A stretch of 64,000 nucleotides of DNA from Desulfotomaculum nigrificans DSM 574 (GTDB taxonomy: Bacteria; Bacillota; Desulfotomaculia; Desulfotomaculales; Desulfotomaculaceae), in NCBI RefSeq assembly GCF_000189755.2, contig NZ_KI912183.1:932257-996256 (forward strand). Direction: 5' to 3'. This document shows positions 1-64,000 of the stretch, piece after piece. Under the pieces are notes generated by a model. The model did no database searches. It was not told the origin of the DNA and was given only the letters and a program-made list of their open reading frames with translations. The position numbers and the translations under genes are program-made. The stretch's first letter is position 1, and the number at the start of each line of letters is the position of its first letter.

Positions 1-57
1 TTACAAAAATCTAACTTATTGTTAGGTATTGTGAACTTTTTTGAACCAGGGTAAGCA

Positions 58-144
58 ATGGATTGGGGAACTATCGGGTCCTTTTTAGCAGTGGCCGTTT
101 TGGTGATACTTTTCCTGCGTATTGTTGGTAAAGGTGGGGGCTGA
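58..144 (+). CDS. 28-aa single-pass membrane peptide, unknown
   Basis: A short open frame starts at ATG 58 and encodes 28 residues: MDWG, then about 18 hydrophobic residues forming one membrane segment, then a basic glycine-rich tail (RIVGKGGG). A Rho-independent hairpin follows about 45 nt downstream, consistent with a transcribed unit. The segment before the ATG (AGGGTAAGCA) is a weak ribosome binding site. I do not recognise the family. It could be a small sporulation or stress membrane peptide, or chance coding; the clean hydrophobicity pattern and following terminator favour a real gene. Confidence 0.45.
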   Translation: MDWGTIGSFLAVAVLVILFLRIVGKGGG

Positions 145-187
145 GGTCGCTGTTAACTACATTGTACCGGTGGTACAAACTTATCCA

Positions 188-213
188 AAGCACCGTGATT
201 GCGGTGCTTTTTC
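188..213 (+). terminator. Rho-independent terminator
   Basis: AAGCACCG (189-196) pairs with CGGTGCTT (202-209) around a 5-nt loop and is followed by a T-rich run. It would end transcription of the small membrane ORF upstream. Confidence 0.8.
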
Positions 214-379
214 ATTTTGGAAAATTGCAAAATGACATATTCCTACACATTTCCCAAATTAGGACTTTCAAGGACGGCGATGGGGTGGTTATAATGCTTA
301 AGTTTAAATAATATGGCACCAAATGGGCACCAAAAAACCTCCGGAGGATTAAGTAAATCCTTGGAGGCCTTGAAATTAC

Positions 380-455
380 TGGTGGGCGAGATTGGTATCG
401 AACCAACGACCTTCTGCGTGTGAAGCAGACGTTCTCCCACTGAACTACTCGCCCA
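380..455 (-). tRNA. tRNA-Val (anticodon CAC)
   Basis: The minus strand folds as a tRNA with acceptor arms TGGGCGA/TCGCCCA, a D arm containing AGTTCAGTGGGA, anticodon loop TTCACAC and T loop GGTTCGATACC. The 3' CCA is encoded (380-382). The anticodon CAC reads GUG. It lies downstream of a second tRNA-Val gene in the same orientation, and about 45 bp of 3' flank resemble the flank of the other copy, so the pair looks like a tandem duplication with anticodon divergence. Confidence 0.95.
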
Positions 456-671
456 ATACTTTACAAAATTCATTTTACATGCTTTAGTTCAAAATGTCAA
501 AGACGTTGGGTATTTCCTTATTTATGTTAGCAAGAATTACCTGATTAATCAAGTCATCATTGTTCTTGATGGACAAACTTTCTATTAAAAAAGATTCTCC
601 TTCAGGTAATAAGCAGGCACCAAACAAAATTCTCCGGGGAATTCTTAAAAACCCCGGAGGCTTGAAATTAC

Positions 672-747
672 TGGTGGGCGAGAGAAGAATTGAACTTCCG
701 ACCTTCTGCGTGTCAAGCAGACGTTCTCCCACTGAACTACCCGCCCA
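672..747 (-). tRNA. tRNA-Val (anticodon GAC)
   Basis: The minus strand folds as a tRNA with acceptor TGGGCGG/TCGCCCA (one G-U), anticodon loop TTGACAC and T loop AGTTCAATTCT; CCA is encoded at 672-674. The anticodon GAC reads GUC/GUU. It is the promoter-proximal member of the two-gene tRNA-Val cluster, with a sigma-A type promoter immediately upstream at 760-788. Confidence 0.95.
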
Positions 748-759
748 TTTGCATTTTAT

Positions 760-788
760 ATTATGGCCGAAGTAGCGAAAAAAGTCAA
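760..788 (-). promoter_or_regulatory. Sigma-A promoter of the tRNA-Val cluster
   Basis: On the minus strand TTGACT (-35, 783-788) is separated by exactly 17 nt from CATAAT (-10, 760-765), 12 nt before the tRNA-Val(GAC) 5' end. The IS30 element sits only about 40 bp upstream and has spared it. Confidence 0.7.
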
Positions 789-808
789 GCACCTCTATTT
801 AAAATCTG

Positions 809-2161
<1,353 letters not shown>

Positions 2162-2182
2162 CTAAATAAAATCTCAAATGAA

Positions 2183-2208
2183 AAAGCTACCCCCAAGCGG
2201 GATAGCTT
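2183..2208 (-). terminator. Terminator of the carboxypeptidase gene
   Basis: AAGCTA (2184-2189) and TAGCTT (2203-2208), with an inner CCC/GGG, form a hairpin whose minus-strand exit is a T5 run. It lies just past the stop codon of the minus-strand gene. Confidence 0.75.
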
Positions 2209-2223
2209 CTCTTATTCCCCACA

Positions 2224-3411
2224 CTATTTCTTAAATATTCGCTTAAACCATGGTAAGCGTTTAATATTCCGGTTAGCCACCAGGTCCACCGTAGCTATTT
2301 CCTGACCATGTAAGACAAAGGTTGCTTTACCCAATTTAATGCCTTGCTTGATGGGTGCTTTAGGTGGCGGGGCCAGGTTGATTTTTCGTTCTACTTTGTC
2401 GCTATCGATGCGGGCCACATAGGCCTCTACTTTTTTCGCCGCCACTAAAGTGACCTTTTGTTCTACACCTTCCACCACCGGTATTTCGCCCATTACCTCA
2501 TCCTTTTCCGATAATACCTGTGGTCTAAACTCCCTAAATCCGTATTCCAACAGATTCGTGGCATCATCCCAACGATTGGGGCTGTTTAAGACCACCGCCA
2601 CCAACTGGCGCCCTTCCCTGGTAGCGGAGGCAATCAGACATTTGCCCGCCCTTGGTGTGGTCCCTGTTTTAACCCCGTTAATACCTTCAAAATTTGATTC
2701 CAGTAAAGCATTGGTATTGTGGATGACCCGCTGGCGGGGAGTTTCGGTTTGCACCTCCTGGGGATTGCCTGTTTTTTCCTTTGGCAACCAGGTGATGGTG
2801 GCTTCTCTGGTTCTTACAAAGCTGGCAAATACCGGATTTTTTAAAGCATAACAAGTTAATTTAGCCAAATCAATGGCCGTGGTGTAGTGATTTGGATTAT
2901 GGTAGCCGTTGGTATTGGCATACCGGGTATCTTTCATCCCCAGGACCTTGGCTTTATCATTCATCATTTTAATAAAAGCATCATGGCTGCCGGCGATATG
3001 TTCGCCGATGGCTACCGTAGAATCATTAGCCGAATACATTAAGGCGGCCTTCAGCAAATCCTCCAGATAAAGCCGGTCACCGGGTGAAAGACCAATATCT
3101 TGCCCCATAGACACTGCAGCTGCTTTTTTCCCCACCGTCACCACATCTTTTAAATTGCCCTTCTCAATAGCTAAAATAGCCGTCATAATTTTGGTCAAAC
3201 TTGCCGGCTCTCTTCTTTTATCCCCCTGCTTGGCAAAATAAATTCGGCCGGTGGCCACTTCCATCAAACAGGCGGCTGAGGCCCGTACCTTTGGGGGTTG
3301 CCCATCTGAGGTAGTACCATCCTTGGTTGGAGTGCCGGTGGCCATTATCGGGTTCCCAAGAATTAATAGCATAACACATAAAAAAATGATTAAGTACTTT
3401 CTAATTTTCAT
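2224..3411 (-). CDS. D-alanyl-D-alanine carboxypeptidase (DacF/PBP5 type, S11)
   Basis: A 395-residue exported penicillin-binding protein that trims the terminal D-Ala from peptidoglycan stem peptides. An N-terminal hydrophobic segment (residues 6-25) is the signal peptide. The active-site motifs are SLTK (71-74), SAN (127-129) and KTG (248-250), in the usual order and spacing, followed by the beta-rich C-terminal PBP5 domain and a basic amphipathic tail for membrane attachment. I chose the ATG at 3411 because GAAAGG lies about 12 nt upstream; an ATG at 3423 is too close to it. An IS110 element now occupies the upstream region, so its native promoter may be altered. Confidence 0.93.
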   Translation of the reverse strand: MKIRKYLIIFLCVMLLILGNPIMATGTPTKDGTTSDGQPPKVRASAACLMEVATGRIYFAKQGDKRREPASLTKIMTAILAIEKGNLKDVVTVGKKAAAVSMGQDIGLSPGDRLYLEDLLKAALMYSANDSTVAIGEHIAGSHDAFIKMMNDKAKVLGMKDTRYANTNGYHNPNHYTTAIDLAKLTCYALKNPVFASFVRTREATITWLPKEKTGNPQEVQTETPRQRVIHNTNALLESNFEGINGVKTGTTPRAGKCLIASATREGRQLVAVVLNSPNRWDDATNLLEYGFREFRPQVLSEKDEVMGEIPVVEGVEQKVTLVAAKKVEAYVARIDSDKVERKINLAPPPKAPIKQGIKLGKATFVLHGQEIATVDLVANRNIKRLPWFKRIFKK

Positions 3412-3431
3412 TTTTATAACCATTCCTTTCG

Positions 3432-3476
3432 CAAGCTCAAGGCACAAAACGGAATGAAACGTTGCCTATGAGCTTG
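3432..3476. other. Inverted repeat upstream of the carboxypeptidase gene
   Basis: CAAGCTCAAGGCA (3432-3444) pairs with TGCCTATGAGCTTG (3463-3476), allowing one bulged base. On the plus strand it is followed by TTTTGTTTT, like a terminator. It lies just upstream of the dac ribosome binding site and could mark the edge of the neighbouring IS110 element or insulate the two units. Confidence 0.55.
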
Positions 3477-3499
3477 TTTTGTTTTAAAACTATCTTATT

Positions 3500-3705
3500 G
3501 AGATAACAGGCAACTACAAATCACGTGGAGGTGAGTGCGCTGTTCCTTTGGGAGCAGACCGTATTTTTATATGTGTAGACTGTCCTTTCAAGCACAAATA
3601 AGTGTGCCTTCAGAGCACGAAGACTTATCTTTGTATAAACAACTCGTTTATAGCTGGACAGTCAGTCAATGCCTGCTTTTCTCAATAATTTCTTACGAAG
3701 GGAGA
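3500..3705 (+). ncRNA. Candidate IS110 bridge RNA
   Basis: The non-coding segment before the IS110 transposase holds several nested stems. These are CTGTTCC/GGAGCAG with a TTTG loop (3540-3557), an 8-bp perfect outer stem GACTGTCC (3578-3585)/GGACAGTC (3656-3663), and inside it GCACA/TGTGC (3592-3607), CTTC/GAAG (3608-3622) and TATAAAC/GTTTATA (3634-3652). IS110-group elements are known to express a structured guide (bridge) RNA from this 5' position. The boundaries given are approximate and the RNA itself is inferred from structure and position, not from expression data. Confidence 0.6.
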
Positions 3706-3710
3706 CTTTA

Positions 3711-4949
3711 ATGTTAAAAATCGTTTACCCCATCTGTTGTGGAATTGATGTCCACAAAAAGTTTCTTGTTGCTTGTATTGCCTTTACCAATGACAAAGGT
3801 GTTACCACTTACAAGTCCAGACGCTTTTCTACCTTCACAAACAATTTGCGAAAGCTGTCGGAGTGGCTTTCCTCCAATTCCTGCACGCATGTTTGCATGG
3901 AATCCACCGGCAAGTATTGGGTACCTGTGTACAATATTTTGGAAGCCACCTGTAAAATTACACTGGCTCATCCAAAGTATGTCAAGGCGATTCGCGGTAA
4001 GAAAACCGATAAAAAGGATGCCAAGTGGATTGCCGACCTGTTTAAGCACGACCTTGTTGCAGGAAGCTTTATGCCACCACTTCCAATTCGTCAATTGCGT
4101 GACTTGATGCGTTATCGTTTTAAGCTCACAAACTTTAGTTCCAGCGAGAAGAACCGGATTCAAAATTGTCTTACTGTATCAAATATCCAGCTCGCCAACG
4201 TGGTATCTGATACTTTCGGTAAGAGTTCAATGAGAATCATTGACTACTTGCTTGAAAATCCCGATGATAAGGATTTCGATTTTGTTCCTCTTCTTCACTC
4301 ATCCATGCTGCATAAAGTGGACGATATCCGTCTTGCCCTGGACGGAATGATTACACCGGAACAGCGGCAAAAAATGAATATTATTCTTCAGCATTATGGC
4401 GAATTAGGAAAGTGCAAGTCCAACCTTGAATCCTTAATTCTATCGCTCTCAGAGCCTTATGCCAAGGAACGTACTTTAGTGTCCACTGTACCAGGTATCA
4501 AAAATCCCTTTTCTGCAATCGCTATAATTTCAGAAATCGGTGCTGATATGTCTGTGTTCCCTACAGCCAAACACTTGTGTTCCTGGGCAGGAGTGACTCC
4601 TCAAAACAACGAGAGTGCGGGCAAAAAACATTCTGTTCGCATATCTCGTGCCGGTGTTTATATCAAACCACTTTTAGTACAGTGCGCCAACGCTGTTGTT
4701 AAAAGTGATAAACACCCTGAAATCAAGGGCCGCTATTTATCCATCAAAAAGCGGCGTGGCCATAAGCGTGCTATTATAGCTATTGCACGAATGTTGCTTA
4801 CTGCCATTTATCACATCCTTAAAAAAGGTGAACCTTACAACCCCGAACTTTATAAGAAAGCGCAACCTTTTCCTGCATCTCGTGAAATCACAGTAGAACA
4901 GGCTATTCTTATAGCTCGGAGGCACGGGTACTCTGTAGTTAAGGATTGA
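3711..4949 (+). CDS. IS110-family DEDD transposase
   Basis: A 412-residue RuvC-like recombinase. The DEDD catalytic set is visible: D13 (GIDVHKK), E64 (CMESTGKYW), D100 and D103 (KTDKKDA). The C-terminal Tnp_20 domain contains VPGI near residue 260 and a serine in ESAGKK (S302) at the place of the family's nucleophilic serine. I chose ATG 3711 because GAAGGGAG lies 6 nt upstream. It is intact, with an unusually structured 5' non-coding region and about 180 nt of 3' non-coding sequence, the layout of the IS110 rather than the IS1111 subgroup. Confidence 0.95.
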   Translation: MLKIVYPICCGIDVHKKFLVACIAFTNDKGVTTYKSRRFSTFTNNLRKLSEWLSSNSCTHVCMESTGKYWVPVYNILEATCKITLAHPKYVKAIRGKKTDKKDAKWIADLFKHDLVAGSFMPPLPIRQLRDLMRYRFKLTNFSSSEKNRIQNCLTVSNIQLANVVSDTFGKSSMRIIDYLLENPDDKDFDFVPLLHSSMLHKVDDIRLALDGMITPEQRQKMNIILQHYGELGKCKSNLESLILSLSEPYAKERTLVSTVPGIKNPFSAIAIISEIGADMSVFPTAKHLCSWAGVTPQNNESAGKKHSVRISRAGVYIKPLLVQCANAVVKSDKHPEIKGRYLSIKKRRGHKRAIIAIARMLLTAIYHILKKGEPYNPELYKKAQPFPASREITVEQAILIARRHGYSVVKD

Positions 4950-5150
4950 TGGAAATACACAAGTTGTCACTTTTCACTTTTTAAAGATCATCCCATGGAT
5001 GGTCTGTTTGCTATGCTCTTTTTTAGTTTGTGCCCCCCGTGGAGCTGGTTTCAGACTTACCCTCCCTGGGTGCTAGTTTTTCTCCAAGCATTATATGAAA
5101 TAACAGGAAAAATTTAATTTTATTGGTTTTTAATGTGTATCACCCACATA
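4950..5150. other. IS110 3' non-coding flank; exact right end not resolved
   Basis: This stretch carries no gene. It includes a weak hairpin (around 4985-5005). IS110 elements lack terminal inverted repeats, so the right boundary cannot be fixed from one copy; it should lie before the ribosome binding site of the deacetylase gene at about 5190. Confidence 0.4.
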
Positions 5151-5201
5151 TTTAACAACAATGGTAAATATAGTAATAGAAGGAACTGGGAGGTGTATAT
5201 T

Positions 5202-5948
5202 ATGAAAGTTTATATTTTCGATTATCGTAAATTTAAGCAACGTGCATTTTTACTTGGCACTCTTTTAATTGGCGCAGTCTTTTTTACTTTGTTAATTTAT
5301 CAGCAACACTCCGTTACTGCCACAGCTAAAAAGTATGCCATTTATAAAGTACAAACGGATAAAAAAGTGGCTGCATTAACCTTTGATATCAGCTGGGGCA
5401 CCCGAGTTCCCGGACCGGTACTGGATATTTTAAAGAAGAATAAAATTAAGGCTACCTTTTTTATCAGCGGTCCCTGGGCTAAAAAATACCCGGAATTTCC
5501 CAAGCGTATCGTCGCTGAAGGCCATGAGATTGCAAGTCACGGCGAAGAACACGTTAACCTTAGCCAGTACGCCAAGGAAGATGTAAAGAAAAATATTATG
5601 ACCGCCCATAACAAGATTAAAGAAGTCACCGGGGTGGCACCCAATCTAATCCGTACCCCCAATGGGGATTGGAATGACATGGTGATTAGCACAGCGGAGG
5701 AATTAAATTACAAGGTCATTCAGTGGAGTGTGGATTCTCTGGACTGGAAAAAACCAGGTGTGGAAGCCATCATCAACCGGGTATTAAATAAGATTCATCC
5801 AGGTGCCATCATTTTAATGCATGCCAGCGACACATGTTTACAAACCCCGGATGCCCTGCCCCGGGTACTGCAGGGGTTAAAGCAGCAGGGTTATCAATTA
5901 GTAACTGTATCGGAGTTGTTAAAACTTGGCCCCGGCACCACCGATTAA
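5202..5948 (+). CDS. Polysaccharide deacetylase, PdaB-like sporulation type
   Basis: A 248-residue NodB-fold (CE4) deacetylase anchored by one N-terminal membrane helix (residues about 14-33), acting outside the membrane. Motifs: TFDISWG in place of the classic TFDDG, as in PdaB-like proteins; metal-binding SHGEEHVN; RTPNGDW; DSLDW; and LMHASD near the end. PdaB is needed for spore stability in Bacillus. ATG 5202 follows GGGAGGTG at ideal spacing; an upstream in-frame ATG has no such site. It is a monocistronic unit with its own terminator. Confidence 0.85.
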   Translation: MKVYIFDYRKFKQRAFLLGTLLIGAVFFTLLIYQQHSVTATAKKYAIYKVQTDKKVAALTFDISWGTRVPGPVLDILKKNKIKATFFISGPWAKKYPEFPKRIVAEGHEIASHGEEHVNLSQYAKEDVKKNIMTAHNKIKEVTGVAPNLIRTPNGDWNDMVISTAEELNYKVIQWSVDSLDWKKPGVEAIINRVLNKIHPGAIILMHASDTCLQTPDALPRVLQGLKQQGYQLVTVSELLKLGPGTTD

Positions 5949-6005
5949 CCATGATCAAATAACCCCTAAACATCTATAATTTTGCCATATTTATCCTAAT
6001 GAAAA

Positions 6006-6031
6006 AGAACCCTACTTGAGGGTTCTATCTT
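6006..6031 (+). terminator. Terminator of the deacetylase gene
   Basis: AGAACCCT (6006-6013) pairs perfectly with AGGGTTCT (6019-6026) around a 5-nt loop and is followed by a T-rich stretch. Confidence 0.8.
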
Positions 6032-6110
6032 TATGTCTATCATCTTTTCAAAGTTGACTTGTTCTGATATATTAAATCTGTGCCACAGTTTTAAGTATAG
6101 GGGTTTTCAT

Positions 6111-6848
6111 ATGGTGAAAAAAAAAACAATCTTTTTGATGGCTACTTTAGTTATTGTGGCATCCATTTTCCTCTATGCCTCAAAATTTAACTGGCATCCC
6201 ATTGGGGAAGCTAAACAATTTACCGATCCAGAACATTTAGCCTCCTACCTTCGGTCCTTTGGCACCATGACCGTGGTGGTGAGCATATTTTTAATGATTT
6301 TGCAAACTCTGTTTACCCCACTGCCGCTATTTTTACTGGCCGGAGCCAATGGCTTTATTTTCGGACTTGGTTACGGTATTTTAATTACCCTCTCCGGTTC
6401 CCTTATCGGCGCCACCATTGCCTTTTATTTGGCCAGGGGTTTTGGCCGGGGTCTGGTTTCCCGGTGCATCAAGGAAACTTATATGTCTAAAGTGGATCAG
6501 ATGAGCCACAGCGGTGGCCCCTGGATGGTTTTTATGGCTCGCCTGGTGCCGGTGATTCCATCCAGTATCATAAGTTATGTGGCTGGTTTAAGTAAAATAA
6601 CCTTTAGAGGTTTTTTTATTGCCACAGCCATTGGTAAGTTACCGGAAATTGTTATTTATACTGCCCTCGGGCATAGTTTTAAACAGGCGGAAGGGATTGC
6701 CACCAAGGTAACTTTAGTGTTGATTCTTTTGACATTACTGGCCTGGCCCTTTATTTCTAAGAGTATTAAACGGGCTCATGACATTAACCCGGCCAATAAG
6801 AAAAAAGATCACCGCCCGCCATGTAAGTTTCCCCCGGAAAAGCGATAA
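6111..6848 (+). CDS. TVP38/TMEM64-type (VTT domain) membrane protein
   Basis: A 245-residue polytopic membrane protein with five to six predicted helices. The central VTT signature region is recognisable: a glycine-rich reentrant segment (GANGFIFGLGYG), FYLARGFGRG, then FMARLVPVIPSSIISYVAGLS. Bacterial members are linked to lipid scrambling and envelope homeostasis; the exact substrate here is not shown. ATG 6111 follows AGGGG by 8 nt. It is convergent with a second VTT-domain protein of the DedA branch and shares a bidirectional terminator with it. Confidence 0.85.
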   Translation: MVKKKTIFLMATLVIVASIFLYASKFNWHPIGEAKQFTDPEHLASYLRSFGTMTVVVSIFLMILQTLFTPLPLFLLAGANGFIFGLGYGILITLSGSLIGATIAFYLARGFGRGLVSRCIKETYMSKVDQMSHSGGPWMVFMARLVPVIPSSIISYVAGLSKITFRGFFIATAIGKLPEIVIYTALGHSFKQAEGIATKVTLVLILLTLLAWPFISKSIKRAHDINPANKKKDHRPPCKFPPEKR

Positions 6849-6857
6849 TTCCGGGGG
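6831..6857. terminator. Bidirectional terminator between two VTT-domain genes
   Basis: CCCCCGGAA (6831-6839) pairs with TTCCGGGGG (6849-6857). The stop codon of the plus-strand gene lies inside the loop, so the hairpin serves both converging genes. Confidence 0.75.
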
Positions 6858-6864
6858 CTTATTA

Positions 6865-7476
6865 TTACCATCTTCTCTGCTTCAATTTGGACCAAAGATA
6901 GTATAGAACACCCCCGGCCAACAACAGTACCACTAAAAAGTCCGCCCGATGAAACCAGGGTTTTATGGCCTGCCAGTTCTGGCCCAACGCATAACCGACA
7001 TAAACCAGTAAAATACTCCAGGGTAAGGAACCCAGAAAGGTATATATAACAAAACGTTTGAAATTCATCCCGGCAATCCCCGCCGGTAATGATATAAAGG
7101 TTCTCACAATGGGCATCAGTCTGGTAAAAAATACCGTTGCTTCCCCGTACCGCTGAAACCAGCGGTCAGCTGTGGCCAGCTTGCGTTCGGTAATTCCGAT
7201 ATAGCGTCCGTATTTTTTCAGAAAGGGCCGACCACCCTTTAATCCCAAAAGATAAGAACCAATGGAACCCAGGGTCCCCCCCAACGTGCCCGCCATGACC
7301 GTAGCCCAGAAGCTCAAACGCCCGGTGTAAACCAGATATCCCCCAAAGGGTAAAATCACTTCACTGGGTAAGGGAATATTGGCGCTCTCAATGGCCATAC
7401 CCAGTCCGACACCCCAGTAGCCCAGGGTGGCAATAATTACCGTTACCTGTTGTAAAAAAGGCTCTAAAAATTCCAG
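6865..7476 (-). CDS. DedA-family membrane protein, probable CTG start
   Basis: A 203-residue VTT-domain protein of the DedA branch, with the conserved motif ESANIPLPSE followed by a glycine-rich reentrant loop, FFTRLMPIVRT and FISLPAGIAGM. DedA proteins act in undecaprenyl-phosphate or phospholipid recycling. The homology extends upstream of the first ATG (7398) through LGYWGVGLGMAIES, as in complete DedA proteins. The only candidate start there is CTG at 7476, 7 nt after a strong AGGAGGG; no ATG, GTG or TTG is in frame. I therefore extend the gene to this unusual start codon. Confidence 0.8.
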   Translation of the reverse strand: MEFLEPFLQQVTVIIATLGYWGVGLGMAIESANIPLPSEVILPFGGYLVYTGRLSFWATVMAGTLGGTLGSIGSYLLGLKGGRPFLKKYGRYIGITERKLATADRWFQRYGEATVFFTRLMPIVRTFISLPAGIAGMNFKRFVIYTFLGSLPWSILLVYVGYALGQNWQAIKPWFHRADFLVVLLLAGGVLYYLWSKLKQRRW

Positions 7477-7550
7477 CGGGTTTCCCTCCTCAACCGGTGA
7501 TATTTAAATCATATTCAACCCGATAGATCATCATGTTAACGTAAGTAAAT

Positions 7551-7578
7551 ATGACCTGGGAAAGTAATCTCAGGTCAT
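7551..7578. terminator. Hairpin at the end of the ctp gene
   Basis: ATGACCTG (7551-7558) pairs with CAGGTCAT (7571-7578); the protease stop codon lies in the second arm. It probably ends the minus-strand protease transcript. Confidence 0.6.
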
Positions 7579-9045
7579 ATTAGGTTCCATTTTAATTATT
7601 ACATCTTTACCCTCTACAATAACCTCAGCACTAATGTTGCGTAAGTCCTCTGCGGCAATATATGCTGCTCCATTCTTCATAACCACTGCTTTATTTAATA
7701 CCCTGGTTACTCCGTTTAAAATACTGTTCCTGCCACTGAAGAACAGTTGCCAGGTCCGCCCTTTACCGCTGGCTACGATACTGTTGGACTCAGACCGGTA
7801 TTTAATCTCATAACCCAGGGCCTCCAGGGTAAACCGCAGGGGCACCAGAAATTTCCCGCCTTCATTTACCATTTTATTAGCAGCCTTCAACTCCTGGCCG
7901 TTTAGGACCACCTTACCATCTCCGTTAAACTTTATTTCCAGTTTAGTCGGATGCAGCAATTGCTTGGCGGCAAACAACTGGAGTTCCGGGGTTACCACCA
8001 GACGATCCGGCTGTAATCCTTGACCGTCAATACGGCGGCCCTTGGGGGTTAAGTAAATGGCGGTGGTAAGCTTCAGGGCGCCACCGTTACTTAAATCCAC
8101 AATATCCTGTACTGTACCTTTACCGTAGGTTTTGGTACCTATCAGGGTGGCCCTACCGTAATCCTGTAGTGCCCCGGCCAAAATTTCTGAAGCACTGGCA
8201 CTCTCACCGTTAACCAACACCACCAGCGGGAGCCGGTCAATTAAAGAATCAAACTCAGTTTTATAAGTCTCCCTTTGTTTCTCCCGGTCCTCGGTATATA
8301 ATACGGTTTTGTCTTTACCCAGAATATACGAAGCCACTTCCAGGGCGGCATCCACAAAGCCACCACCGTTGTCCCGCAGGTCAATGATTAAGCTCCGGCT
8401 GCCCATATCCTGCAGTTCCCGCAAGGCATCAGCAAATTCTTTGCCCGTTTCCATCCCAAAGCTGTCAATGGCAATATAACCAATTTCATTATCCAATAAT
8501 TCATGATACACCGTAGGTAAATTAACTGTACTGCGAGTTAACTCCAGGGAAATATCCGGCTGCCCGGCTCTTCTGATGGTGAGGCGAACTTTGGTGCCCT
8601 GTTTTCCCTGCAGCTTTTTAACCGCTTCTGACAGCGGCAGACCTTGCATCTGTTGATTATCCACGGCAATAATATAGTCATCTTTTTGTATCCCGGCCTG
8701 TTCAGCCGGGGTGTTTTTGAGAACTCTGACCACATGGGGCAACTGGTCCTTTAATTCTAATTCTACCCCGATGCCCTCAAAATCACCGTTTAACTCATCT
8801 TTAAACTGGGTTAGCTCCTCCGGGGACAAATATACAGTGTAGGGGTCGTTAAGGGTATCCAGCATGCCCTTGATGCTGTTTTTAACCAATTCATTGACAT
8901 CTGGTTTTTTTAAGTGATACTGACTAATGTAACCAAAAACTTCGCCTATGGTTGATGCCCCGGTTAATGAATCGTCTTCGGCATAGGCTGGCACCGACCA
9001 GGTAAAAGTAAGTAAAACCAGGATCAAAACAAACCGTTTCAACAA
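7570..9045 (-). CDS. C-terminal processing protease (S41, CtpA-like) with stalk domain
   Basis: A 491-residue exported serine protease. Residues 1-22 are a signal peptide ending AYA. A PDZ domain follows (about 85-165, with FEGIGVELE and GIQKDDYI), then the S41 catalytic core with the nucleophile serine in NGESASASEI and general-base lysine in TKTYGKGTVQ. The last roughly 110 residues form a copper-amine-oxidase-N-like stalk domain (KVVLNGQEL, PLRFTLEALGYEI), common in wall-associated Firmicutes proteins. Translation starts at TTG 9045, 7 nt after GAGGTG. Targets are unknown. Confidence 0.92.
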   Translation of the reverse strand: MLKRFVLILVLLTFTWSVPAYAEDDSLTGASTIGEVFGYISQYHLKKPDVNELVKNSIKGMLDTLNDPYTVYLSPEELTQFKDELNGDFEGIGVELELKDQLPHVVRVLKNTPAEQAGIQKDDYIIAVDNQQMQGLPLSEAVKKLQGKQGTKVRLTIRRAGQPDISLELTRSTVNLPTVYHELLDNEIGYIAIDSFGMETGKEFADALRELQDMGSRSLIIDLRDNGGGFVDAALEVASYILGKDKTVLYTEDREKQRETYKTEFDSLIDRLPLVVLVNGESASASEILAGALQDYGRATLIGTKTYGKGTVQDIVDLSNGGALKLTTAIYLTPKGRRIDGQGLQPDRLVVTPELQLFAAKQLLHPTKLEIKFNGDGKVVLNGQELKAANKMVNEGGKFLVPLRFTLEALGYEIKYRSESNSIVASGKGRTWQLFFSGRNSILNGVTRVLNKAVVMKNGAAYIAAEDLRNISAEVIVEGKDVIIKMEPNMT

Positions 9046-9060
9046 TTTATCACCTCATTT

Positions 9061-9295
9061 AATTTAGCCATAGTAAGTAATTCGTGATAATCCTGGAAAG
9101 TCCTGCCCCAAAGAAATCAGCAGGTCAAAGAAAACTTGGCTGGCGCCAAGCCCTTGGGCGCCGACGGCAGCCTTAGTTGCCCTTGTGCATGTCGAAAAGT
9201 TTATACTTTCCGATATGCGAAAATTATACCCTGGCAGGTATTTTGCCTTTAACCGGTGAAGATACTAGAGATGCTAAATAAGGAAGGTGCTTACT
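9061..9295. other. Divergent intergenic region between ctp and polA
   Basis: About 230 bp between divergent genes. It contains a strong GC-rich hairpin, GGCGCCAAG (9142-9150) with CTTGGGCGCC (9153-9162). No gene or convincing riboswitch is visible; promoters for both genes must lie here. Confidence 0.4.
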
Positions 9296-11944
9296 TTGTC
9301 TCTGGATACCCTGCTCGTGATAGATGGAAACAGTTTAGTCCACCGGGCCTTTCATGCTCTACCCCTGCTGTCCAACAGTAAAGGTGTCATCACCAATGCG
9401 GCCTATGGCTTCACCAATATGCTGTTAAAAGTATTACAGGAGGTTGAACCAGGTTTTGTGGCCGTAGCCTTTGATAAGGGAAAGGTTACTTTTCGTAATG
9501 AAGCCTACGCCGACTACAAGGGACACCGCCAAGCCACACCGGATGAGTTAAGGCCCCAGTTTGTGATTGTCCGGGATATTCTTAAGGCCATGCGTATTCC
9601 TTATTTTGAACTGGCCGGCTACGAAGCGGATGATTTAATCGGTACCATCACTACCCGGGGGGAGGCCACCGGCCTTAATGTGATTATTCTTACCGGTGAC
9701 CGGGATGCCCTGCAGTTGGTTTCTCCTAAAACCAAAGTTATGCTCACCCGCAAGGGTATCACCGAAATTGAACTTTTTGACGAAGGACTGGTTTGGGATA
9801 AATTTGGTGTGACACCTAACCAAATTGTTGATTTAAAGGCTTTGCAGGGAGATGCGTCAGACAACATCCCCGGGGTGCCTGGTATCGGCGCCAAAACAGC
9901 GGCGGCCTTGATTAAAGAACACGGTTCCGTGGAACAGATTATTAAAAACATTGATAATTTGACCCCCAGGCAGCAGAAGTTACTGCGGGGTATGGAAGAA
10001 CAGGCCATGTTGTCCAAACGTTTGGCCACCATTGTCACAGATGTACCCATGGATCTGGATTTAGCTGCATGTTCCTGGCAGGGACCGGACAACCAGAAAT
10101 TATTGGAAATTTTTACCGAGCTGGAGTTTAAAACTTTAATTAAACAACTGTTAGAAGGTACTAAATCAAAGAAAAGTCAAGACGGGGCCAAGAAAACTGA
10201 AAAATATGTACCACCGGTAAACACCTACCAGGTGGGTTATAAAGTTACCACCAACCAGGATGACTTTGATGAATTGCTGGTTAACGCCACCCGGGCCGGC
10301 AAAGTGGCTTTATATTTAGAAGGCACCCGGCATGATGGCATTAGCCGAATTTTTGTGGCGGTACCGGAGCAGGATATCTACCTGTTGCCACTCCAAGACA
10401 CCGACCCCTACCCTGCTTTGACCGTTTTACAGGCCCTGTGCGAGAACAGTGAGATTAAAAAATATTTCCATGATGCCAAGTCAGCTTTGTGGATGCTACA
10501 CCACCACGGTATAGAGCTCAAATCCCTGGCCTTTGATACAATGGTGGCCGCTTACTTGTTAAATCCCACTGCTTCCGGTTACGATCTAATTGACTTAGCC
10601 CTGGAGCACCTGGGCATTGTGCTGCCGGTTAACGGTGAAGTGAGCCTGGCGGCCAAAGCAGACGCCATTCTCAAATTAGCCGGGGAACTGGTCAAAAAAC
10701 TACACCTGCAGGAAGAAGACCGGCTTTACTTTGAGGTGGAACTACCCCTGGTGCAGGTGTTAGCGGATATGGAAATGGCCGGCGTCACAGTGGATAAGCA
10801 GGGCCTTAAAGAAATGTCCGCAGAACTGCATGATATGATTGAATCCTTGGCCCACCGTATCCACACCCTGGCAGGTGAGGATTTCAATATTAACTCGCCC
10901 AAGCAGCTGGGACATATTTTGTTTGAAAAGTTAAAGCTGCCGGTTTACAAAAAAACCAAAACCGGCTACTCCACCGATGCCGAGGTACTGGAAAAACTGG
11001 CGGAGGAACACGAAATTGTGGCCTTAATTCTGGAGTACCGCCAGCTGGCCAAGTTAAAGTCCACCTATACCGATGGCCTGGCGGCCCTGGTGGACCCACA
11101 AACCGGCAGGTTACACTCCACCTTCCACCAGACGGTAACAGCCACCGGCCGGCTTTCCAGCGCCGAACCCAATTTACAAAATATTCCCATCCGCTTGGAG
11201 TCAGGTCGGCGGATCAGAAAAGTGTTTGTTCCCCGGCAAAAGGGCAACCTAATCTTAACGGCGGACTACTCGCAAATTGAGCTGCGGGTGCTGGCCCATA
11301 TGTCCCAGGATCCCAGTTTCCTGGAGGCTTTCCGGCAGGGTCAGGACATTCATACCCGGACTGCTGCGGAGGTCTTCGGGGTGCCCATGGAGGAAGTCAC
11401 CCCGGATATGCGCAGTCGGGCCAAGGCAGTAAACTTTGGGATTGTTTACGGTATCAGCGATTTTGGCCTGGCCCGTGATTTAAAAGTCAGCCGCCGAGAA
11501 GCTAAAAGCTATATTGATAACTACTTTGCCCGCTGCCCCGGGGTTAAGGATTATATCGACCGGGTAATTAAAGAAGCTAAACATACCGGCTATGTAACTA
11601 CCTTATTAAACCGGCGCCGTTACCTACCAGATCTGTTTAGCCCCAATTATAACGCCCGCAGTTTTGGCGAACGGGCGGCCATGAATACCCCCATTCAAGG
11701 CAGTGCTGCCGATATTATCAAACTGGCCATGGTCAGAGTGGCCAGAGAATTAAGAGAGAGGAACCTGCAGGCTAAACTGGTGCTGCAGGTACATGATGAA
11801 TTAATTTTTGATGTGCCGGAATCGGAAGTGAACGAACTGGTAGACCTGGTGCGGGATTGTATGGAAAATGCTTTACCTTTAGATGTACCGCTGGTGGTTG
11901 ACGTAAAACTAGGTCCCAATTGGTATGAAGTAAAACCCATCTAA
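9296..11944 (+). CDS. polA: DNA polymerase I
   Basis: An 882-residue family A polymerase for gap filling and Okazaki-fragment processing. The N-terminal 5'-3' exonuclease starts LLVIDGNSLVHRAF with the metal ligands in AGYEADDLIG and TGDRDALQL. The polymerase domain holds motif A (TADYSQIELR), the O-helix (RSRAKAVNFGIVYG) and motif C (VHDELIFDV). The middle 3'-5' exonuclease domain lacks the DxE motif (YLEG instead), so proofreading is probably lost, as in Bacillus enzymes. TTG 9296 has AAGGAAGG 8 nt upstream; GTG 9287 would overlap that site. It is the first gene of the polA-mutM-ytaF-coaE run. Confidence 0.97.
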   Translation: MSLDTLLVIDGNSLVHRAFHALPLLSNSKGVITNAAYGFTNMLLKVLQEVEPGFVAVAFDKGKVTFRNEAYADYKGHRQATPDELRPQFVIVRDILKAMRIPYFELAGYEADDLIGTITTRGEATGLNVIILTGDRDALQLVSPKTKVMLTRKGITEIELFDEGLVWDKFGVTPNQIVDLKALQGDASDNIPGVPGIGAKTAAALIKEHGSVEQIIKNIDNLTPRQQKLLRGMEEQAMLSKRLATIVTDVPMDLDLAACSWQGPDNQKLLEIFTELEFKTLIKQLLEGTKSKKSQDGAKKTEKYVPPVNTYQVGYKVTTNQDDFDELLVNATRAGKVALYLEGTRHDGISRIFVAVPEQDIYLLPLQDTDPYPALTVLQALCENSEIKKYFHDAKSALWMLHHHGIELKSLAFDTMVAAYLLNPTASGYDLIDLALEHLGIVLPVNGEVSLAAKADAILKLAGELVKKLHLQEEDRLYFEVELPLVQVLADMEMAGVTVDKQGLKEMSAELHDMIESLAHRIHTLAGEDFNINSPKQLGHILFEKLKLPVYKKTKTGYSTDAEVLEKLAEEHEIVALILEYRQLAKLKSTYTDGLAALVDPQTGRLHSTFHQTVTATGRLSSAEPNLQNIPIRLESGRRIRKVFVPRQKGNLILTADYSQIELRVLAHMSQDPSFLEAFRQGQDIHTRTAAEVFGVPMEEVTPDMRSRAKAVNFGIVYGISDFGLARDLKVSRREAKSYIDNYFARCPGVKDYIDRVIKEAKHTGYVTTLLNRRRYLPDLFSPNYNARSFGERAAMNTPIQGSAADIIKLAMVRVARELRERNLQAKLVLQVHDELIFDVPESEVNELVDLVRDCMENALPLDVPLVVDVKLGPNWYEVKPI

Positions 11945-11982
11945 ACGATCTGACATTGTTCTTTATCTCGGAGGTGGTTGAT

Positions 11983-12816
11983 GTGCCCGAGCTGCCGGAA
12001 GTAGAAACAGTGGTTCGCTCACTGGAAAAACACCTGGCCGGACTTACCATTACGGCCGTTGATGTATTTATGCCCAAAGTTATTCGTTCTCCTAAACCGG
12101 AAGTCTTTGCTGAACGAATTGTCGGTAAGCAACTGCAGAAAAAGCTAGGCCGCCGTGGTAAATACCTGCTGCTGCATTTAAGTGACGGGTTAACGTTGGT
12201 AGTTCACCTCCGTATGACCGGCCGCCTGGTATACTGTGATGCTGAAACCCCGGTGGAGAAGCATACCCACGTAATATTTCACCTGGATAACGGCAAACAA
12301 TTAAGGTTTACCGACCAACGTCAATTTGGTAGGATGCAGTTGGTGCCCACTTCGGAAGTTAACGAACTATCCGGGATTAAAGATCTGGGGCCGGAACCCC
12401 TGGATGAAAGCTTTACCAGGGATTTTTTAAAGAAGGAAATCCGCCGTCGGCGCACTCGGATTAAACCCCTGTTACTGGATCAGTGTTTTATTGCCGGTTT
12501 GGGTAATATATATGCAGATGAAGCCCTGTTCCGGGCCCGGGTACATCCGGAACGAATAGCCTCAGACTTATCCCCCCGGGAAATAGCCAGACTACATAAA
12601 GCCATTGTGGAAGTTATTGCCGGTGGCATCAAACACCGGGGTACCACCTTTCGAGATTATGTGGATGGTGAAGGGCGGGCTGGCAGTTATCAACAACACT
12701 TAAAAGTATATAACCGGGAAAACCTGCCCTGCCCTCATTGCGGTAAACCGATTGCCCGGATTAAAGTGGCGGGCCGCAGTTCCTATTACTGCCCCTGCTG
12801 TCAAAAACTGAAATAA
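11983..12816 (+). CDS. mutM: Formamidopyrimidine-DNA glycosylase
   Basis: A 277-residue base-excision repair enzyme removing 8-oxoguanine and cutting the abasic site. The mature N terminus PELPEVE supplies the catalytic proline and Glu3. The helix-two-turn-helix region includes QCFIAGLGNIYADE, and a C-terminal zinc finger is formed by CPHC and CPCC. GTG 11983 follows GGAGGTGG at good spacing and places Pro at position 2 as required. It lies 38 nt after polA, a conserved clostridial arrangement. Confidence 0.97.
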   Translation: MPELPEVETVVRSLEKHLAGLTITAVDVFMPKVIRSPKPEVFAERIVGKQLQKKLGRRGKYLLLHLSDGLTLVVHLRMTGRLVYCDAETPVEKHTHVIFHLDNGKQLRFTDQRQFGRMQLVPTSEVNELSGIKDLGPEPLDESFTRDFLKKEIRRRRTRIKPLLLDQCFIAGLGNIYADEALFRARVHPERIASDLSPREIARLHKAIVEVIAGGIKHRGTTFRDYVDGEGRAGSYQQHLKVYNRENLPCPHCGKPIARIKVAGRSSYYCPCCQKLK

Positions 12817-12906
12817 CCGGCAGTTTCCGTATTTTAAGGATGCTTTGCACCTCTAAACTATCCCCCTCATAGACTATGTTAGAAAAAGTCGACTGGGGGG
12901 AAAGAC

Positions 12907-13551
12907 ATGGAACTCATTACTTTGGTTGCCTTTGCCCTGGCTTTAAATATGGATGCACTTGGCACCGGAGTAGCCTACGGGATTCGTAACATTCGCATCC
13001 CATTCACTTCTTTATTAATCATTAGTGGCATGTCGGTTGTGACTATACTGGTCTCCATGTTGGCCGGCCACATGGTATCGCAACTTATTTCAGCCACTTT
13101 TGCCCACCGGCTAGGGGGTATCATCTTATTGCTGGTGGGTATCTGGATTTTGATCCAATCACTGCGGGAAAACAGAAAAGAAAACCAGGAGGAAGGCTCC
13201 GAGGAAATCCAGACAGTAATGGAACTGCGCATCCGGTTCCTGGGTGTGGTGATCCAGGTTTTACGCGAACCTTCCCGGGCTGACCTGGACTCCTCCGGCG
13301 TGATTTCCGCCCGTGAGGCCGTCTTACTGGGGGCAGCTCTGGCTATGGATGCTTTCGGCGCCGGTTTTGCTGTATCCATGATGGGGTTTAATCCTTTTCT
13401 AACAGCTGCGGTGGTGGGTATCGGCCATATTATTTTGACCTATGCCGGTTTACTGGCTGGTAAAACCTTTGCTTGTAGTTGCTTCGGCCGGCAACTGGCC
13501 ATGTTGCCCGGATGTATCTTAATTGCTATGGGCATATTAAAAATTCGCTAA
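12907..13551 (+). CDS. ytaF: Sporulation membrane protein YtaF (MntP-like)
   Basis: A 214-residue membrane protein with two repeats of three helices, each bearing an aspartate motif (ALNMDALGTG and ALAMDAFGAG), the hallmark of the MntP/YtaF fold. A charged cytoplasmic loop lies between the halves (about residues 80-130). YtaF is a sporulation protein in Bacillus and sits in the same polA-mutM-coaE neighbourhood there. Transport of divalent cations is inferred from the MntP relation only. Confidence 0.9.
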   Translation: MELITLVAFALALNMDALGTGVAYGIRNIRIPFTSLLIISGMSVVTILVSMLAGHMVSQLISATFAHRLGGIILLLVGIWILIQSLRENRKENQEEGSEEIQTVMELRIRFLGVVIQVLREPSRADLDSSGVISAREAVLLGAALAMDAFGAGFAVSMMGFNPFLTAAVVGIGHIILTYAGLLAGKTFACSCFGRQLAMLPGCILIAMGILKIR

Positions 13552-13565
13552 TCGGGAGTTTTAAA

Positions 13566-14171
13566 ATGATTATTGGATTAACCGGTAATATTGCCAGCGG
13601 TAAAAGTTCTGTGGCAAAATATTTAAGGGATTTAGGGGCTCTGGTCATTGATGCGGACCAGGTGGCCCGCCGGGTGGTTATGCCTAATACCCCGGCCCTC
13701 AGGGAGATTGTTCTCTCCTTTGGGCCGGGCATTTTAAATGAAGATGGTAGCTTAAATCGGCGCAAGCTGGGCTCCATTGTCTTTAAGGACCAGACGGCCC
13801 GGCTCAGGCTGGAACAAATCACCCACCCTCGCATTGAGGAGGAAATTAACCGCCACATTTTATCCTTTAAAGAGTCTTCCCCCGATGGCGTCCTGGTACT
13901 GGAGGTCCCCCTGCTGATTGAAGTGGGCTGGCATAAAAAGGTGGATCAAGTATGGCTGGTAGTTGTCAGAGAGGACGTACAATTGCAGCGTTTAGTTATG
14001 AGGGACAAGCTTTCCCCGGCGGAGGCCCGGCAGCGGATGGCCAGTCAAATGCCCCAGTGGGAAAAAATGAAATACGCTGATGTTATAATTGATAACAGTG
14101 ACTCCCCTAATGCCACCCTGGCCCAGGTGAAAGAAGCCTGGTCTAAATTATTGATCCAAGCAACACATTAA
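13566..14171 (+). CDS. coaE: Dephospho-CoA kinase
   Basis: A 201-residue P-loop kinase for the last step of coenzyme A synthesis. The Walker A motif GNIASGKSS is at residues 7-15; DADQVAR and a lid region with RDKLSPAEARQRM follow. ATG 13566 has GGGAG upstream and the gene follows ytaF by only 14 nt, implying cotranscription. Length is normal for the family. Confidence 0.95.
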   Translation: MIIGLTGNIASGKSSVAKYLRDLGALVIDADQVARRVVMPNTPALREIVLSFGPGILNEDGSLNRRKLGSIVFKDQTARLRLEQITHPRIEEEINRHILSFKESSPDGVLVLEVPLLIEVGWHKKVDQVWLVVVREDVQLQRLVMRDKLSPAEARQRMASQMPQWEKMKYADVIIDNSDSPNATLAQVKEAWSKLLIQATH

Positions 14172-14240
14172 TAACCATTATCTGGTATATACATAGATTA
14201 GTTATGGAATAATAGGTTATGTACCGCTGGAGTGATATTT

Positions 14241-14840
14241 TTGTCCTTAAACCGCAAAAAATCTCTAAAACTTAAAAGGCGCCTTTTGTTTATACTTATA
14301 TTGCTGTTATTGTGGTTTAACCATAAAGAAATTGGCCGCCATTTATACCCCTTTCCGCACCAAGAATTAGTTTACCACTATGCTCAGGCCAATAATTTAG
14401 ACCCCTTATTTGTGGCGGCGGTAATTAAAAGCGAAAGTAACTTTAATGACCGGGCCACTTCGCCCAAAGGGGCCAGGGGCTTAATGCAAATCATGCCTAC
14501 TACCGGCGACTGGATATCCCGCAAAATGGGCGCCGGCCCACTATCCCCGGAGCAGCTGTTTAACGTGGAGACCAATATCAGCCTGGGCACATGGTATTTA
14601 GCTGATCTACTCAGAGAATTTAACGGTGACATTGTGCTGGCAATTGCGGCCTATAACGCTGGTCGGGGTAACGTAAAAAGTTGGCTCAACAGCCAACACT
14701 GGACCGGTGAACACAAGACCATTGATCAAATTCCTTTTTACGAAACCAGGCAATACATCCGCCGGGTGCTATGGAATTATAAGGTCTATCATTATTTATA
14801 CGGTACCGGTGAGCCGATGCTAAAACTCCCCGTCTCTTGA
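14241..14840 (+). CDS. Lytic transglycosylase, Slt70-type
   Basis: A 199-residue membrane-anchored murein hydrolase. A basic N terminus and a single hydrophobic helix (about residues 14-25) precede the SLT domain. The catalytic glutamate is E65 in KSESNFN; GARGLMQIMP, a long N-terminal-side loop and IAAYNAGRGNV complete the family signature. TTG 14241 is 8 nt after GGAG, a better fit than GTG 14232. It closes the polA-mutM-ytaF-coaE cluster, as in related genomes, and is followed by a terminator. Confidence 0.93.
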   Translation: MSLNRKKSLKLKRRLLFILILLLLWFNHKEIGRHLYPFPHQELVYHYAQANNLDPLFVAAVIKSESNFNDRATSPKGARGLMQIMPTTGDWISRKMGAGPLSPEQLFNVETNISLGTWYLADLLREFNGDIVLAIAAYNAGRGNVKSWLNSQHWTGEHKTIDQIPFYETRQYIRRVLWNYKVYHYLYGTGEPMLKLPVS

Positions 14841-14858
14841 GGCGAGGAGTTATTTTGT
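14822..14858 (+). terminator. Terminator of the polA-slt cluster
   Basis: AACTCCCCG and CGAGGAGTT form a 9-bp stem with one mismatch, followed by ATTTTGTT. It overlaps the end of the transglycosylase gene. Confidence 0.65.
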
Positions 14859-14941
14859 TGATAAACAATAAAACTCTTCCCAAAATTAACCCAATTGTTA
14901 ATAATATAATTTAAAAGAACCGCAGGAAAAGAGGTATGCTT

Positions 14942-16663
14942 ATGGGTTTAATTTATACCGGTGCCAAATGCCGCGACTGTTACCGCTGTGTGAGGATTTG
15001 CAAGCTTAAGGCCATTCGCATAAACTCCGGTGATAAAGGAAAATTCCACGCCCAGGTGATGGATGAGCTCTGCGTCCACTGTGGGCAATGTATCCTGGCC
15101 TGCCCCCAGAAAGCCAAAAGGCCGGTTTCGGATTTGCAACAGGTACAGCAGTTGCTGACCGAGGGTACACCCATCATTGCCATGGTGGCGGCATCCTTTG
15201 TCAGCGCCCTACCCCTAAAAAACCCCAATGTATTGCCCACCCTGTTAAGAAAACTGGGCTTTGCCGAAGTGCAGGAAACTTCTACCGGTGCCGGATTGGT
15301 AACGCAAAAATACCTGGAACTGGGCTTTGATCGGCCCATGCTGGTCAGCTACTGCCCGGTGATTGTTAATATAATTGAACGACACTACCCGGAACTGATC
15401 CCTATGCTGGCCCCGGTGGTCACCCCCATGATTGCCCACGGCCGGGTAATCAAGGCAGTTAACCCAACAGCCAGGGTGGTCTATATCAGTCCCTGTGCCG
15501 CCAAAAGGGATGAAGCCCAGTTGCTGGGTGTAAAGGATTCAGTGGACTACTTCCTGGGCTTTAACGAATTATGGCAGTTAGTTGAAGAAAAAGGCATTGA
15601 CGTGGACAGTCTGTCTCCTTCCTCCTTTGACGGTTTTAATCCCTGCCAGGATCGCATCTTCCCGGTGGAGGGCGGTATGATTTGGACAGTGGCCGACGAA
15701 CTGAAGCAAGCAGGTGAAGACTTCATCACTATGTCCGGCATGGAAAATTGCCTGGAATTCATTGACCATTTATCCAAGCAGGAAATTACCAACCCGCCAA
15801 AATTGATGGAACTGTGGGCCTGTCGGGGTGGTTGTATTAACGGTCCCCTGTCCCTGTGCCGGGACCAGAGCCTGTTTATGCGCCAGCGTAAAGTGTTGGA
15901 GTATTACGGTTCCTCCGGGTCTTGTGTTTTGGAAACAAAGGAAACCAAGCTGCCGGAGCTGGACTTAAGCCGCAGTTTTACCAACCGAAAAGTAACATTG
16001 CCGTATCCCAGTGAGCAAGAAATTAAAGAAATTCTGGCCAAGACCGGCAAGCTAACACCGGGCCAGGAATTTAACTGCGGTAACTGCGGCTATAACTCCT
16101 GCCGGGAAAAGGCGGTGGCTGTATACCAGGGCAAAGCCGAGATTGAGATGTGTATCCCCTACATGCGTAAGCGCGCTGAATCAATGTCTAACCTGGTGAT
16201 GGCTGCTATGCCCAACGCCATTATTGTGGTAAACAAGAACCTGGATATATTAGAAATCAACCCGGCGGCGGAAAAAATGTTTAACTGTTCTGCCTCCTCC
16301 ATCGTGGGCCAGAGAATTTTGGCCCTGATGCCAGCCAACAACTTTATACAGGTTATTCAAAACGGAGAAATGATTAACACCACCGGCACCTACCCGGACC
16401 TGGGGATTGTCACCAGGGAAATCATTTTCCCCGTGAAAAATACTAACCTGGTGGTGGGCATTTTTATTGACATTACTCCGGAAAAACGCCAGCGGGAGCA
16501 GTTTGACCTGGTAAAAAGCCAGACCATCCAACAGGCCCAGGAGGTTATTGAAAGACAAATGATGGTGGCCCAGGAAATTGCAGGGCTATTGGGTGAGGCC
16601 ACGGCGGAAACCAAGGTGCAACTGAGTAAACTGATTAAACTTATGCGGCAAGAGACCTTATAG
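14942..16663 (+). CDS. Sensory [FeFe]-hydrogenase homologue with PAS domain (HydS-like)
   Basis: A 573-residue soluble protein. Two [4Fe-4S] ferredoxin motifs lie at C10-C20 and C44-C54. The H-cluster domain keeps the cluster-ligating cysteines: C138 in the L1 loop, C185 in L2 (SPCAAK) and C294/C298 in L3 (ELWACRGGC). The proton-relay cysteine of the catalytic L1 signature TSCCP is replaced by tyrosine (SYCP), typical of sensory rather than turnover enzymes. A 4-Cys Fe-S domain (C379, C382, C387, C404) and a PAS domain (about 420-525) follow. The next gene encodes a SpoIIE-type phosphatase, the pairing known for group C sensory hydrogenases. Start ATG 14942 chosen by spacing; ATG 14936 is possible. 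Confidence 0.9.
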   Translation: MGLIYTGAKCRDCYRCVRICKLKAIRINSGDKGKFHAQVMDELCVHCGQCILACPQKAKRPVSDLQQVQQLLTEGTPIIAMVAASFVSALPLKNPNVLPTLLRKLGFAEVQETSTGAGLVTQKYLELGFDRPMLVSYCPVIVNIIERHYPELIPMLAPVVTPMIAHGRVIKAVNPTARVVYISPCAAKRDEAQLLGVKDSVDYFLGFNELWQLVEEKGIDVDSLSPSSFDGFNPCQDRIFPVEGGMIWTVADELKQAGEDFITMSGMENCLEFIDHLSKQEITNPPKLMELWACRGGCINGPLSLCRDQSLFMRQRKVLEYYGSSGSCVLETKETKLPELDLSRSFTNRKVTLPYPSEQEIKEILAKTGKLTPGQEFNCGNCGYNSCREKAVAVYQGKAEIEMCIPYMRKRAESMSNLVMAAMPNAIIVVNKNLDILEINPAAEKMFNCSASSIVGQRILALMPANNFIQVIQNGEMINTTGTYPDLGIVTREIIFPVKNTNLVVGIFIDITPEKRQREQFDLVKSQTIQQAQEVIERQMMVAQEIAGLLGEATAETKVQLSKLIKLMRQETL

Positions 16664-16678
16664 AAAGGAGCCGCGAAA

Positions 16679-17830
16679 ATGAAGATATGTTTGGATATTG
16701 GGGTGGCCCAATTAAAAAAATACGGGGAAGAATTATGCGGTGACAGTGTGGAAATCGTGCGCACCGACGACGCCCACCTGGTGGTGGTGTCTGACGGGTT
16801 GGGTAGCGGGGTGAAGGCCAATATTCTTTCCCGCCTGACTACCAAGACCGCAGCCACCATGCTGCGGATGGGCGGCCACATAGATGAAGTAATAGACACG
16901 GTGGCCCGCACCCTGCCCATTGACAAGACCATCAACGAAGCCTACAGTACCTTTTCCATCCTGCAGATTCAAAATAACGGTAAACTTTACCTGGTGGAGT
17001 ATGATAACCCCCGGGTGTTTATCGGTAACCGGCAAACCATGTTTACCCCCCGTCGGGAGGAGCGGGTGATTGCCGGCAAGAAGATAGGTGAATATGAATT
17101 TGAAGTGGATGATCAGGACTGGCTGGTAATAACTTCCGACGGCGTGTTAAACGCCGGCCTCAATGGCCATATGAATGTAGCCTGGGGCTGGGACAGGATT
17201 GGCAGCTTTATCGAAGATTCTTACTCGGAAGATAAGAGTGCTTCGGAATGGGCCGATGAGATTGCCGGGTTATGTAACACCTTATACGGTGAAAAGCCCG
17301 GTGATGATGTTACGGTGGTGGCGGTCAAGGTGCGCCGTCCGGTCCATGTCACCATGCTCATTGGCCCGCCCCAGCGTAAAGAGGACGATAAACTGGTGGT
17401 GCGCAAATTAATGGAAGGCCCTGGAGCTAAAGTTGTATGCGGCGGCACCACCGGGGATATTGTGGCCCGGGTGTTAGGGCGCAAGGTGTTTGTAGATGTG
17501 GAATCAGTTTCCGATGAAGTCCCTCCGGTGGGGATGTTGCCGGGCATTGACCTGGTCACCGAGGGTGCCGTTACGCTGGTACGTACCCTGGAACATATTA
17601 AGGCCCGCACCAGGTTAAGGGAGCTGAGGTCCCGCAAGGACGGAGCCAGCCGGTTGGCCGTCCTGCTGAGAAGGTGCGACAGCCTGCACATTATGGTGGG
17701 TACTGCCGCCAACAACGCCCTGCAGTGTGATGATGTGCCGGCCATTTACGCCTACAAACACCATGTCATCCGGGACTTAATTAACACCCTGCGGAACATG
17801 GGTAAACAGGTTACAGAGGAATATTTCTAA
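16679..17830 (+). CDS. SpoIIE-family serine phosphatase, partner of the sensory hydrogenase
   Basis: A 383-residue PP2C/SpoIIE phosphatase. Residues about 1-220 form the phosphatase domain with metal-binding aspartates in VVSDGLGSG, TSDGVLNAG and PGDDVTVV. The C-terminal 160 residues are a separate region found in hydrogenase-linked homologues (KVVCGGTTGDIVARVLG), with no function assigned here. It follows the sensory hydrogenase by 15 nt with a strong AAAGGAG, so the two are translated from one mRNA. Likely role: H2- or redox-dependent dephosphorylation of an unidentified partner. Confidence 0.9.
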   Translation: MKICLDIGVAQLKKYGEELCGDSVEIVRTDDAHLVVVSDGLGSGVKANILSRLTTKTAATMLRMGGHIDEVIDTVARTLPIDKTINEAYSTFSILQIQNNGKLYLVEYDNPRVFIGNRQTMFTPRREERVIAGKKIGEYEFEVDDQDWLVITSDGVLNAGLNGHMNVAWGWDRIGSFIEDSYSEDKSASEWADEIAGLCNTLYGEKPGDDVTVVAVKVRRPVHVTMLIGPPQRKEDDKLVVRKLMEGPGAKVVCGGTTGDIVARVLGRKVFVDVESVSDEVPPVGMLPGIDLVTEGAVTLVRTLEHIKARTRLRELRSRKDGASRLAVLLRRCDSLHIMVGTAANNALQCDDVPAIYAYKHHVIRDLINTLRNMGKQVTEEYF

Positions 17831-17870
17831 AGGAAAAACCAGGCCCCATAAGCTGCCTGACTTTTCCTTT
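17829..17870. terminator. Bidirectional terminator after the phosphatase gene
   Basis: A 16-bp arm at 17829-17844 pairs with 17855-17870 with two mismatches and has A/T tails on both sides. It separates converging genes. Confidence 0.75.
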
Positions 17871-17896
17871 ACTAAATAAAATAAATAGGTAAATGT

Positions 17897-19330
17897 TTAG
17901 TTTAAATTAGCCACAATATCCCTGGCAATGGCTACCCCGCAGGCGCCGGCCTGGGCTAAGCCGCGGGTGATCCCTGCACCGTCCCCACCGGCGTACAAAC
18001 CGCGAATTTCAGTCATGAAGTTATTATCTAACTTGGGACGGGAGGAATAGAACTTGGCCTCTACCCCGTAAAGCAGGGTGTGTTCGGAAGCGATACCGGG
18101 GGTTACCGCATCCAGGGCTTCAATCATTTCGATAATGCTCTTCATGGTGTTATAGGGTAACACCAGGCTCAAGTTGCCAGGCACCGCCTCTTTTAAGGTA
18201 GGCTCGATAAATCCTTCCTTAATTCGTTTTTCTGTTGACCGGCGGCCCTTCAGAATATCACCAAATCTTTGCACTAACACGCTGCCGTTGGATAAATCAT
18301 TGGCCAGCCGCGAAATGGATTTAGCATATTCAATGGGTTTGTCAAAGGGATAGGAGAATTTATGAGATACCAGCAGGGCAAAGTTGGTATTAGTACTGCC
18401 CAGTTTTTTATCCTTGTAGGCATGACCGTTGGCCAGCATTACTCCGCTGTGATTTTCTATCACCACGTGGCCGGAGGGGTTGCTGCAGAAAGTTCTGACA
18501 GTGGTGCCAACGGATGTACGATAGATAAATTTACCCTCATAAAGGTTCTCATTAATTTCTTCCATAATGGTATCCAGGGTTTCTACCCGTACCCCAACGT
18601 CCACCTGGTTATTGGTCATTTCTAAACCACGGCGTTTTAAAACTTGAGTCAGCCATTCGTTACCGTCCCGACCAGGTACAATAACAACTCTATCAGCATT
18701 AAATTCTTCACTTTTATTGGTGACAATACCCTTAACGTAATATTTATCACCATCTTTTTCAGTTAAAATATCCTCCACTTCGGTTTCAAACATCATGTCC
18801 ACATGCTGTTTAAGAAACTCAAAGATGCTTTTTAATATTTCCAGGTTTTGTTCGGTTCCCAGGTGCCGTACCTGCGCCCGCAATAACTTCAAACCAACGC
18901 CCAAGCCCCGTTTTTCAATGGCCTTAACAGCCGGGGTGGTGGGATCAGACACGGCGGATTTGGCCCCGTGTTTGGTATTAATGTCATTTACATATTTAAT
19001 TAACTCCAAAACTTCCGAAGGGTTCCTATAGTCGGTGAGCCACCCGCCAAACTCGGTGGTGATATTGAATTTACCGTCGGAGTAAGCACCGGCACCGCCA
19101 AAACCATTCGTAATAGAGCAAGTGGGCAAGCATCCAGCTACTTCTTTCTTCTTTGTAGGCGGTGGACACTTCACTATTTTCTTCTGTAAAATTGGGCAAG
19201 CACGTTTGTATATATCTCTACCTTTATCAATTAATAACACTTTTAATTGAGGTGCTTTTAAAACCAACTCATAGCAAGTAAAGATACCGGCCGGACCGGC
19301 TCCCACCACAATTACATCATAGTTTTTCAT
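17897..19330 (-). CDS. FAD-dependent dehydrogenase (COG2509-like)
   Basis: A 477-residue flavoprotein. The N terminus has the dinucleotide-binding motif VVGAGPAG followed by an FAD-binding region; a cysteine-containing insert (CPILQ, KCPPP) and NGFGGAGAYSDGK match the uncharacterised FAD-dependent family seen widely in anaerobes. The C terminus GGDGAGITRGLAQAGACG is the second FAD contact. Substrate is unknown. ATG 19330 follows GGAGGTG at 5 nt; upstream in-frame starts have no such site. Confidence 0.85.
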   Translation of the reverse strand: MKNYDVIVVGAGPAGIFTCYELVLKAPQLKVLLIDKGRDIYKRACPILQKKIVKCPPPTKKKEVAGCLPTCSITNGFGGAGAYSDGKFNITTEFGGWLTDYRNPSEVLELIKYVNDINTKHGAKSAVSDPTTPAVKAIEKRGLGVGLKLLRAQVRHLGTEQNLEILKSIFEFLKQHVDMMFETEVEDILTEKDGDKYYVKGIVTNKSEEFNADRVVIVPGRDGNEWLTQVLKRRGLEMTNNQVDVGVRVETLDTIMEEINENLYEGKFIYRTSVGTTVRTFCSNPSGHVVIENHSGVMLANGHAYKDKKLGSTNTNFALLVSHKFSYPFDKPIEYAKSISRLANDLSNGSVLVQRFGDILKGRRSTEKRIKEGFIEPTLKEAVPGNLSLVLPYNTMKSIIEMIEALDAVTPGIASEHTLLYGVEAKFYSSRPKLDNNFMTEIRGLYAGGDGAGITRGLAQAGACGVAIARDIVANLN

Positions 19331-19503
19331 GGCGACACCTCCATTTTCAACACAATTAGCTTTGATCACAAACGTACTTATTATGAAGCATTTCCCCAAA
19401 TATTGCAAGAGTTAATTAATGTCAACCTAAAAAAAACACCGGCGGAATACTTCGCTAAGTTTTTGAAAAAAGACCGATATGCTAATTTGGCTTTCCACAT
19501 AAC

Positions 19504-19543
19504 AGAAGACCATGACAGGTTAGTTACCTGCATGGTCTCTTCT
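19504..19543. terminator. Long hairpin terminator after fdhA
   Basis: A 17-nt arm at 19504-19520 pairs with 19526-19543 with one bulge and a 5-nt loop. It lies directly beyond the stop codon of the formate dehydrogenase. Confidence 0.75.
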
Positions 19544-19544
19544 T

Positions 19545-22226
19545 TTAACTATACTTGGTTATCTTAACGGCACAGACCTTTAGCTCCGGCTCATTGGCCA
19601 CCGGGTCGGTGGCGGTGGTGGTGAGTACGTTGGCATTCCCCTCCGCATAGTGGAAGGTCATGAAGGTGGTCCCCCTTAAAATCTTGTCCGTTACCCTGGC
19701 GGTGGTGGTGATGGTACCCCGGCGGGAGCTTACCTGTACTGTGTCACCGTCTTTAATCCCCAGTTGTGCCGCATCCTGGGAATTAATTTCAATAAAGCTG
19801 GCAGGCGCCATGTGATTGAGAGCCGCCACTCTACCGGTCATGGTTCTGGTGTGATAATGGTACAATACCCGGCCGGTAGTCAGGATGAAGGGATAATCCT
19901 TATCAACCTGCTCCGCCGAAGGAACATGCTCACAAGCCACGAATTTGCCTTTACCCCGCATGAAGCTGCCCACATGAAGGATGGGTGTGCCGGGATGATC
20001 TTTATCCGGCACCGGCCAAACCAGACCGGAAATATTTTCTAACCGATCGTAGCTAACTCCGGCAAATTGCGGTGTTACCGAAGCAATCTCATCCATGATT
20101 TCAGACGGGTGATGATAGATTTTGGGGTAGCCCATCTTGTTCATAATTTCGGTGAGAATCAGCCAGTCGGGCTTGGCTTGGCCCGGGGCTTTCACCGCTT
20201 TTCTGACCCGCTGGATTCTCCGGTCGGTACTGGTGAAGGTGCCGTCTTTCTCGGCAAAGGAGGTGGCGGGCAGCACCACATGAGCCAGTTGGGCTGTTTC
20301 AGTCAGGAAGATATCCTGTACCACCAGGAAATCCAGGGATTTCAAGGCATGCTCAATGTGGTTGGTGTCCGGGTCAGACACCATGGGGTTTTCTCCTAAG
20401 ACATACAGGGCTTTTAGCTCACCTTGATGGGCTGCTTCCATCATTTGTGACACTGTTAGGCCGGGATGTCTGGGCAGAGTAACTCCCCAGGCCCGTTCAA
20501 ATTTTTCAATTACCCCGGCCTGAACAATTTTTTGATAACCGGGCAGATCCCCCGGCAAAGCCCCCATATCGCAGGAACCCTGCACGTTGTTTTGACCCCT
20601 TAAAGGGTTTACCCCCGCCTTTGGCTTACCCACTTGGCCGCACAGCATAGCCAAATTAGCAATGGACAGAACATTGCTGGTGCCGGAAATATGCTGGGTA
20701 ATGCCCATGGCATAAAGTATGGAAGCATTGTCAGCCCGGCCATAGGTGCGAGCCGCCTCAATAATTAACTGTTCCGGTACGCCGCAGATGTCCGCCACTA
20801 CCCCGGGGCTATACCTGGCCACCGTGGCCTTTAGCTCTTCGTAACCTTCACAGCGGGATTGGATAAACTCTTCATCCAACAACCCTTCATTAATAATCAC
20901 ATGCATCATCCCGTTAAGGAGAGCAGTGTTGGTGCCGGGTTTTAGTTGCAAATAAATATCCGCTTTGGCCGCCAGCGGGATCTGCCGGGGATCGGCCACA
21001 ATCAGCTTGGCCCCTTTATTGATGGCCTGCTGCACCTGGTAGGAAATTACCGGGTGATTCTCGGTAGTATTGGAGCCAATGATAAAGATAACATCGGTAT
21101 CCCGAATATCATGAATAGGGTTGGTCATGGAACCACTACCAAAGGAGGTTGCAAGACCTGCAACCGTAGTGGCGTGTCAGAGGCGGGCGCAGTGGTCGAT
21201 GTTGTTGGTACCGATCACTGCCCGCATAAACTTCTGCATTAGGTAATTTTCTTCATTGGTGCATCTGGCCGAAGACAGCCCACCAATAGCATCCGGGCCA
21301 TATACCTCTTTAACGTCGGTTAACTTCTCGGCGATCAGGTTGTATGCCTCTTCCCAGCTGGCTTCCACCAGTTGCCCGTTTTTCCTGATTAAAGGTGTCT
21401 TTAAGCGATCCGGGTGATGGATGAAATTAAAACCAAACTTGCCCTTCACACAGAGCTTGCCCTCGTTAGACATGCCGTTAGCCGGCTGCACTTCCACCAC
21501 CTGACCGTCCTTCACCCGCAAAATCATTTGACAGCCGGTGCCACAATAGGGACAGGTGGTCAAAGTCTCGGTTACTTCCCACTTGCGGTACTTGGTCTTG
21601 GATTTGGGGTTTAAGGCTCCCACCGGACAAACTGAACTGCAGTTACCGCAGAATAGACAGGACGTACCGTGCAAAGTATTTTCCGAGGTAGGGGTAATCC
21701 GTTTAACGCCGTTGATTTCTACCATTTGAATGGCGCCGGCCCCCACTATTTCGTTACACACTTGCACACATTTGCCGCACAAAATGCACTTGGACTGATC
21801 CCGTTCAAAAAACGGGTTGCTGTCATCAATGGGATAGTCATAGGGCTGAGCGGCGATGGTGCTCTTCTCCAGGCCGTAAAGCTGGCAGTAGTCCTGCAAC
21901 AGGCAGTCGCCGCTCTTGGCACAGGTCATACACTTCAGCGGGTGCCTGGATAAAATGACGTTAAGGGCTTCCTTTCTGGCCGTCACTGCCAACTCGCTTT
22001 CCGTTAAGATTTCCATACCGGCCTCTACCTGGGTGGTGCAGGCCAGCACCGGTTCCGTCCGGCCCAGCACTTCCACTGCACATACTCGGCAGTTACCCAG
22101 TGGTTTTAGGCCCGGTTCGTGGCAAAGGGAAGGAATGTTAATATGCAAACTCCGGGCCGCTTCAATAATGGAGGTGCCTTCCTTAACCAGCACAGGCTTG
22201 CCGTTTATTTTCACTGCAATCATCAT
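19545..22226 (-). CDS. fdhA: Selenocysteine formate dehydrogenase, alpha subunit
   Basis: An 893-residue molybdo/tungsto-bis-MGD enzyme read through an in-frame TGA. The N terminus is a [2Fe-2S] domain, then a His-Cys3 cluster motif, two [4Fe-4S] motifs (CILCGKCVQVC, CLFCGNCSSVC) and the catalytic [4Fe-4S] motif (CPYCGTGC). The catalytic residue is codon 350, TGA at 21177-21179, in the context DHCARL-Sec-HATTVAGL, equivalent to the Sec of FdhF. A SECIS hairpin follows directly. Simple gene callers would split it into two. The start overlaps the upstream hydrogenase gene by 44 nt, so the products are probably coupled and form a soluble formate/H2 complex. ATG 22226 or 22223 follows AAAGGGGG. 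Confidence 0.95.
21140..21179 (-). promoter_or_regulatory. Bacterial SECIS element of fdhA
   Basis: Downstream of the UGA on the minus strand, GGTTGC (21165-21160) pairs with GCAACC (21152-21147) around a 7-nt AGGTCTT loop. The apical loop sequence GGTTGCAGGTCT matches the SECIS of E. coli fdhF, which recruits SelB. The distance from the UGA to the stem is right for a bacterial SECIS. Confidence 0.93.
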
Positions 22227-23964
22227 TTGTGCCCCCTTTACTGATGTTGCTGCGGTCAGTGTAGTGTGTATGCAGTAATTCATGGGCCAGGTGCCCGTTG
22301 GGTTCTGTCAAGAATTGTTCGTACACTGCCTTAATGGCCGGGTTTTCATGGGACTTGCGCACAGCTTTGCCTTCATCAATGGCATAAAGGCCCCTGGCCC
22401 GGTTTTGTATTTCCGTTGACATCACCGGTAGCGGTTGACCGCCGCCGGCAATACACCCCCCGGGGCAACCCATCACTTCAATAAAATGGTACGGCGAGCT
22501 GCCGTCCTTAATCTGCTCCATGATCCTGGCCGCATTTCGGGCGCCGCTCACCACCGCCAGCCGCAGGGTCTGCCCGTTTAAGGTGATTTCCGCCTCTTTC
22601 ACCCCAGCAAGACCACGTACCGGCATAAACTCGATTTTTTCCCGCTGGGTACCGGTAATTACCTCGGAGATGGTGCGCACGGCAGCTTCCATCACCCCCC
22701 CGGTAACACCAAAGATAGTGCCCGCCCCGGTGGCAAAACCCAGGTCATAATCAAAATCGCCATCAGCTAACTGGTTAAAGTTAATTTTATTCAATCTTAT
22801 CAGCTTGGCCAGTTCCCGGGTGGTCAACACGATATCCACTTCCCGTATGCCATCCCGGGCCATTTCCGGTCGGCTGGCTTCAAACTTCTTGGTTACACAG
22901 GGCATCACGGACACCACGCAAATCTTGCCCGGGTTCAGGTTCTCCTTTTGGGCGTAAAAGGTCTTGGCGATGGCCCCAAACATTTGCTGGGGCGACTTGC
23001 AAGAGGAAAGGTGCGGCAGCAGCTGTGGGTAATTTTGCTCGGCAAACTTAACCCAGCTAGGGCAGCAGGAGGTAATCATCGGCAGTTGGCCGCTGTTATT
23101 CAACCGACCTAAAAATTCTGTCCCTTCCTCCATAATAGTCAAATCCGCGCTGAAATCAGTATTGAATACTTTATCTACTCCCAGCAGGCGTAAGGCAGTT
23201 ACCAATTTGCCGGATACATCGGTGCCGGCAGGCAGCTTAAATTCTTCACCCAGGGCCACTTTAACCGCCGGGGCGATTTGCACCAATACCGTCATATCCG
23301 GGTCCGCCACGGCTTTGGTAAACTGGTAAATGGACAAATTCTCAGTAATGGCACCTACCGGACAAACATTGATGCACTGACCACAATAAATGCAGCTGGT
23401 TTCGGCAATGGGCAAACCACTTACAGTATCAATAATTTCTTCCGCACCGTGCCGGACATATCCTAAGGCGCCAATGCCCTGCACCTGATCACAAACCGCC
23501 ACACACCGGCCACATTTAATACATTTGTTCATATCCCGCAGTAGCGATGGGCTGGACAGGTCCTTGTCCACCATTTGGGCCTGGCTGCGGAAAGTAACGG
23601 TATCCATATCAATACCTAACTGGTACACCAGATCCTGCAGTTGACAATCACCCTGACTCCGGAAACAGGTCAAACAGTCATTGGGGTGGCTGCTTAAAAT
23701 CTCCCTGAGCCGCCGCTCCCGCAGGGCCTTAACTCTGGCGGAATCAGTAACAATCTCCATGCCTTCAGTAATTTCTGTCTCACAGGCCAGCACCGGGTTA
23801 GCTGACCCGGCCACTTCCACCACACATATACCACAGTTACCCGCCACGCCAAGCTTAGCGTGATAGCACAAAGTAGGAATATGAATGTCGCATATCCTGG
23901 CTGCTTCCAGTATGGTCATGGGCCTGTCTGTAGTTATGGGTTGGCCATTGATTATCACCTTCAC
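22183..23964 (-). CDS. [FeFe] hydrogenase catalytic subunit (HndD/HydA-like)
   Basis: A 593-residue group A [FeFe] hydrogenase. Domains in order: [2Fe-2S] (C33, C44, C47, C61), His-Cys3 [4Fe-4S] (H93, C97, C100, C107), two [4Fe-4S] motifs (about 148-201), and the H-cluster domain with all three complete signatures, TSCCPSW (C300, C301), MPCVTK (C356) and EVMGCPGGC (C500, C504). It should reversibly oxidise H2. GTG 23964 follows AAAGGAAG. No HydB/HydC-type flavin subunits are adjacent; instead the gene overlaps the formate dehydrogenase gene. The last residues (after about 580) are poorly conserved. Confidence 0.95.
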   Translation of the reverse strand: MKVIINGQPITTDRPMTILEAARICDIHIPTLCYHAKLGVAGNCGICVVEVAGSANPVLACETEITEGMEIVTDSARVKALRERRLREILSSHPNDCLTCFRSQGDCQLQDLVYQLGIDMDTVTFRSQAQMVDKDLSSPSLLRDMNKCIKCGRCVAVCDQVQGIGALGYVRHGAEEIIDTVSGLPIAETSCIYCGQCINVCPVGAITENLSIYQFTKAVADPDMTVLVQIAPAVKVALGEEFKLPAGTDVSGKLVTALRLLGVDKVFNTDFSADLTIMEEGTEFLGRLNNSGQLPMITSCCPSWVKFAEQNYPQLLPHLSSCKSPQQMFGAIAKTFYAQKENLNPGKICVVSVMPCVTKKFEASRPEMARDGIREVDIVLTTRELAKLIRLNKINFNQLADGDFDYDLGFATGAGTIFGVTGGVMEAAVRTISEVITGTQREKIEFMPVRGLAGVKEAEITLNGQTLRLAVVSGARNAARIMEQIKDGSSPYHFIEVMGCPGGCIAGGGQPLPVMSTEIQNRARGLYAIDEGKAVRKSHENPAIKAVYEQFLTEPNGHLAHELLHTHYTDRSNISKGGTNDDCSENKRQACAG

Positions 23965-24002
23965 TTAGGTCACTTCCTTTACTGTAGATATAAAAATATT
24001 TA

Positions 24003-24029
24003 AAGGGATTGCTTACTGGCAAACCCCTT
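24003..24029 (-). promoter_or_regulatory. Hairpin in the hydrogenase leader
   Basis: On the minus strand AAGGGGTTTGC pairs with GCAATCCCTT (one bulge), followed by TAAATATTTTTAT, about 40 nt before the hydrogenase start. It resembles a terminator and could act as an attenuator in the leader. No ligand-binding domain is recognisable. Confidence 0.4.
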
Positions 24030-24145
24030 AAAGCCTAGTATGTAAGTTTTGTTCTGATGCGAATTATGCCTGGATTTAATTCTACTACTTCATTTTGACT
24101 ATGTAAAATTTTTCACTTTTCTATATTGGCCGAAGAGTACAAATA

Positions 24146-24179
24146 AAAAGGCATCAGGATAAATACCCTGACGCCTTTT
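24146..24179. terminator. Terminator between zinc-ribbon gene and hydrogenase leader
   Basis: AAAAGGCATCAGG (24146-24158) pairs with CCTGACGCCTTTT (24167-24179), one mismatch, 8-nt loop. It lies downstream of the minus-strand zinc-ribbon gene. Confidence 0.8.
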
Positions 24180-24234
24180 ATCATTTAAGGAGGGATGTGA
24201 CCTAAACCTTTATTTTTTTAAATTAGAATATAAT

Positions 24235-24399
24235 TTACCCGTGTATTAAAACCGGGAGACACCTGGTGCAAACCCACTGGCTTTCGCCATTGTATCTACA
24301 GGGTAATAATACACCCTCGTGATCCGAACGGCCGCATCTCAAACAATGTACCTGGTTTTCGAATTTTACTTCCTTGGTCTCCTTTTCTTTATTTTCCAT
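24235..24399 (-). CDS. Small zinc-ribbon protein, 54 aa
   Basis: A 54-residue ORF starts at ATG 24399 after GAGGGGGA. It has a charged N terminus (MENKEKETKE), then CLRCG, a single cysteine in LLPCR, and CTRCLP near the C terminus, which together can bind one zinc. It is followed by a good terminator. The precise family is not recognised; small Cys4 proteins of this kind are often encoded beside sulfur or Fe-S enzymes. It is below the length cut-off of many gene callers. Confidence 0.75.
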   Translation of the reverse strand: MENKEKETKEVKFENQVHCLRCGRSDHEGVLLPCRYNGESQWVCTRCLPVLIHG

Positions 24400-24667
24400 A
24401 AAGCAGTTCCCCCTCGTCCACTGATTGATTTAATGTTAGCAGATACTTGCAGAAACCGGCTATGATACCGGTCACTTAGTTAAAATGATATAAATCACTG
24501 AAACCTTAGAATAATATCAATTAGAATGATTTTTGCCAAAAATGGCAAAAATATACTTAGGATGCTATAAAAAATCCCATGGTAATATATCAATACCATT
24601 TCGGTAACAGAACTTGGGGGAATTATTAAAAAAGGCAAAAAACATTACTGTACGTGGAGGGACTTTT

Positions 24668-24991
24668 ATGCAAGATTTTCCGACACATTTATCAGCAACC
24701 GGGGAGGGGTTAATGGCCTCCTTAGGTAAACCCACCCGCTATCACTTTGAAACATTGGAAGAGTTAAGAAGCTATCTGGAAAACGTAGGCGATGGTGAAG
24801 TTGATTTTAGTGCTATCCCCATTTCCGGCATGGCGGAAAGTTTTCATTACGACGGTAAAGAGAAGGTTGTAACCAGGCTTGATGATAATAAAATGTTTGA
24901 TAATATAGAAGACTTTCTCTGCTACGCCTTCCAATGTGATGATGAGGGTTATCCCCATACCGAATACGTGGATGTGGTTTCTCTAAGCTAA
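24668..24991 (+). CDS. Uncharacterised 107-aa acidic protein
   Basis: A 107-residue cytoplasmic protein with no signal peptide, membrane helix or recognised motif. It is acidic, with a C-terminal segment rich in D/E/Y/F (EDFLCYAFQCDDEG). ATG 24668 follows GGAGGGA at 5 nt. It forms its own unit opposite to the sulfite reductase genes, with a strong bidirectional terminator between them. Function unknown. Confidence 0.75.
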   Translation: MQDFPTHLSATGEGLMASLGKPTRYHFETLEELRSYLENVGDGEVDFSAIPISGMAESFHYDGKEKVVTRLDDNKMFDNIEDFLCYAFQCDDEGYPHTEYVDVVSLS

Positions 24992-24994
24992 TAC

Positions 24995-25032
24995 AAAAGT
25001 AGTGTGCGGCAGCAACACCGCACACTACTTTT
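24995..25032. terminator. Bidirectional terminator
   Basis: A perfect 15-bp stem (24995-25009 with 25018-25032; arm ends AGTGTGCGG/CCGCACACT) has A4 and T4 tails, serving the genes converging on it. Confidence 0.9.
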
Positions 25033-25046
25033 ATTTTGCTAAACTA

Positions 25047-25292
25047 TTAATAAATACCTATTGCTTTTAACAAATATTTTCCCACCATTGGGATGCGCAG
25101 GCCAAAGGCTGGAGCCACCTTTTCTTCATTCCTTAAGCATTCCATAATGGCCAGTGCATCCATACCGGAGCCAAAGGGACCGTAAATCTTTTTTTCCAGA
25201 GTTTCTTCGGGCAAAGAAATGTCCTCCGGTGTGGTAGAAATGAAGTATATATCGGATGCTTCCCGTCGCTTGCATTTAAGAACATAAAACAT
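25047..25292 (-). CDS. Uncharacterised 81-aa protein downstream of sulfite reductase
   Basis: Starting at ATG 25292 behind GGGAGG, the frame gives 81 residues (MFYVLKCKRREASDIYF at the start; GPFGSGMDALAIMECLRNEE in the middle). No domain is recognised. The same orientation and 115-nt distance behind the asrC-like gene suggest the same transcript. An upstream GTG/TTG extension to 25349 lacks a binding site. Confidence 0.65.
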   Translation of the reverse strand: MFYVLKCKRREASDIYFISTTPEDISLPEETLEKKIYGPFGSGMDALAIMECLRNEEKVAPAFGLRIPMVGKYLLKAIGIY

Positions 25293-25406
25293 ATGGCCTT
25301 GCCTCCCTCCCCTTGGGAAAATTGTAACAAACCTCAAATCTGGCTGCAACAGGCTTTGAATTAGTGTAAATTTTAAAATAAGAGCGCCAAATTACAATGT
25401 CCCTGG

Positions 25407-26372
25407 CTATCCCTGTTTATAGGTATACCCACCAAACTCAATGTGTTGGACCACCTTAGCCTTAGGTGACAGGGTTACACCCTTCAGTACTTCTTCTTTA
25501 AATGTATGTAACCCAGTGCGGTCAAAAATGTAACCCACATGCTCTTTGGGTAGCGATTTATTAATATACTTGTCAATAAAGCTATAGAGGTTACGGCACA
25601 ATTTTAATACCGTGTCCCGATCCACCCATTGCAGAAAGGTGCGGGCCATGCGGGGGTTCTTCTTTCCGGTGCGACCCATAATTACCACACGAAAGTATTG
25701 CTCCCCCCGGCTTAAAGCGGATTTAGGACAACTGTCCGCACAATCACCGCAGCCAATACAACGGTCGGCATCCCGGACAATTTCTTTACCTGTCCAGGTT
25801 AAGGCGCCCGCCGGGCACTTTTTGACACAGAGTCGGCAACCAACACATTTAGCCGCCTCATAAACCGGCTCGATTTGACCAATAATACCGATATCCTGGG
25901 TATGAGCCTTAACACAATCATTAGGACATCCAGTAATGGCGATTTTCACATGGTAGTCATTGGGGTAGATGGTTCTTTCCACTTCCCAGGCCAGGGCAGT
26001 GGTATCAAAGGCTGCCTTGGGACACACCCGTTCCCCAATGCAGGCACACACGTTGCGAGTTCCTGCAGCAGGATACCCCTTAGTGCTGTCGTCAATTTTA
26101 ACCCCTTTGCTAATCTCTAAACCTTCCAATATAGGTTCAATCATGGCATTAACTTCATCCATATATTTAAAAGGGATCCCTGGTATTTCAAATCCCTGTC
26201 GGGTGGTAATATGGACAGTACCATTACCGTAGCGGTCAGCAATCTCCTGAATTAAGGAAAGGTACTTCACCGGCAAATGGCCGCCGGGCACCCGAATGCG
26301 CAGGCAAGAAAGCTCAGGGTCTTTGGTGATACGCCAGGCATTTTTTATTACCTTTTTTGCATCAATAGCCAT
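25407..26372 (-). CDS. Anaerobic sulfite reductase subunit C-like siroheme protein
   Basis: A 321-residue siroheme/Fe-S protein. The N-terminal half is the nitrite/sulfite reductase ferredoxin-like half-domain (VHITTRQGFEIPGI). The siroheme-[4Fe-4S] ligands appear as CACIGERVC and GCPNDC. Two extra [4Fe-4S] motifs, CVGCRLCVKKCP and CIGCGDCADSCP, are inserted after it. This is the AsrC plan. The electron-input subunits AsrA and AsrB are not in the window, so its donor is unknown. ATG 26372 follows GGGGGG by about 8 nt. Confidence 0.88.
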   Translation of the reverse strand: MAIDAKKVIKNAWRITKDPELSCLRIRVPGGHLPVKYLSLIQEIADRYGNGTVHITTRQGFEIPGIPFKYMDEVNAMIEPILEGLEISKGVKIDDSTKGYPAAGTRNVCACIGERVCPKAAFDTTALAWEVERTIYPNDYHVKIAITGCPNDCVKAHTQDIGIIGQIEPVYEAAKCVGCRLCVKKCPAGALTWTGKEIVRDADRCIGCGDCADSCPKSALSRGEQYFRVVIMGRTGKKNPRMARTFLQWVDRDTVLKLCRNLYSFIDKYINKSLPKEHVGYIFDRTGLHTFKEEVLKGVTLSPKAKVVQHIEFGGYTYKQG

Positions 26373-26627
26373 TTAGTTAACCCCCCAAAGTAATCTTCAA
26401 AACCCAAGAAAAAATTTTACTATAACCAAATGGCTGAAACAATCTATATCCAAATAACCGAACTAGCATGAAATTTGGGACAGTTTGAATATTCTAATTT
26501 GAGAAGTGAGATGTGAAAAGTTATCCCAAGTATACTTCTCCGTACGTACTAACATTAGTTAGCAGCTGGAAGCAAACGGCTAAACCAAAGAAAAATTATT
26601 GTTTCACATAAATCTTACAAAACATTA

Positions 26628-26657
26628 TTGATTTTTTATTATTCGCCATGCTATAAT
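26628..26657 (+). promoter_or_regulatory. Promoter of tRNA-Leu
   Basis: TTGATT (26628-26633) and TATAAT (26652-26657) are separated by 18 nt, placing the start a few bases before the tRNA 5' end at 26678. Confidence 0.75.
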
Positions 26658-26677
26658 AACACTTGCGACTGATACAT

Positions 26678-26760
26678 GTCGGAGTGGCGGAATCGGCAGA
26701 CGCGCACGTTTGAGGGGCGTGTGGGAAACCGTGCGGGTTCAAGTCCCGCCTCCGACACCA
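26678..26760 (+). tRNA. tRNA-Leu (anticodon GAG)
   Basis: An 83-nt class II tRNA with acceptor GTCGGAG/CTCCGAC, discriminator A and encoded CCA, a long variable arm, T loop GGTTCAAGTCC and anticodon loop TTGAGGG, giving anticodon GAG for CUC/CUU. It flanks the arsenic island and a decayed integrase, so it is a plausible old attachment site. Confidence 0.95.
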
Positions 26761-26774
26761 AAAAGCCTTGAATT

Positions 26775-26812
26775 ATGGGACTTTGTGGGATTACCACAAA
26801 GTCCCATTTTTT
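26775..26812 (+). terminator. Terminator of tRNA-Leu
   Basis: A perfect 14-bp stem (26775-26788 with 26794-26807, loop GATTA) followed by T6. Confidence 0.93.
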
Positions 26813-26907
26813 GTTTACGCATCCGCGATGTGTGGGATGTTGAAAAACGAGTAGTGTGCGATGGCTAGTTATTAGTCCCACACGACCAAAAAAACAAAAC
26901 GAAGAAC

Positions 26908-27232
26908 ATGACTTTTGATGAAGCCGCGGAACTTTTCTTAGGGAATGTCTATTAGAAGGGACAGAGTGAGAAAACCATTCGGGTGGCATCAGGAAAATCT
27001 ACACGTTCTTAGGAAAACCCCAATATAGGAAGGTCAAGATACCACGCCATCCAAGATAACTGAGCACATCTTAAAGAATAACTTTATCGGAGCGCAGTTA
27101 AAAAAGGTCTTAAGGCAAACAAATGGCAGAATTAGGACTTGCCAAGCAATGTTTAAATTCCTGTTTGGAGAAGGCTATATTACCTCCAATCCAGCCAAAA
27201 ACTTGGATTTAATCTGCTTGATAAACCAATAG
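26908..27232 (+). pseudogene. Decayed tyrosine-recombinase (integrase) N-terminal fragment
   Basis: Joining three frames gives a recognisable integrase core-binding domain: MTFDEAAELFLGNVY, a stop, then KGQSEKTIR, a frame change to IRKIYTFLGKP, and another to ITEHILKNNF, ending FKFLFGEGYITSNPAKNL. The last string is the classic end of the SAM-like domain before the catalytic domain, which is absent. The remnant starts about 150 bp after tRNA-Leu. Together these suggest an integrative element once entered at this tRNA and was largely lost. Confidence 0.75.
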
Positions 27233-27354
27233 ATGTGACCTACATCATCCCTATCTATTAGGCCAGATCTGTCATAGCCCCTAATTAGTAAAGAAAAAAC
27301 GGTAAGGTCAAATCCTCACCGGTTAGTATCTGTAATTCTAACTTCATACAAGTA

Positions 27355-27764
27355 CTACTGATCGAGCAGGCTGTGCCCAATGCCGATTGTTGCAGTAAGT
27401 CGTTTGGTATTTCCTGGCGTCCGATCTTGGTAAAACACCATCTTCGCATGACGTATCTGTGTGTTGGTTAACAGATAAACTACCTGACCACCCCTACTAC
27501 GGGCTAAGTCTAACGCCCCATTCACCAGAGCCGTGGCCCGCCTTTACGTAGGCCTGTAGCCACAGCCAAAGACCGCAGCATCACGGCAGCGCCGACTTGT
27601 TCCCTTCCAATCACCCCTACCAGTAACCCTGATATCCGCAATTAGGAAATTGGCCAAATTTTCCTGGACACCCCCGGTTGGTAGGCGGCTTGCCTGCAAT
27701 AACTGGCCGATTTCCGCGTAGTTCTGGCCGGCGACCCTTCTAATCTGGTAATCAATCCCCGGCA
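27355..27764 (-). pseudogene. Decayed ArsN2-like GNAT acetyltransferase
   Basis: The minus strand after arsM reads as a GNAT protein in broken frames. The N-terminal part gives ASRLPTGGVQENLANFL; a shifted frame gives AAVMLRSLAVATGLRKGG, the acetyl-CoA binding motif region; a third gives ALVNGALDLARSRGGQVV and YLLTNT. The combination is typical of ArsN2 proteins of arsenic operons. No normal start codon is present in the first frame. It begins right after the arsM stop, so an arsR-arsM-arsN2 operon has lost its last gene. Confidence 0.7.
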
Positions 27765-27765
27765 G

Positions 27766-28581
27766 TTATTTTATCACTGGTTTCTTGCTTCTGATGAAGG
27801 CACTGACCACCGCACCGTTTACTTGCTTCCGCTCCTGCTCGGATAAGTTGGGCAAGATCTGCTCACCCTGGGCATCGGTGAAGTCGTACACTCGGGTCAC
27901 CTGCACCTCAATGGCAGCAAAGCCGGCGGCGGCAAGTTTATCCCGGTATTCCTGCTCCTGCATGGCACCGGCGATGCAACCGGCCCAAGCCAGCATATCC
28001 TGCTGCAGTTTTTCCGGTAACGGCCTGGTTAATATAATATCGGACACCGCTAACCGGCCACCGGGCTTCAGCACCCGAAAAGCCTCCTGTAGCACTTGGT
28101 CTTTATCCGCTGAAAGATTAATCACACAGTTAGAGATAATTACATCTATGCTGTTATCAGGCAAAGGGATGGCTTCCAGGTGCCCCTTTAAAAACTCGAC
28201 GTTAGTGATGCCGGTGCGGGCCTGATTGGCCCTGGCCTCGGCTATCATTTCGTCGGTCATATCCAAACCGTAGGCCTTACCCGTAGGCCCCACTCGGCGG
28301 GCCGATAGTAATACATCAAGCCCTGCCCCGCAGCCTAAATCCAGCACCACTTCACCGGGATGCAGTTCCGTCAGGGCCGTGGGATTGCCGCAGCCGAAGG
28401 TGCTCGCCACCAAATCCTGGGGCAAACCAGCTACCTGCTCGGAACCGTAGAGACCGCCGGTAATCGGATTGGACTGATTTGCTGCACCGCCGCAGCAACT
28501 ACTGCCGCCGCAGCAACCACCCTTTTGGGTAATGGCGCGGGCGTAGCTTTGCCTGACCATTTCCCGGATATCCTCTTTCAT
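27766..28581 (-). CDS. arsM: Arsenite S-adenosylmethionine methyltransferase
   Basis: A 271-residue class I methyltransferase that methylates trivalent arsenic. The N terminus has a cysteine-rich [12 protein letters not shown] stretch. The SAM-binding motif is [12 protein letters not shown]. The conserved arsenic-binding cysteines are visible in [15 protein letters not shown] and AWAGCIAGA. It lies 50 nt behind arsR1 in the same direction and has its own operator-like ATCA-N8-TGAT just upstream of the ribosome binding site. Confidence 0.95.
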
Positions 28582-28596
28582 GCAATCACTCCTTAC

Positions 28597-28612
28597 ATCA
28601 TTTTTTTTTGAT
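28597..28612. promoter_or_regulatory. ArsR-type operator before arsM
   Basis: ATCATTTTTTTTTGAT has half-sites ATCA and TGAT separated by 8 nt, the same architecture and length as the site upstream of arsR1. Probably a second ArsR1 binding site. Confidence 0.55.
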
Positions 28613-28630
28613 CTATTAGCCCAAAAAAAT

Positions 28631-28945
28631 TTACTTTAAGGCAAAATCCTGGTTTAACTGCTCGATAAATTGTCTCAAGGTCTTGGTATTGATAAAGTAC
28701 ATTTTCCACTTGCCCCGGGGTTCCTCGGTAACCAGCCCGGCCTCCACCAGTTCTTTCATATGATAGGAAACCCTGGATTGAATGATGCCCAACTCGGTCA
28801 TTAACTCACAGTTACACAACCCCGGGCGACTGTCCTCCCGGCCTGGTATCGGGCAACAGCCGGCCTCACTCTTGGCCAGCATCAGCATAATTTTGTAGCG
28901 GATAGGGTCACTTAAGGCTTTGGCAATTTTTACGTTATCCTTCAT
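28631..28945 (-). CDS. arsR: ArsR-family arsenic-responsive repressor (arsR1)
   Basis: A 104-residue winged-helix repressor. The recognition helix region is [19 protein letters not shown]. An N-terminal cysteine cluster (GCCPIP and CNCELM, separated by about ten residues) gives several thiols suited to bind As(III). It lies upstream of arsM in one transcript and has a perfect inverted repeat ATCAAA-N4-TTTGAT 12 nt before its start, so autorepression with arsenite release is likely. Confidence 0.9.
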
Positions 28946-28956
28946 GGGTCTATCAT

Positions 28957-28972
28957 ATCAAATTTTTTTGAT
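28957..28972. promoter_or_regulatory. ArsR-type operator before arsR1
   Basis: ATCAAATTTTTTTGAT is a perfect inverted repeat (ATCAAA-N4-TTTGAT), the form common for ArsR operators in Firmicutes. Confidence 0.7.
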
Positions 28973-29063
28973 GAAAAGCAAGGGCTAATAAAAAACACCC
29001 CACTATTGTGGAGTGCCATCACGTTATTTTTTGGCTACAACCCCGAAGGTGCTCATCACTTCG

Positions 29064-29336
29064 CTAGCCTGTTTTGGCGAATTCAATCAGCTCAATAATT
29101 TCCGGGTGTTTAATACTGTAGATAACCCGCAGTCCTTCCTTTCTGCTCTGGAGGATACCCTGCTTTTTCATCACTGACAGGTGCTGGGAGGTATTGGCCT
29201 GCTCCACGTTAAGTTGTTCAAAGCTATCGCACACACAATGCTCCCCGTCACTTAGTAATTCCAAAATACGGATGCGGGTGGGATGGGAAATGGCTTTAAA
29301 TAAATCTGCTTTTAGCTGGGCAATTTTTTCTTGCAT
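29064..29336 (-). CDS. ArsR/SmtB-family repressor (arsR2)
   Basis: A 90-residue winged-helix protein with the metal-binding motif EHCVCDSF (equivalent to ELCVCDL of classic ArsR) in the alpha-3 helix, and a recognition helix NTSQHLSVMKKQGIL. It stands alone, separated from arsR1 by a terminator-like hairpin and from the next gene by about 130 nt. ATG 29336 follows GGTGA; TTG 29339 is also possible. Its target is not obvious: the flanking genes are not classic ars genes. Confidence 0.87.
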   Translation of the reverse strand: MQEKIAQLKADLFKAISHPTRIRILELLSDGEHCVCDSFEQLNVEQANTSQHLSVMKKQGILQSRKEGLRVIYSIKHPEIIELIEFAKTG

Positions 29337-29470
29337 CAATTCACCGCCTAATTCATTCTAATATTACTATATAACATTTGTTGGTATAAAACCAGTTGGC
29401 GGTTCAGTGACAATAAAAAACTAGATTAAAGTACACGCAGGAACCTTTGGCTATGAGAACCCTGCACTGC

Positions 29471-30190
29471 TTAGGCCTTCCCGGTGCGAATAATTTGGGC
29501 AAACTCCCTAGGCAAACCCACTTCCTCTATTTCCCTGGCGGTTTGCTCAAAATCGTAGGGTACTTGGATAAATTCTACCGTCAAATTCCCCTCAGCCACA
29601 TCCAAAAGCGCATAGCCCACATTGGCATTACCGTGCTTGGGTTTACCGGCACTGCCTACATTGATTACGTGACCCTCGGCCACCTGCTTATGATAGGGCA
29701 AGTGCGTGTGGCCACAAACCAGCACATCACAGAGGTTTTCGGTAAGGAATTGGTTTAAGACTTTCTCCGGGGTATTTTCAAAGAGATATTCGTTTAACTG
29801 TCGGGGACTACCGTGCACCAGCAGGAATTTCAGCCCACCGGCGTTAAATTCCAGGCGCTCTGGTAACTGCCGCAACCAGGCTTTGTTTTCCTCGGAGGTG
29901 TGTTCTTTGGTCCAAAGGATGGATCTTTCCCCCAGTTTCATGGCCTGTTCATCTTTATAGTCACAACCGCAGATAAACCGCATATGGCCAATGGCATCAT
30001 CATAATTGCCCATGACGGTGGGAATGTTCTCCTGGCGCAGCAGGTCAATTACCTCATTTGGCCGCGGGCCATAACCTACCAAATCCCCCAGGCAGTAGAT
30101 GGTATCAATGCCCCTTTGCCGTATATCAGCCAGCACGGCCTGCAGCCCCAATAAATTACTGTGTACATCTGCAAAAATGGCAATTTTCAT
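29471..30190 (-). CDS. Metallophosphoesterase (YfcE/MJ0936-like)
   Basis: A 239-residue calcineurin-like phosphoesterase. The five metal-binding motifs are present: FADVHSN, GDLVGYGP, GNYD, VHGSPR and GHTHLP. Members hydrolyse phosphodiesters or phosphoproteins in the cytoplasm; the substrate cannot be inferred. It has its own GGAGATC site and sits between two arsR genes, without evidence of an arsenic role. Confidence 0.88.
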   Translation of the reverse strand: MKIAIFADVHSNLLGLQAVLADIRQRGIDTIYCLGDLVGYGPRPNEVIDLLRQENIPTVMGNYDDAIGHMRFICGCDYKDEQAMKLGERSILWTKEHTSEENKAWLRQLPERLEFNAGGLKFLLVHGSPRQLNEYLFENTPEKVLNQFLTENLCDVLVCGHTHLPYHKQVAEGHVINVGSAGKPKHGNANVGYALLDVAEGNLTVEFIQVPYDFEQTAREIEEVGLPREFAQIIRTGKA

Positions 30191-30322
30191 GTCTGATCTC
30201 CTCCGTCAGGTTTATTCATTCATGGTAGCCGGTTTAATATTTAATATTTTTAGTTTAACCAGCTATGGAAATCAACTAAAGCAATATAAAGTTACGGTTA
30301 AAAAAAATTAACAGGTTATAAG

Positions 30323-30351
30323 TTGATTATATCATTACATAGTAATATAAT
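30323..30351 (+). promoter_or_regulatory. Promoter and overlapping dyad operator of arsR3-acr3
   Basis: TTGATT (30323-30328) and TATAAT (30346-30351), spacing 17, form a near-consensus promoter. A dyad, ATTATATC-N10-AATATAAT (30326-30351), covers it. The same dyad occurs at 35729-35754 and 36430-36455, so this looks like the binding site of a shared repressor, most simply the ArsR encoded 44 nt downstream. Confidence 0.7.
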
Positions 30352-30394
30352 GAATAATCATATTTAAACATTTAAATACGTAAGGTGGTGAGAA

Positions 30395-30766
30395 ATGGAA
30401 CGGTTAGTTAATCTTTATAAAGCCCTGGGTGATACTAATCGGTTGAACATCCTGCAAATGCTGTCAGGTCAGGAACTGAGCGTATGCGAAATCATGCAAG
30501 GCTTAAACCTCTCCCAACCAGCCGTATCGCACCATTTAAAAATTTTACGCCAGGCAGATTTAGTGGAGAGTGTGAAACACGGCAAATTGGTGCTGTACAC
30601 CCTCAATACCTGCGGATTGAAACAAATTTATCCGTTGGTTGACAGTCATCTGGAGGGCTTACTCCGGTTTGCCACGTCTGACCCCAAACCCTCGGCTTTG
30701 CGAGAGACCCCCAATTATTGCGAACTGATGGGCCTGAAAAAATCCATCTGTGAAAAAGATGAATAA
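30395..30766 (+). CDS. ArsR-family repressor (arsR3) of the acr3 operon
   Basis: A 123-residue winged-helix repressor with recognition region [21 protein letters not shown]. Cysteines occur at SVCEIM (alpha-3), NTCGL and, in a 25-residue C-terminal extension, NYCELM and SICEK, so the thiol sensor differs from arsR1 and arsR2. It is 14 nt upstream of acr3 and overlapped by a dyad-promoter. Probably senses As(III) or another soft metalloid. Confidence 0.88.
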
Positions 30767-30780
30767 GGAGGATTTGTAAT

Positions 30781-31833
30781 ATGGCAGAGAAAAGACTGTC
30801 TACCCTGGACCGGTTTTTAACCCTGTGGATTTTCCTGGCGATGGCTGTGGGGGTCGGTCTCGGCTATGTGTTCCCTGGTATCGCTGATTTATTGGACCGG
30901 ATGTCAGTGGGCACCACTTCTATCCCCATCGCCATCGGCCTGATTGTGATGATGTACCCACCCCTGGCTAAAGTTAAGTATGAAGAAATGGGCAAAGCTT
31001 TTAAAAACGGTAAAGTGATGGGGCTCTCCCTGGTCCAAAACTGGATTATCGGCCCCACCCTGATGTTTATCCTGGCCATCGTTTTCCTGCGGGATTACCC
31101 TGATTATATGATTGGACTTATTTTAATTGGTCTCGCCCGCTGCATTGCAATGGTCATTGTCTGGAACGATTTGGCCAAAGGGGACAATGAATACGCCGCC
31201 GCCCTGGTGGCAGTGAACTCCGTTTTCCAGATGGTGTTCTACTCCATTTACGCCTACTTCTTTATCACCCTGGTGCCGGGCTGGCTGGGTATGAAAGCCA
31301 TTGAAGTGCACGTTTCGATGGCCGAGGTAGCTAAGAGTGTATTGATTTACTTGGGGATTCCCTTCGTTGGTGGCATGTTGACCAGGGCTTTACTGTTGCC
31401 CCGTAAGGGTAAAGAGTGGTATGAAAAGGAGTTTGTGCCCCGTATCAGTCCGCTGGCTTTAATTGCCCTGCTGTTTACCATCGTGATTATGTTCTCCTTA
31501 AAGGGTAAATACATTGTGGAACTGCCGATGGATGTGGTTCGGATTGCTATCCCGCTCTTGATTTACTTTACCATTATGTTCTTCCTGTCCTTCTTTATCA
31601 GCAAGCGAAGTTGCATCAACTACGGCCAAAGTACCACCCTGGCCTTTACCGCTGCCAGCAACAACTTTGAGCTAGCCATTGCAGTGGCCGTAGCTATCTT
31701 CGGCATTGATTCCGGGGCTGCTTTTGCGGCAGTGATTGGTCCGCTGATTGAGGTGCCGGTGATGATTGCCCTGGTTAATGTAGCCCTGGGCTTTAAGAAG
31801 AAATACTTTACTGACAGCGGTGCGGTGAAGTAG
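30781..31833 (+). CDS. acr3: Arsenite efflux transporter Acr3
   Basis: A 350-residue membrane protein with ten predicted helices, the bile acid:Na+ symporter-superfamily arsenite/H+ antiporter. The invariant cysteine lies in [13 protein letters not shown], and the second conserved motif in [15 protein letters not shown]. It follows arsR3 by 14 nt with AAGGAGG. Exports As(III) from the cytoplasm, complementing arsM. Confidence 0.95.
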
Positions 31834-31834
31834 G

Positions 31835-31860
31835 AAAGAGCGGGATCACACCCGCTCTTT
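31835..31860. terminator. Bidirectional terminator of acr3
   Basis: AAAGAGCGGG (31835-31844) pairs perfectly with CCCGCTCTTT (31851-31860); the stop codon of the converging small gene is in the loop. Confidence 0.85.
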
Positions 31861-32097
31861 CTCCGTTAGATAATACTGGTACAATGCGTTAGCATACTTC
31901 TCGTTGGCCGGGTCGGGAATATAATTAAACAGCTTTGCCCGGCTCAATAATTCCTGCTTAATGTCTTCATCCCGCTCCAAGTTCAGACCCCGCACCGTTT
32001 TGGCAATCATATCTATGCCCCGCAAACCCACTTCGCCATCTCCTACCTTTATCCTAACTACTCTCGGTGCCTTCGGGTCGCAGCAACCCATATCCAT
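31846..32097 (-). CDS. Small N-terminal-CC protein of ars/permease clusters
   Basis: An 83-residue soluble protein starting MDMGCCDPKAPRVVRI, with a middle motif VGLRGIDMIAKTV and a charged helical end (YIPDPANEKYANALYQYY). Short proteins with this MGCC start recur beside ArsR, permease and thioredoxin genes and are sometimes labelled NAC-like; the function is not known. The vicinal cysteine pair could bind arsenite or take part in thiol exchange. That is inference from context. Confidence 0.7.
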   Translation of the reverse strand: MDMGCCDPKAPRVVRIKVGDGEVGLRGIDMIAKTVRGLNLERDEDIKQELLSRAKLFNYIPDPANEKYANALYQYYLTEKERV

Positions 32098-32168
32098 CTT
32101 CCCCCTTTTAAGTTAGTATATAAACTTATCCTAATATTTTTATAATAACACTTGCCACATTTTTCTGC

Positions 32169-32194
32169 CAGATATAATATTAAAATAATATAAT
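32169..32194. promoter_or_regulatory. Degenerate copy of the ATTATATT-N10-AATATAAT dyad
   Basis: The right half AATATAAT (32187-32194) is exact; the left half is only partly kept (CAGATATA). It lies 77 nt before the broken permease gene and includes a TATAAT hexamer. Confidence 0.4.
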
Positions 32195-32270
32195 ATATTG
32201 TTATAGTTTATTTGCAGGAGGTGAATTTATTAATCTTTTATCTGGTTAACTGGTGAGGAGGTCTTATTTA

Positions 32271-32768
32271 ATGAAGGAACGGAATATTTTTTGTTGATGG
32301 CCGGTGTTTTTCTGGCCGCTTACTACATCCCTTTGGAGAACCCACGGGTTACCAGCGCCATTCTGGAAGCCTTTTACATGCTGCAGGACTATGCCCAGAA
32401 GCATGTACTCACCTGCCTGGTGCCAGCCTTCTTTATTGCCGGGGCCATCTCGGTCTTTGTATCTCAGGCATCGGTATTAAAGTATTTTGGTGCCGGGGCC
32501 AATAAAATTTTGTCCTATGGCGTGGCTTCGTTTTCCGGTACGGTGTTAGCAGTGTGTTCCTGCACGGTGTTACCGTTGTTTGCCGGTATTTATACCCGGG
32601 GAGCCGGTATTGGCCCAGCCACGGCATTTCTCTACTCCGGCCCTGAACCTGCCCAACATGATTGTTATACGTCAGATTATGGGCACCAAAAAGACAGTGG
32701 TATATGTTTCTCTGGTCATTGTCATGTCCACCCTGGCCCGTATGGTTTTCGGTACTTTCTGGGGCTAA
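32271..32768 (+). pseudogene. Broken and truncated permease (ArsP/DUF318-like)
   Basis: ATG 32271 has a strong GAGGAGG, but its frame stops after eight codons; adding one T to the T6 tract at 32285-32290 would join it to LLMAGVFLAAYYIPLENP. The frame then runs through the family hallmark VCSCTVLPLFAGIYTRGAG and is lost again near 32640; the correct frame resumes as ALNLPNMIVIRQIMG and ends FGTFWG-stop at 32766-32768. The second half of a normal permease of this family is missing. An intact relative lies at 34750-35712. Confidence 0.8.
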
Positions 32769-32893
32769 CCGGTTTCGTGAAATGCGGTCGTCTGCACTTA
32801 GAGCCATTTGGTACCAAATTACCTTCATTGATTAGCTAATATCTAAAATGTTATAATATTCGCAACTATTTAATTGTAACAAGGAGGGCTATG

Positions 32894-34084
32894 ATGAAGA
32901 AGTATCATATTCTTGCTAAAAACAACCTTTCAACAGGTATAAAAATAAACCGGGAGGAACAACCACACCTGTTTCCACCGGGCGAAAAGGCAACCGCAGC
33001 CCTCTGGGTCAACAACGAAGAAGGTTCCATAATATTACCCCTGCGTTTGGATATCAAAAAGCTTTATGTGGAAGTGACCACCCTTTGTAATTTCGCCTGC
33101 ACCACCTGTATCCGCAATTCCTGGCAGGATGATATGGGGCAGATGGCCTGGGACACCTTTGAGCGCCTTTTAGAGCAGATGAAATTCCTACCGGAACTGG
33201 AATGTGTTCATTTCGGCGGCTTTGGTGAACCCATGAGCCATCCCCGCATTTTTGACATGCTTTATGCTGTCAAAAACCTGGGTCTAAGGGTAGAAATGAT
33301 TACCAACGGTTCCCTCTTGACCCAGGAAAATATTCAGCGTTTAATCAGCCTGCCCCTGGACCGTATTTATATATCCCTGGACGGCCCCGATAAAGAGGAG
33401 TATAACGAAATCCGCCAGGGGGCTGAATTCACCTCGGTGGTTGACAATATCCGGGCCCTCAATCTGGCTAAAGAAAAGGCTAAGACAAAACTCCCGGAAC
33501 TTGGTATAGAGTTTGTAGCTATGAAGAAGAATTTTCATAAATTATCAAAGCTTATCCGCTTGTCCAGGGAGTTAATGGCTCGCCAAGTGATTGTCACCAA
33601 TGTGTTGCCCTATAACGAGGAAATGAAAGACCAGATTCTTTACGATATGGACGACACCATGATTGATTATGGCAAAGATAGCATCTGGGTCAACATCCTG
33701 GCCCAAATGCCCAATATGAAACTGCGGACCGAGCGGCTATGCAAATTTGCCGAGGACAAGGCTGCTGCCATCACCTACCGGGGCGAGGTGGCCCCCTGTT
33801 ACGCACTGATGCACGCCTACCACTGTTATATCTACGGACGCCGAAAGGAAATATTCCCCTTTTACCTGGGTAATGTTAACGAAGCAACCCTGGCAGATAT
33901 CTGGACTGATCCAGCCTATGTTAACTTCCGCAGCAAGCTGAAAAACTTTGACTTCCCCTCCTGTACCGACTGCAAATTTTTGGACGGTTGCTCCTACACC
34001 GATGACAATGAAGCCGATTGCTGGGGTAACAGCCCTTCCTGTGCCGATTGCCTGTGGTCCAGGCGACTGATCGCCTGTCCCTGA
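32894..34084 (+). CDS. Radical SAM/SPASM protein, possibly a tungsten-cofactor enzyme maturase
   Basis: A 396-residue radical SAM enzyme. The [4Fe-4S]-SAM motif is CNFACTTC, followed by HFGGFGEP (SAM binding). The C-terminal SPASM region has cysteines at GEVAPCYAL, CTDCKFLDGC and CADCLW for auxiliary clusters. The overall plan resembles maturases that accompany aldehyde ferredoxin oxidoreductases; no such oxidoreductase is in the window, so that assignment is tentative. An arsenic-related role is possible from location only. ATG 32894 follows AGGAGGG by 5 nt. Confidence 0.75.
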   Translation: MKKYHILAKNNLSTGIKINREEQPHLFPPGEKATAALWVNNEEGSIILPLRLDIKKLYVEVTTLCNFACTTCIRNSWQDDMGQMAWDTFERLLEQMKFLPELECVHFGGFGEPMSHPRIFDMLYAVKNLGLRVEMITNGSLLTQENIQRLISLPLDRIYISLDGPDKEEYNEIRQGAEFTSVVDNIRALNLAKEKAKTKLPELGIEFVAMKKNFHKLSKLIRLSRELMARQVIVTNVLPYNEEMKDQILYDMDDTMIDYGKDSIWVNILAQMPNMKLRTERLCKFAEDKAAAITYRGEVAPCYALMHAYHCYIYGRRKEIFPFYLGNVNEATLADIWTDPAYVNFRSKLKNFDFPSCTDCKFLDGCSYTDDNEADCWGNSPSCADCLWSRRLIACP

Positions 34085-34095
34085 TATAACTAACA

Positions 34096-34128
34096 ACAGG
34101 GTCACTCCCCCTAAGGAGTTGACCCTGT
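34096..34128 (+). terminator. Terminator after the radical SAM gene
   Basis: ACAGGGTCA and TGACCCTGT (34096-34104 and 34120-34128) with inner CTCC/GGAG form a long stem. Its outer arm sequence is repeated in the hairpin at 34415-34450. Confidence 0.8.
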
Positions 34129-34250
34129 CGTTAGTTTGTCTTTGTTAATAAATTGGTTATATTTTTCGAGTTAATATTATAATCGAAACTTTTTTGAAAT
34201 AAAACCAGTGGAAGAACTATAAAAGTGTTTAACGGGTCTCCTCCTCCACC

Positions 34251-34400
34251 ACCCACCGCAAAGCCCCGGCCATTTTCACCGGCCCGGTCAGCCTCAATGG
34301 CGGCATTGAGAGCCAACAGATTGATTTGTTCGGCCACCGTTGTGATCAACACCACCATGCGGTTAATCTCCAGGGATTGTTGGCTTACCCCTAACGTCAA
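34251..34400 (-). pseudogene. Methyl-accepting chemotaxis protein fragment
   Basis: About 50 codons match the highly conserved signalling tip of chemoreceptors: [19 protein letters not shown], then [18 protein letters not shown]. Homology stops abruptly and is replaced by a glycine run. No membrane or ligand domain is present on either side, so it is a remnant. Confidence 0.8.
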
Positions 34401-34414
34401 AATTGTAATTGCAA

Positions 34415-34450
34415 CAACAGGGTCAGTTCCTAAAATGTCTGACCCTGTTG
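34415..34450. terminator. Perfect hairpin terminator
   Basis: CAACAGGGTCAG (34415-34426) pairs perfectly with CTGACCCTGTTG (34439-34450), with T-rich sequence following on the plus strand. It shares its core with the terminator at 34096-34128. Confidence 0.75.
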
Positions 34451-34454
34451 GTTT

Positions 34455-34637
34455 TTATTTGGTTTGAACCAGCAGTTCCAGCCCCGCCGCTGCAGCAGAA
34501 AAAACCGTGGTGCCTTTGGTTTGACGGGCACAAAGCAGGGCCTCCACAATCTCTTCCCGTGTGGCCCCGCCTTTTAAAGCCATTGCCACCTGGTTTTTGG
34601 TGCAGGTTTCAGAACCCAGGGCAGCGGCCACCGCCAC
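34455..34637 (-). pseudogene. Truncated carboxymuconolactone decarboxylase/AhpD-like gene
   Basis: Sixty residues of a CMD-domain protein remain (VAAALGSETCTKNQVAMALKG, GGATREEIVEALL). The homology continues a few codons upstream to a stop without a normal start codon or ribosome binding site, and the CxxC/His pair is degenerate. It is probably an N-terminally deleted relative of the intact CMD gene at 35863-36123. Confidence 0.6.
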
Positions 34638-34749
34638 ATTGATCAGAACTAACTGTTATATCATTCCCCTTTATCCAGGGGTAATCCTTACCTAATTCTA
34701 TCTTCCCCCAACATGGCTGTTCTGGTCAACAGCTTGCAAAGAACTCAGC

Positions 34750-35712
34750 TTAAATAATGGCATTAAACAAGTAGCCCACCAGAATAATGGCTACGGCCAT
34801 GATACCGGCAAAAATGGCAATCAACTTCACCTTTAATACTTGTTTAAGAATAATCATTTCCGGCAACGAAAGGGCGGTTACCGCCATCATAAAGGCCAGG
34901 GCGGTGCCGATGCCCATGCCTTTACTCATTAAGGCCTGCACAATGGGAATGGTTCCGGCAGCGTTGGAGTAAAGGGGCACCCCGATGAGAACTGCCAGGG
35001 GAACCGCAAAGGGATTATCTTTGCCCGCGTATTGCAGCAAGAAGTTTTCCGGCGCATAGCCGTGGATACCGGCACCTACCGCAATGCCCAGCACCACATA
35101 AATCCATACCTTTTTCAAGATTTGTTTGGTGTAGTCCAGGGCATAGGCGACCCGCTCTTTCCAGGGCATTTTGCCGTCCGCCGCCCCGGTGTCGCCAATT
35201 TTAATCTCATAGACATATGGCTGCACCAGATGCTCCAGTTTCAGCTTGCCGATGACAATCCCGGCAATGATGGCCACCGTCAGACCGGTGGCGATGTAAA
35301 TCATGGCTATCTTCCGGCCAAAGAGACCCCAGAGCATAATCAGGGCCACTTCGTTCACCATCGGCGAGGAAATGAGGAAGGAAAAGGTTACCCCCAGAGG
35401 CACCCCAGCCTCAATAAATCCGATAAAGAGAGGCACTGCCGAGCAGGAGCAAAATGGGGTCACAGTGCCCAGCAGGGCCGCCATAATGTTACCCAAAAAG
35501 GTTCGCTTATGGCTTAAAATCTTCTTGGTCTTTTCCGGCGGGAAGAAACTACGGATAATGGACACCACAAAAATGATGGTGGCCAGCAGCAGCAGTACCT
35601 TGATGGTGTCATAAACAAAGAAGTTCAATGAGTCCGCCAGGTGCGTTTTAGGTTTTAATCCCAGCCAATTGTAAACAACCAAGTCTGCAAAGGATTGTAA
35701 CATAGGTTTCAC
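34750..35712 (-). CDS. Permease of the ArsP/DUF318 (YraQ-like) family
   Basis: A 320-residue membrane protein with eight to ten helices in two halves. The family motif TPFCSCSAVPLFIGFIEAG lies in the first half and GVPLYSNAAGTIPIV in the second. ArsP members export trivalent organoarsenicals, the products of ArsM, but others have unknown substrates. It is transcribed with its own promoter; a dyad operator overlaps the promoter at 35729-35754. Neighbours are CMD, thioredoxin-like and thioredoxin reductase genes. Confidence 0.87.
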   Translation of the reverse strand: MKPMLQSFADLVVYNWLGLKPKTHLADSLNFFVYDTIKVLLLLATIIFVVSIIRSFFPPEKTKKILSHKRTFLGNIMAALLGTVTPFCSCSAVPLFIGFIEAGVPLGVTFSFLISSPMVNEVALIMLWGLFGRKIAMIYIATGLTVAIIAGIVIGKLKLEHLVQPYVYEIKIGDTGAADGKMPWKERVAYALDYTKQILKKVWIYVVLGIAVGAGIHGYAPENFLLQYAGKDNPFAVPLAVLIGVPLYSNAAGTIPIVQALMSKGMGIGTALAFMMAVTALSLPEMIILKQVLKVKLIAIFAGIMAVAIILVGYLFNAII

Positions 35713-35728
35713 CTTCCCACAATGTCAT

Positions 35729-35754
35729 ATTATATTATAATATTTTAATATAGT
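35729..35754 (-). promoter_or_regulatory. Dyad operator/promoter of the permease gene
   Basis: ATTATATT-N10-AATATAGT, one mismatch from the sites at 30326 and 36430. Read on the minus strand it supplies a TATAAT -10 hexamer, 17 nt upstream of the permease start codon region. Confidence 0.6.
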
Positions 35755-35799
35755 TTAATACTTTCCTACTGGGATTGTCAAGGGGTTCCCATAATAAAA

Positions 35800-35835
35800 G
35801 TCATCCCTCGCATTAGGGGATGACCTGATTTTTTT
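35800..35835. terminator. Terminator between CMD gene and permease
   Basis: GTCATCCC (35800-35807) pairs with GGGATGAC (35817-35824), with T-rich tails on both strands. It separates the thioredoxin-CMD transcript from the permease promoter. Confidence 0.7.
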
Positions 35836-35862
35836 ACGGTCACGCCGTTTTATTTAGGCTCC

Positions 35863-36123
35863 TCAGCCGCAACCGCCGGCGGAACCCCTGTTTAACAGGG
35901 ACTGGGCGTTTTGCAACAGCATCTCGGCCAGTGCCTTGATACCCTGGTTAGGTTGAATTTTCGCTTCTTCTCCCAGTTGTACCGCTTGGGCAATTTCTTC
36001 TACAGTGGCACCGGCCTTTAAAGCCTCGGTTACTTTTTGCTCTAAGCAGGGAAAGCAATTAGCCCCCACACTGGCTCCCACGCCGATTAAGGCAATGGTC
36101 TTGGCATCCAGATTTACACCCAT
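35863..36123 (-). CDS. Carboxymuconolactone decarboxylase/AhpD-like small protein
   Basis: An 86-residue CMD-domain protein with the redox-active motif GANCFPCLEQKV (CxxC) and a Gly-Gly-Cys-Gly end. AhpD-like proteins act as thiol peroxidase partners or disulfide reductases. ATG 36123 follows GGGAGAGGAG; an upstream start at 36138 is less well placed. It is 22 nt after the thioredoxin-like gene, in one operon. Confidence 0.85.
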   Translation of the reverse strand: MGVNLDAKTIALIGVGASVGANCFPCLEQKVTEALKAGATVEEIAQAVQLGEEAKIQPNQGIKALAEMLLQNAQSLLNRGSAGGCG

Positions 36124-36145
36124 GTTCTCCTCTCCCATCTAAAAA

Positions 36146-36385
36146 TTATTTTTCTTCTTCAATCATCTTTTTAATATCGGCTTTGTTTGGCACCCGACCA
36201 GACATTTTAACTTTACCGTTAATCACCAGGCCTGGCGTGAGCATCACGCCATACTGCACGATCTGAGCAATGTCCTCCACCTTCTCTACATTGGCGGATA
36301 CATTGATTTCGGACAACACTTCACGCACCAGCTTATCCAATTCTTTGCACTTCTGGCAGCCGGTTCCCAACACTTTAATTTCCAT
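36146..36385 (-). CDS. Small thioredoxin-like redox protein
   Basis: A 79-residue thioredoxin-fold protein with active site GTGCQKCKE (CxxC) and the cis-proline region MLTPGLVINGKV. This short, redox-active-disulfide family commonly accompanies permease and ArsR genes. It is divergent from thioredoxin reductase, which is its likely reductant. The dyad operator lies between them. Confidence 0.9.
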   Translation of the reverse strand: MEIKVLGTGCQKCKELDKLVREVLSEINVSANVEKVEDIAQIVQYGVMLTPGLVINGKVKMSGRVPNKADIKKMIEEEK

Positions 36386-36426
36386 TAACTTTTGCCTCCT
36401 TTGAAGTTAAAATATCTTAACATAAA

Positions 36427-36455
36427 TTGATTATATTTTCATTTGCTAATATAAT
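36427..36455. promoter_or_regulatory. Divergent promoter with perfect dyad operator
   Basis: ATTATATT (36430-36437) and AATATAAT (36448-36455) form a perfect inverted repeat with 10-nt spacing. On the plus strand TTGATT (36427-36432), 17 nt and TATAAT (36450-36455) form the thioredoxin reductase promoter. The thioredoxin-like gene reads the other way. Confidence 0.75.
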
Positions 36456-36530
36456 AACATTGTATTATTAAATTTGGCAATGATTATTCTTTCCCTTTCT
36501 AAATTAAATTACCAAACGGAGGTAGTTACG

Positions 36531-37451
36531 ATGCAAGAGAAGGAACTGGTGATAATTGGCGGCGGTCCTGCAGGCTATACAGCGGGCCTCTATGCAGCAA
36601 GGGCAGATATAAATGCGATCCTCTTTGAACGGGGGATGCCCGGCGGCCAAGCTGCCACCACCGAATGGCTGGAAAATTACCCTGGTTTTCCTGGTGGCAT
36701 TGGTGGCATTGATCTAGCCATGAAAATGGATGAGCAAGCCCGCTCCTTTGGTCTGGAAGTAGTGACAGCCGATGTGGAAAAGCTGGAGCGGGCTGGGGAA
36801 GTGTTTATTGTTCACACCACCCAGGGGCCAGTGCAGACCAAAGCAGTCATTTTGGCCACCGGTGCCAGCCCGCAGGTTCTCGGTGTGAAAGGCGAGAGCA
36901 AATTCCACGGGCGGGGAGTTTCCTACTGTGCCACCTGCGACGGTGCTTTCTTCCGAGATAAAACCGTAGCGGTGGTGGGTGGCGGCGATGCCGCTGTGGA
37001 GGAAGCCCTGTTTTTAACCAAGTTTGCTGCCAAAGTCTATCTCATCCACCGCCGGGGGGAATTAAGAGCTACCAAGTTGATTCAAAAGCGGGCAATGGAT
37101 AACCCCAAAATCGAATTCCTCTGGCATTCAGTGGTGGAAGAAATCGTAGGAGACCAGAAGGTCGAGGCCGTGAAAGTGAACCAGGTACCAAGCGGCGAAT
37201 TGCAGACCGTAGCTGTGGATGGCGTGTTTATCTATGTGGGCACCAGAGCCAACTCCGGCCTGGTACAAGATTTGGTGCAGACCGATGAGCGGGGCTATAT
37301 TATCACTGATGAGCAAATGGCCACCAGTATCCCCGGATTGTTCATCGCTGGTGATGTACGCCGCAAGCCCCTGCGCCAAGTGGTTACCGCTGTGGCCGAT
37401 GGTGCCATTGCTGCAATGGAAGTGGAAAAGTATCTGGCCCTCAAGGAGTAA
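36531..37451 (+). CDS. trxB: Thioredoxin reductase
   Basis: A 306-residue FAD/NAD(P)H pyridine-nucleotide disulfide reductase. The FAD motif is IIGGGPAGYTAG, the redox-active CATC lies in SYCATCDGAFF, and the NAD(P) motif is VVGGGDAAVEEA. It should reduce the neighbouring thioredoxin-like protein, which could supply electrons for arsenic chemistry. ATG 36531 follows GGAGG at 8 nt. Confidence 0.95.
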   Translation: MQEKELVIIGGGPAGYTAGLYAARADINAILFERGMPGGQAATTEWLENYPGFPGGIGGIDLAMKMDEQARSFGLEVVTADVEKLERAGEVFIVHTTQGPVQTKAVILATGASPQVLGVKGESKFHGRGVSYCATCDGAFFRDKTVAVVGGGDAAVEEALFLTKFAAKVYLIHRRGELRATKLIQKRAMDNPKIEFLWHSVVEEIVGDQKVEAVKVNQVPSGELQTVAVDGVFIYVGTRANSGLVQDLVQTDERGYIITDEQMATSIPGLFIAGDVRRKPLRQVVTAVADGAIAAMEVEKYLALKE

Positions 37452-37463
37452 TATGGAGAATTA

Positions 37464-37506
37464 AACAGCCAGTGAAATGTATCGTTCGCTTCACTGGCTG
37501 TTTTTC
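37464..37506 (+). terminator. Terminator of trxB
   Basis: AACAGCCAGTGAA (37464-37476) pairs perfectly with TTCACTGGCTGTT (37490-37502) and is followed by T-rich sequence. Confidence 0.92.
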
Positions 37507-37513
37507 TTTATCC

Positions 37514-37777
37514 CTACAGCGTGAGCCCCGGCACCCTGATGTCGGCGGCCGTACCCCTTATATGATACGAATTAGGGACACCACCCACCGCCCAGTTGTG
37601 GGCCGGGCAGCGGTAGCCGGAGTTAACAATCACAGGAGCTCCGACCAATCACCGCAGGTTTTCCAGTTTCTCCGCCAACCGGGAGTGGACTATTACCATA
37701 CCACAGCAGCGGCAGGCGAACTCATCTTCTGAAAAATGCCCGGCCAGTTTACGATTTGCTGCCTTCCTGGCTTCCAT
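37514..37777 (-). pseudogene. Peptidase M15-like remnant with in-frame TGA
   Basis: The minus-strand frame from ATG 37777 encodes a peptidase M15_3-type murein endopeptidase fragment: FSEDEFACRCCG, HSRLAEKLENLR, then TGA at 37649-37651, then VIVNSGYRCPAHNWAVGG and YHIRGTAADIRVPG. The zinc ligands H and D of this motif are kept, but the frame stops at the trxB terminator and lacks the last third with the final histidines. A nonsense change (CGA to TGA) explains the internal stop. Confidence 0.75.
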
Positions 37778-37930
37778 TATGGATGCCACCTCGCAATCAT
37801 TATTTAATTAAATCACTTACCTCATTGATATCGATGTTGCTCTGCTTGGCGATGATTAAGCTCAGCAGGTTGATACTTTTCTGTCCCTGATGGTGGGCTC
37901 CAGCCTGATTAACAGGTAACCCGCCACCAC

Positions 37931-38086
37931 CATGGTTAACTTACCCCTGGTGGAAAGAAAGGCAATACTCAACCAGGTGCTGGGGAACAGTTCCTCTGTC
38001 ACCAAGATAGATTGGATTGACAGCAAGGGTCTGGGGCCCTGTGGCAAGCTGTTAAAGGATTGTAAAAAAATACGTAACACTCATTA
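37931..38086 (+). pseudogene. Possible ATP-dependent DNA ligase fragment
   Basis: A 51-codon frame starting NLPLVERKAILNQVL resembles the segment before motif IV of ATP-dependent DNA ligases (LxLPLxERKxxL). The rest of any ligase is missing. The similarity is short, so the assignment is weak. Confidence 0.3.
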
Positions 38087-38111
38087 GAGAAAAAAAATAA
38101 AATGAATACTG

Positions 38112-38321
38112 TTAAGTATCATCAGTAAAAGTAAATATTTCTTCAATAGATACATTAAATATTTTTGCAATATCATAAGCCAACTTAAGAGAAGGATTAT
38201 ATCTTCCGGCTTCCAAATGTACTATTGTCTCTCGTCTTACACCTACCAGTCTAGCTAATTCATCTTGGGATAGATTTGCCTGAATGCGATATTTTTTTAA
38301 ATTTGTTATTAACTTTGCCAT
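38112..38321 (-). CDS. XRE-family helix-turn-helix regulator
   Basis: A 69-residue Cro/C1-type DNA-binding protein: KKYRIQANLSQDELARLVGV and RRETIVHLEAGRYNPS form the helix-turn-helix. Its ATG is two bases inside the end of the preceding membrane-protein frame, so the two were translationally coupled. Small XRE regulators of this type pair with short membrane proteins. Intact. Confidence 0.87.
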   Translation of the reverse strand: MAKLITNLKKYRIQANLSQDELARLVGVRRETIVHLEAGRYNPSLKLAYDIAKIFNVSIEEIFTFTDDT

Positions 38322-38322
38322 T

Positions 38323-38565
38323 TTATACACCGTGAGCTTCAAAAATTTGGAAAAGAAAAGTAAAACTGATTAAAAGTACAGCAAATAGCCCATCAATAAC
38401 TGAGAAAATAATATTTTGAGATATACTTAACTCTTTTAGTATTACCACTGTAGCAAAACCAGCAATAGAAATAAAAAAGCATATGAGACCGCTTTTTGCA
38501 ATGTTTCTATAAAATCTTTCATCTGTAGGGGTGTTATATCCAGCTAACCAAGCACCTTGCCTTCG
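38323..38565 (-). pseudogene. Truncated small membrane protein (DUF3784-like)
   Basis: The frame ending at the XRE gene encodes LAGYNTPTDERFYRNIAKSG followed by two membrane helices (ICFFISIAGFATVVIL and VIDGLFAVLLISFTFLF). The LAGYNT motif resembles DUF3784-type proteins. The start is missing: a stop lies a few codons upstream of the homology and no binding site is present. Confidence 0.55.
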
Positions 38566-38616
38566 TGGTTATGGCCGAGCTGCCTACTGCCAGCCTACTA
38601 CATGGTGTGGGACATT

Positions 38617-40815
38617 CTATAGTTGGATGGAAAAATTGCTTTTAAGTTTGGCTTGGTGCCAAGGTACGGTCCTAATCTCTTCAAGGTTTCCGGTGGGCCT
38701 GCCGAAATAATAACCTTGCCCACAATTTATCTTGAGGTCCCGTAACATATTCGCTATGCTCTCATTCTCCACACACTCTGCAATGGTTTTTTTACCAAAG
38801 GCATGAGCCACTTTATTCATAGCATAAACCAGTGTGAAATGTGCAGGATTGCTGTCGATGTTTTTAACAAAAGAGCCGTCTATTTTAATGTAGTCTACCG
38901 AAAGGTTAAGCAGATAAGAAAAGGAAGAAAAACCAATACCAAAGTCATCCAGGGCAAAACGGCAGCCAATCTTCTGTAGCTTATGGAGCCATCTCTCGGT
39001 GACAGCCAAGTCCTTTATGGCTGAGGTTTCGGTTATTTCAAAACCCATCCTGCTTGGATCAACTCCGCTGTTTAAAATATCCTCTTCAATACAAACTAAT
39101 AAACCTTTATTTAACAGACTAACAGCAGATAAGTTTACAAATATCTTAATTTCTGGGACTTCGGATAATTTCCTTAATGCAGCTTGTATCACCCAATGGT
39201 CAATCTCCGCCATTAGACCAAAGCGTTCGGCAACAGGTATAAATTCACCTGGTGATAAAATCTTATTATCATCATCCAGTAACCGGACCAGGGCTTCATA
39301 ATGTAGGATTTCTCCTTTATTCAAACTAACTATCGGTTGATAGTATAAAACTAACCGGTCTTCCCTAAGGGCTTGTTTGATTGCTTTAATTTGGTGATTT
39401 ATTTTAATGAATTCTAGTGAAGCGTCTTCATTATGATGAATATAAGCTACCCTGTTGCGGCCCTCTTCTTTGGCTTTATAAAGGGCTATATCCGCTTTGG
39501 AAAGAATTTTCTGGTAGTCTAAGGTACCATCTATTAAGACAATACCGATACTAATAGACAGGTTAAGCCTGGTAGAACCAACAATAACTTCGTTTTCATA
39601 GACTGCATTCCTAATTCTATCCGCCATGTCCAAAACTTCATTTTTCTCTATTCCTTCAATAATAATTGCAAATTCATCGCCGCCAAAACGAGCTACAAAA
39701 TCCCCTTCCCTAATATTTTTCTGAAGGATTTCTGTAAATTGAACTAATAATTTATCCCCTGCCGTATGTCCCATGGTATCGTTAACCAGCTTGAAATTGT
39801 CAATATCAATAAGCAGCAGGGCACTTTCCAGACCTGTTTTAGCTTTTTCCACAGCCAACCGAAGGGCTTCCTCCAAAGAGTAACGATTAGGGATATTGGT
39901 TAAAGAATCGTGAGTGGCAAGATATTGAAGTTTTTTCTCTGTTTTTTTTCGCTCATCGATATCGTCCATGATCCCCATGATATAATGTCCATCCTGTAAC
40001 GGGCGAAGTACTGCAGTTAAGGTAGCCCAGAAGGAGTTGCCGTTTTCCTGTTTTATGCGAACCTCCAGATTTTTGATATACCCCTTCCTTTGAATGATTT
40101 CTTTTAACTCTTCATTGCAAACCTCACAGAAACTGGCAAAGGATTTCTGCTGTAGCTCTTTAATTGATTCTACTCCCAAAAGCCTGAGGAAAGCGGGGTT
40201 GGCATCTAAAAAATAGTAATCCATGCCACAAATAAAAATCCCTACATCAAGATTATTCATGAGGTCGAAATATTTTATTTGCAAACTATTTTTTTCTTTT
40301 TTTCCAAATCCAATAATTTCCGATGGGTTTGGCAAGCTGCTATGGCATTAGAAAGCTGCGGTATAAGCCCTTCCAGGACGCCGGCTAGCCCTTGACTTGC
40401 AGCACCCTTATAAGTGAAAAAGAGCTGTAAAACAGTCTTACTGCCAATGGGCACCAAAAAAAACTTCTTTTTCATTGCCGGTAAATGGCATACAGTACTG
40501 AAGAAAATCTAAATCATCCTCGGTTTTAAGCAAGGGGGTACCCGCTTTCAGGCTATTCTCCAGGCTAACCTTTAAGTTTTTAGCGATAGTACTATAATCC
40601 ATTCCCCGGGTGAATGAGCCCACGGCACTTACCATAGTGGGTTCTTCATCCTCCAATAGCCAGACCAATCCCCGGTAAGCCTCCCCTTTTCTGACCACTG
40701 TCTCCAGAAACTTTTTCAGCATTTCATGAAGATCCAAACTACCGCCAATGGAGAGAGCTATTTCGTAGGACAGAGATAATTTTTTTGTCATATTAATTAT
40801 GTGTTTGTTCATCAT
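38617..40815 (-). pseudogene. GAF-PAS-GGDEF-EAL cyclic di-GMP enzyme broken by two homopolymer frameshifts
   Basis: ATG 40815 overlaps the stop of the FIST gene. The first frame encodes a GAF-like domain (SYEIALSIGGSLDLHEMLKK) until a T8 tract near 40456-40463; the homology continues in another frame (FFLVPIGSKTVLQLFF) until an A7-G-A7 tract near 40288-40302; the third frame then carries a PAS domain (about 25-120 of that frame), GGDEF (RFGGDEFAI, intact) and EAL (YEALVRL, intact). One base fewer at T8 and a compensating change at the A tract restore a single protein of about 730 residues. It could be a pseudogene, a slippage-controlled gene, or sequencing error; the GGDEF-EAL part alone could still be made from an internal start. 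Confidence 0.8.
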
Positions 40816-41927
40816 TACAGGACACCCACCACAGTTGACTTATTATAGAATTCAAGGTATCTGTCGCCGTTGGAGGCTATTTCCCCAAAACTTAGGAAAC
40901 CAAATAAAGGGATGTTGTCAGGAATATGCTCCCGAATAACCTTTAATTCTTTTTTAAAGTCCTCCCCCAAGAAAAGAACTCTGGATATACAATCCACCAG
41001 CAGAGTATGTCCGCCCCTTTTTCCTGTAAGTTCACGATACCTCTGGAAGGCCTGTTTAACAGCATCCCCCGCTGCACCAATTAACTGCGATTTGTCCCCG
41101 TGTAAGAGTACAATGATGGAATTCTGCGGTATTTCGCCTATTAGTATCATGGAGCCTTCCTCTTCGGCCTGGATAGCATCACGGACGACAATGCTGCCGT
41201 CCATCTTCACCATACCAAAGGGATAACTTTTGGCAATATCAAAAAAATTAGCTTTTTCTACAAGAACCTTTTCTTTCTCCAAAAGAATCTGCTGATAATA
41301 GGGAAAGGCCTTCTGCCAGTTGATTTCCTTTATCTCATTCCCTTTAGCACTGTTCACCACCAAAGGACCATACATCGGCTGCCAGCCGTGGCTGACACCC
41401 ACCCCTATGGAACTTTTCGCCCTCACAATGATAGCACCTTGATCAATACATTCTTCCTGAGAAAACAAGACATGTTTGTGTTGGTTATAAAGGCTCCCAG
41501 CTCCGCCTCCAATAAAGCCCCGCCGACTGCCGGAAGTTTCAAAGATATTGTTTAAAAATGCAGATATGTTGCCGGTTCGTCCATCCACTAATATAAGCAC
41601 TGAGTCGTTGGAGGCGACTGTTTCGCAAGGAAAACCTGAAAAATCATCTAATGATTTGATAACATCTAAGAGAATGGGCTGCTCTATACTGCAGCCAACC
41701 ACCCCTTCTGTATAATGAACATCTTCGAAAATGACTCCGGGAAAAATCCCACCGAAAACCAGCACATCAAAATCCTTGAACAAAGGACGAAGCATTTCAT
41801 AATCAAAAAAGGTGTTCTCTGCCACCATTAAAAGAATCCCACAGGTACCTTCTGCCTGCAGATCATTTAAAAAACTTCGCCAGCTTTCAAGACCCGAGGG
41901 TTTAAAAAAAACTGCTTTTGAAATCAT
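40815..41927 (-). CDS. FIST-domain sensory protein
   Basis: A 370-residue cytoplasmic protein with FIST N (about 25-215, with FGGIFPGVIF and RRGFIGGGAGSLYN) and FIST C (about 215-365) domains. FIST proteins are ligand-sensing inputs linked to signal-transduction enzymes. Its stop codon overlaps the start of the GAF-PAS-GGDEF-EAL gene (TAATG), so it should feed that cyclic di-GMP protein. ATG 41927 follows GGGGGG. Confidence 0.87.
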   Translation of the reverse strand: MISKAVFFKPSGLESWRSFLNDLQAEGTCGILLMVAENTFFDYEMLRPLFKDFDVLVFGGIFPGVIFEDVHYTEGVVGCSIEQPILLDVIKSLDDFSGFPCETVASNDSVLILVDGRTGNISAFLNNIFETSGSRRGFIGGGAGSLYNQHKHVLFSQEECIDQGAIIVRAKSSIGVGVSHGWQPMYGPLVVNSAKGNEIKEINWQKAFPYYQQILLEKEKVLVEKANFFDIAKSYPFGMVKMDGSIVVRDAIQAEEEGSMILIGEIPQNSIIVLLHGDKSQLIGAAGDAVKQAFQRYRELTGKRGGHTLLVDCISRVLFLGEDFKKELKVIREHIPDNIPLFGFLSFGEIASNGDRYLEFYNKSTVVGVL

Positions 41928-42536
41928 AAGTTACCCCCCGAAATACATCTATATGGAAAATAATTGAGTAATTTGCTATAAACTTGTTCTACAAACTTTT
42001 TAATTTTTCCTCCGACTATGACATTTTTCGGAGAGAATCTCCCTAAATCGGCAACAACTTCAAAGTTATGTAACTCAACTTTCGCACCTTAAAAATGGTG
42101 CTCAACCTTTGTAATTTCTATGTTCTTTGACAAAAATTTTACTATATTGACGAACAGACACCTTTCCGTTTTGGTAAAATGGAAGTGACCAAACTCCCCA
42201 AATCCCAATCTGTTCCGTTTACTACAAAGTGAACGAGGCTAAACAATGCCTGGGAAAGCGTTATTTACCGTTTTCTTAACTATCCGAGGCATGCTGACTC
42301 TTGGTTAGTCCGATGGTTTTAGCTTTGCCCCTGTAGATATTGCCTTTAGTTGGTATCTGGTTCTTGAGTGGAAAAGACGGCAGAACAATGATGATAGATA
42401 CTAGAAAAGAAAAATCATAATCAATTGTCAACTACAGCAATGGGATTGCCAGGCTGCCCAGTTATATCAAGGGCTTACTGGTTAATTTGAGCTGCCAAAG
42501 TTGAGTGAATTAAAATAGCAAACGGAGTGATCAAAT
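41928..42536. other. Intergenic region, about 600 bp, between FIST gene and buk
   Basis: No gene can be supported. The stretch contains several short broken frames and AT-rich promoter-like sequence near both genes. A minus-strand GCAAAGC motif near 42315 recalls part of a cyclic di-GMP riboswitch but the supporting stems are absent. It may hold an old remnant I cannot identify. Confidence 0.4.
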
Positions 42537-43601
42537 TTGCTGATACTGGCCATCAATCCCGGCTCAACCTCCACCAAAATTGCCTCTTTTCAAGCTGAAC
42601 AGTGTCTCTGGAAAGTAGTCATTAATCACCCCGATCATGATCTCCGTGCCTTCGACAAGATCAGTGACCAGTACCGCTACCGGATGGATGCTATTCTAAC
42701 TACCCTTCAGGAAAAAGGATGCCGGTTGGATGAATTCAGTGCCATTGTGGGCCGGGGAGGTCTACTGAAACCCTTGTCCGGTGGCACCTACCTGGTGGAT
42801 GAATACCTGGTGAACGAATCCCACAACGCCCCCGGCGGTGAACATGCCTCAAACCTGGGTGCCATTATTGCTTATCACCTGGCCCGGAGAGTTATGATCC
42901 CGGCTTATATTGTGGACCCGGTGTCTGTGGATGAAATGGAGCCGGTGGCCCGCCTGTCCGGCCACCCGGAGCTACCGCGTATCAGCCTGTCCCACGCCTT
43001 AAATATGAAGGCGGTAGCCCGCAAAGTAGCCAAAGACCTGGGTAAAACCTACCAGGAAGTGAACCTGGTGGTGGCCCACCTGGGCGGCGGCATTTCGGTG
43101 GCTTCCCACCGCAGGGGAAAAATGATTGACGTGAATAATGCCAATAACGAGAGGCCCTTCTCTCCGGAACGCAGTGGTACCCTGCCGTCAGCCCAGCTAG
43201 TTAAGTTATGTTATTCCGGCAAGTATACAGAAAAAGAATTGCTTACCAGCATACTCAAAGAGGGCGGCCTCTATGCTTATCTGGGCACCAGAGATACCCG
43301 AGAGGCGGAAAGACGGATGAACAACAGTGACCCTCAGGCACGACTTGTCCTGGAGGCCATGTGCTACCAGGTGGCCAAAGAAATCGGGGCCATGTCTGCC
43401 GTCTTAATGGGAGAAGTGGACCGCATTGTCCTAACCGGCGGTCTGGCTTATTCAGAATTTATTACTGGAGAAATTACCCGGCGGGTTGCCTTCATTGCGC
43501 CGGTGGTGGTGGTACCTGGTGAAGAAGAAATGGAGTCCCTCGCCCTGGGGGCCCTCAGGGTACTGAGAGGGGAAGAAAAAGCCCTCACCTATAATAAGTA
43601 A
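42537..43601 (+). CDS. buk: Butyrate kinase
   Basis: A 354-residue acetokinase-family enzyme making butyrate (or branched-chain acids) and ATP from the acyl phosphate. Motifs: INPGSTSTKIA at the N terminus, VGRGGLLKP, VAHLGGGISVASH, and VLTGGLAYS. TTG 42537 follows GGAG at good spacing. It is 38 nt upstream of the phosphotransbutyrylase gene. In this type of organism the pair may serve branched-chain amino acid degradation. Confidence 0.93.
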   Translation: MLILAINPGSTSTKIASFQAEQCLWKVVINHPDHDLRAFDKISDQYRYRMDAILTTLQEKGCRLDEFSAIVGRGGLLKPLSGGTYLVDEYLVNESHNAPGGEHASNLGAIIAYHLARRVMIPAYIVDPVSVDEMEPVARLSGHPELPRISLSHALNMKAVARKVAKDLGKTYQEVNLVVAHLGGGISVASHRRGKMIDVNNANNERPFSPERSGTLPSAQLVKLCYSGKYTEKELLTSILKEGGLYAYLGTRDTREAERRMNNSDPQARLVLEAMCYQVAKEIGAMSAVLMGEVDRIVLTGGLAYSEFITGEITRRVAFIAPVVVVPGEEEMESLALGALRVLRGEEKALTYNK

Positions 43602-43639
43602 GCTGCACACTCAATTTATGACGCGGGGAGTGTTAAGAA

Positions 43640-44587
43640 TTGCAATTTAAGAACTTCAAGCAGGTTTTGGATGTGGTTAAAGAACTACCCAGGGTGCGGG
43701 TCAGTGTGGCCAATGCCCAAGATGAAAAGGTACTATTAGCCCTTAAGAAAGCTGTGCAGGAAGGTTTTGTAGAACCTGTACTGGTGGGCTCCCGCAGTGA
43801 AATTGAACGGGTGGCCTGGGATGTCGGGTTTGACCTCAAAGGCGTGGATATTTTTGAAGCAGATGCACTGGTAGCCCCCGAACTGGCGGTAAAACTTGTC
43901 CGGGGCGGCAACTGCCAGGTGTTGATGAAGGGACTGGTGAACAGCAGTACCTTTCTGAAAGCAGTCCTCAATGGCGAGTGGGGACTACGTACAGGAAAAA
44001 TCTTAAGCCATATGGCCGTTTATGAAGTGCCGGGTTACGACCGACTGCTCTTTATGACCGACGGCGGGCTGAATATTTCGCCTGATATTGAAATGAAGAA
44101 GCAAATCTGCCAGAATGCCATTGATTTTGCCCATTCTCTGGGTATTACCCTACCCAAAGTGGCTATTCTTTCCGCCAATGAACAAGTCAGTCCCAAAATG
44201 CCGGTGACCCTGGAGGCCCAGCAGCTGGCCCAGATGGCCAAGAAAGGTGAAATCACCGGTGCCGTAGTTGACGGGCCCCTCGCCCTGGATATTGCCATTA
44301 ACAAGGAAGCTGCCGAGCACAAAGGCATTAAAAGCCCGGTGGCCGGTCAAGCAGATATTTTGTTGGTTCCCAACATTGAAGCGGGCAATATTCTGGGTAA
44401 AGCCATTATGTACTTTGCCGGCGGTGTAATGGCAGGCATCATTCTAGGTGCTGCCGCTCCCGTGGTACTGTCGTCCCGGGCCGACACACCCCAGGGTAAA
44501 CTAATGTCCCTGGCTCTGGCTTGCCTGGCCGGACACGGCATGAACAGGAAGGATTACAACTTTCGATGCGAACAAATAACCGGATAA
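43640..44587 (+). CDS. ptb: Phosphate butyryltransferase
   Basis: A 315-residue phosphotransacylase converting butyryl-CoA and phosphate to butyryl phosphate. Motifs include ADALVAPELAVKLV, VLMKGLVNSSTFLKAV and MTDGGLNISPD. It starts at TTG 43640 after GGGGAG. Order kinase-transferase is reversed relative to Clostridium acetobutylicum ptb-buk. It overlaps a truncated P-loop gene by 22 nt. Confidence 0.93.
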   Translation: MQFKNFKQVLDVVKELPRVRVSVANAQDEKVLLALKKAVQEGFVEPVLVGSRSEIERVAWDVGFDLKGVDIFEADALVAPELAVKLVRGGNCQVLMKGLVNSSTFLKAVLNGEWGLRTGKILSHMAVYEVPGYDRLLFMTDGGLNISPDIEMKKQICQNAIDFAHSLGITLPKVAILSANEQVSPKMPVTLEAQQLAQMAKKGEITGAVVDGPLALDIAINKEAAEHKGIKSPVAGQADILLVPNIEAGNILGKAIMYFAGGVMAGIILGAAAPVVLSSRADTPQGKLMSLALACLAGHGMNRKDYNFRCEQITG

Positions 44588-44691
44588 CCGTATTCGTTGG
44601 CAACTACGGCAGCGGAAAAACCGAATTAGCAATGAATTATGCTTTGGATCTGGCCAGCCAGGGGCGAAGATTGAGAAGATCGGTAGGTTAA
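44566..44691 (+). pseudogene. Truncated P-loop ATPase
   Basis: From ATG 44566 the frame encodes 41 residues with a Walker A motif, VFVGNYGSGKTELAMNYA, and then stops. The rest of an ATPase is missing. The start overlaps the ptb end, as expected for an operon partner that has been deleted. Confidence 0.7.
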
Positions 44692-44756
44692 GGCACAAAC
44701 ACACCGGAAAGTAAAACGTATAAATCGTACCGTACCATATTTATGAGCAGACTGTT

Positions 44757-44786
44757 TCGTGGACATACAAGTCCACGATTTTTTTT
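44757..44786 (+). terminator. Terminator of the buk-ptb operon
   Basis: TCGTGGAC (44757-44764) pairs perfectly with GTCCACGA (44771-44778), followed by T8. Confidence 0.93.
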
Positions 44787-44798
44787 GTGGCAGTTAAA

Positions 44799-46862
44799 TC
44801 AAGACAGACTGAACCTAACGTTGAAAGTAGTTCCCGCCGGACCAGTCTCTACATCAATAGTAGCGTTGTGACGATTAGCAATCCCGTAACAAACAGCCAA
44901 ACCAAGACCGGTGCCGTTTTCCTTGGTGGTAACAAAAGGAGTACCTAATTTTTTAATTACCTCTGGTTTAATTCCTGGCCCTTGATCCTTTACTGCTAAA
45001 ACCACCTGTTCCCCGTCCTTAAAGGTTTTAACTGTCAAGGTGCCACCCTCTGGCATAGCCTCCAGGCCGTTACGAACCAGGTTAAGGATCAACTGGTTAA
45101 TTTCTTTCCGGTTAAGCAACAGATTAGGAATATCAGTCAGTTTCACTTCTATATTCTTGGCCATATGGATGGCATCGGCCGTAATTAATGGCTCTATATC
45201 TTTAATTATAGTATTCAAATTATTTGATTCTAACTCGGTCTTGTTCTTTCTGGCCAGGGAAAGATACTCAGTGATAATGGAATTGGCCCGGTCTAACTCG
45301 TCAATCATCAACTGAAAGTATTCCTTGTGCTTAGTACTATCCTCTTTTCCCTTCATTAATTGCAGAAAACCACGCACGGTGGTCAGAGGATTTCTTACTT
45401 CATGGGCAATGCCGGCAGCCATTTTTCCCAATAGACCTAAGCTGTCCAGTCTTTGCATTTCCTCCTGGGTACGTTTTTTCTCGGTAATGTCCACTCCCAT
45501 TTTTAAAACCAGCGGGGTACCATCCACAGAAAAATAACGTTCGTAGATGTCATATACCCGGTCCCCGTAAAATTGCTGTTCCCAATGAAAAGGACTTCTG
45601 GTTTCTAACACCATAGCTGTGGGGCAGTTTTCACAGGGTTCTGTTCTTCCCGCCATAATCTCATAACAGCACCGATTGGCCGGTTCACCGTAAAACTGAC
45701 GAAAATTATGATTGGCAAAGTGAATGGTAAAGTCCGGTTTTTGCAACCAGACAATACCCGGTAGTCCATCAATAAGTGATAAAAGCTTGTGTTGTTGCAT
45801 TTCTATGGCCGCGGCCATCTCGTCAAAGGCCCGGGCCAATTGACCAAACTCTCCCTTGTAAGTTAATCCGGTACGATAGCTCATGTTACCGGCTGCCAGT
45901 TGCTGGGTCATTTTTACCAGGGAATTCACCGGTCGCAGAATAAACAGATGGTAGATCAACCAAATACCAGCGAAAATTACACCTAATAATAACCCCAGTT
46001 CCAGATAGGTGTGAATGATTGTATGGTTAACTTGGGCTAAAACAACTTCCTTAGGAATGCCGGCACTTATATAAACCCCGTGGGAGTCTCCCAAGGGCTT
46101 GAAGGCATAGAGCCGCGTGATGCCGTCAAGACCGGACCCCTCAGTTATGCCCTCCCCTGCTTTGGTCCGAATAGCTTTCATGGTGGTTGACTCCGGCACA
46201 TACTCCCCAACCCATTTGTCACCGTCAGGAAAGCGGGCCAGTATAATCCCCCGGCGGTCTAACACACTTAAAGTTGATCCCGGGGGTAAATCCACTTTAT
46301 TAATCTTTTTTTCCAGCCAGGCCAAGTCTACTGCAGCAACCAGAATTGCCTTAAGTTGACCGTCGCTGCCCTTCACCGGGTAGCCAAAATGAATGATGGG
46401 CTTTCGGGTGATATACCCAATACTGTATTCTCCCACCGAAAACCTACCCGTTTGTAGGACTAATTGGAAAAATGCATATCCTGCAACATTAAAGGTACTT
46501 GTAAAAGGCAACGCACTACTAATAATATCTCCCTTTAGGTTAAGCATGGCGATATTTGTGTAATGCGGTTGTTTGGTTAAGAATTGAGTAAACAGCTGGT
46601 GGCAGTCCGCTGCATCCATATTACGCACCTCAGGTAGACGGGCCAGCATTTCCAGCAACTGACGTGTTTCCTGGATTAACATTTCATGATCGGATGCCAC
46701 CATCCGCACCACCTGCATTGCCTCCATATGGGCATGAACAGTTGCCGCCTTTTGCTGCTCCTTAAATGTGTGTATCATCATGTCGGCAACTGAAAATAAA
46801 GTTATGAGCATTAAGATAAAAAAACGGGTTCCTAAACCAGAAAAATGGCAAATTTTGCGCAT
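44799..46862 (-). CDS. Membrane sensor histidine kinase (dCache-HAMP-PAS)
   Basis: A 687-residue kinase. A first membrane helix (about 12-30) is followed by an extracellular double-Cache sensor (about 40-290), a second helix (about 295-320), HAMP (320-375), a PAS domain (about 380-490) with a cysteine-rich insert (RCCYEI, CENCPTAM), HisKA with phospho-acceptor H in AAGIAHEVRNPL, and an HATPase domain (NLVRNGLEAM, DQGPGI, GTGLGLAV). No response regulator is adjacent. ATG 46862 follows AAAGGTGA. Confidence 0.92.
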   Translation of the reverse strand: MRKICHFSGLGTRFFILMLITLFSVADMMIHTFKEQQKAATVHAHMEAMQVVRMVASDHEMLIQETRQLLEMLARLPEVRNMDAADCHQLFTQFLTKQPHYTNIAMLNLKGDIISSALPFTSTFNVAGYAFFQLVLQTGRFSVGEYSIGYITRKPIIHFGYPVKGSDGQLKAILVAAVDLAWLEKKINKVDLPPGSTLSVLDRRGIILARFPDGDKWVGEYVPESTTMKAIRTKAGEGITEGSGLDGITRLYAFKPLGDSHGVYISAGIPKEVVLAQVNHTIIHTYLELGLLLGVIFAGIWLIYHLFILRPVNSLVKMTQQLAAGNMSYRTGLTYKGEFGQLARAFDEMAAAIEMQQHKLLSLIDGLPGIVWLQKPDFTIHFANHNFRQFYGEPANRCCYEIMAGRTEPCENCPTAMVLETRSPFHWEQQFYGDRVYDIYERYFSVDGTPLVLKMGVDITEKKRTQEEMQRLDSLGLLGKMAAGIAHEVRNPLTTVRGFLQLMKGKEDSTKHKEYFQLMIDELDRANSIITEYLSLARKNKTELESNNLNTIIKDIEPLITADAIHMAKNIEVKLTDIPNLLLNRKEINQLILNLVRNGLEAMPEGGTLTVKTFKDGEQVVLAVKDQGPGIKPEVIKKLGTPFVTTKENGTGLGLAVCYGIANRHNATIDVETGPAGTTFNVRFSLS

Positions 46863-47043
46863 AACGTCACCTTTAATGTTCTTTGTTCTTTGAAAAACAT
46901 AGAACACAAATTACCAAATATGGATATCTGAGTGTTCGACATAAAATAATTAAGCCCTGCTTTTTTTGTAAAAAGTATTAGTTGTAAAAAGTATTAACGG
47001 TTTAAAAAACTGAATTAGCCACCAAACCAGTCAGATAAAAAAA

Positions 47044-47061
47044 TCACCCCACATTGGGTGA
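47044..47061. terminator. Short terminator of the stalk-domain gene
   Basis: TCACCC (47044-47049) pairs with GGGTGA (47056-47061), with an A7 run upstream that becomes T7 on the minus strand. Confidence 0.65.
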
Positions 47062-47067
47062 AATAAT

Positions 47068-47853
47068 TTAGTTCGGCAGCCAAACTGTTACATCGGTCAA
47101 GATCCCCTGATCAAAGGTAAAAATCATACTCCAAACAAAACCTGAATGGGGAGCGAACGGTGACCAGTAGGTGATGGTGCCTGTGCCGTTAATATCAATA
47201 TCATCATTTTGGGGCATACCGTAAGTCTGATAAACCTTTTGCAGGGTATCCCCTAACCGGATACCCCTGGGCGTTTCCCCGTTTGACTTCATCACCAGGG
47301 ACAACCCGGATTCATCTGCTGGGTCGGGCATAAAGTTAGGGTCTTCTTGCTCCAGGTATATGACATCCTCCGGTTTAAGCAAGGAAAAAGTGGTGACCCA
47401 GATGGTTGGTTCGTCCAAAAAATCAGCCGAGTAATAAACATTTTTTCCCAGTACTTCGGTGACAAACCGCAGAGGTACAAAGGTAACCCCACCCATTTCC
47501 CTTGGCGGTAAATCCAGTGGTAGGGGGAGATTATTCACCCGGGCCACGGGGTCACCAATTTTTAACACAATATGCCGGGTGGCCTTAGATATTTCTATCT
47601 TCTGGCTGGCACTGTCCCAGAAAACCTGGTAATTTAATTGTTCACACAGGGCCCTGAGGGGAATCAGGGTGCGCCCATTTTCCATGATCGGGGGGACATC
47701 AAAATGCATATAATCAGGATATCCATCCGCAAAGCCTTCATCGACAATCACCTTAGGAATAACACCGGCCTCTGCATTAAATGCTAAAGGCAGGCTTAAA
47801 CTTAATAGGGTTGCCGCAAGGACAATAAGTAAGACCAGCAACCGTTTACTCAC
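47068..47853 (-). CDS. Exported copper-amine-oxidase-N (stalk) domain protein
   Basis: A 261-residue exported protein with a signal peptide (about 1-28, ending FNAEAG). Residues about 50-140 form a stalk domain (GRTLIPLRALCEQLNYQVFW and TFVPLRFVTEVLGK). The C-terminal 100 residues form a second, unrecognised domain (IRLGDTLQKVYQTYG). Stalk domains support wall-bound proteins in Firmicutes; no enzyme domain is attached. GTG 47853 follows AGGAGGGG. Confidence 0.83.
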   Translation of the reverse strand: MSKRLLVLLIVLAATLLSLSLPLAFNAEAGVIPKVIVDEGFADGYPDYMHFDVPPIMENGRTLIPLRALCEQLNYQVFWDSASQKIEISKATRHIVLKIGDPVARVNNLPLPLDLPPREMGGVTFVPLRFVTEVLGKNVYYSADFLDEPTIWVTTFSLLKPEDVIYLEQEDPNFMPDPADESGLSLVMKSNGETPRGIRLGDTLQKVYQTYGMPQNDDIDINGTGTITYWSPFAPHSGFVWSMIFTFDQGILTDVTVWLPN

Positions 47854-47977
47854 CTGTTTACCCCTCCTATATTTAAAACTAAACAATAAATTATATGCCG
47901 GAGAGAAAAAAATATTACCATATTTTAGTAAAATATAAAATTTGCCTATGATTTTCATAGGCTCAAAGCATTAAAAA

Positions 47978-48015
47978 ATAGCTAGCAGGGTTTATAGGCA
48001 AAACCTGCTAGCTAT
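47978..48015 (-). terminator. Terminator of the flavin oxidoreductase gene
   Basis: ATAGCTAGCAGG (47978-47989) pairs perfectly with CCTGCTAGCTAT (48004-48015); on the minus strand T6 follows. Confidence 0.9.
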
Positions 48016-48034
48016 CTTTTACTCTTTAAAATTA

Positions 48035-49051
48035 TCACACCAGCTTAGAACGTAAATATGGCTCCGGCCAGGTTATATCTTCTCGCAGGATAAAGGCAGC
48101 ATGCAGCGGCCAGTAGGGGTTTCTTAACAATTCCCGGCCGATGTAGACCAGGTCAACGCCGGATTTAACTATTTGTTCCGCCTGCAGCGGGTCGTTCACT
48201 AACCCGCCACCTATTACAGGTAAGCCGGTTTTTTCTTTAATGGTAATGGCATAGGGGATTTGATAGCTGGGATAGCTCTTGGGCGCCACCGGGGTCACCC
48301 CACCGGAGCTGACATTCACCAGATCAATACCGATATCCTTCACCAAGTTAAGCATTTGAGCCATATCCTCCGGGGTATTGCCGCCGGGTTCAATGTCATG
48401 GGCGGAAACCCGCACTATCAGAGGCATGTCATTAGGCAGCACCCCTTTTACTGCTTTTAATACTTCCCCCAAAAACCGTACCCGGTTCTCCGGGCTACCG
48501 CCGTATTCATCCTGACGCTTATTCGTTAAAGGAGATAAAAATTCACTGATTAAATAACCGTGGGCGCCGTGGATCTCAATGGCATCAAAACCTGCAGTCA
48601 CGGCCCGTCGGGCAGCCGCCGCAAAGAGACCGACAATTTCTTTAATTTCATCCCTGCTCAGTTCCCTGGGAGTACGGTACTTGTCGCTGTAAGCAATGGC
48701 TGAAGGGCCCACCGGATCTAAATACTCCACTTCACTTTTACGGCCGGCGTGATTTAGCTGAATGGCTATTTTACTGCCGTTGGCATGGACGGCGTCAACA
48801 ATTCTTTTAATACCCGCCACCTGCCCGTCATGCCAGAGACCCAAATCCCGGGATGTTATGCGTCCCCGGTCCTCTACCCCGGTGGCTTCCATGATGATCA
48901 GTCCTACCTGGCCAATGGCCCTGGTAGCATAGTGAATAAAATGCCAATCATTGGCCAGCGCTTCTTTGTCCGCCCGGTACATACACATGGGGGGCATGAC
49001 AATGCGGTTCTTGAGAGTCAGGTTTTTCACTGTAAAATCTGAAAACAGCAT
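48035..49051 (-). CDS. NADH:flavin oxidoreductase, YqjM/NamA-type old yellow enzyme
   Basis: A 338-residue FMN TIM-barrel ene-reductase. The YqjM-type cysteine is in MPPMCMY, the substrate-binding histidines in EIHGAHGYLISEFLSP, and the FMN phosphate contact in PVIGGG and VYIGRELL. It reduces activated C=C bonds with NAD(P)H; the natural substrate is unknown. ATG 49051 follows GGAGGT. No extra Fe-S domain is present, so it is not of the 2,4-dienoyl-CoA reductase type. Confidence 0.92.
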   Translation of the reverse strand: MLFSDFTVKNLTLKNRIVMPPMCMYRADKEALANDWHFIHYATRAIGQVGLIIMEATGVEDRGRITSRDLGLWHDGQVAGIKRIVDAVHANGSKIAIQLNHAGRKSEVEYLDPVGPSAIAYSDKYRTPRELSRDEIKEIVGLFAAAARRAVTAGFDAIEIHGAHGYLISEFLSPLTNKRQDEYGGSPENRVRFLGEVLKAVKGVLPNDMPLIVRVSAHDIEPGGNTPEDMAQMLNLVKDIGIDLVNVSSGGVTPVAPKSYPSYQIPYAITIKEKTGLPVIGGGLVNDPLQAEQIVKSGVDLVYIGRELLRNPYWPLHAAFILREDITWPEPYLRSKLV

Positions 49052-49110
49052 GACTGATACCTCCATTTATGTATTTTTCTTACCTTAATTATTGATTCCC
49101 ATTTCCGGCT

Positions 49111-50055
49111 TCATTCAAACAATTTAGGGATACACTGGTAGAAACGCCTGGCCAGCCCTTCAATCTCATCCCGGTGCACCAAAGGTTTTAGCCACTCCGG
49201 TGGTATCTCTCGGTAACCATAATACACTCCGGCCAAACCGCCGGTTACCGCTCCAACGGTATCGGTGTCCTCTCCCAGGTTGACGGCCGCCAGCAGGGTA
49301 TGTCGAAAGTCGTTCTGGTTCAAAAGACACCACAGAGCGGCCTCCAGTGTATCCACCACATAACCGCTGGATTTAATTTCATCCTCTGGCAACCCGATTA
49401 ACCGGCCGTTTAACACCCGCTCAAAACTGACAATTTCCGGGGCCAGGAGCGATCTCTGCAGTTGACCTTTTATCCGCCGCATATCTTCGTAGGCGGTGGC
49501 CGGGTCTTTACCGGCCAGTAATTCCTTGACCATCAGGGCATAGATACAACAGGCTAACTGGCTGCGCGGGTGCCCATGGGTGATTCGTGATACTTCACAG
49601 GTTTTGGCCAGCATTTCCTCCACCGGTGCATTGGCAAAATATAGGGCTGCCGGTAAAATCCGCATTAGCGACCCGTTACCGTTATGCCGCTCCCCCGCCG
49701 GACCTGCCTCCAAAGGGGGCACCCCCTGGATTAACCGTTCCATTGCCTGGCTGGTAGCCCGGCCAATATCAAAGGCCCGGCCAAAGGGGGTCCAGTAACC
49801 ATCCCGATACCAGCGCACAAATCGGCAGCTTATATCCTGAGGGTCATAGCCTACCTCACACAGACTCTCTGCCAAGCATAAAGTCAGCGAACTGTCATCC
49901 GACCAAGTACCGGGTGGTAAGGTACCATAACCGGTCATACCTGTAACAGGCTGCTGCCTTACCTCCGCCCGGCTAAGAAACTGCACCGGTAGTCCCAGGG
50001 CATCTCCCACCACTACCCCCAGCAAACCGCCTATAATCCTGTCTTTTAACAGCAA
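49111..50055 (-). CDS. ADP-ribosylglycohydrolase (DraG/ARH family)
   Basis: A protein of about 314 residues that removes ADP-ribose from proteins or small molecules. Dinuclear metal site motifs are present: GLLGVVVGDALGLP with WSDDSSLTLC near the N terminus and GEDTDTVGAVTGGLAG near the C terminus. The start is uncertain: TTG 50055 lies 8 nt after GGGAAG; GTG 50064 and TTG 50076 are alternatives. No nitrogenase or DraT gene is near, so this is a stand-alone ADP-ribose hydrolase; a sirtuin lies 0.9 kb away and a macrodomain protein 13 kb away. Confidence 0.88.
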   Translation of the reverse strand: MLLKDRIIGGLLGVVVGDALGLPVQFLSRAEVRQQPVTGMTGYGTLPPGTWSDDSSLTLCLAESLCEVGYDPQDISCRFVRWYRDGYWTPFGRAFDIGRATSQAMERLIQGVPPLEAGPAGERHNGNGSLMRILPAALYFANAPVEEMLAKTCEVSRITHGHPRSQLACCIYALMVKELLAGKDPATAYEDMRRIKGQLQRSLLAPEIVSFERVLNGRLIGLPEDEIKSSGYVVDTLEAALWCLLNQNDFRHTLLAAVNLGEDTDTVGAVTGGLAGVYYGYREIPPEWLKPLVHRDEIEGLARRFYQCIPKLFE

Positions 50056-50119
50056 TTTAATCACTTCCCCAACCAACCAATATTATCGACTGGAGGCTAT
50101 CTGCTTCCTTAATGCAATT

Positions 50120-50854
50120 TTAACCGATACTAATCAGCCAGGCTACTATCCATATGGTAAACCAGAGGGAATTAACTATTTCTATCTGGCCTATCCGTAG
50201 TGGGGTTAGATCCCGGCCGCCGTAACAGATGGCCCGTCCCATGCTGGGCAGAAAGGCCAGGGTTAGGGGTAAACCACCGGTTAACAATAATGGTAACACC
50301 GTTAACAAGACATGGTAGCTCCAGGACAGATAACGGAATTGCCGGTTGTTTTTTTCCCGGATCATGGTTTTTACAAAAAACACACTGCCCATAAAGAACA
50401 GGATACAAATTAAATAGACCAGCCAGGATTTTTCCGTCCAAACACCCCCCGCCCCAATGTAGCTGCTGGCCACACCTCCCAAGGACAGCTCGGCTACGGC
50501 ACAGAAATCATTAAAGAGAGCCCGCTCCTGCCTGCGCCGGGCATAATAAACATTTATCAGTAGTAACGGCAGGATTAGCGGCACCAGCCACAGAATACCT
50601 GGATAACGAAGTAGCGGTCCCGTAAGCCAGGCCCCGGCAGCTAAGGCATAAATAACTAACCATTTTAGATAATGTACATTGTTTTTAGGCTGACGTACCG
50701 TCATCATTAAGGGGTAGGAGCATAGATAGAGAGAAAACCAGCCCAAAAACAAAGGTATGTGCCACCAATTGAACCCATACACCGCCCCGCCAATGATAAA
50801 GGGCACCGCCAGCATAGCCCAGGCGCCGTGTTCTCGGGGCATTAATAACTTCAT
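50120..50854 (-). CDS. YwiC-like membrane protein
   Basis: A 244-residue integral membrane protein with about eight helices and the N-terminal signature MPREHGAWAMLAVPFIIG, typical of the YwiC-like family; an inner motif LFNDFCAVAELSLGG follows. Function is unproven. ATG 50854 follows GAGGTGA. It is divergent from the sirtuin gene. Confidence 0.83.
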   Translation of the reverse strand: MKLLMPREHGAWAMLAVPFIIGGAVYGFNWWHIPLFLGWFSLYLCSYPLMMTVRQPKNNVHYLKWLVIYALAAGAWLTGPLLRYPGILWLVPLILPLLLINVYYARRRQERALFNDFCAVAELSLGGVASSYIGAGGVWTEKSWLVYLICILFFMGSVFFVKTMIREKNNRQFRYLSWSYHVLLTVLPLLLTGGLPLTLAFLPSMGRAICYGGRDLTPLRIGQIEIVNSLWFTIWIVAWLISIG

Positions 50855-50934
50855 GCGGTTCACCTCATACAGAAGTATATCGCAATGCATTAGCGGTGTA
50901 TGTGATCTATCTTACTGAAGGAGGGAAATAACGC

Positions 50935-51693
50935 GTGAAAGAGAATGAGTTAAGCTACCAGGCGAGAGTTCACCACCTGGTGCAATTAATCAAAGAATCG
51001 GGCAAAACCGTGGCCTTGACCGGTGCCGGAGCCAGCACTGAGAGCGGTATCCCGGATTTTCGTAGTCAAGACAGCGGCCTATGGAATCAAGTTGACCCGC
51101 AAAAGAGCGTCAGTATCCGAGCTTTGAAAAAAGACCCTCAATCATTTTACCGGTTTAACTTTCAATGGTGGGATGTTTGTTTACAGGCCAAACCCAACGC
51201 CTGCCACCATAGTTTAGCCAGACTGGAGGAGCAGGGCTGGCTCTTAGGGGTGATTACACAAAATATTGATGGTCTGCACCAGCGGGCCGGATCCCAGCGG
51301 GTGTGGGAAGTGCACGGACACCTGCGCTCCTGCCATTGCCTGCATTGCGGTCGCATGTTTGATTTGGCCCGGCTAAAGGTAGAATATCACTGTACCTGCG
51401 GAGGATTGCTGCGGCCTGATGTGGTACTCTTCGGCGATGCCATGCCGGAGGATTATTATACCGCCGAACAGGTGCTGTCCGGCTGCCAGTTGTTACTGGT
51501 CATAGGTTCCAGCCTGCAGGTGCAGCCGGTGGCTGGGTTACCTCGCCTGGCTCGCCGGGTGGTGATCATTAACCACGACCCCACACCCTGGGATGAGTCC
51601 GCTGAGCTGGTGTTCCGGGAGTCCGCCGGTCAGGTACTGGCGGATGTGGTTAAACAGCTTGGTAACAACACTGGCCCCTATTACACCGGGTAA
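50935..51693 (+). CDS. NAD-dependent protein deacylase (sirtuin, CobB/SIR2)
   Basis: A 252-residue class III deacylase. Motifs: ALTGAGASTESGIPDFRS, catalytic histidine in WEVHGHL with TQNIDGLH before it, and a zinc site with CLHC and a CTC motif. It removes acyl groups from lysines using NAD+. GTG 50935 follows GAAGGAGGG. One possible link is regulation of acyl-CoA producing enzymes; the window does not show a target. Confidence 0.94.
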   Translation: MKENELSYQARVHHLVQLIKESGKTVALTGAGASTESGIPDFRSQDSGLWNQVDPQKSVSIRALKKDPQSFYRFNFQWWDVCLQAKPNACHHSLARLEEQGWLLGVITQNIDGLHQRAGSQRVWEVHGHLRSCHCLHCGRMFDLARLKVEYHCTCGGLLRPDVVLFGDAMPEDYYTAEQVLSGCQLLLVIGSSLQVQPVAGLPRLARRVVIINHDPTPWDESAELVFRESAGQVLADVVKQLGNNTGPYYTG

Positions 51694-51710
51694 GGTTTGT
51701 TTTGCTCCTT

Positions 51711-52448
51711 TTAATATTCGACTTCCAGTAAATATAATCCCTTAGCCGGGGCAGTGGGGCCGGCAGCGCTGCGATCTTTTTTAGATAAAATCTCCTTCAC
51801 CTGCTCCGGTCTCATGTGGCCCAGCCCCACCTCCACCAGGGTGCCCACAATAATGCGCACCATGTTATGTAAAAACCCGTTGCCATGCACCGTAATTTTA
51901 ATCAGCGGATCCTTTTTTACAATGTCAATGGCGTAAATGGTCTTAACGCTGGATTTCTTCTTGGATTTAGACGCCCGGAAACTGGCAAAATCATGTTCAC
52001 CAATGAGAAAAGCGGCAGCCTTTTGCATGGCCTTAATCTGTAAAGGCTCCGGTACATGATGTACAAACTTTCTCCGAAATGGGTCATGGTATTTATGATT
52101 CCATATTTTATATAGGTATTTTTTAGATTTAACATTGTACCGGGCGTGAAACCTATCAGATACTTCCTCCACCCTGGTAACCACGATATCTTCCGGTAGG
52201 TAATGATACAGATAGTCCATAATTTCGCCGGTGGACATGTTACTGTTAGTCTTAAAATTGGCCACCTGGGCCAGCGCGTGTACCCCCGTATCGGTGCGTC
52301 CGGAGCCAAATATTTCAATTTCCTCACCGGTCATCCTGGACAGTACGGCTTCAATCTTTCCCTGGATGGTCACATCCGTATCCCCCAGCCGCTGCCACCC
52401 CCTATACCGGGAACCATCATATTGTATGGTCAGCTTGATATTCCTCAC
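51711..52448 (-). CDS. truA: tRNA pseudouridine synthase A
   Basis: A 245-residue enzyme forming pseudouridine at tRNA positions 38-40. The catalytic aspartate lies in GSGRTDTGVHA; IQYDGSRYRGWQ and GNGFLHNMVRIIVG are the other family motifs. ATG/GTG 52448 follows GAGGGGGG. It converges with the sirtuin gene without an obvious strong terminator between them. Confidence 0.96.
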   Translation of the reverse strand: MRNIKLTIQYDGSRYRGWQRLGDTDVTIQGKIEAVLSRMTGEEIEIFGSGRTDTGVHALAQVANFKTNSNMSTGEIMDYLYHYLPEDIVVTRVEEVSDRFHARYNVKSKKYLYKIWNHKYHDPFRRKFVHHVPEPLQIKAMQKAAAFLIGEHDFASFRASKSKKKSSVKTIYAIDIVKKDPLIKITVHGNGFLHNMVRIIVGTLVEVGLGHMRPEQVKEILSKKDRSAAGPTAPAKGLYLLEVEY

Positions 52449-52669
52449 TTGTACCCCCCTCTCGCCATTACCTCCACTGGGAATTTTATCAAAATTATTA
52501 TAAATTTAGACATGTATAGCCGAAGTCCTTTTAACTGGAATATTTCTAAATCGGAAATTCATTTGTACCTGTATAACCCTATGGTGGTTAACGATTACTT
52601 GCCCATCTGCCATTATTTAATGCTTTGCTTAGCTCGCTTTCCTGGTACAATAAACATAGGGTGAGAATA

Positions 52670-53314
52670 ATGATACAGTACAGAAGTTGGGCAGAAGTTC
52701 CCGCCTACCTGAAAACAAAAATGAAACTGGAAAAACTGGGCCTAATGCCTAAATATATTGATTCCCCGGATGCCGCCATTGTGGTTTATGACCGTCACGG
52801 TTATAAGCGCTACTACCTGTATGATATAGACCGGTGTATTCCCATACCCAATTATACTGCTCCCTCAGCTGATGCAGAGAATATTGAGATGACCACGGAA
52901 AATTTAGCCGAGGCCCTTTATGTGGTAAATAAATTTGCCAAAAAGATGCGGGATCAAAAGAAATATAATTACGATGCAGGCCAGCATGATATGGTCAAGC
53001 AGTCTAGAATAAAAGAGCAGGAGTTATATGATTTAAAGGAAAAAGTATTATCCAAAATGCTGGCCGAAGAGCGAGCCAGAATACTGGGGATTCATAAACA
53101 AACAGTGGAAAACAAACAGGGTGAACTGTGGGAAAATCACCTTTTATTAATTGCGGCAGGGGATTACGACTTCCACCGCCCGGCCAGGGCCAAAGACATT
53201 GACAAGTATCCTTACCTGGGTGAAATAGACATTATCCCCGCCGATAAAAAGAGGGCTACCAAATTACTGTTTGCTGAATCATTTAAGCTGCTGCAAAAGT
53301 ACTTAGAAAACTAA
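52670..53314 (+). CDS. Uncharacterised 214-aa protein with coiled-coil centre
   Basis: A soluble 214-residue protein. The N-terminal 60 residues (SWAEVPAYLKTKMKLEKLGL, then VVYDRHGYKRYYLYD) resemble a module also seen in YkyB-like Bacillus proteins. The centre (about 110-150) is charged and helical, suggesting a coiled coil; the C terminus (GEIDIIPADKKRATKL) is not recognised. ATG 52670 follows GGGTGAG. Function unknown. Confidence 0.7.
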   Translation: MIQYRSWAEVPAYLKTKMKLEKLGLMPKYIDSPDAAIVVYDRHGYKRYYLYDIDRCIPIPNYTAPSADAENIEMTTENLAEALYVVNKFAKKMRDQKKYNYDAGQHDMVKQSRIKEQELYDLKEKVLSKMLAEERARILGIHKQTVENKQGELWENHLLLIAAGDYDFHRPARAKDIDKYPYLGEIDIIPADKKRATKLLFAESFKLLQKYLEN

Positions 53315-53329
53315 CTTTATAAACAAACT

Positions 53330-53362
53330 AAAAGGCACCCTGCTAAATACAGGGCCGCCTTT
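53330..53362. terminator. Bidirectional terminator
   Basis: AAAAGGC-CCCTG (53330-53341) pairs with CAGGG-GCCTTT (53350-53362) with a small bulge, between converging genes. Confidence 0.75.
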
Positions 53363-53366
53363 CACG

Positions 53367-53834
53367 TTAATTACGCCTGATGGGGTCAGCGTTTCTAATG
53401 ACAAATATAAATATTGGGTAAAGAAACGGTAGAATAATACCTATAACTGTCATAATCACGGCATGGTGGCTATACTTGCGGAAGAGATTATAAGTCACCA
53501 TGACCCAGAAGATGTAAAAAAGGATATTAGTTATCGTTCCGATAACAGGGATAAGTCCTAAAACAATTGCGGCAATGGGAATAATAACCAGCACCCACTC
53601 CAACCGGGGGATGACCCAACTGCCTACTTTCATTTGACCAATCAACTTGCCAATGATATAGTTTTGTAAAATAGGTATAAAGGAAAACCAGCTATTTTCT
53701 ACCTTTGCCCTTTCCGCCATGCGATACAAGCCAAAAGCATACAACAGGTAAAGCCCCAAACCAATACCCATGGTTACCATAGCAATGGTACCATAAAGAG
53801 CAAGTAACAAACCCAGGGCATTGACATCTGACAT
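53367..53834 (-). CDS. Small polytopic membrane protein (DUF5684-like)
   Basis: A 155-residue membrane protein with four or five helices and the motif WFSFIPILQNYIIGKL, found in small membrane proteins of the DUF5684 kind, sometimes next to signal peptidases. No catalytic residues are recognised. ATG 53834 follows GGGAGGGG. Confidence 0.7.
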   Translation of the reverse strand: MSDVNALGLLLALYGTIAMVTMGIGLGLYLLYAFGLYRMAERAKVENSWFSFIPILQNYIIGKLIGQMKVGSWVIPRLEWVLVIIPIAAIVLGLIPVIGTITNILFYIFWVMVTYNLFRKYSHHAVIMTVIGIILPFLYPIFIFVIRNADPIRRN

Positions 53835-54089
53835 CCAAATCCCCTCCCTAATTTTTTCAATGGCTCCCTACCCGCATCCCACCTTTCTGGCATTTTTAGC
53901 ATCACCGATGAAACCACTTTGGACGATGTATAAGACATAATATGTTAATTATGATGCAATGTGACATTATATTCCTTTCTGTGATAAAAATTTCTATTAG
54001 CGTAAGATTAGAGGAATCATGGTCACCCTTAACGAAGATAAGTTGATATAACTCATGTGGGATTACTTTTATGAAAGGGATGTTAGGCA

Positions 54090-55214
54090 TTGAAATTAGA
54101 GGAGTTTAAACTGGAGAGATATTTTGCCAAATATGAATTTAATGCCCCTTATCTTTTATGCTGCTCTGATTGCCAGTCCTTTACGGTGAAGGAACTTCTA
54201 GATCTGGGGGGCGAGGATGCCTTTAGCTCATTCCATAACCTTTATCTGGGTTACACCGAATCCCTTGGTAACCCCCTGCTGCGGCAGCAAATTACCAACC
54301 AGTATAAAAGCATTAAGGCCGAAGAAGTGTTGGTGACCTCAGGGGCCGAGGAAGCAATCTTTATTTTTATGAACGTAATGTTGGACAAGGGGGACCATGT
54401 GATTGTCCAATACCCATGCTACCAGTCACTGTTTGAAATAGCCCGCTCTATTGGCTGTGAGGTAACTAAATGGGAGATTAAAGAAGAACAAAATTGGGAA
54501 CTGGATCTGGATTTTTTGGTCCAAAACATTAAAGAAAACACCCGGGCCATTATTGTTAATTCACCCCACAATCCAACCGGTTACTTAATGTCCAGGGAAA
54601 AATTAGCGGCCTTGATTGATTTGGCCCGCCGCCAAAACATACTGCTATTTTCCGATGAGGTTTATCGCTTCCTGGAATACAGTGAAGCAGATCGGTTGGA
54701 CGCCGCCTGTGATCTATATGAAAATGCCGTTTCCCTGGGAGTCATGTCCAAAACCTACGGTTTACCAGGGTTGCGCATTGGTTGGATTGCCACTAAAAAT
54801 CGTACCGTTTATCAAAAGATGGCCGCCTTTAAGGACTATACCTCTATTTGTAACAGTGCGCCCAGTGAATTTTTGGCTACCCTGGCCCTGCAGCATTGGA
54901 ATAAGTTGGCCCAGCGCAATTTAGCTATCATCAAACAAAACCTGGCTTTGCTGGACCAATTCTTTACCCGCTACGCTAATCTATTTAGCTGGCAGCGCCC
55001 TAAGGCCGGCCCCATAGCTTTCCCCAGCATCAAATGGGAAGGCCATGTGGAGGATTTCTGCATTGATCTGGTCAACAGCCAGGGGGTATTGCTTTTACCC
55101 GGCAACTATTACGATTGCGGCCACAACAAAAACTTCCGGGTGGGCTTCGGACGGCAAAACATGCCGGATTGTCTGGCTAAACTTGAAGAATATATTAAGG
55201 AAAAGTTGCTCTAA
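54090..55214 (+). CDS. PLP-dependent aminotransferase, class I/II
   Basis: A 374-residue fold-type I aminotransferase. Motifs: TSGAEEAIFIFMNVML, NSPHNPTG, FSDEVYRFLEY and the PLP lysine in SKTYGLPGLRIGW. The conserved C-terminal arginine is in NFRVGFGR. Substrate is not shown. Start TTG 54090. It is 36 nt upstream of an NhaC antiporter, so a linked amino acid or amine transport function is possible. Confidence 0.9.
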   Translation: MKLEEFKLERYFAKYEFNAPYLLCCSDCQSFTVKELLDLGGEDAFSSFHNLYLGYTESLGNPLLRQQITNQYKSIKAEEVLVTSGAEEAIFIFMNVMLDKGDHVIVQYPCYQSLFEIARSIGCEVTKWEIKEEQNWELDLDFLVQNIKENTRAIIVNSPHNPTGYLMSREKLAALIDLARRQNILLFSDEVYRFLEYSEADRLDAACDLYENAVSLGVMSKTYGLPGLRIGWIATKNRTVYQKMAAFKDYTSICNSAPSEFLATLALQHWNKLAQRNLAIIKQNLALLDQFFTRYANLFSWQRPKAGPIAFPSIKWEGHVEDFCIDLVNSQGVLLLPGNYYDCGHNKNFRVGFGRQNMPDCLAKLEEYIKEKLL

Positions 55215-55250
55215 CAATACTTAGAACAGGCTAAGGATGGCGATTAGACG

Positions 55251-56639
55251 TTGCAACAGATCAGCTTCTTGGCAGCACTGACTCCTATTGTAGTTTTAAT
55301 AACATCCATTTATCTCACAGTGGCCGTCTACCATATTAATATTAACTACGGGTTGGCCTTTGCCGTGCTGGTGGGGATGGCAGTGGCTCTGCAGGCAGGT
55401 GTTCCGGTGCAGAAAATATGGGGTATGATCATTGAAGGGGTTAAGCCCACTGTTTATATTTTGCTGCTTTTTCTTTTAATCGGGGTATTAATCGGCACCT
55501 GGCACCTGAGCGGGACCATCCCGGCCATGATTTACTACGGCCTGCATTTGGTTCACCCGCAGACCTTTTATTTATCGTCCTTTATCATTTGCTGTATCGT
55601 ATCCATGCTGCTGGGCACATCAATGGGCACCGTCAGCACTGTAGGGGTGGCTTTAATGGGTATCGCCCACAGCCTGGGACTATCCCTACCAGCCACAGCC
55701 GGGGCGGTTGTGTCCGGGGCCTTCTTTGGGGATCGCTCATCCCCTCTGTCCTCCAGTGCCAATTTAACGGCGGTCATCACCGGCACCGAATTATACAGCA
55801 ACCTGCGCTACATGATTAATACCATTATTGCTCCTGTCTTAATCAGTGCCGCTACCTTTTACCTGCTGGGCCAATGGGCTAAACATCCTCACTTAAGCGG
55901 GCAACTGTCCATCTTATCCCAGTTGGCTCGCAGCTTTGATCTTAATCCGGTGGTGTTACTACCCCCGCTATTGGTGCTGATCCTTTCCCTGCTGCGGGTA
56001 AATACGCAAAGGGTGCTGATGATCGGGGCCTTACTGGGTATGGTGGTGGCAGTATATTGGCAACATGCCGGCCTGGCAGAAATCATCCGCACCGCCGTCA
56101 TGGGTTACCACGGACCGGCCAGGCTGGGAGAGTTAAACCAGGTGATTAAAGGAGGCGGCATGGTCAGTTTTATTAATATGGATTTGGTAATTATTTTTTC
56201 CGCCGCCCTTACTGGTATATTAGAAGGCATTGGAGCCTTAAATTTACTCCTGAAACGTATATTAATGTCTGTCCGTTCCCTGAGGTCGCTGACCATTTTA
56301 TCAATCGTTTCCAGCATCCTCATGCTTTTCGTAACAGCCAACCAAACCCTGGCCATTATCATTCCTGGTAAAGTTTTGCTGCCCTTATACCGGCAGTTCA
56401 GCTTTACCCCCAAAAATTTAGCCCGCAACCTGGCTGATTCCGGCGTTATGGTGGTGCCTTTAATTCCCTGGAGCGTGGCCGGTTTAATTTGCGCCAACGT
56501 GCTGGGGGTATCCACCATGCGTTATCTCCCCTTCGCCCTGTTATGCTGGGTTACCCCACTCATGGCTTTACTGGTAAGCCTGGTAACCAAAACCAACCCG
56601 CAGCGGGTGGAGAATGAAGGGCCCCTGAGCGGGTCATAA
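55251..56639 (+). CDS. NhaC-family Na+/H+ or solute antiporter
   Basis: A 462-residue membrane protein with 11-12 helices. The family motif lies in SGAFFGDRSSPLSSSANL, and TSMGTVSTVGVALMGIA precedes it. NhaC proteins exchange Na+ for H+ or for organic acids (malate-lactate type). Cotranscription with the aminotransferase hints at amino acid-derived solutes. TTG 55251 follows AAGGATGG. Confidence 0.9.
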   Translation: MQQISFLAALTPIVVLITSIYLTVAVYHININYGLAFAVLVGMAVALQAGVPVQKIWGMIIEGVKPTVYILLLFLLIGVLIGTWHLSGTIPAMIYYGLHLVHPQTFYLSSFIICCIVSMLLGTSMGTVSTVGVALMGIAHSLGLSLPATAGAVVSGAFFGDRSSPLSSSANLTAVITGTELYSNLRYMINTIIAPVLISAATFYLLGQWAKHPHLSGQLSILSQLARSFDLNPVVLLPPLLVLILSLLRVNTQRVLMIGALLGMVVAVYWQHAGLAEIIRTAVMGYHGPARLGELNQVIKGGGMVSFINMDLVIIFSAALTGILEGIGALNLLLKRILMSVRSLRSLTILSIVSSILMLFVTANQTLAIIIPGKVLLPLYRQFSFTPKNLARNLADSGVMVVPLIPWSVAGLICANVLGVSTMRYLPFALLCWVTPLMALLVSLVTKTNPQRVENEGPLSGS

Positions 56640-56679
56640 TAATGCCGAATATATCCTATGACAAGAAAATGGTGATGAT

Positions 56680-56906
56680 ATGGCCAAAACCTTGGATCTG
56701 AACAAAACCGTCTATGAACTTGCTAAGAATGACCCGGAAATGATTGATAGGCTTGCAGGACATCGTTAAGCCCGGCATGTTAAAACTGCCGGGCGATTTA
56801 TAACTATTCCCAAAGGGGCTAGCATGAAAAAATTGACCTGGATAAAATCATAAAAACCTTTCAAGATAAAGGTTACGAGGTTGTTCACTGGCGCCACCGA
56901 CCGTAA
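56680..56906 (+). pseudogene. Decayed DUF1858-type small protein
   Basis: ATG 56680 starts LDLNKTVYELAKNDPEMIDR, the DUF1858 opening. The frame stops early; the homology continues in another frame as QDIVKPGMLKLPG and then IDLDKIIKTFQDKGYEVV, the usual DUF1858 end. Two disruptions (one near 56755, one deletion near 56805) are needed. Its last bases overlap the end of the converging oxidoreductase gene. Confidence 0.7.
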
Positions 56907-59023
56907 ACATTCCTGGACCATACCTGGCGGGAACATGCAGGACAAACCTGTTTGTCTTTACTATTGATATAATCCAGGTGTTTCTCCGTGGCAAAGGGCT
57001 GGCCGCATACCTGGCAATTCACCAGTTCTAACCGACTCATCAAGCTGCCACACATGCGCATTTCCCGAAAACCGTTCCGGTCTTCCTTGGTGATGGCCCC
57101 GGTGGGACAGTTAACCGAGCAGGTACCACAACCAATACATTTGTCCCCTGGCCGGGCAAAATCTGTTTCGCCATGGGCATCCTTAATATAACCCAACTGC
57201 AGGGCAGCCGCACCAACCCTGTTATGGCAACTGTCCACACATTGGCCACAGGCTATACATAAATCACAGCGCAGGCACCGGTTAGCTTCGGCCATGGCCG
57301 CAGCTTCACTAATCCCTTGCATAATTTCGGCAAAACTATCCTTTTTCTCAGCCATATACAGCTCATGAAAATTAACCTGGCTGGCCTGGGCCTTCTGCTC
57401 TGCTGTGATCTTCCGGGGAGGGATACTTGGCCGTTTGACCGGGAACTTTATGCTGGCGGTGGGGACTTCCCCCCGTAGGAAAGCATGGATACTGGCAGCA
57501 GCCTGTTTGCCCGCCGCCATGGCTTTAATGGCGCTGGCCGGTCCGGTCACCGCATCGCCCCCGGCGAAAACTCCGGGCAAGGAGGTTTCAAGAGTCAAGG
57601 GGTTTACCACAATGCGGTTTCTGGCCACCTCCGCCCCGGTGCCATGAAGGATGGAGAGATCCGGTTGCTGGCCGGTGGCAAAGATAACCACATCCGCAGC
57701 AATCCGATAAGCAGAACCTGCAATGGGTACAGGTTTACGGCGGCCGCTGGCATCCGGCTCGCTGAGTTCATTTTTCAAGCACTCAATGTAGGCTACCCAA
57801 CCGTTTTGGCCACCTAACCCCACGGGGGAAACCAGGAAATCAAATTTTACTCCTTCGTGTTCGGCATCCACAATTTCCTCAACCAGAGCCGGCATTTCTT
57901 CCCTTGTCCGGCGGTAAATAATCTTTACTTCTTCAGCCCCCAGGCGTAAGGACACCCGGGCCGCATCAATGGCCACGTTGCCGCCGCCCACCACCACCAC
58001 TTGTTTACCAGTGAGGTCAATTTCCGGCGTGCCGTTGTTTTGTAAAAGTTGCTGGTTAAGGGTTCTTAAAAAGGTAACCCCATCGAAAACTCCTTTAAAT
58101 TCCTCACCGTTGGCAATGGGGATGGAGCCCTGCCAGGCCCCGGTACCTAAAAATATTGCATCAAAGCCTTCTTTCTTTAGGGCCTGAATATCTGAAACAG
58201 GAGTGTTAACCTTGATTTCTACCCCCAGGGCTTTAATCCTGGCAATCTCATCCCGGAGCACCTGCCGGGGCAGCCGGTAAGGAGGAATACCATAAGCCAG
58301 CATACCGCCGGGCTCGGGCATGGCTTCAAAGATGGTTACCCCGTAACCTCTTTGGGCCAGGAAATAGGCTGCCGAAAGTCCCGCTGGCCCGGCACCGATG
58401 ACGGCCACTCGCTCCTTAAATTTTCTGGCCGGCGGGGCCAGGATGTCACCCGGCTGCTGGTTAGATTTATCATAGGCTAACCTTTTCAGGGCACAGATGG
58501 AGATTGGTTTATCCACTTGCCCCCGGCGGCAGGCCCTCTCGCAGGGGTGTTCGCAAATACGTCCCAGGGAACCGGGTAAAGGTACATCTTCCCTGATCCG
58601 GGCCAAAGCCTCTTCATATTCTTGCATCCCCACCAGGACCACATAATTGGGGATATCCAGACCGGCCGGACAGGCGGCCTGACAGGGAGCCAGCACCAAT
58701 TGGGGGCACTCACCGGCAGGGCATACATGATTTTCAATGTGGATGATAAATTCATCCCGGAATGCTTGCAGGTTGGCCATAACCTGCTCCGCCACAGATT
58801 TTCCCCCACCGCACTGGCAAAGACCGGTAACCTTGCTGGCTAAATCCCTGATTTCTAGCAAGTCTGGCCGGGAGCCGCTGCCGGTTTGGATCCTGGCCAG
58901 GTGATCTAAGATTTGTTTAAAATGGCGGCGACAAACACTACAGTAGTTCTCTGCAGTTAAGAATGCATTGATCAAATTCGCCGTTTGCTTTACCTTGCAA
59001 TCGTTCCCTGTCACATTCCACAC
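56885..59023 (-). CDS. NAD(P)H-dependent FAD/Fe-S oxidoreductase (GltD-like with NuoF-type N terminus)
   Basis: A 712-residue flavoprotein. Residues about 45-105 match the iron-sulfur end of NuoF-type subunits (GLCQCGGGKSVAEQV, CPAGECP). Then comes a GltD-like [4Fe-4S] region (CQAACPAGLDIPNY, CEHPCERACRRG), an FAD motif (VIGAGPAGLSAAY), an NAD(P) motif (VVVGGGNVAIDAAR) and, after about 560, ferredoxin-type motifs (CDLCIACGQCVDSC, CIGCGTCSVNCP) and a terminal CxxC pair zinc-like tail. It should pass electrons between NAD(P)H and the downstream-coded Fe-S and molybdopterin partners. GTG start at 59023 is uncertain. Confidence 0.88.
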   Translation of the reverse strand: MWNVTGNDCKVKQTANLINAFLTAENYCSVCRRHFKQILDHLARIQTGSGSRPDLLEIRDLASKVTGLCQCGGGKSVAEQVMANLQAFRDEFIIHIENHVCPAGECPQLVLAPCQAACPAGLDIPNYVVLVGMQEYEEALARIREDVPLPGSLGRICEHPCERACRRGQVDKPISICALKRLAYDKSNQQPGDILAPPARKFKERVAVIGAGPAGLSAAYFLAQRGYGVTIFEAMPEPGGMLAYGIPPYRLPRQVLRDEIARIKALGVEIKVNTPVSDIQALKKEGFDAIFLGTGAWQGSIPIANGEEFKGVFDGVTFLRTLNQQLLQNNGTPEIDLTGKQVVVVGGGNVAIDAARVSLRLGAEEVKIIYRRTREEMPALVEEIVDAEHEGVKFDFLVSPVGLGGQNGWVAYIECLKNELSEPDASGRRKPVPIAGSAYRIAADVVIFATGQQPDLSILHGTGAEVARNRIVVNPLTLETSLPGVFAGGDAVTGPASAIKAMAAGKQAAASIHAFLRGEVPTASIKFPVKRPSIPPRKITAEQKAQASQVNFHELYMAEKKDSFAEIMQGISEAAAMAEANRCLRCDLCIACGQCVDSCHNRVGAAALQLGYIKDAHGETDFARPGDKCIGCGTCSVNCPTGAITKEDRNGFREMRMCGSLMSRLELVNCQVCGQPFATEKHLDYINSKDKQVCPACSRQVWSRNVYGRWRQ

Positions 59024-59031
59024 ATCCTTAT

Positions 59032-59541
59032 TTAAGAAACTTCCCTGGCTACTAATTCCCGAACAAATCTGACCCGTTTGGTATCAGGTAGGTCCTCTGT
59101 CCGTACCAGGCGCAGGCTATTGGTGGGGCAGGCTGTCACACAGGCGGGCTTAAGCCCGGCATCAATCCGGTCTTTACACAGGTCACATTTTACCGCCTTG
59201 CCCTTCCGGGCATCCCACTGGGGAGCACTCCAGGGGCAGGCCATGATGCAGCTCTTGCAACCGGCACAGCGATCCTGGTCGATAAAGATGACGCCATCTT
59301 CCTCCCTCTTTTGAATGGCACCGTTGGGGCAAGCCGCGATACACCAGGGATTATCACAATGAAAGCAGGACAGGAAAACATAATTAGCTTTTAGCCGGCC
59401 ATTTACTTCCACCGGGCCCACCTCAATAATTTGGTTAGGCTTGGGGCCCACACCTAATCCTTTATTTACTTTACATTGCACCTGACAGCTACGACAGGAA
59501 ATACATTTCTTTTCATCCTGGAACAGAATAAACTTGCTCAT
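59032..59541 (-). CDS. Four-cluster ferredoxin-like electron transfer subunit
   Basis: A 169-residue DmsB/PsrB/HycB-type protein. Four cysteine groups are visible: CISCRSCQVQC, CFHCDNPWCIAACP, CAGCKSCIMACP and CDLCKDR with CVTACP, enough for four [4Fe-4S] clusters. It lacks a signal peptide. ATG 59541 follows GGGAGGGG. It sits between the molybdopterin subunit and the FAD subunit in one operon and should wire them together. Confidence 0.92.
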   Translation of the reverse strand: MSKFILFQDEKKCISCRSCQVQCKVNKGLGVGPKPNQIIEVGPVEVNGRLKANYVFLSCFHCDNPWCIAACPNGAIQKREEDGVIFIDQDRCAGCKSCIMACPWSAPQWDARKGKAVKCDLCKDRIDAGLKPACVTACPTNSLRLVRTEDLPDTKRVRFVRELVAREVS

Positions 59542-59579
59542 ATTTAACCCCTCCCTCGATAAAGACACTTAGCCTGCCC

Positions 59580-61664
59580 TTAGGCCACCGGTCTAACGGT
59601 GACATGCACATGTTGCAATGCCGGACTACCACCAACCCGGTCGGTGATGTTGACCTGCAACATGGTGTCACTGGCCCCTTTGTTGTAACATCTGGTCTGG
59701 GTCGGTACCCGGCGGCCAAAACCGTGCAACATAAAGACAGCCTCCGGGTGGATCAAGTCGGTGACGAAGGCCCGAATGGCTTCCTTACCCCGCTGGGAAG
59801 TAACCTCCACTAATTGCCCATCTTTAATGCCCAGTTTGGCAGCGGCCTGGTTATTGATCCACAACAGGTTTTCGGATACCAGCTCATTTAAAAGCGGGTT
59901 ATTTTGGGTTGAAACATGGGTATGGGCCACATTACGACCGATTAACAGACGGAATGTACCCTCGGCCGGTGGTTTAACCGGTTCATAGGCCGGAAAAGAA
60001 GGCAGCCCGTTTTGCTCCAGCAGGCTGGAGACCAATTCAATCTTACCGGAAGGGGTTTTAAATTTAAGACCATCCCTGCGATCCCAAAAAACCGGTTCCT
60101 GGCACAAGGTAACAAATCCTTTAGCGGCAAAATCCTCCGGTGTGATACCGGTGCCTGCCAATTGGTACGCCCACAGCTCTTCCAGAGAATTATAAGGGAA
60201 GTATTTGCTGATACCCAACCGGTCAGCCAGGAGTTTCATAATCTCCCAGCCGGGCTTGGTATCGTACCTGGGGCTAACCACCGGCTTACGCATAAACAAA
60301 CTGGGTTTCAGGCCGCTTACTTCCTGAATGGAATCTCCCCTCTCCAAGTAAATGGATTCGGGCAGAATCACATCCGCCATCCAGGCTGTCTCACTAAAAT
60401 GAATATCAATGACCACCAACAGATCCAATTTATTTAAAGCTTCTTTGTTAGTCTGGTAATCCGGTATAGACAGCATGGGATCATGACGCCAAACGATTAA
60501 TCCTTTGATCGGGTAGGGGTCTTCGGTTAAAATGGCCTGGGGTAACAGTTGCACCACCCCGTGGGCCGGGTCTGCCGTGGGAAATTTAGCCGTGCCCACA
60601 CCGTCACATCTTTCTTCGTTAACCTTTGGTAAATCCTGTTCGGTTAATTTATGCAAGGGTTGTTTACTAATGTCTTTGGCGCTTTTCTTAATAAAGATAC
60701 CGCCGGGGGCCTCAATGCTGCCCATCAGGGCGTTTAAGATGATCAATGATCTACGAACATAAATTTCATTGGTATAATGGGAAGAACGATAACCATAATG
60801 GAATATAACAGATGGTTTAGCCGCACTGGCTTCCCGGGCCAGGTTAATAATCTCGGCGGCTGGAATGCCGGTTTCCTGTTCAGCCCAGGCCGGAGTGTAA
60901 GGCTCCACAAATTTCTTCAACTCATCAAAACCGCTGACCCAACGGTCCACAAATTCTTTATCATAGAGTTCTTCTTCGATAATTACGTGCATCAATGCAT
61001 AATTAAGGGCCAAATCGGTACCGGGTCTAATCATCAGGTACTTATCTGCTTTGGTGGCGGTTACAGTAACTCTGGGGTCGATATAGGTGAGTTTAGTGCC
61101 GTTCTCCATAGCCCTGGTTAACTGCTTAACTGCCTTAAGTTCAATGGATTCAAAATAATTACGACCGTAAAGTATCACATGTTTGGATCGTTCCAGGTCG
61201 ACACCAAAACTACTGTCTGCATATCCGGTCAAAGAACGAAAAGCAGTGTTAAGGGAACCTTTACAACAAGAGTCATGGGTGAAGTAGTTAGGGGAACCAA
61301 TAGCCTGCATAAAGGTTTTAGAGATATGGGAATTAAGCTGGGCCCGCTCGGTAAATGCAATGCTGCGCCCGCCGTAGGTATCCTTGATCTGCTTGATTTT
61401 CTCAGCCACATAGTCCAAAGCCTCTTCCCAACTGGCTTCTCGCCATTGTCCGGCACCCCGGGGTCCAGTTCTAATGAGGGGTTTTTTGAGTCGCTGTTCA
61501 TCATGCAACAGGCTGACCCCAGCCGCCCCCTTAGGACAAATACTGCCTTCAATACCTGCAGCATGGGGGTTTCCTTCTATTAATTGGACATCATCATTTT
61601 TAACCATTACCTTAATGGGACATCTGACCGAACACATAAAACAAATGCTGTACTCTTGTTGCAC
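59580..61664 (-). CDS. Cytoplasmic molybdopterin oxidoreductase, PsrA/PhsA-like
   Basis: A 694-residue bis-MGD enzyme. The N-terminal [4Fe-4S] motif is CFMCSVRC with a distal CPKG. The metal ligand is probably a cysteine in HDSCCKGSLN, as in thiosulfate/polysulfide reductases. MopB motifs follow (TYIDPRVTVTATKADKYL, LLIGRNVAHTHVSTQNNP). There is no Tat signal and no NrfD-type membrane anchor in the operon, so the complex is soluble and inward. A sulfur-compound reductase coupled to NAD(P)H is the simplest reading; a formate dehydrogenase is less likely. GTG 61664 follows AAAGGAGA. Confidence 0.85.
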   Translation of the reverse strand: MQQEYSICFMCSVRCPIKVMVKNDDVQLIEGNPHAAGIEGSICPKGAAGVSLLHDEQRLKKPLIRTGPRGAGQWREASWEEALDYVAEKIKQIKDTYGGRSIAFTERAQLNSHISKTFMQAIGSPNYFTHDSCCKGSLNTAFRSLTGYADSSFGVDLERSKHVILYGRNYFESIELKAVKQLTRAMENGTKLTYIDPRVTVTATKADKYLMIRPGTDLALNYALMHVIIEEELYDKEFVDRWVSGFDELKKFVEPYTPAWAEQETGIPAAEIINLAREASAAKPSVIFHYGYRSSHYTNEIYVRRSLIILNALMGSIEAPGGIFIKKSAKDISKQPLHKLTEQDLPKVNEERCDGVGTAKFPTADPAHGVVQLLPQAILTEDPYPIKGLIVWRHDPMLSIPDYQTNKEALNKLDLLVVIDIHFSETAWMADVILPESIYLERGDSIQEVSGLKPSLFMRKPVVSPRYDTKPGWEIMKLLADRLGISKYFPYNSLEELWAYQLAGTGITPEDFAAKGFVTLCQEPVFWDRRDGLKFKTPSGKIELVSSLLEQNGLPSFPAYEPVKPPAEGTFRLLIGRNVAHTHVSTQNNPLLNELVSENLLWINNQAAAKLGIKDGQLVEVTSQRGKEAIRAFVTDLIHPEAVFMLHGFGRRVPTQTRCYNKGASDTMLQVNITDRVGGSPALQHVHVTVRPVA

Positions 61665-61848
61665 CGGCCGGTCTCCTTTCTGTAAGTAATTTCACAAAAT
61701 AACCTGGAGTTTATGTGGATAAAGTTAGGTTCAGAGCCTATTGGCAAAGAATTAATGTTAAAAGTATCATAACAAATATGCGACAATGCATATGTCCCAG
61801 TGCAGACTAAAAAAATGTCATTGTCGCAATATTTAATCCCGGTAAAAA

Positions 61849-61882
61849 ATAACTCCCACAATTAATAAACTGTGGGAGTTAT
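61849..61882 (-). terminator. Terminator of the pyrophosphatase remnant
   Basis: ATAACTCCCACA (61849-61860) pairs perfectly with TGTGGGAGTTAT (61871-61882), with T6 on the minus strand. It looks like the native terminator of the gene whose 3' end remains. Confidence 0.88.
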
Positions 61883-61885
61883 CTA

Positions 61886-62017
61886 TTACTTTATGATATT
61901 AATAGCATCTAAAATTTGGGGCACAACTTGTTTTTTCCGAGAAACAATTCCTGGCACAAATATGCCCTGGGTAGGTTCAACATTAAATGCCACGGAAATA
62001 AAGCTGTTGTTTTCACA
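61886..62017 (-). pseudogene. 3' end of a manganese-dependent inorganic pyrophosphatase-like gene
   Basis: Forty-three codons remain, ending with VPGIVSRKKQVVPQILDA and a stop. The GVVSRKKQVVP string is the conserved end of DHH-family pyrophosphatases (PpaC). The frame runs directly into 16S rRNA sequence at 62018, so the front of the gene is gone. The assignment rests on this short motif. Confidence 0.65.
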
Positions 62018-62718
<701 letters not shown>

Positions 62719-63010
62719 AATATTTCTCGCACCCTTTAGGGTGTTCAATATCTTAAAGAGTTCTTCGGCTCTTTAGTTTACTTTTCCAGGAATTACTCGC
62801 TAGCGCTTTCACGCTTGACGAGGATGTGGTCGTCATAGTATCAGCTTTATCTTGTCCCCTTTAGGGGGCGCTGACTTGTGACTTGACCGTGCTGCACATC
62901 CATCATCCACTGTTTAGTTTTCAAAGACCATTTATTCACCACCGCTCATGCGGCGGGAACTTTATCTTACCACTCTGAGCTTTTCAATGCAATTTTTGCC
63001 TTTTATCACC
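62719..63010 (-). promoter_or_regulatory. rRNA operon leader
   Basis: Upstream of the 16S fragment is about 290 nt of typical Firmicutes rRNA leader, including GTCTTTGAAAACTAAACAG and several hairpins. It suggests that the fragment keeps its native promoter region and could be transcribed strongly into the joined sequence. Confidence 0.6.
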
Positions 63011-63172
63011 TTTCAGCGACGTTTGTTATGATACCACATATTTTTTAAATTTGCAAGTGGTAAATTTTTATTGCCGTTCCCAACGGCAGAAATTATATTA
63101 CCATGTTCGGTTGCTAATTGCAACTGGTAATTTAAACTAGATTAATTTATAAAACTAACTCCAAAATAAAAA

Positions 63173-63211
63173 GCGGCGTTCAGTTAATGAATTGAACGGC
63201 CGCTTTCTTTT
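63173..63211 (-). terminator. Terminator of the macrodomain gene
   Basis: AAAGCGGC-TTCA and TGAA-GGCCGCTTT form a long hairpin with small bulges, with T-rich sequence on both sides. Confidence 0.8.
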
Positions 63212-63233
63212 TTCCTATAAGCAACAAAATTTA

Positions 63234-63761
63234 TTAAATATTAGCCAGAGTATCTTCAAAAATTTTGGCTTTATGATCATTTCGCAGCACAAAAATAATG
63301 TTCTTTACTGATTTCAACTGGGGGATCATTTCCTTGAGTGTTTTTAAAACCACCTGAGCTGCTTCCTCAGCAGGGTAGCCAAAAGCCCCGGTGGAGATGG
63401 CCGAAAATGCAATGGAATTTAACTTGTACTCTTCGGCCAATTTAAGGGCATTGCGATAACAATTGGCCAACAACTCATCGGACGGTTCATCCTTGCCATA
63501 TACCGGCCCCAGGCAGTGAATGACATAGCGATTAGGGAGATTATGCCCCCCGGTGATGACAGCCTGACCAGGCTTAATAGGTGCCAGTGGCAAGCATTCC
63601 TCCACCAAACCGGGGCCTGCCGCACTGTGAATAGCGCCAGCTACACCTCCCCCCGGTCTGAGCCAAGCATTGGCTGCATTAACCACGGCGTCAATACCCT
63701 TTTGATTCGCTATATTTCCCCGCACACACTGGATGGTTATGCCGGAAACGATTTTTTTCAT
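63234..63761 (-). CDS. Macrodomain protein (ADP-ribose/O-acetyl-ADP-ribose hydrolase type)
   Basis: A 175-residue macrodomain. The ADP-ribose binding motifs are VNAANAWLRPGGGVAGAI and AISTGAFGYPAEEAA; GPGLVEEC and VIHCLGPVYG lie between. MacroD-type enzymes remove ADP-ribose from acidic residues or deacetylate O-acetyl-ADP-ribose, the sirtuin product. ATG 63761 follows AAGGAG by 10 nt. It is a single-gene unit. Confidence 0.93.
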   Translation of the reverse strand: MKKIVSGITIQCVRGNIANQKGIDAVVNAANAWLRPGGGVAGAIHSAAGPGLVEECLPLAPIKPGQAVITGGHNLPNRYVIHCLGPVYGKDEPSDELLANCYRNALKLAEEYKLNSIAFSAISTGAFGYPAEEAAQVVLKTLKEMIPQLKSVKNIIFVLRNDHKAKIFEDTLANI

Positions 63762-63958
63762 TACCAACGATCTCCTTCTACCTGTTTATCCAAAAGACCT
63801 TTATGATGATGATTTTCTCCATAATTGCTAAAATACCTGCTTAATCTAAAAAGGAGCATTTAAGATACTGTATAAATTTGATTTAATGTTCTTATTCAAA
63901 TATTTCTTCCCTTTTGCGAGATAATAATTACAAGATTCTTTATTACAGGGGTGGAGAT

Positions 63959-64000
63959 ATGGTCTGGAAAAAAAACTGCAGCAAATCTTCATTGCTTATT
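63959..64000 (+). CDS. Start of an unidentified gene, cut by the window end
   Basis: ATG 63959 follows GGGGTGGAG and opens a frame of 14 codons (MVWKKNCSKSSLLI) to the edge. The basic start followed by hydrophobic residues suggests a signal peptide or membrane segment. Identity cannot be judged. Confidence 0.55.
   Translation, partial: MVWKKNCSKSSLLI

Follow-up and report, generated by a model that had tools for sequence, protein, structure and literature searches.

In the window, a stretch of 64,000 nucleotides from Desulfotomaculum nigrificans DSM 574, a gene for a protein resembling an [FeFe] hydrogenase (HydS) directly precedes a gene for a SpoIIE-type phosphatase. This raises the questions of what HydS might sense, how it might act on the phosphatase, and which process the phosphatase might serve.

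Layout and domains of the two proteins

The features of the locus are as follows.

14936..16663, + strand: HydS, a group-C-like sensory [FeFe] hydrogenase homologue (hfsB-type), 575 aa (ORF, Pfam, AlphaFold2, fold match)
14966..15115, + strand: 2x[4Fe-4S] ferredoxin-like (dicluster) domain, residues 11-60 (Pfam Fer4_7; eight Cys conserved)
15173..15847, + strand: H-cluster domain, residues 80-304, ligands C140, C187, C296 and C300 (Pfam Fe_hyd_lg_C, E 6.7e-45)
15350..15352, + strand: Tyr139 codon at the CpI Cys299 position, Desulforamulus clade only (alignment to CpI)
16070..16159, + strand: extra FeS domain PF04060 (M2f), residues 379-408 (Pfam; Cys 381, 384, 389 and 406 in all scored sequences)
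16196..16474, + strand: PAS domain, residues 421-513 (Pfam best stretch 421-468; model)
16475..16657, + strand: C-terminal helices, residues 514-552 and 555-574 (DSSP on AlphaFold2 model; pLDDT 57-68 in the last 30 residues)
16556..16615, + strand: near-invariant tail motif QMMVAQEIAGLLGEATAETK, residues 541-560, a proposed phosphatase-binding element (conservation)
16664..16670, + strand: AAAGGAG ribosome-binding site, inside the 15-nt gap between the two genes (sequence)
16679..17830, + strand: SpoIIE/PPM-type Ser/Thr phosphatase (hfsC-type), 383 aa (ORF, Pfam, AlphaFold2, fold match)
16679..17335, + strand: PPM catalytic domain, residues 1-219, with D22, D39, D154, D209 and D210 conserved (Pfam SpoIIE 31-219, E 8.1e-14; structure)
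16793..16852, + strand: DGLGSGVKANIL motif and first helix, residues about 38-58, the most conserved phosphatase stretch (conservation)
17336..17827, + strand: undescribed alpha/beta C-terminal domain (C-domain), residues 220-383, nearly always found with HydS and also stand-alone behind HydABC

The ORFs at 14936-16663 and 16679-17830 agree with the initial annotation, which had placed a SpoIIE phosphatase 15 nt from the hydrogenase-like gene. The ORF used here begins at 14936; the HydS start given there, 14942, is the in-frame ATG that follows. The closest named relatives are from Desulforamulus species, at about 75-81% identity. The pair is neighboured by an slt-like ORF upstream (14232-14840) and by a convergent FAD-dependent gene, and a promoter and terminator scan gave a score no better than that of shuffles.

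The AlphaFold2 model of HydS (mean pLDDT 82) has its closest solved folds among [FeFe] hydrogenases (CbA5H, Z 35.6, rmsd 2.8, 330 residues). As had been read from the sequence beforehand, the H-cluster ligand cysteines are kept (all four, in 80/80 scored sequences), and the extra Fe-S domain (PF04060, 379-408) and the PAS domain (421-468 by Pfam) lie near the C-terminus. The replacement of the proton-relay cysteine by tyrosine, also claimed initially, is present in the window HydS as Tyr139, but does not stand as a sensory signature. With HydS residues placed on CpI numbering through alignments, and counts made over 80 to 81 scored sequences, the Cys299 position holds Cys in 73/80 and Ser in two, with Tyr only in the five scored sequences of the Desulforamulus clade, ruling it out as a mark of the family or of sensory function. 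We identified other changes throughout the family: the CpI Ser319 position is Ala in 78/81 HydS, the Met353 position is Gly in 78, and the Met497 position retains Met in only two, with Asn in 71 and Trp in the five scored Desulforamulus-clade sequences (Trp294 in the window HydS). It is these substitutions, and not Tyr139, that indicate a family-wide break in the usual proton path. The CpI Glu279 position is Lys in the window HydS, and Lys358 is invariant among the scored HydS. We additionally identified a second HydS-like protein in the window genome (L107:7603-9318, 571 aa), with an FeS domain and a long C-terminal region that contains no PAS or tail match, and with no phosphatase neighbour.

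The phosphatase has the PPM fold and the metal-ligand aspartates of SpoIIE and RsbU phosphatases, and its AlphaFold2 model (mean pLDDT 88) matched the solved folds 3pu9 (Z 26.2, rmsd 2.7, 216 residues) and SpoIIE 5ucg (Z 25.1, rmsd 2.5, 214 residues). An N-terminal sensor or regulatory domain or linker is absent from the chain, the PPM strands starting at model residue 4. The uncharacterised C-terminal region of about 160 residues noted initially proved to be a 164-aa domain, with no match of note in Pfam or NCBIfam, none in PHROGs, and chance-level matches only in a PDB profile search (best E 0.37). In structure searches with the whole phosphatase model the matches were taken up by the PPM domain, so that the absence of a match to the C-domain is a result of sequence searches. 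DSSP on the model shows an alpha/beta domain, in which GP, GG and DLxTEG residues are invariant.

Pairing, conserved elements and known systems

In all 81 loci considered (the 80 closest from a scan of GTDB genomes, and the window), the gene directly after HydS, on the same strand, encodes a phosphatase homologue, with most gaps below 50 nt. Across a phylum-wide sample of 398 genomes, in which the HydS PAS plus tail was counted if full-length and matched with E below 1e-40, the phosphatase C-domain was identified in 122 genomes and the HydS PAS and tail in 119, all 119 of which also contain the C-domain. Directly before a C-domain phosphatase gene lie 137 of the 142 HydS tails in these genomes; the other five are one tandem duplicate HydS (L181) and four tails in draft assemblies. 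C-domain genes without HydS comprise four stand-alone copies, one in each of the four sampled genomes of the genus, four matches in draft assemblies, some of them partial (G249, G388, G393 and G030), and the phosphatase of G005 (L147:6587-7726), the only intact phosphatase relative found without HydS. The HydS-phosphatase pair is obligate. In the G005 phosphatase, ten residues near the first PPM helix are deleted in frame and CGD reads SRD; the deletion is a single case and could be decay. The L181 locus has the tandem order HydS-Trx-HydS-phosphatase, i.e. two sensors per phosphatase.

Conservation within the pair is concentrated in two places. The C-terminal helix of HydS, QMMVAQEIAGLLGETTAETK, is near-invariant, and residues Q541-K560 form the protein's most conserved 20-mer (mean majority-residue frequency 0.99), outranking the surroundings of the H-cluster. 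Eight longer homologues among the matches listed (856-950 aa) are matched in the FeS/PAS part and lack a match to the tail, so that, of these matches, those with the tail are of the phosphatase-linked form. In the phosphatase, the most conserved 20-mer (residues 38-57, mean majority frequency 0.97) covers the DGLGSG metal motif and the first helix. The first two PPM helices are the switch element of SpoIIE and RsbU (PMC11418112, PMC12143880), and are under the control of a helical linker in RsbU and, by prediction, in RsbP (PMC12143880). Since the window phosphatase begins at its PPM domain, with neither a regulatory domain nor a linker of its own, the sequences make it plausible that the HydS tail is a detached regulatory linker, which HydS may supply in trans, in a role like that of the fused PAS linker of RsbP. 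RsbP and RsbU share with the window pair the PPM fold and a sensor working via a helical linker on switch helices (PMC12143880), whereas in the window pair sensor and phosphatase are separate proteins, with no general STAS substrate and with an extra C-domain.

Pairs of a putative H2 sensor and a phosphatase are already known in anaerobic bacteria, and the window pair is a further example. HydDB defined the [FeFe] group C3 in 2016 as "phosphatase-linked (putative)", proposing H2 sensing via the phosphatase and giving its role as undetermined (PMC5037454). As in C3, a sensory [FeFe] hydrogenase is encoded in the window with a Ser/Thr phosphatase, the ligand cysteines are present, and a PAS domain follows the H-domain together with the extra FeS domain (M2f); the assignment to a sensor-phosphatase module of the C3 kind, made by architecture and pairing, is well supported. 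The near-invariant tail and the phosphatase C-domain are not mentioned in the C3 description (PMC5037454), and we did not find in the literature consulted the tail, the obligate or stand-alone C-domain, or the STAS test reported below, nor, for C3 members, biochemical proof of H2 sensing or of phosphatase control.

Genetic evidence comes from Thermoanaerobacterium, in which loss of hfsA or hfsB increases ethanol and the adhE transcript, an effect not seen when hfsC or hfsD is lost (PMC5707799). HfsC has been described as homologous to serine phosphatases, and in T. thermosaccharolyticum with a full hfs deletion, over-expression of hfsD gives the ethanol phenotype without hfsC (PMC11837493), placing the hfsC phosphatase upstream of hfsD or in parallel to it. 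By description and gene order, hfsB-hfsC is like the window pair in that a PAS-hydrogenase gene precedes one for a serine phosphatase homologue. Three loci (L150, L162 and L172) have the order Trx-HydS-phosphatase-[FeFe] hydrogenase, which resembles hfsA-B-C-D, and hfsA would correspond to the Trx-like gene seen beside HydS. At the window locus the pair stands alone, with no hfsA-like gene before it and no [FeFe] hydrogenase after it.

In R. albus, Greening and colleagues (2019) described a group C sensor with a phosphatase subunit, and an expression response that was attributed to H2 level (PMC6776011). This system shares the H-cluster and PAS sensor and the putative Ser/Thr phosphatase, but its cluster holds a ferredoxin hydrogenase and an alcohol dehydrogenase, and organism and context differ from the window. 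TmHydS of Thermotoga maritima is likewise a PAS-bearing sensory hydrogenase with altered Cys299, Met497 and proton-path residues, whose H2 turnover is low but not nil (PMC10055695). It differs in that the Cys299 and Met497 positions hold Ala and Ser, where the window HydS has Tyr139 and Trp294.

We consider it probable that the pair senses H2 or redox state as a module of the phosphatase-linked type (HydDB [FeFe] C3; hfsB-hfsC-like), in which the HydS tail helix controls the phosphatase. HydS would bind H2, presumably the signal, or equilibrate with an electron pool, at an H-cluster with an interrupted proton path; the FeS and PAS domains towards the C-terminus would relay the change of state of HydS to the C-terminal helix, which would contact and control the PPM phosphatase encoded by the adjacent gene. 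The output would be adjusted H2 handling and electron disposal (HydABC, ferredoxin hydrogenase, adhE, rex). The prediction in the initial annotation of a pathway by which H2 or redox state would lead to dephosphorylation of proteins fits the architecture, the obligate pairing, and the hfsA-D and R. albus work, but it is not new (HydDB C3, PMC5037454).

Genomic neighbourhood and the nature of the signal

Among the 33 phylum-wide pairs flanked on each side by 4 kb or more, catalytic [FeFe] hydrogenase genes were identified near 26, Rex near 12 and AdhE near five, with at least one of these near 30; a rough density-based expectation for the window genome, which is not a random-genome control, is ~5% within a 16-kb stretch (10 [FeFe] matches in 3.05 Mb). 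A gene for a small Trx-like [2Fe-2S] protein (PF01257) lies near 25 of the 33. Closer loci with such flanks (n=58) include 22 without any of these neighbours, three of them from the Desulforamulus clade.

In sister families of the same order, HydC-HydB-HydA is followed by HydS-phosphatase in five loci (L156, L158, L159, L164 and L165), and in a sixth (L157) with the Trx-like gene between. In the window organism the pair lies away from HydABC, and a stand-alone C-domain gene is found there instead, encoding 153 aa directly behind HydC-HydB-HydA (G000:C1:742874-743335; L109 7875-8336). Three further genomes of the genus have a stand-alone C-domain behind HydA, with a gap of 54-67 nt. In the tree, the window phosphatase clusters with the fused genes of the same order (99/94), and the stand-alone C-domains form a separate long branch, which rules out that they split recently from the window gene. 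Taking the HydABC-pair arrangement and the tree grouping together, the window pair is best read as the inherited HydABC partner, relocated in Desulforamulus. After the stand-alone C-domain gene (L109:7875-8336) we noted a second HydC-HydB-HydA set.

The initial annotation had suggested that the pair may control a hydrogenase-formate operon 5 kb away. This gained no support, as the operon is missing from the downstream flank of three Desulforamulus relatives with long flanks (L009, L010 and L012). We rejected it as a linked target, there being no conserved linkage and the sister families placing the pair beside HydC-HydB-HydA. The formate dehydrogenase of the window (19545-22283, - strand) is read as two ORFs, since a TGA in frame interrupts it at ...DHCARL*H..., where selenocysteine usually stands; given this position and a SelB match in the window genome, the two ORFs are probably one selenoprotein.

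The frequent Trx-like and Rex neighbours, and the two ferredoxin-type clusters of HydS, would also suit a sensor that reads ferredoxin or general redox state and not H2, receiving electrons via the Trx-like [2Fe-2S] protein and signalling through the phosphatase in the same manner. We regard this as possible but rather unlikely, since neither the H-cluster ligands nor Lys358 vary, the R. albus study ascribed its response to the level of H2 (PMC6776011), and immediately ahead of the window pair stands the slt-like ORF, not a Trx-like gene.

The obligate adjacency and co-occurrence, the tail found only in the phosphatase-linked form among the matches listed, the PAS domain of HydS, and the fact that deletions of hfsAB and of hfsCD have opposite phenotypes (PMC5707799) all argue against a second alternative, that HydS works as a slow hydrogenase and the phosphatase acts on its own, the two being only co-regulated. 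The intact H-cluster ligands, the proton-relay Cys kept in most scored sequences, and the low but real activity of TmHydS (PMC10055695) would be consistent with such a hydrogenase, which we nonetheless judge improbable.

Candidate targets of the phosphatase

The initial annotation had proposed looking for an anti-sigma/anti-anti-sigma pair with matching phyletic pattern, and such a pair fails as a general partner. A STAS match is missing from eight of 81 other genomes with the pair, and five of the eight are at least 90% complete, indicating that a STAS anti-anti-sigma factor is not the general target. In many pair-bearing genomes there is just one STAS gene, and several of these genes adjoin one for a SpoIIAB-like kinase. 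In the window genome, one STAS gene adjoins a SpoIIAB-like kinase gene, one is clustered with its own PPM phosphatase, and one lies in a 586-aa ORF; no orphan STAS gene was found there.

In L017, L024, L059 and similar loci, divergent genes for PHP, DRTGG, group-D-like HydS and RsbW-like ATPase proteins stand opposite HydABC, near the pair, constituting a second, unexplained sensor set. We rejected the RsbW-like/DRTGG/group-D-like HydS cluster as a general partner, as only about 20 loci contain it. No clear orthologue of the RsbW-like gene was identified in the window genome, where the best match to the RsbW-like protein is SpoIIAB-like, at 34% identity.

Classical partner switching, in which the phosphatase would dephosphorylate a STAS anti-anti-sigma factor and so free a sigma factor, can draw on a PPM fold closest to SpoIIE/RsbU types and on the RsbW-like gene by HydABC in 20 Lachnospiraceae loci, but the STAS distribution set out above and the lack of a clear RsbW-like orthologue make it very unlikely, and, provided that the genomes without STAS are truly complete, it is already excluded as a general mechanism.

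Returning to control of the phosphatase by the HydS tail, the phosphatase C-domain probably docks the target, or a ligand of the hydrogenase system. More tentatively, C3 may be a split-linker class, in which the PAS-PPM helix is carried in trans on a hydrogenase-derived sensor, the C-domain serves as a docking or ligand domain of the hydrogenase system that is also provided alone from the HydABC operon, and the target is not a STAS protein.

The HydS tail, the first PPM helix and the C-domain offer three small mutable targets for studying transfer of the H2 signal in group C, and the published hfs strains, with their ethanol and adhE phenotype, are a ready system for the pair. The STAS result argues against the first target that most people would try. 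The pair is present in about 30% of the sampled phylum genomes, including Lachnospiraceae, and the mechanism is therefore relevant to how anaerobes balance H2, ethanol and acetate.
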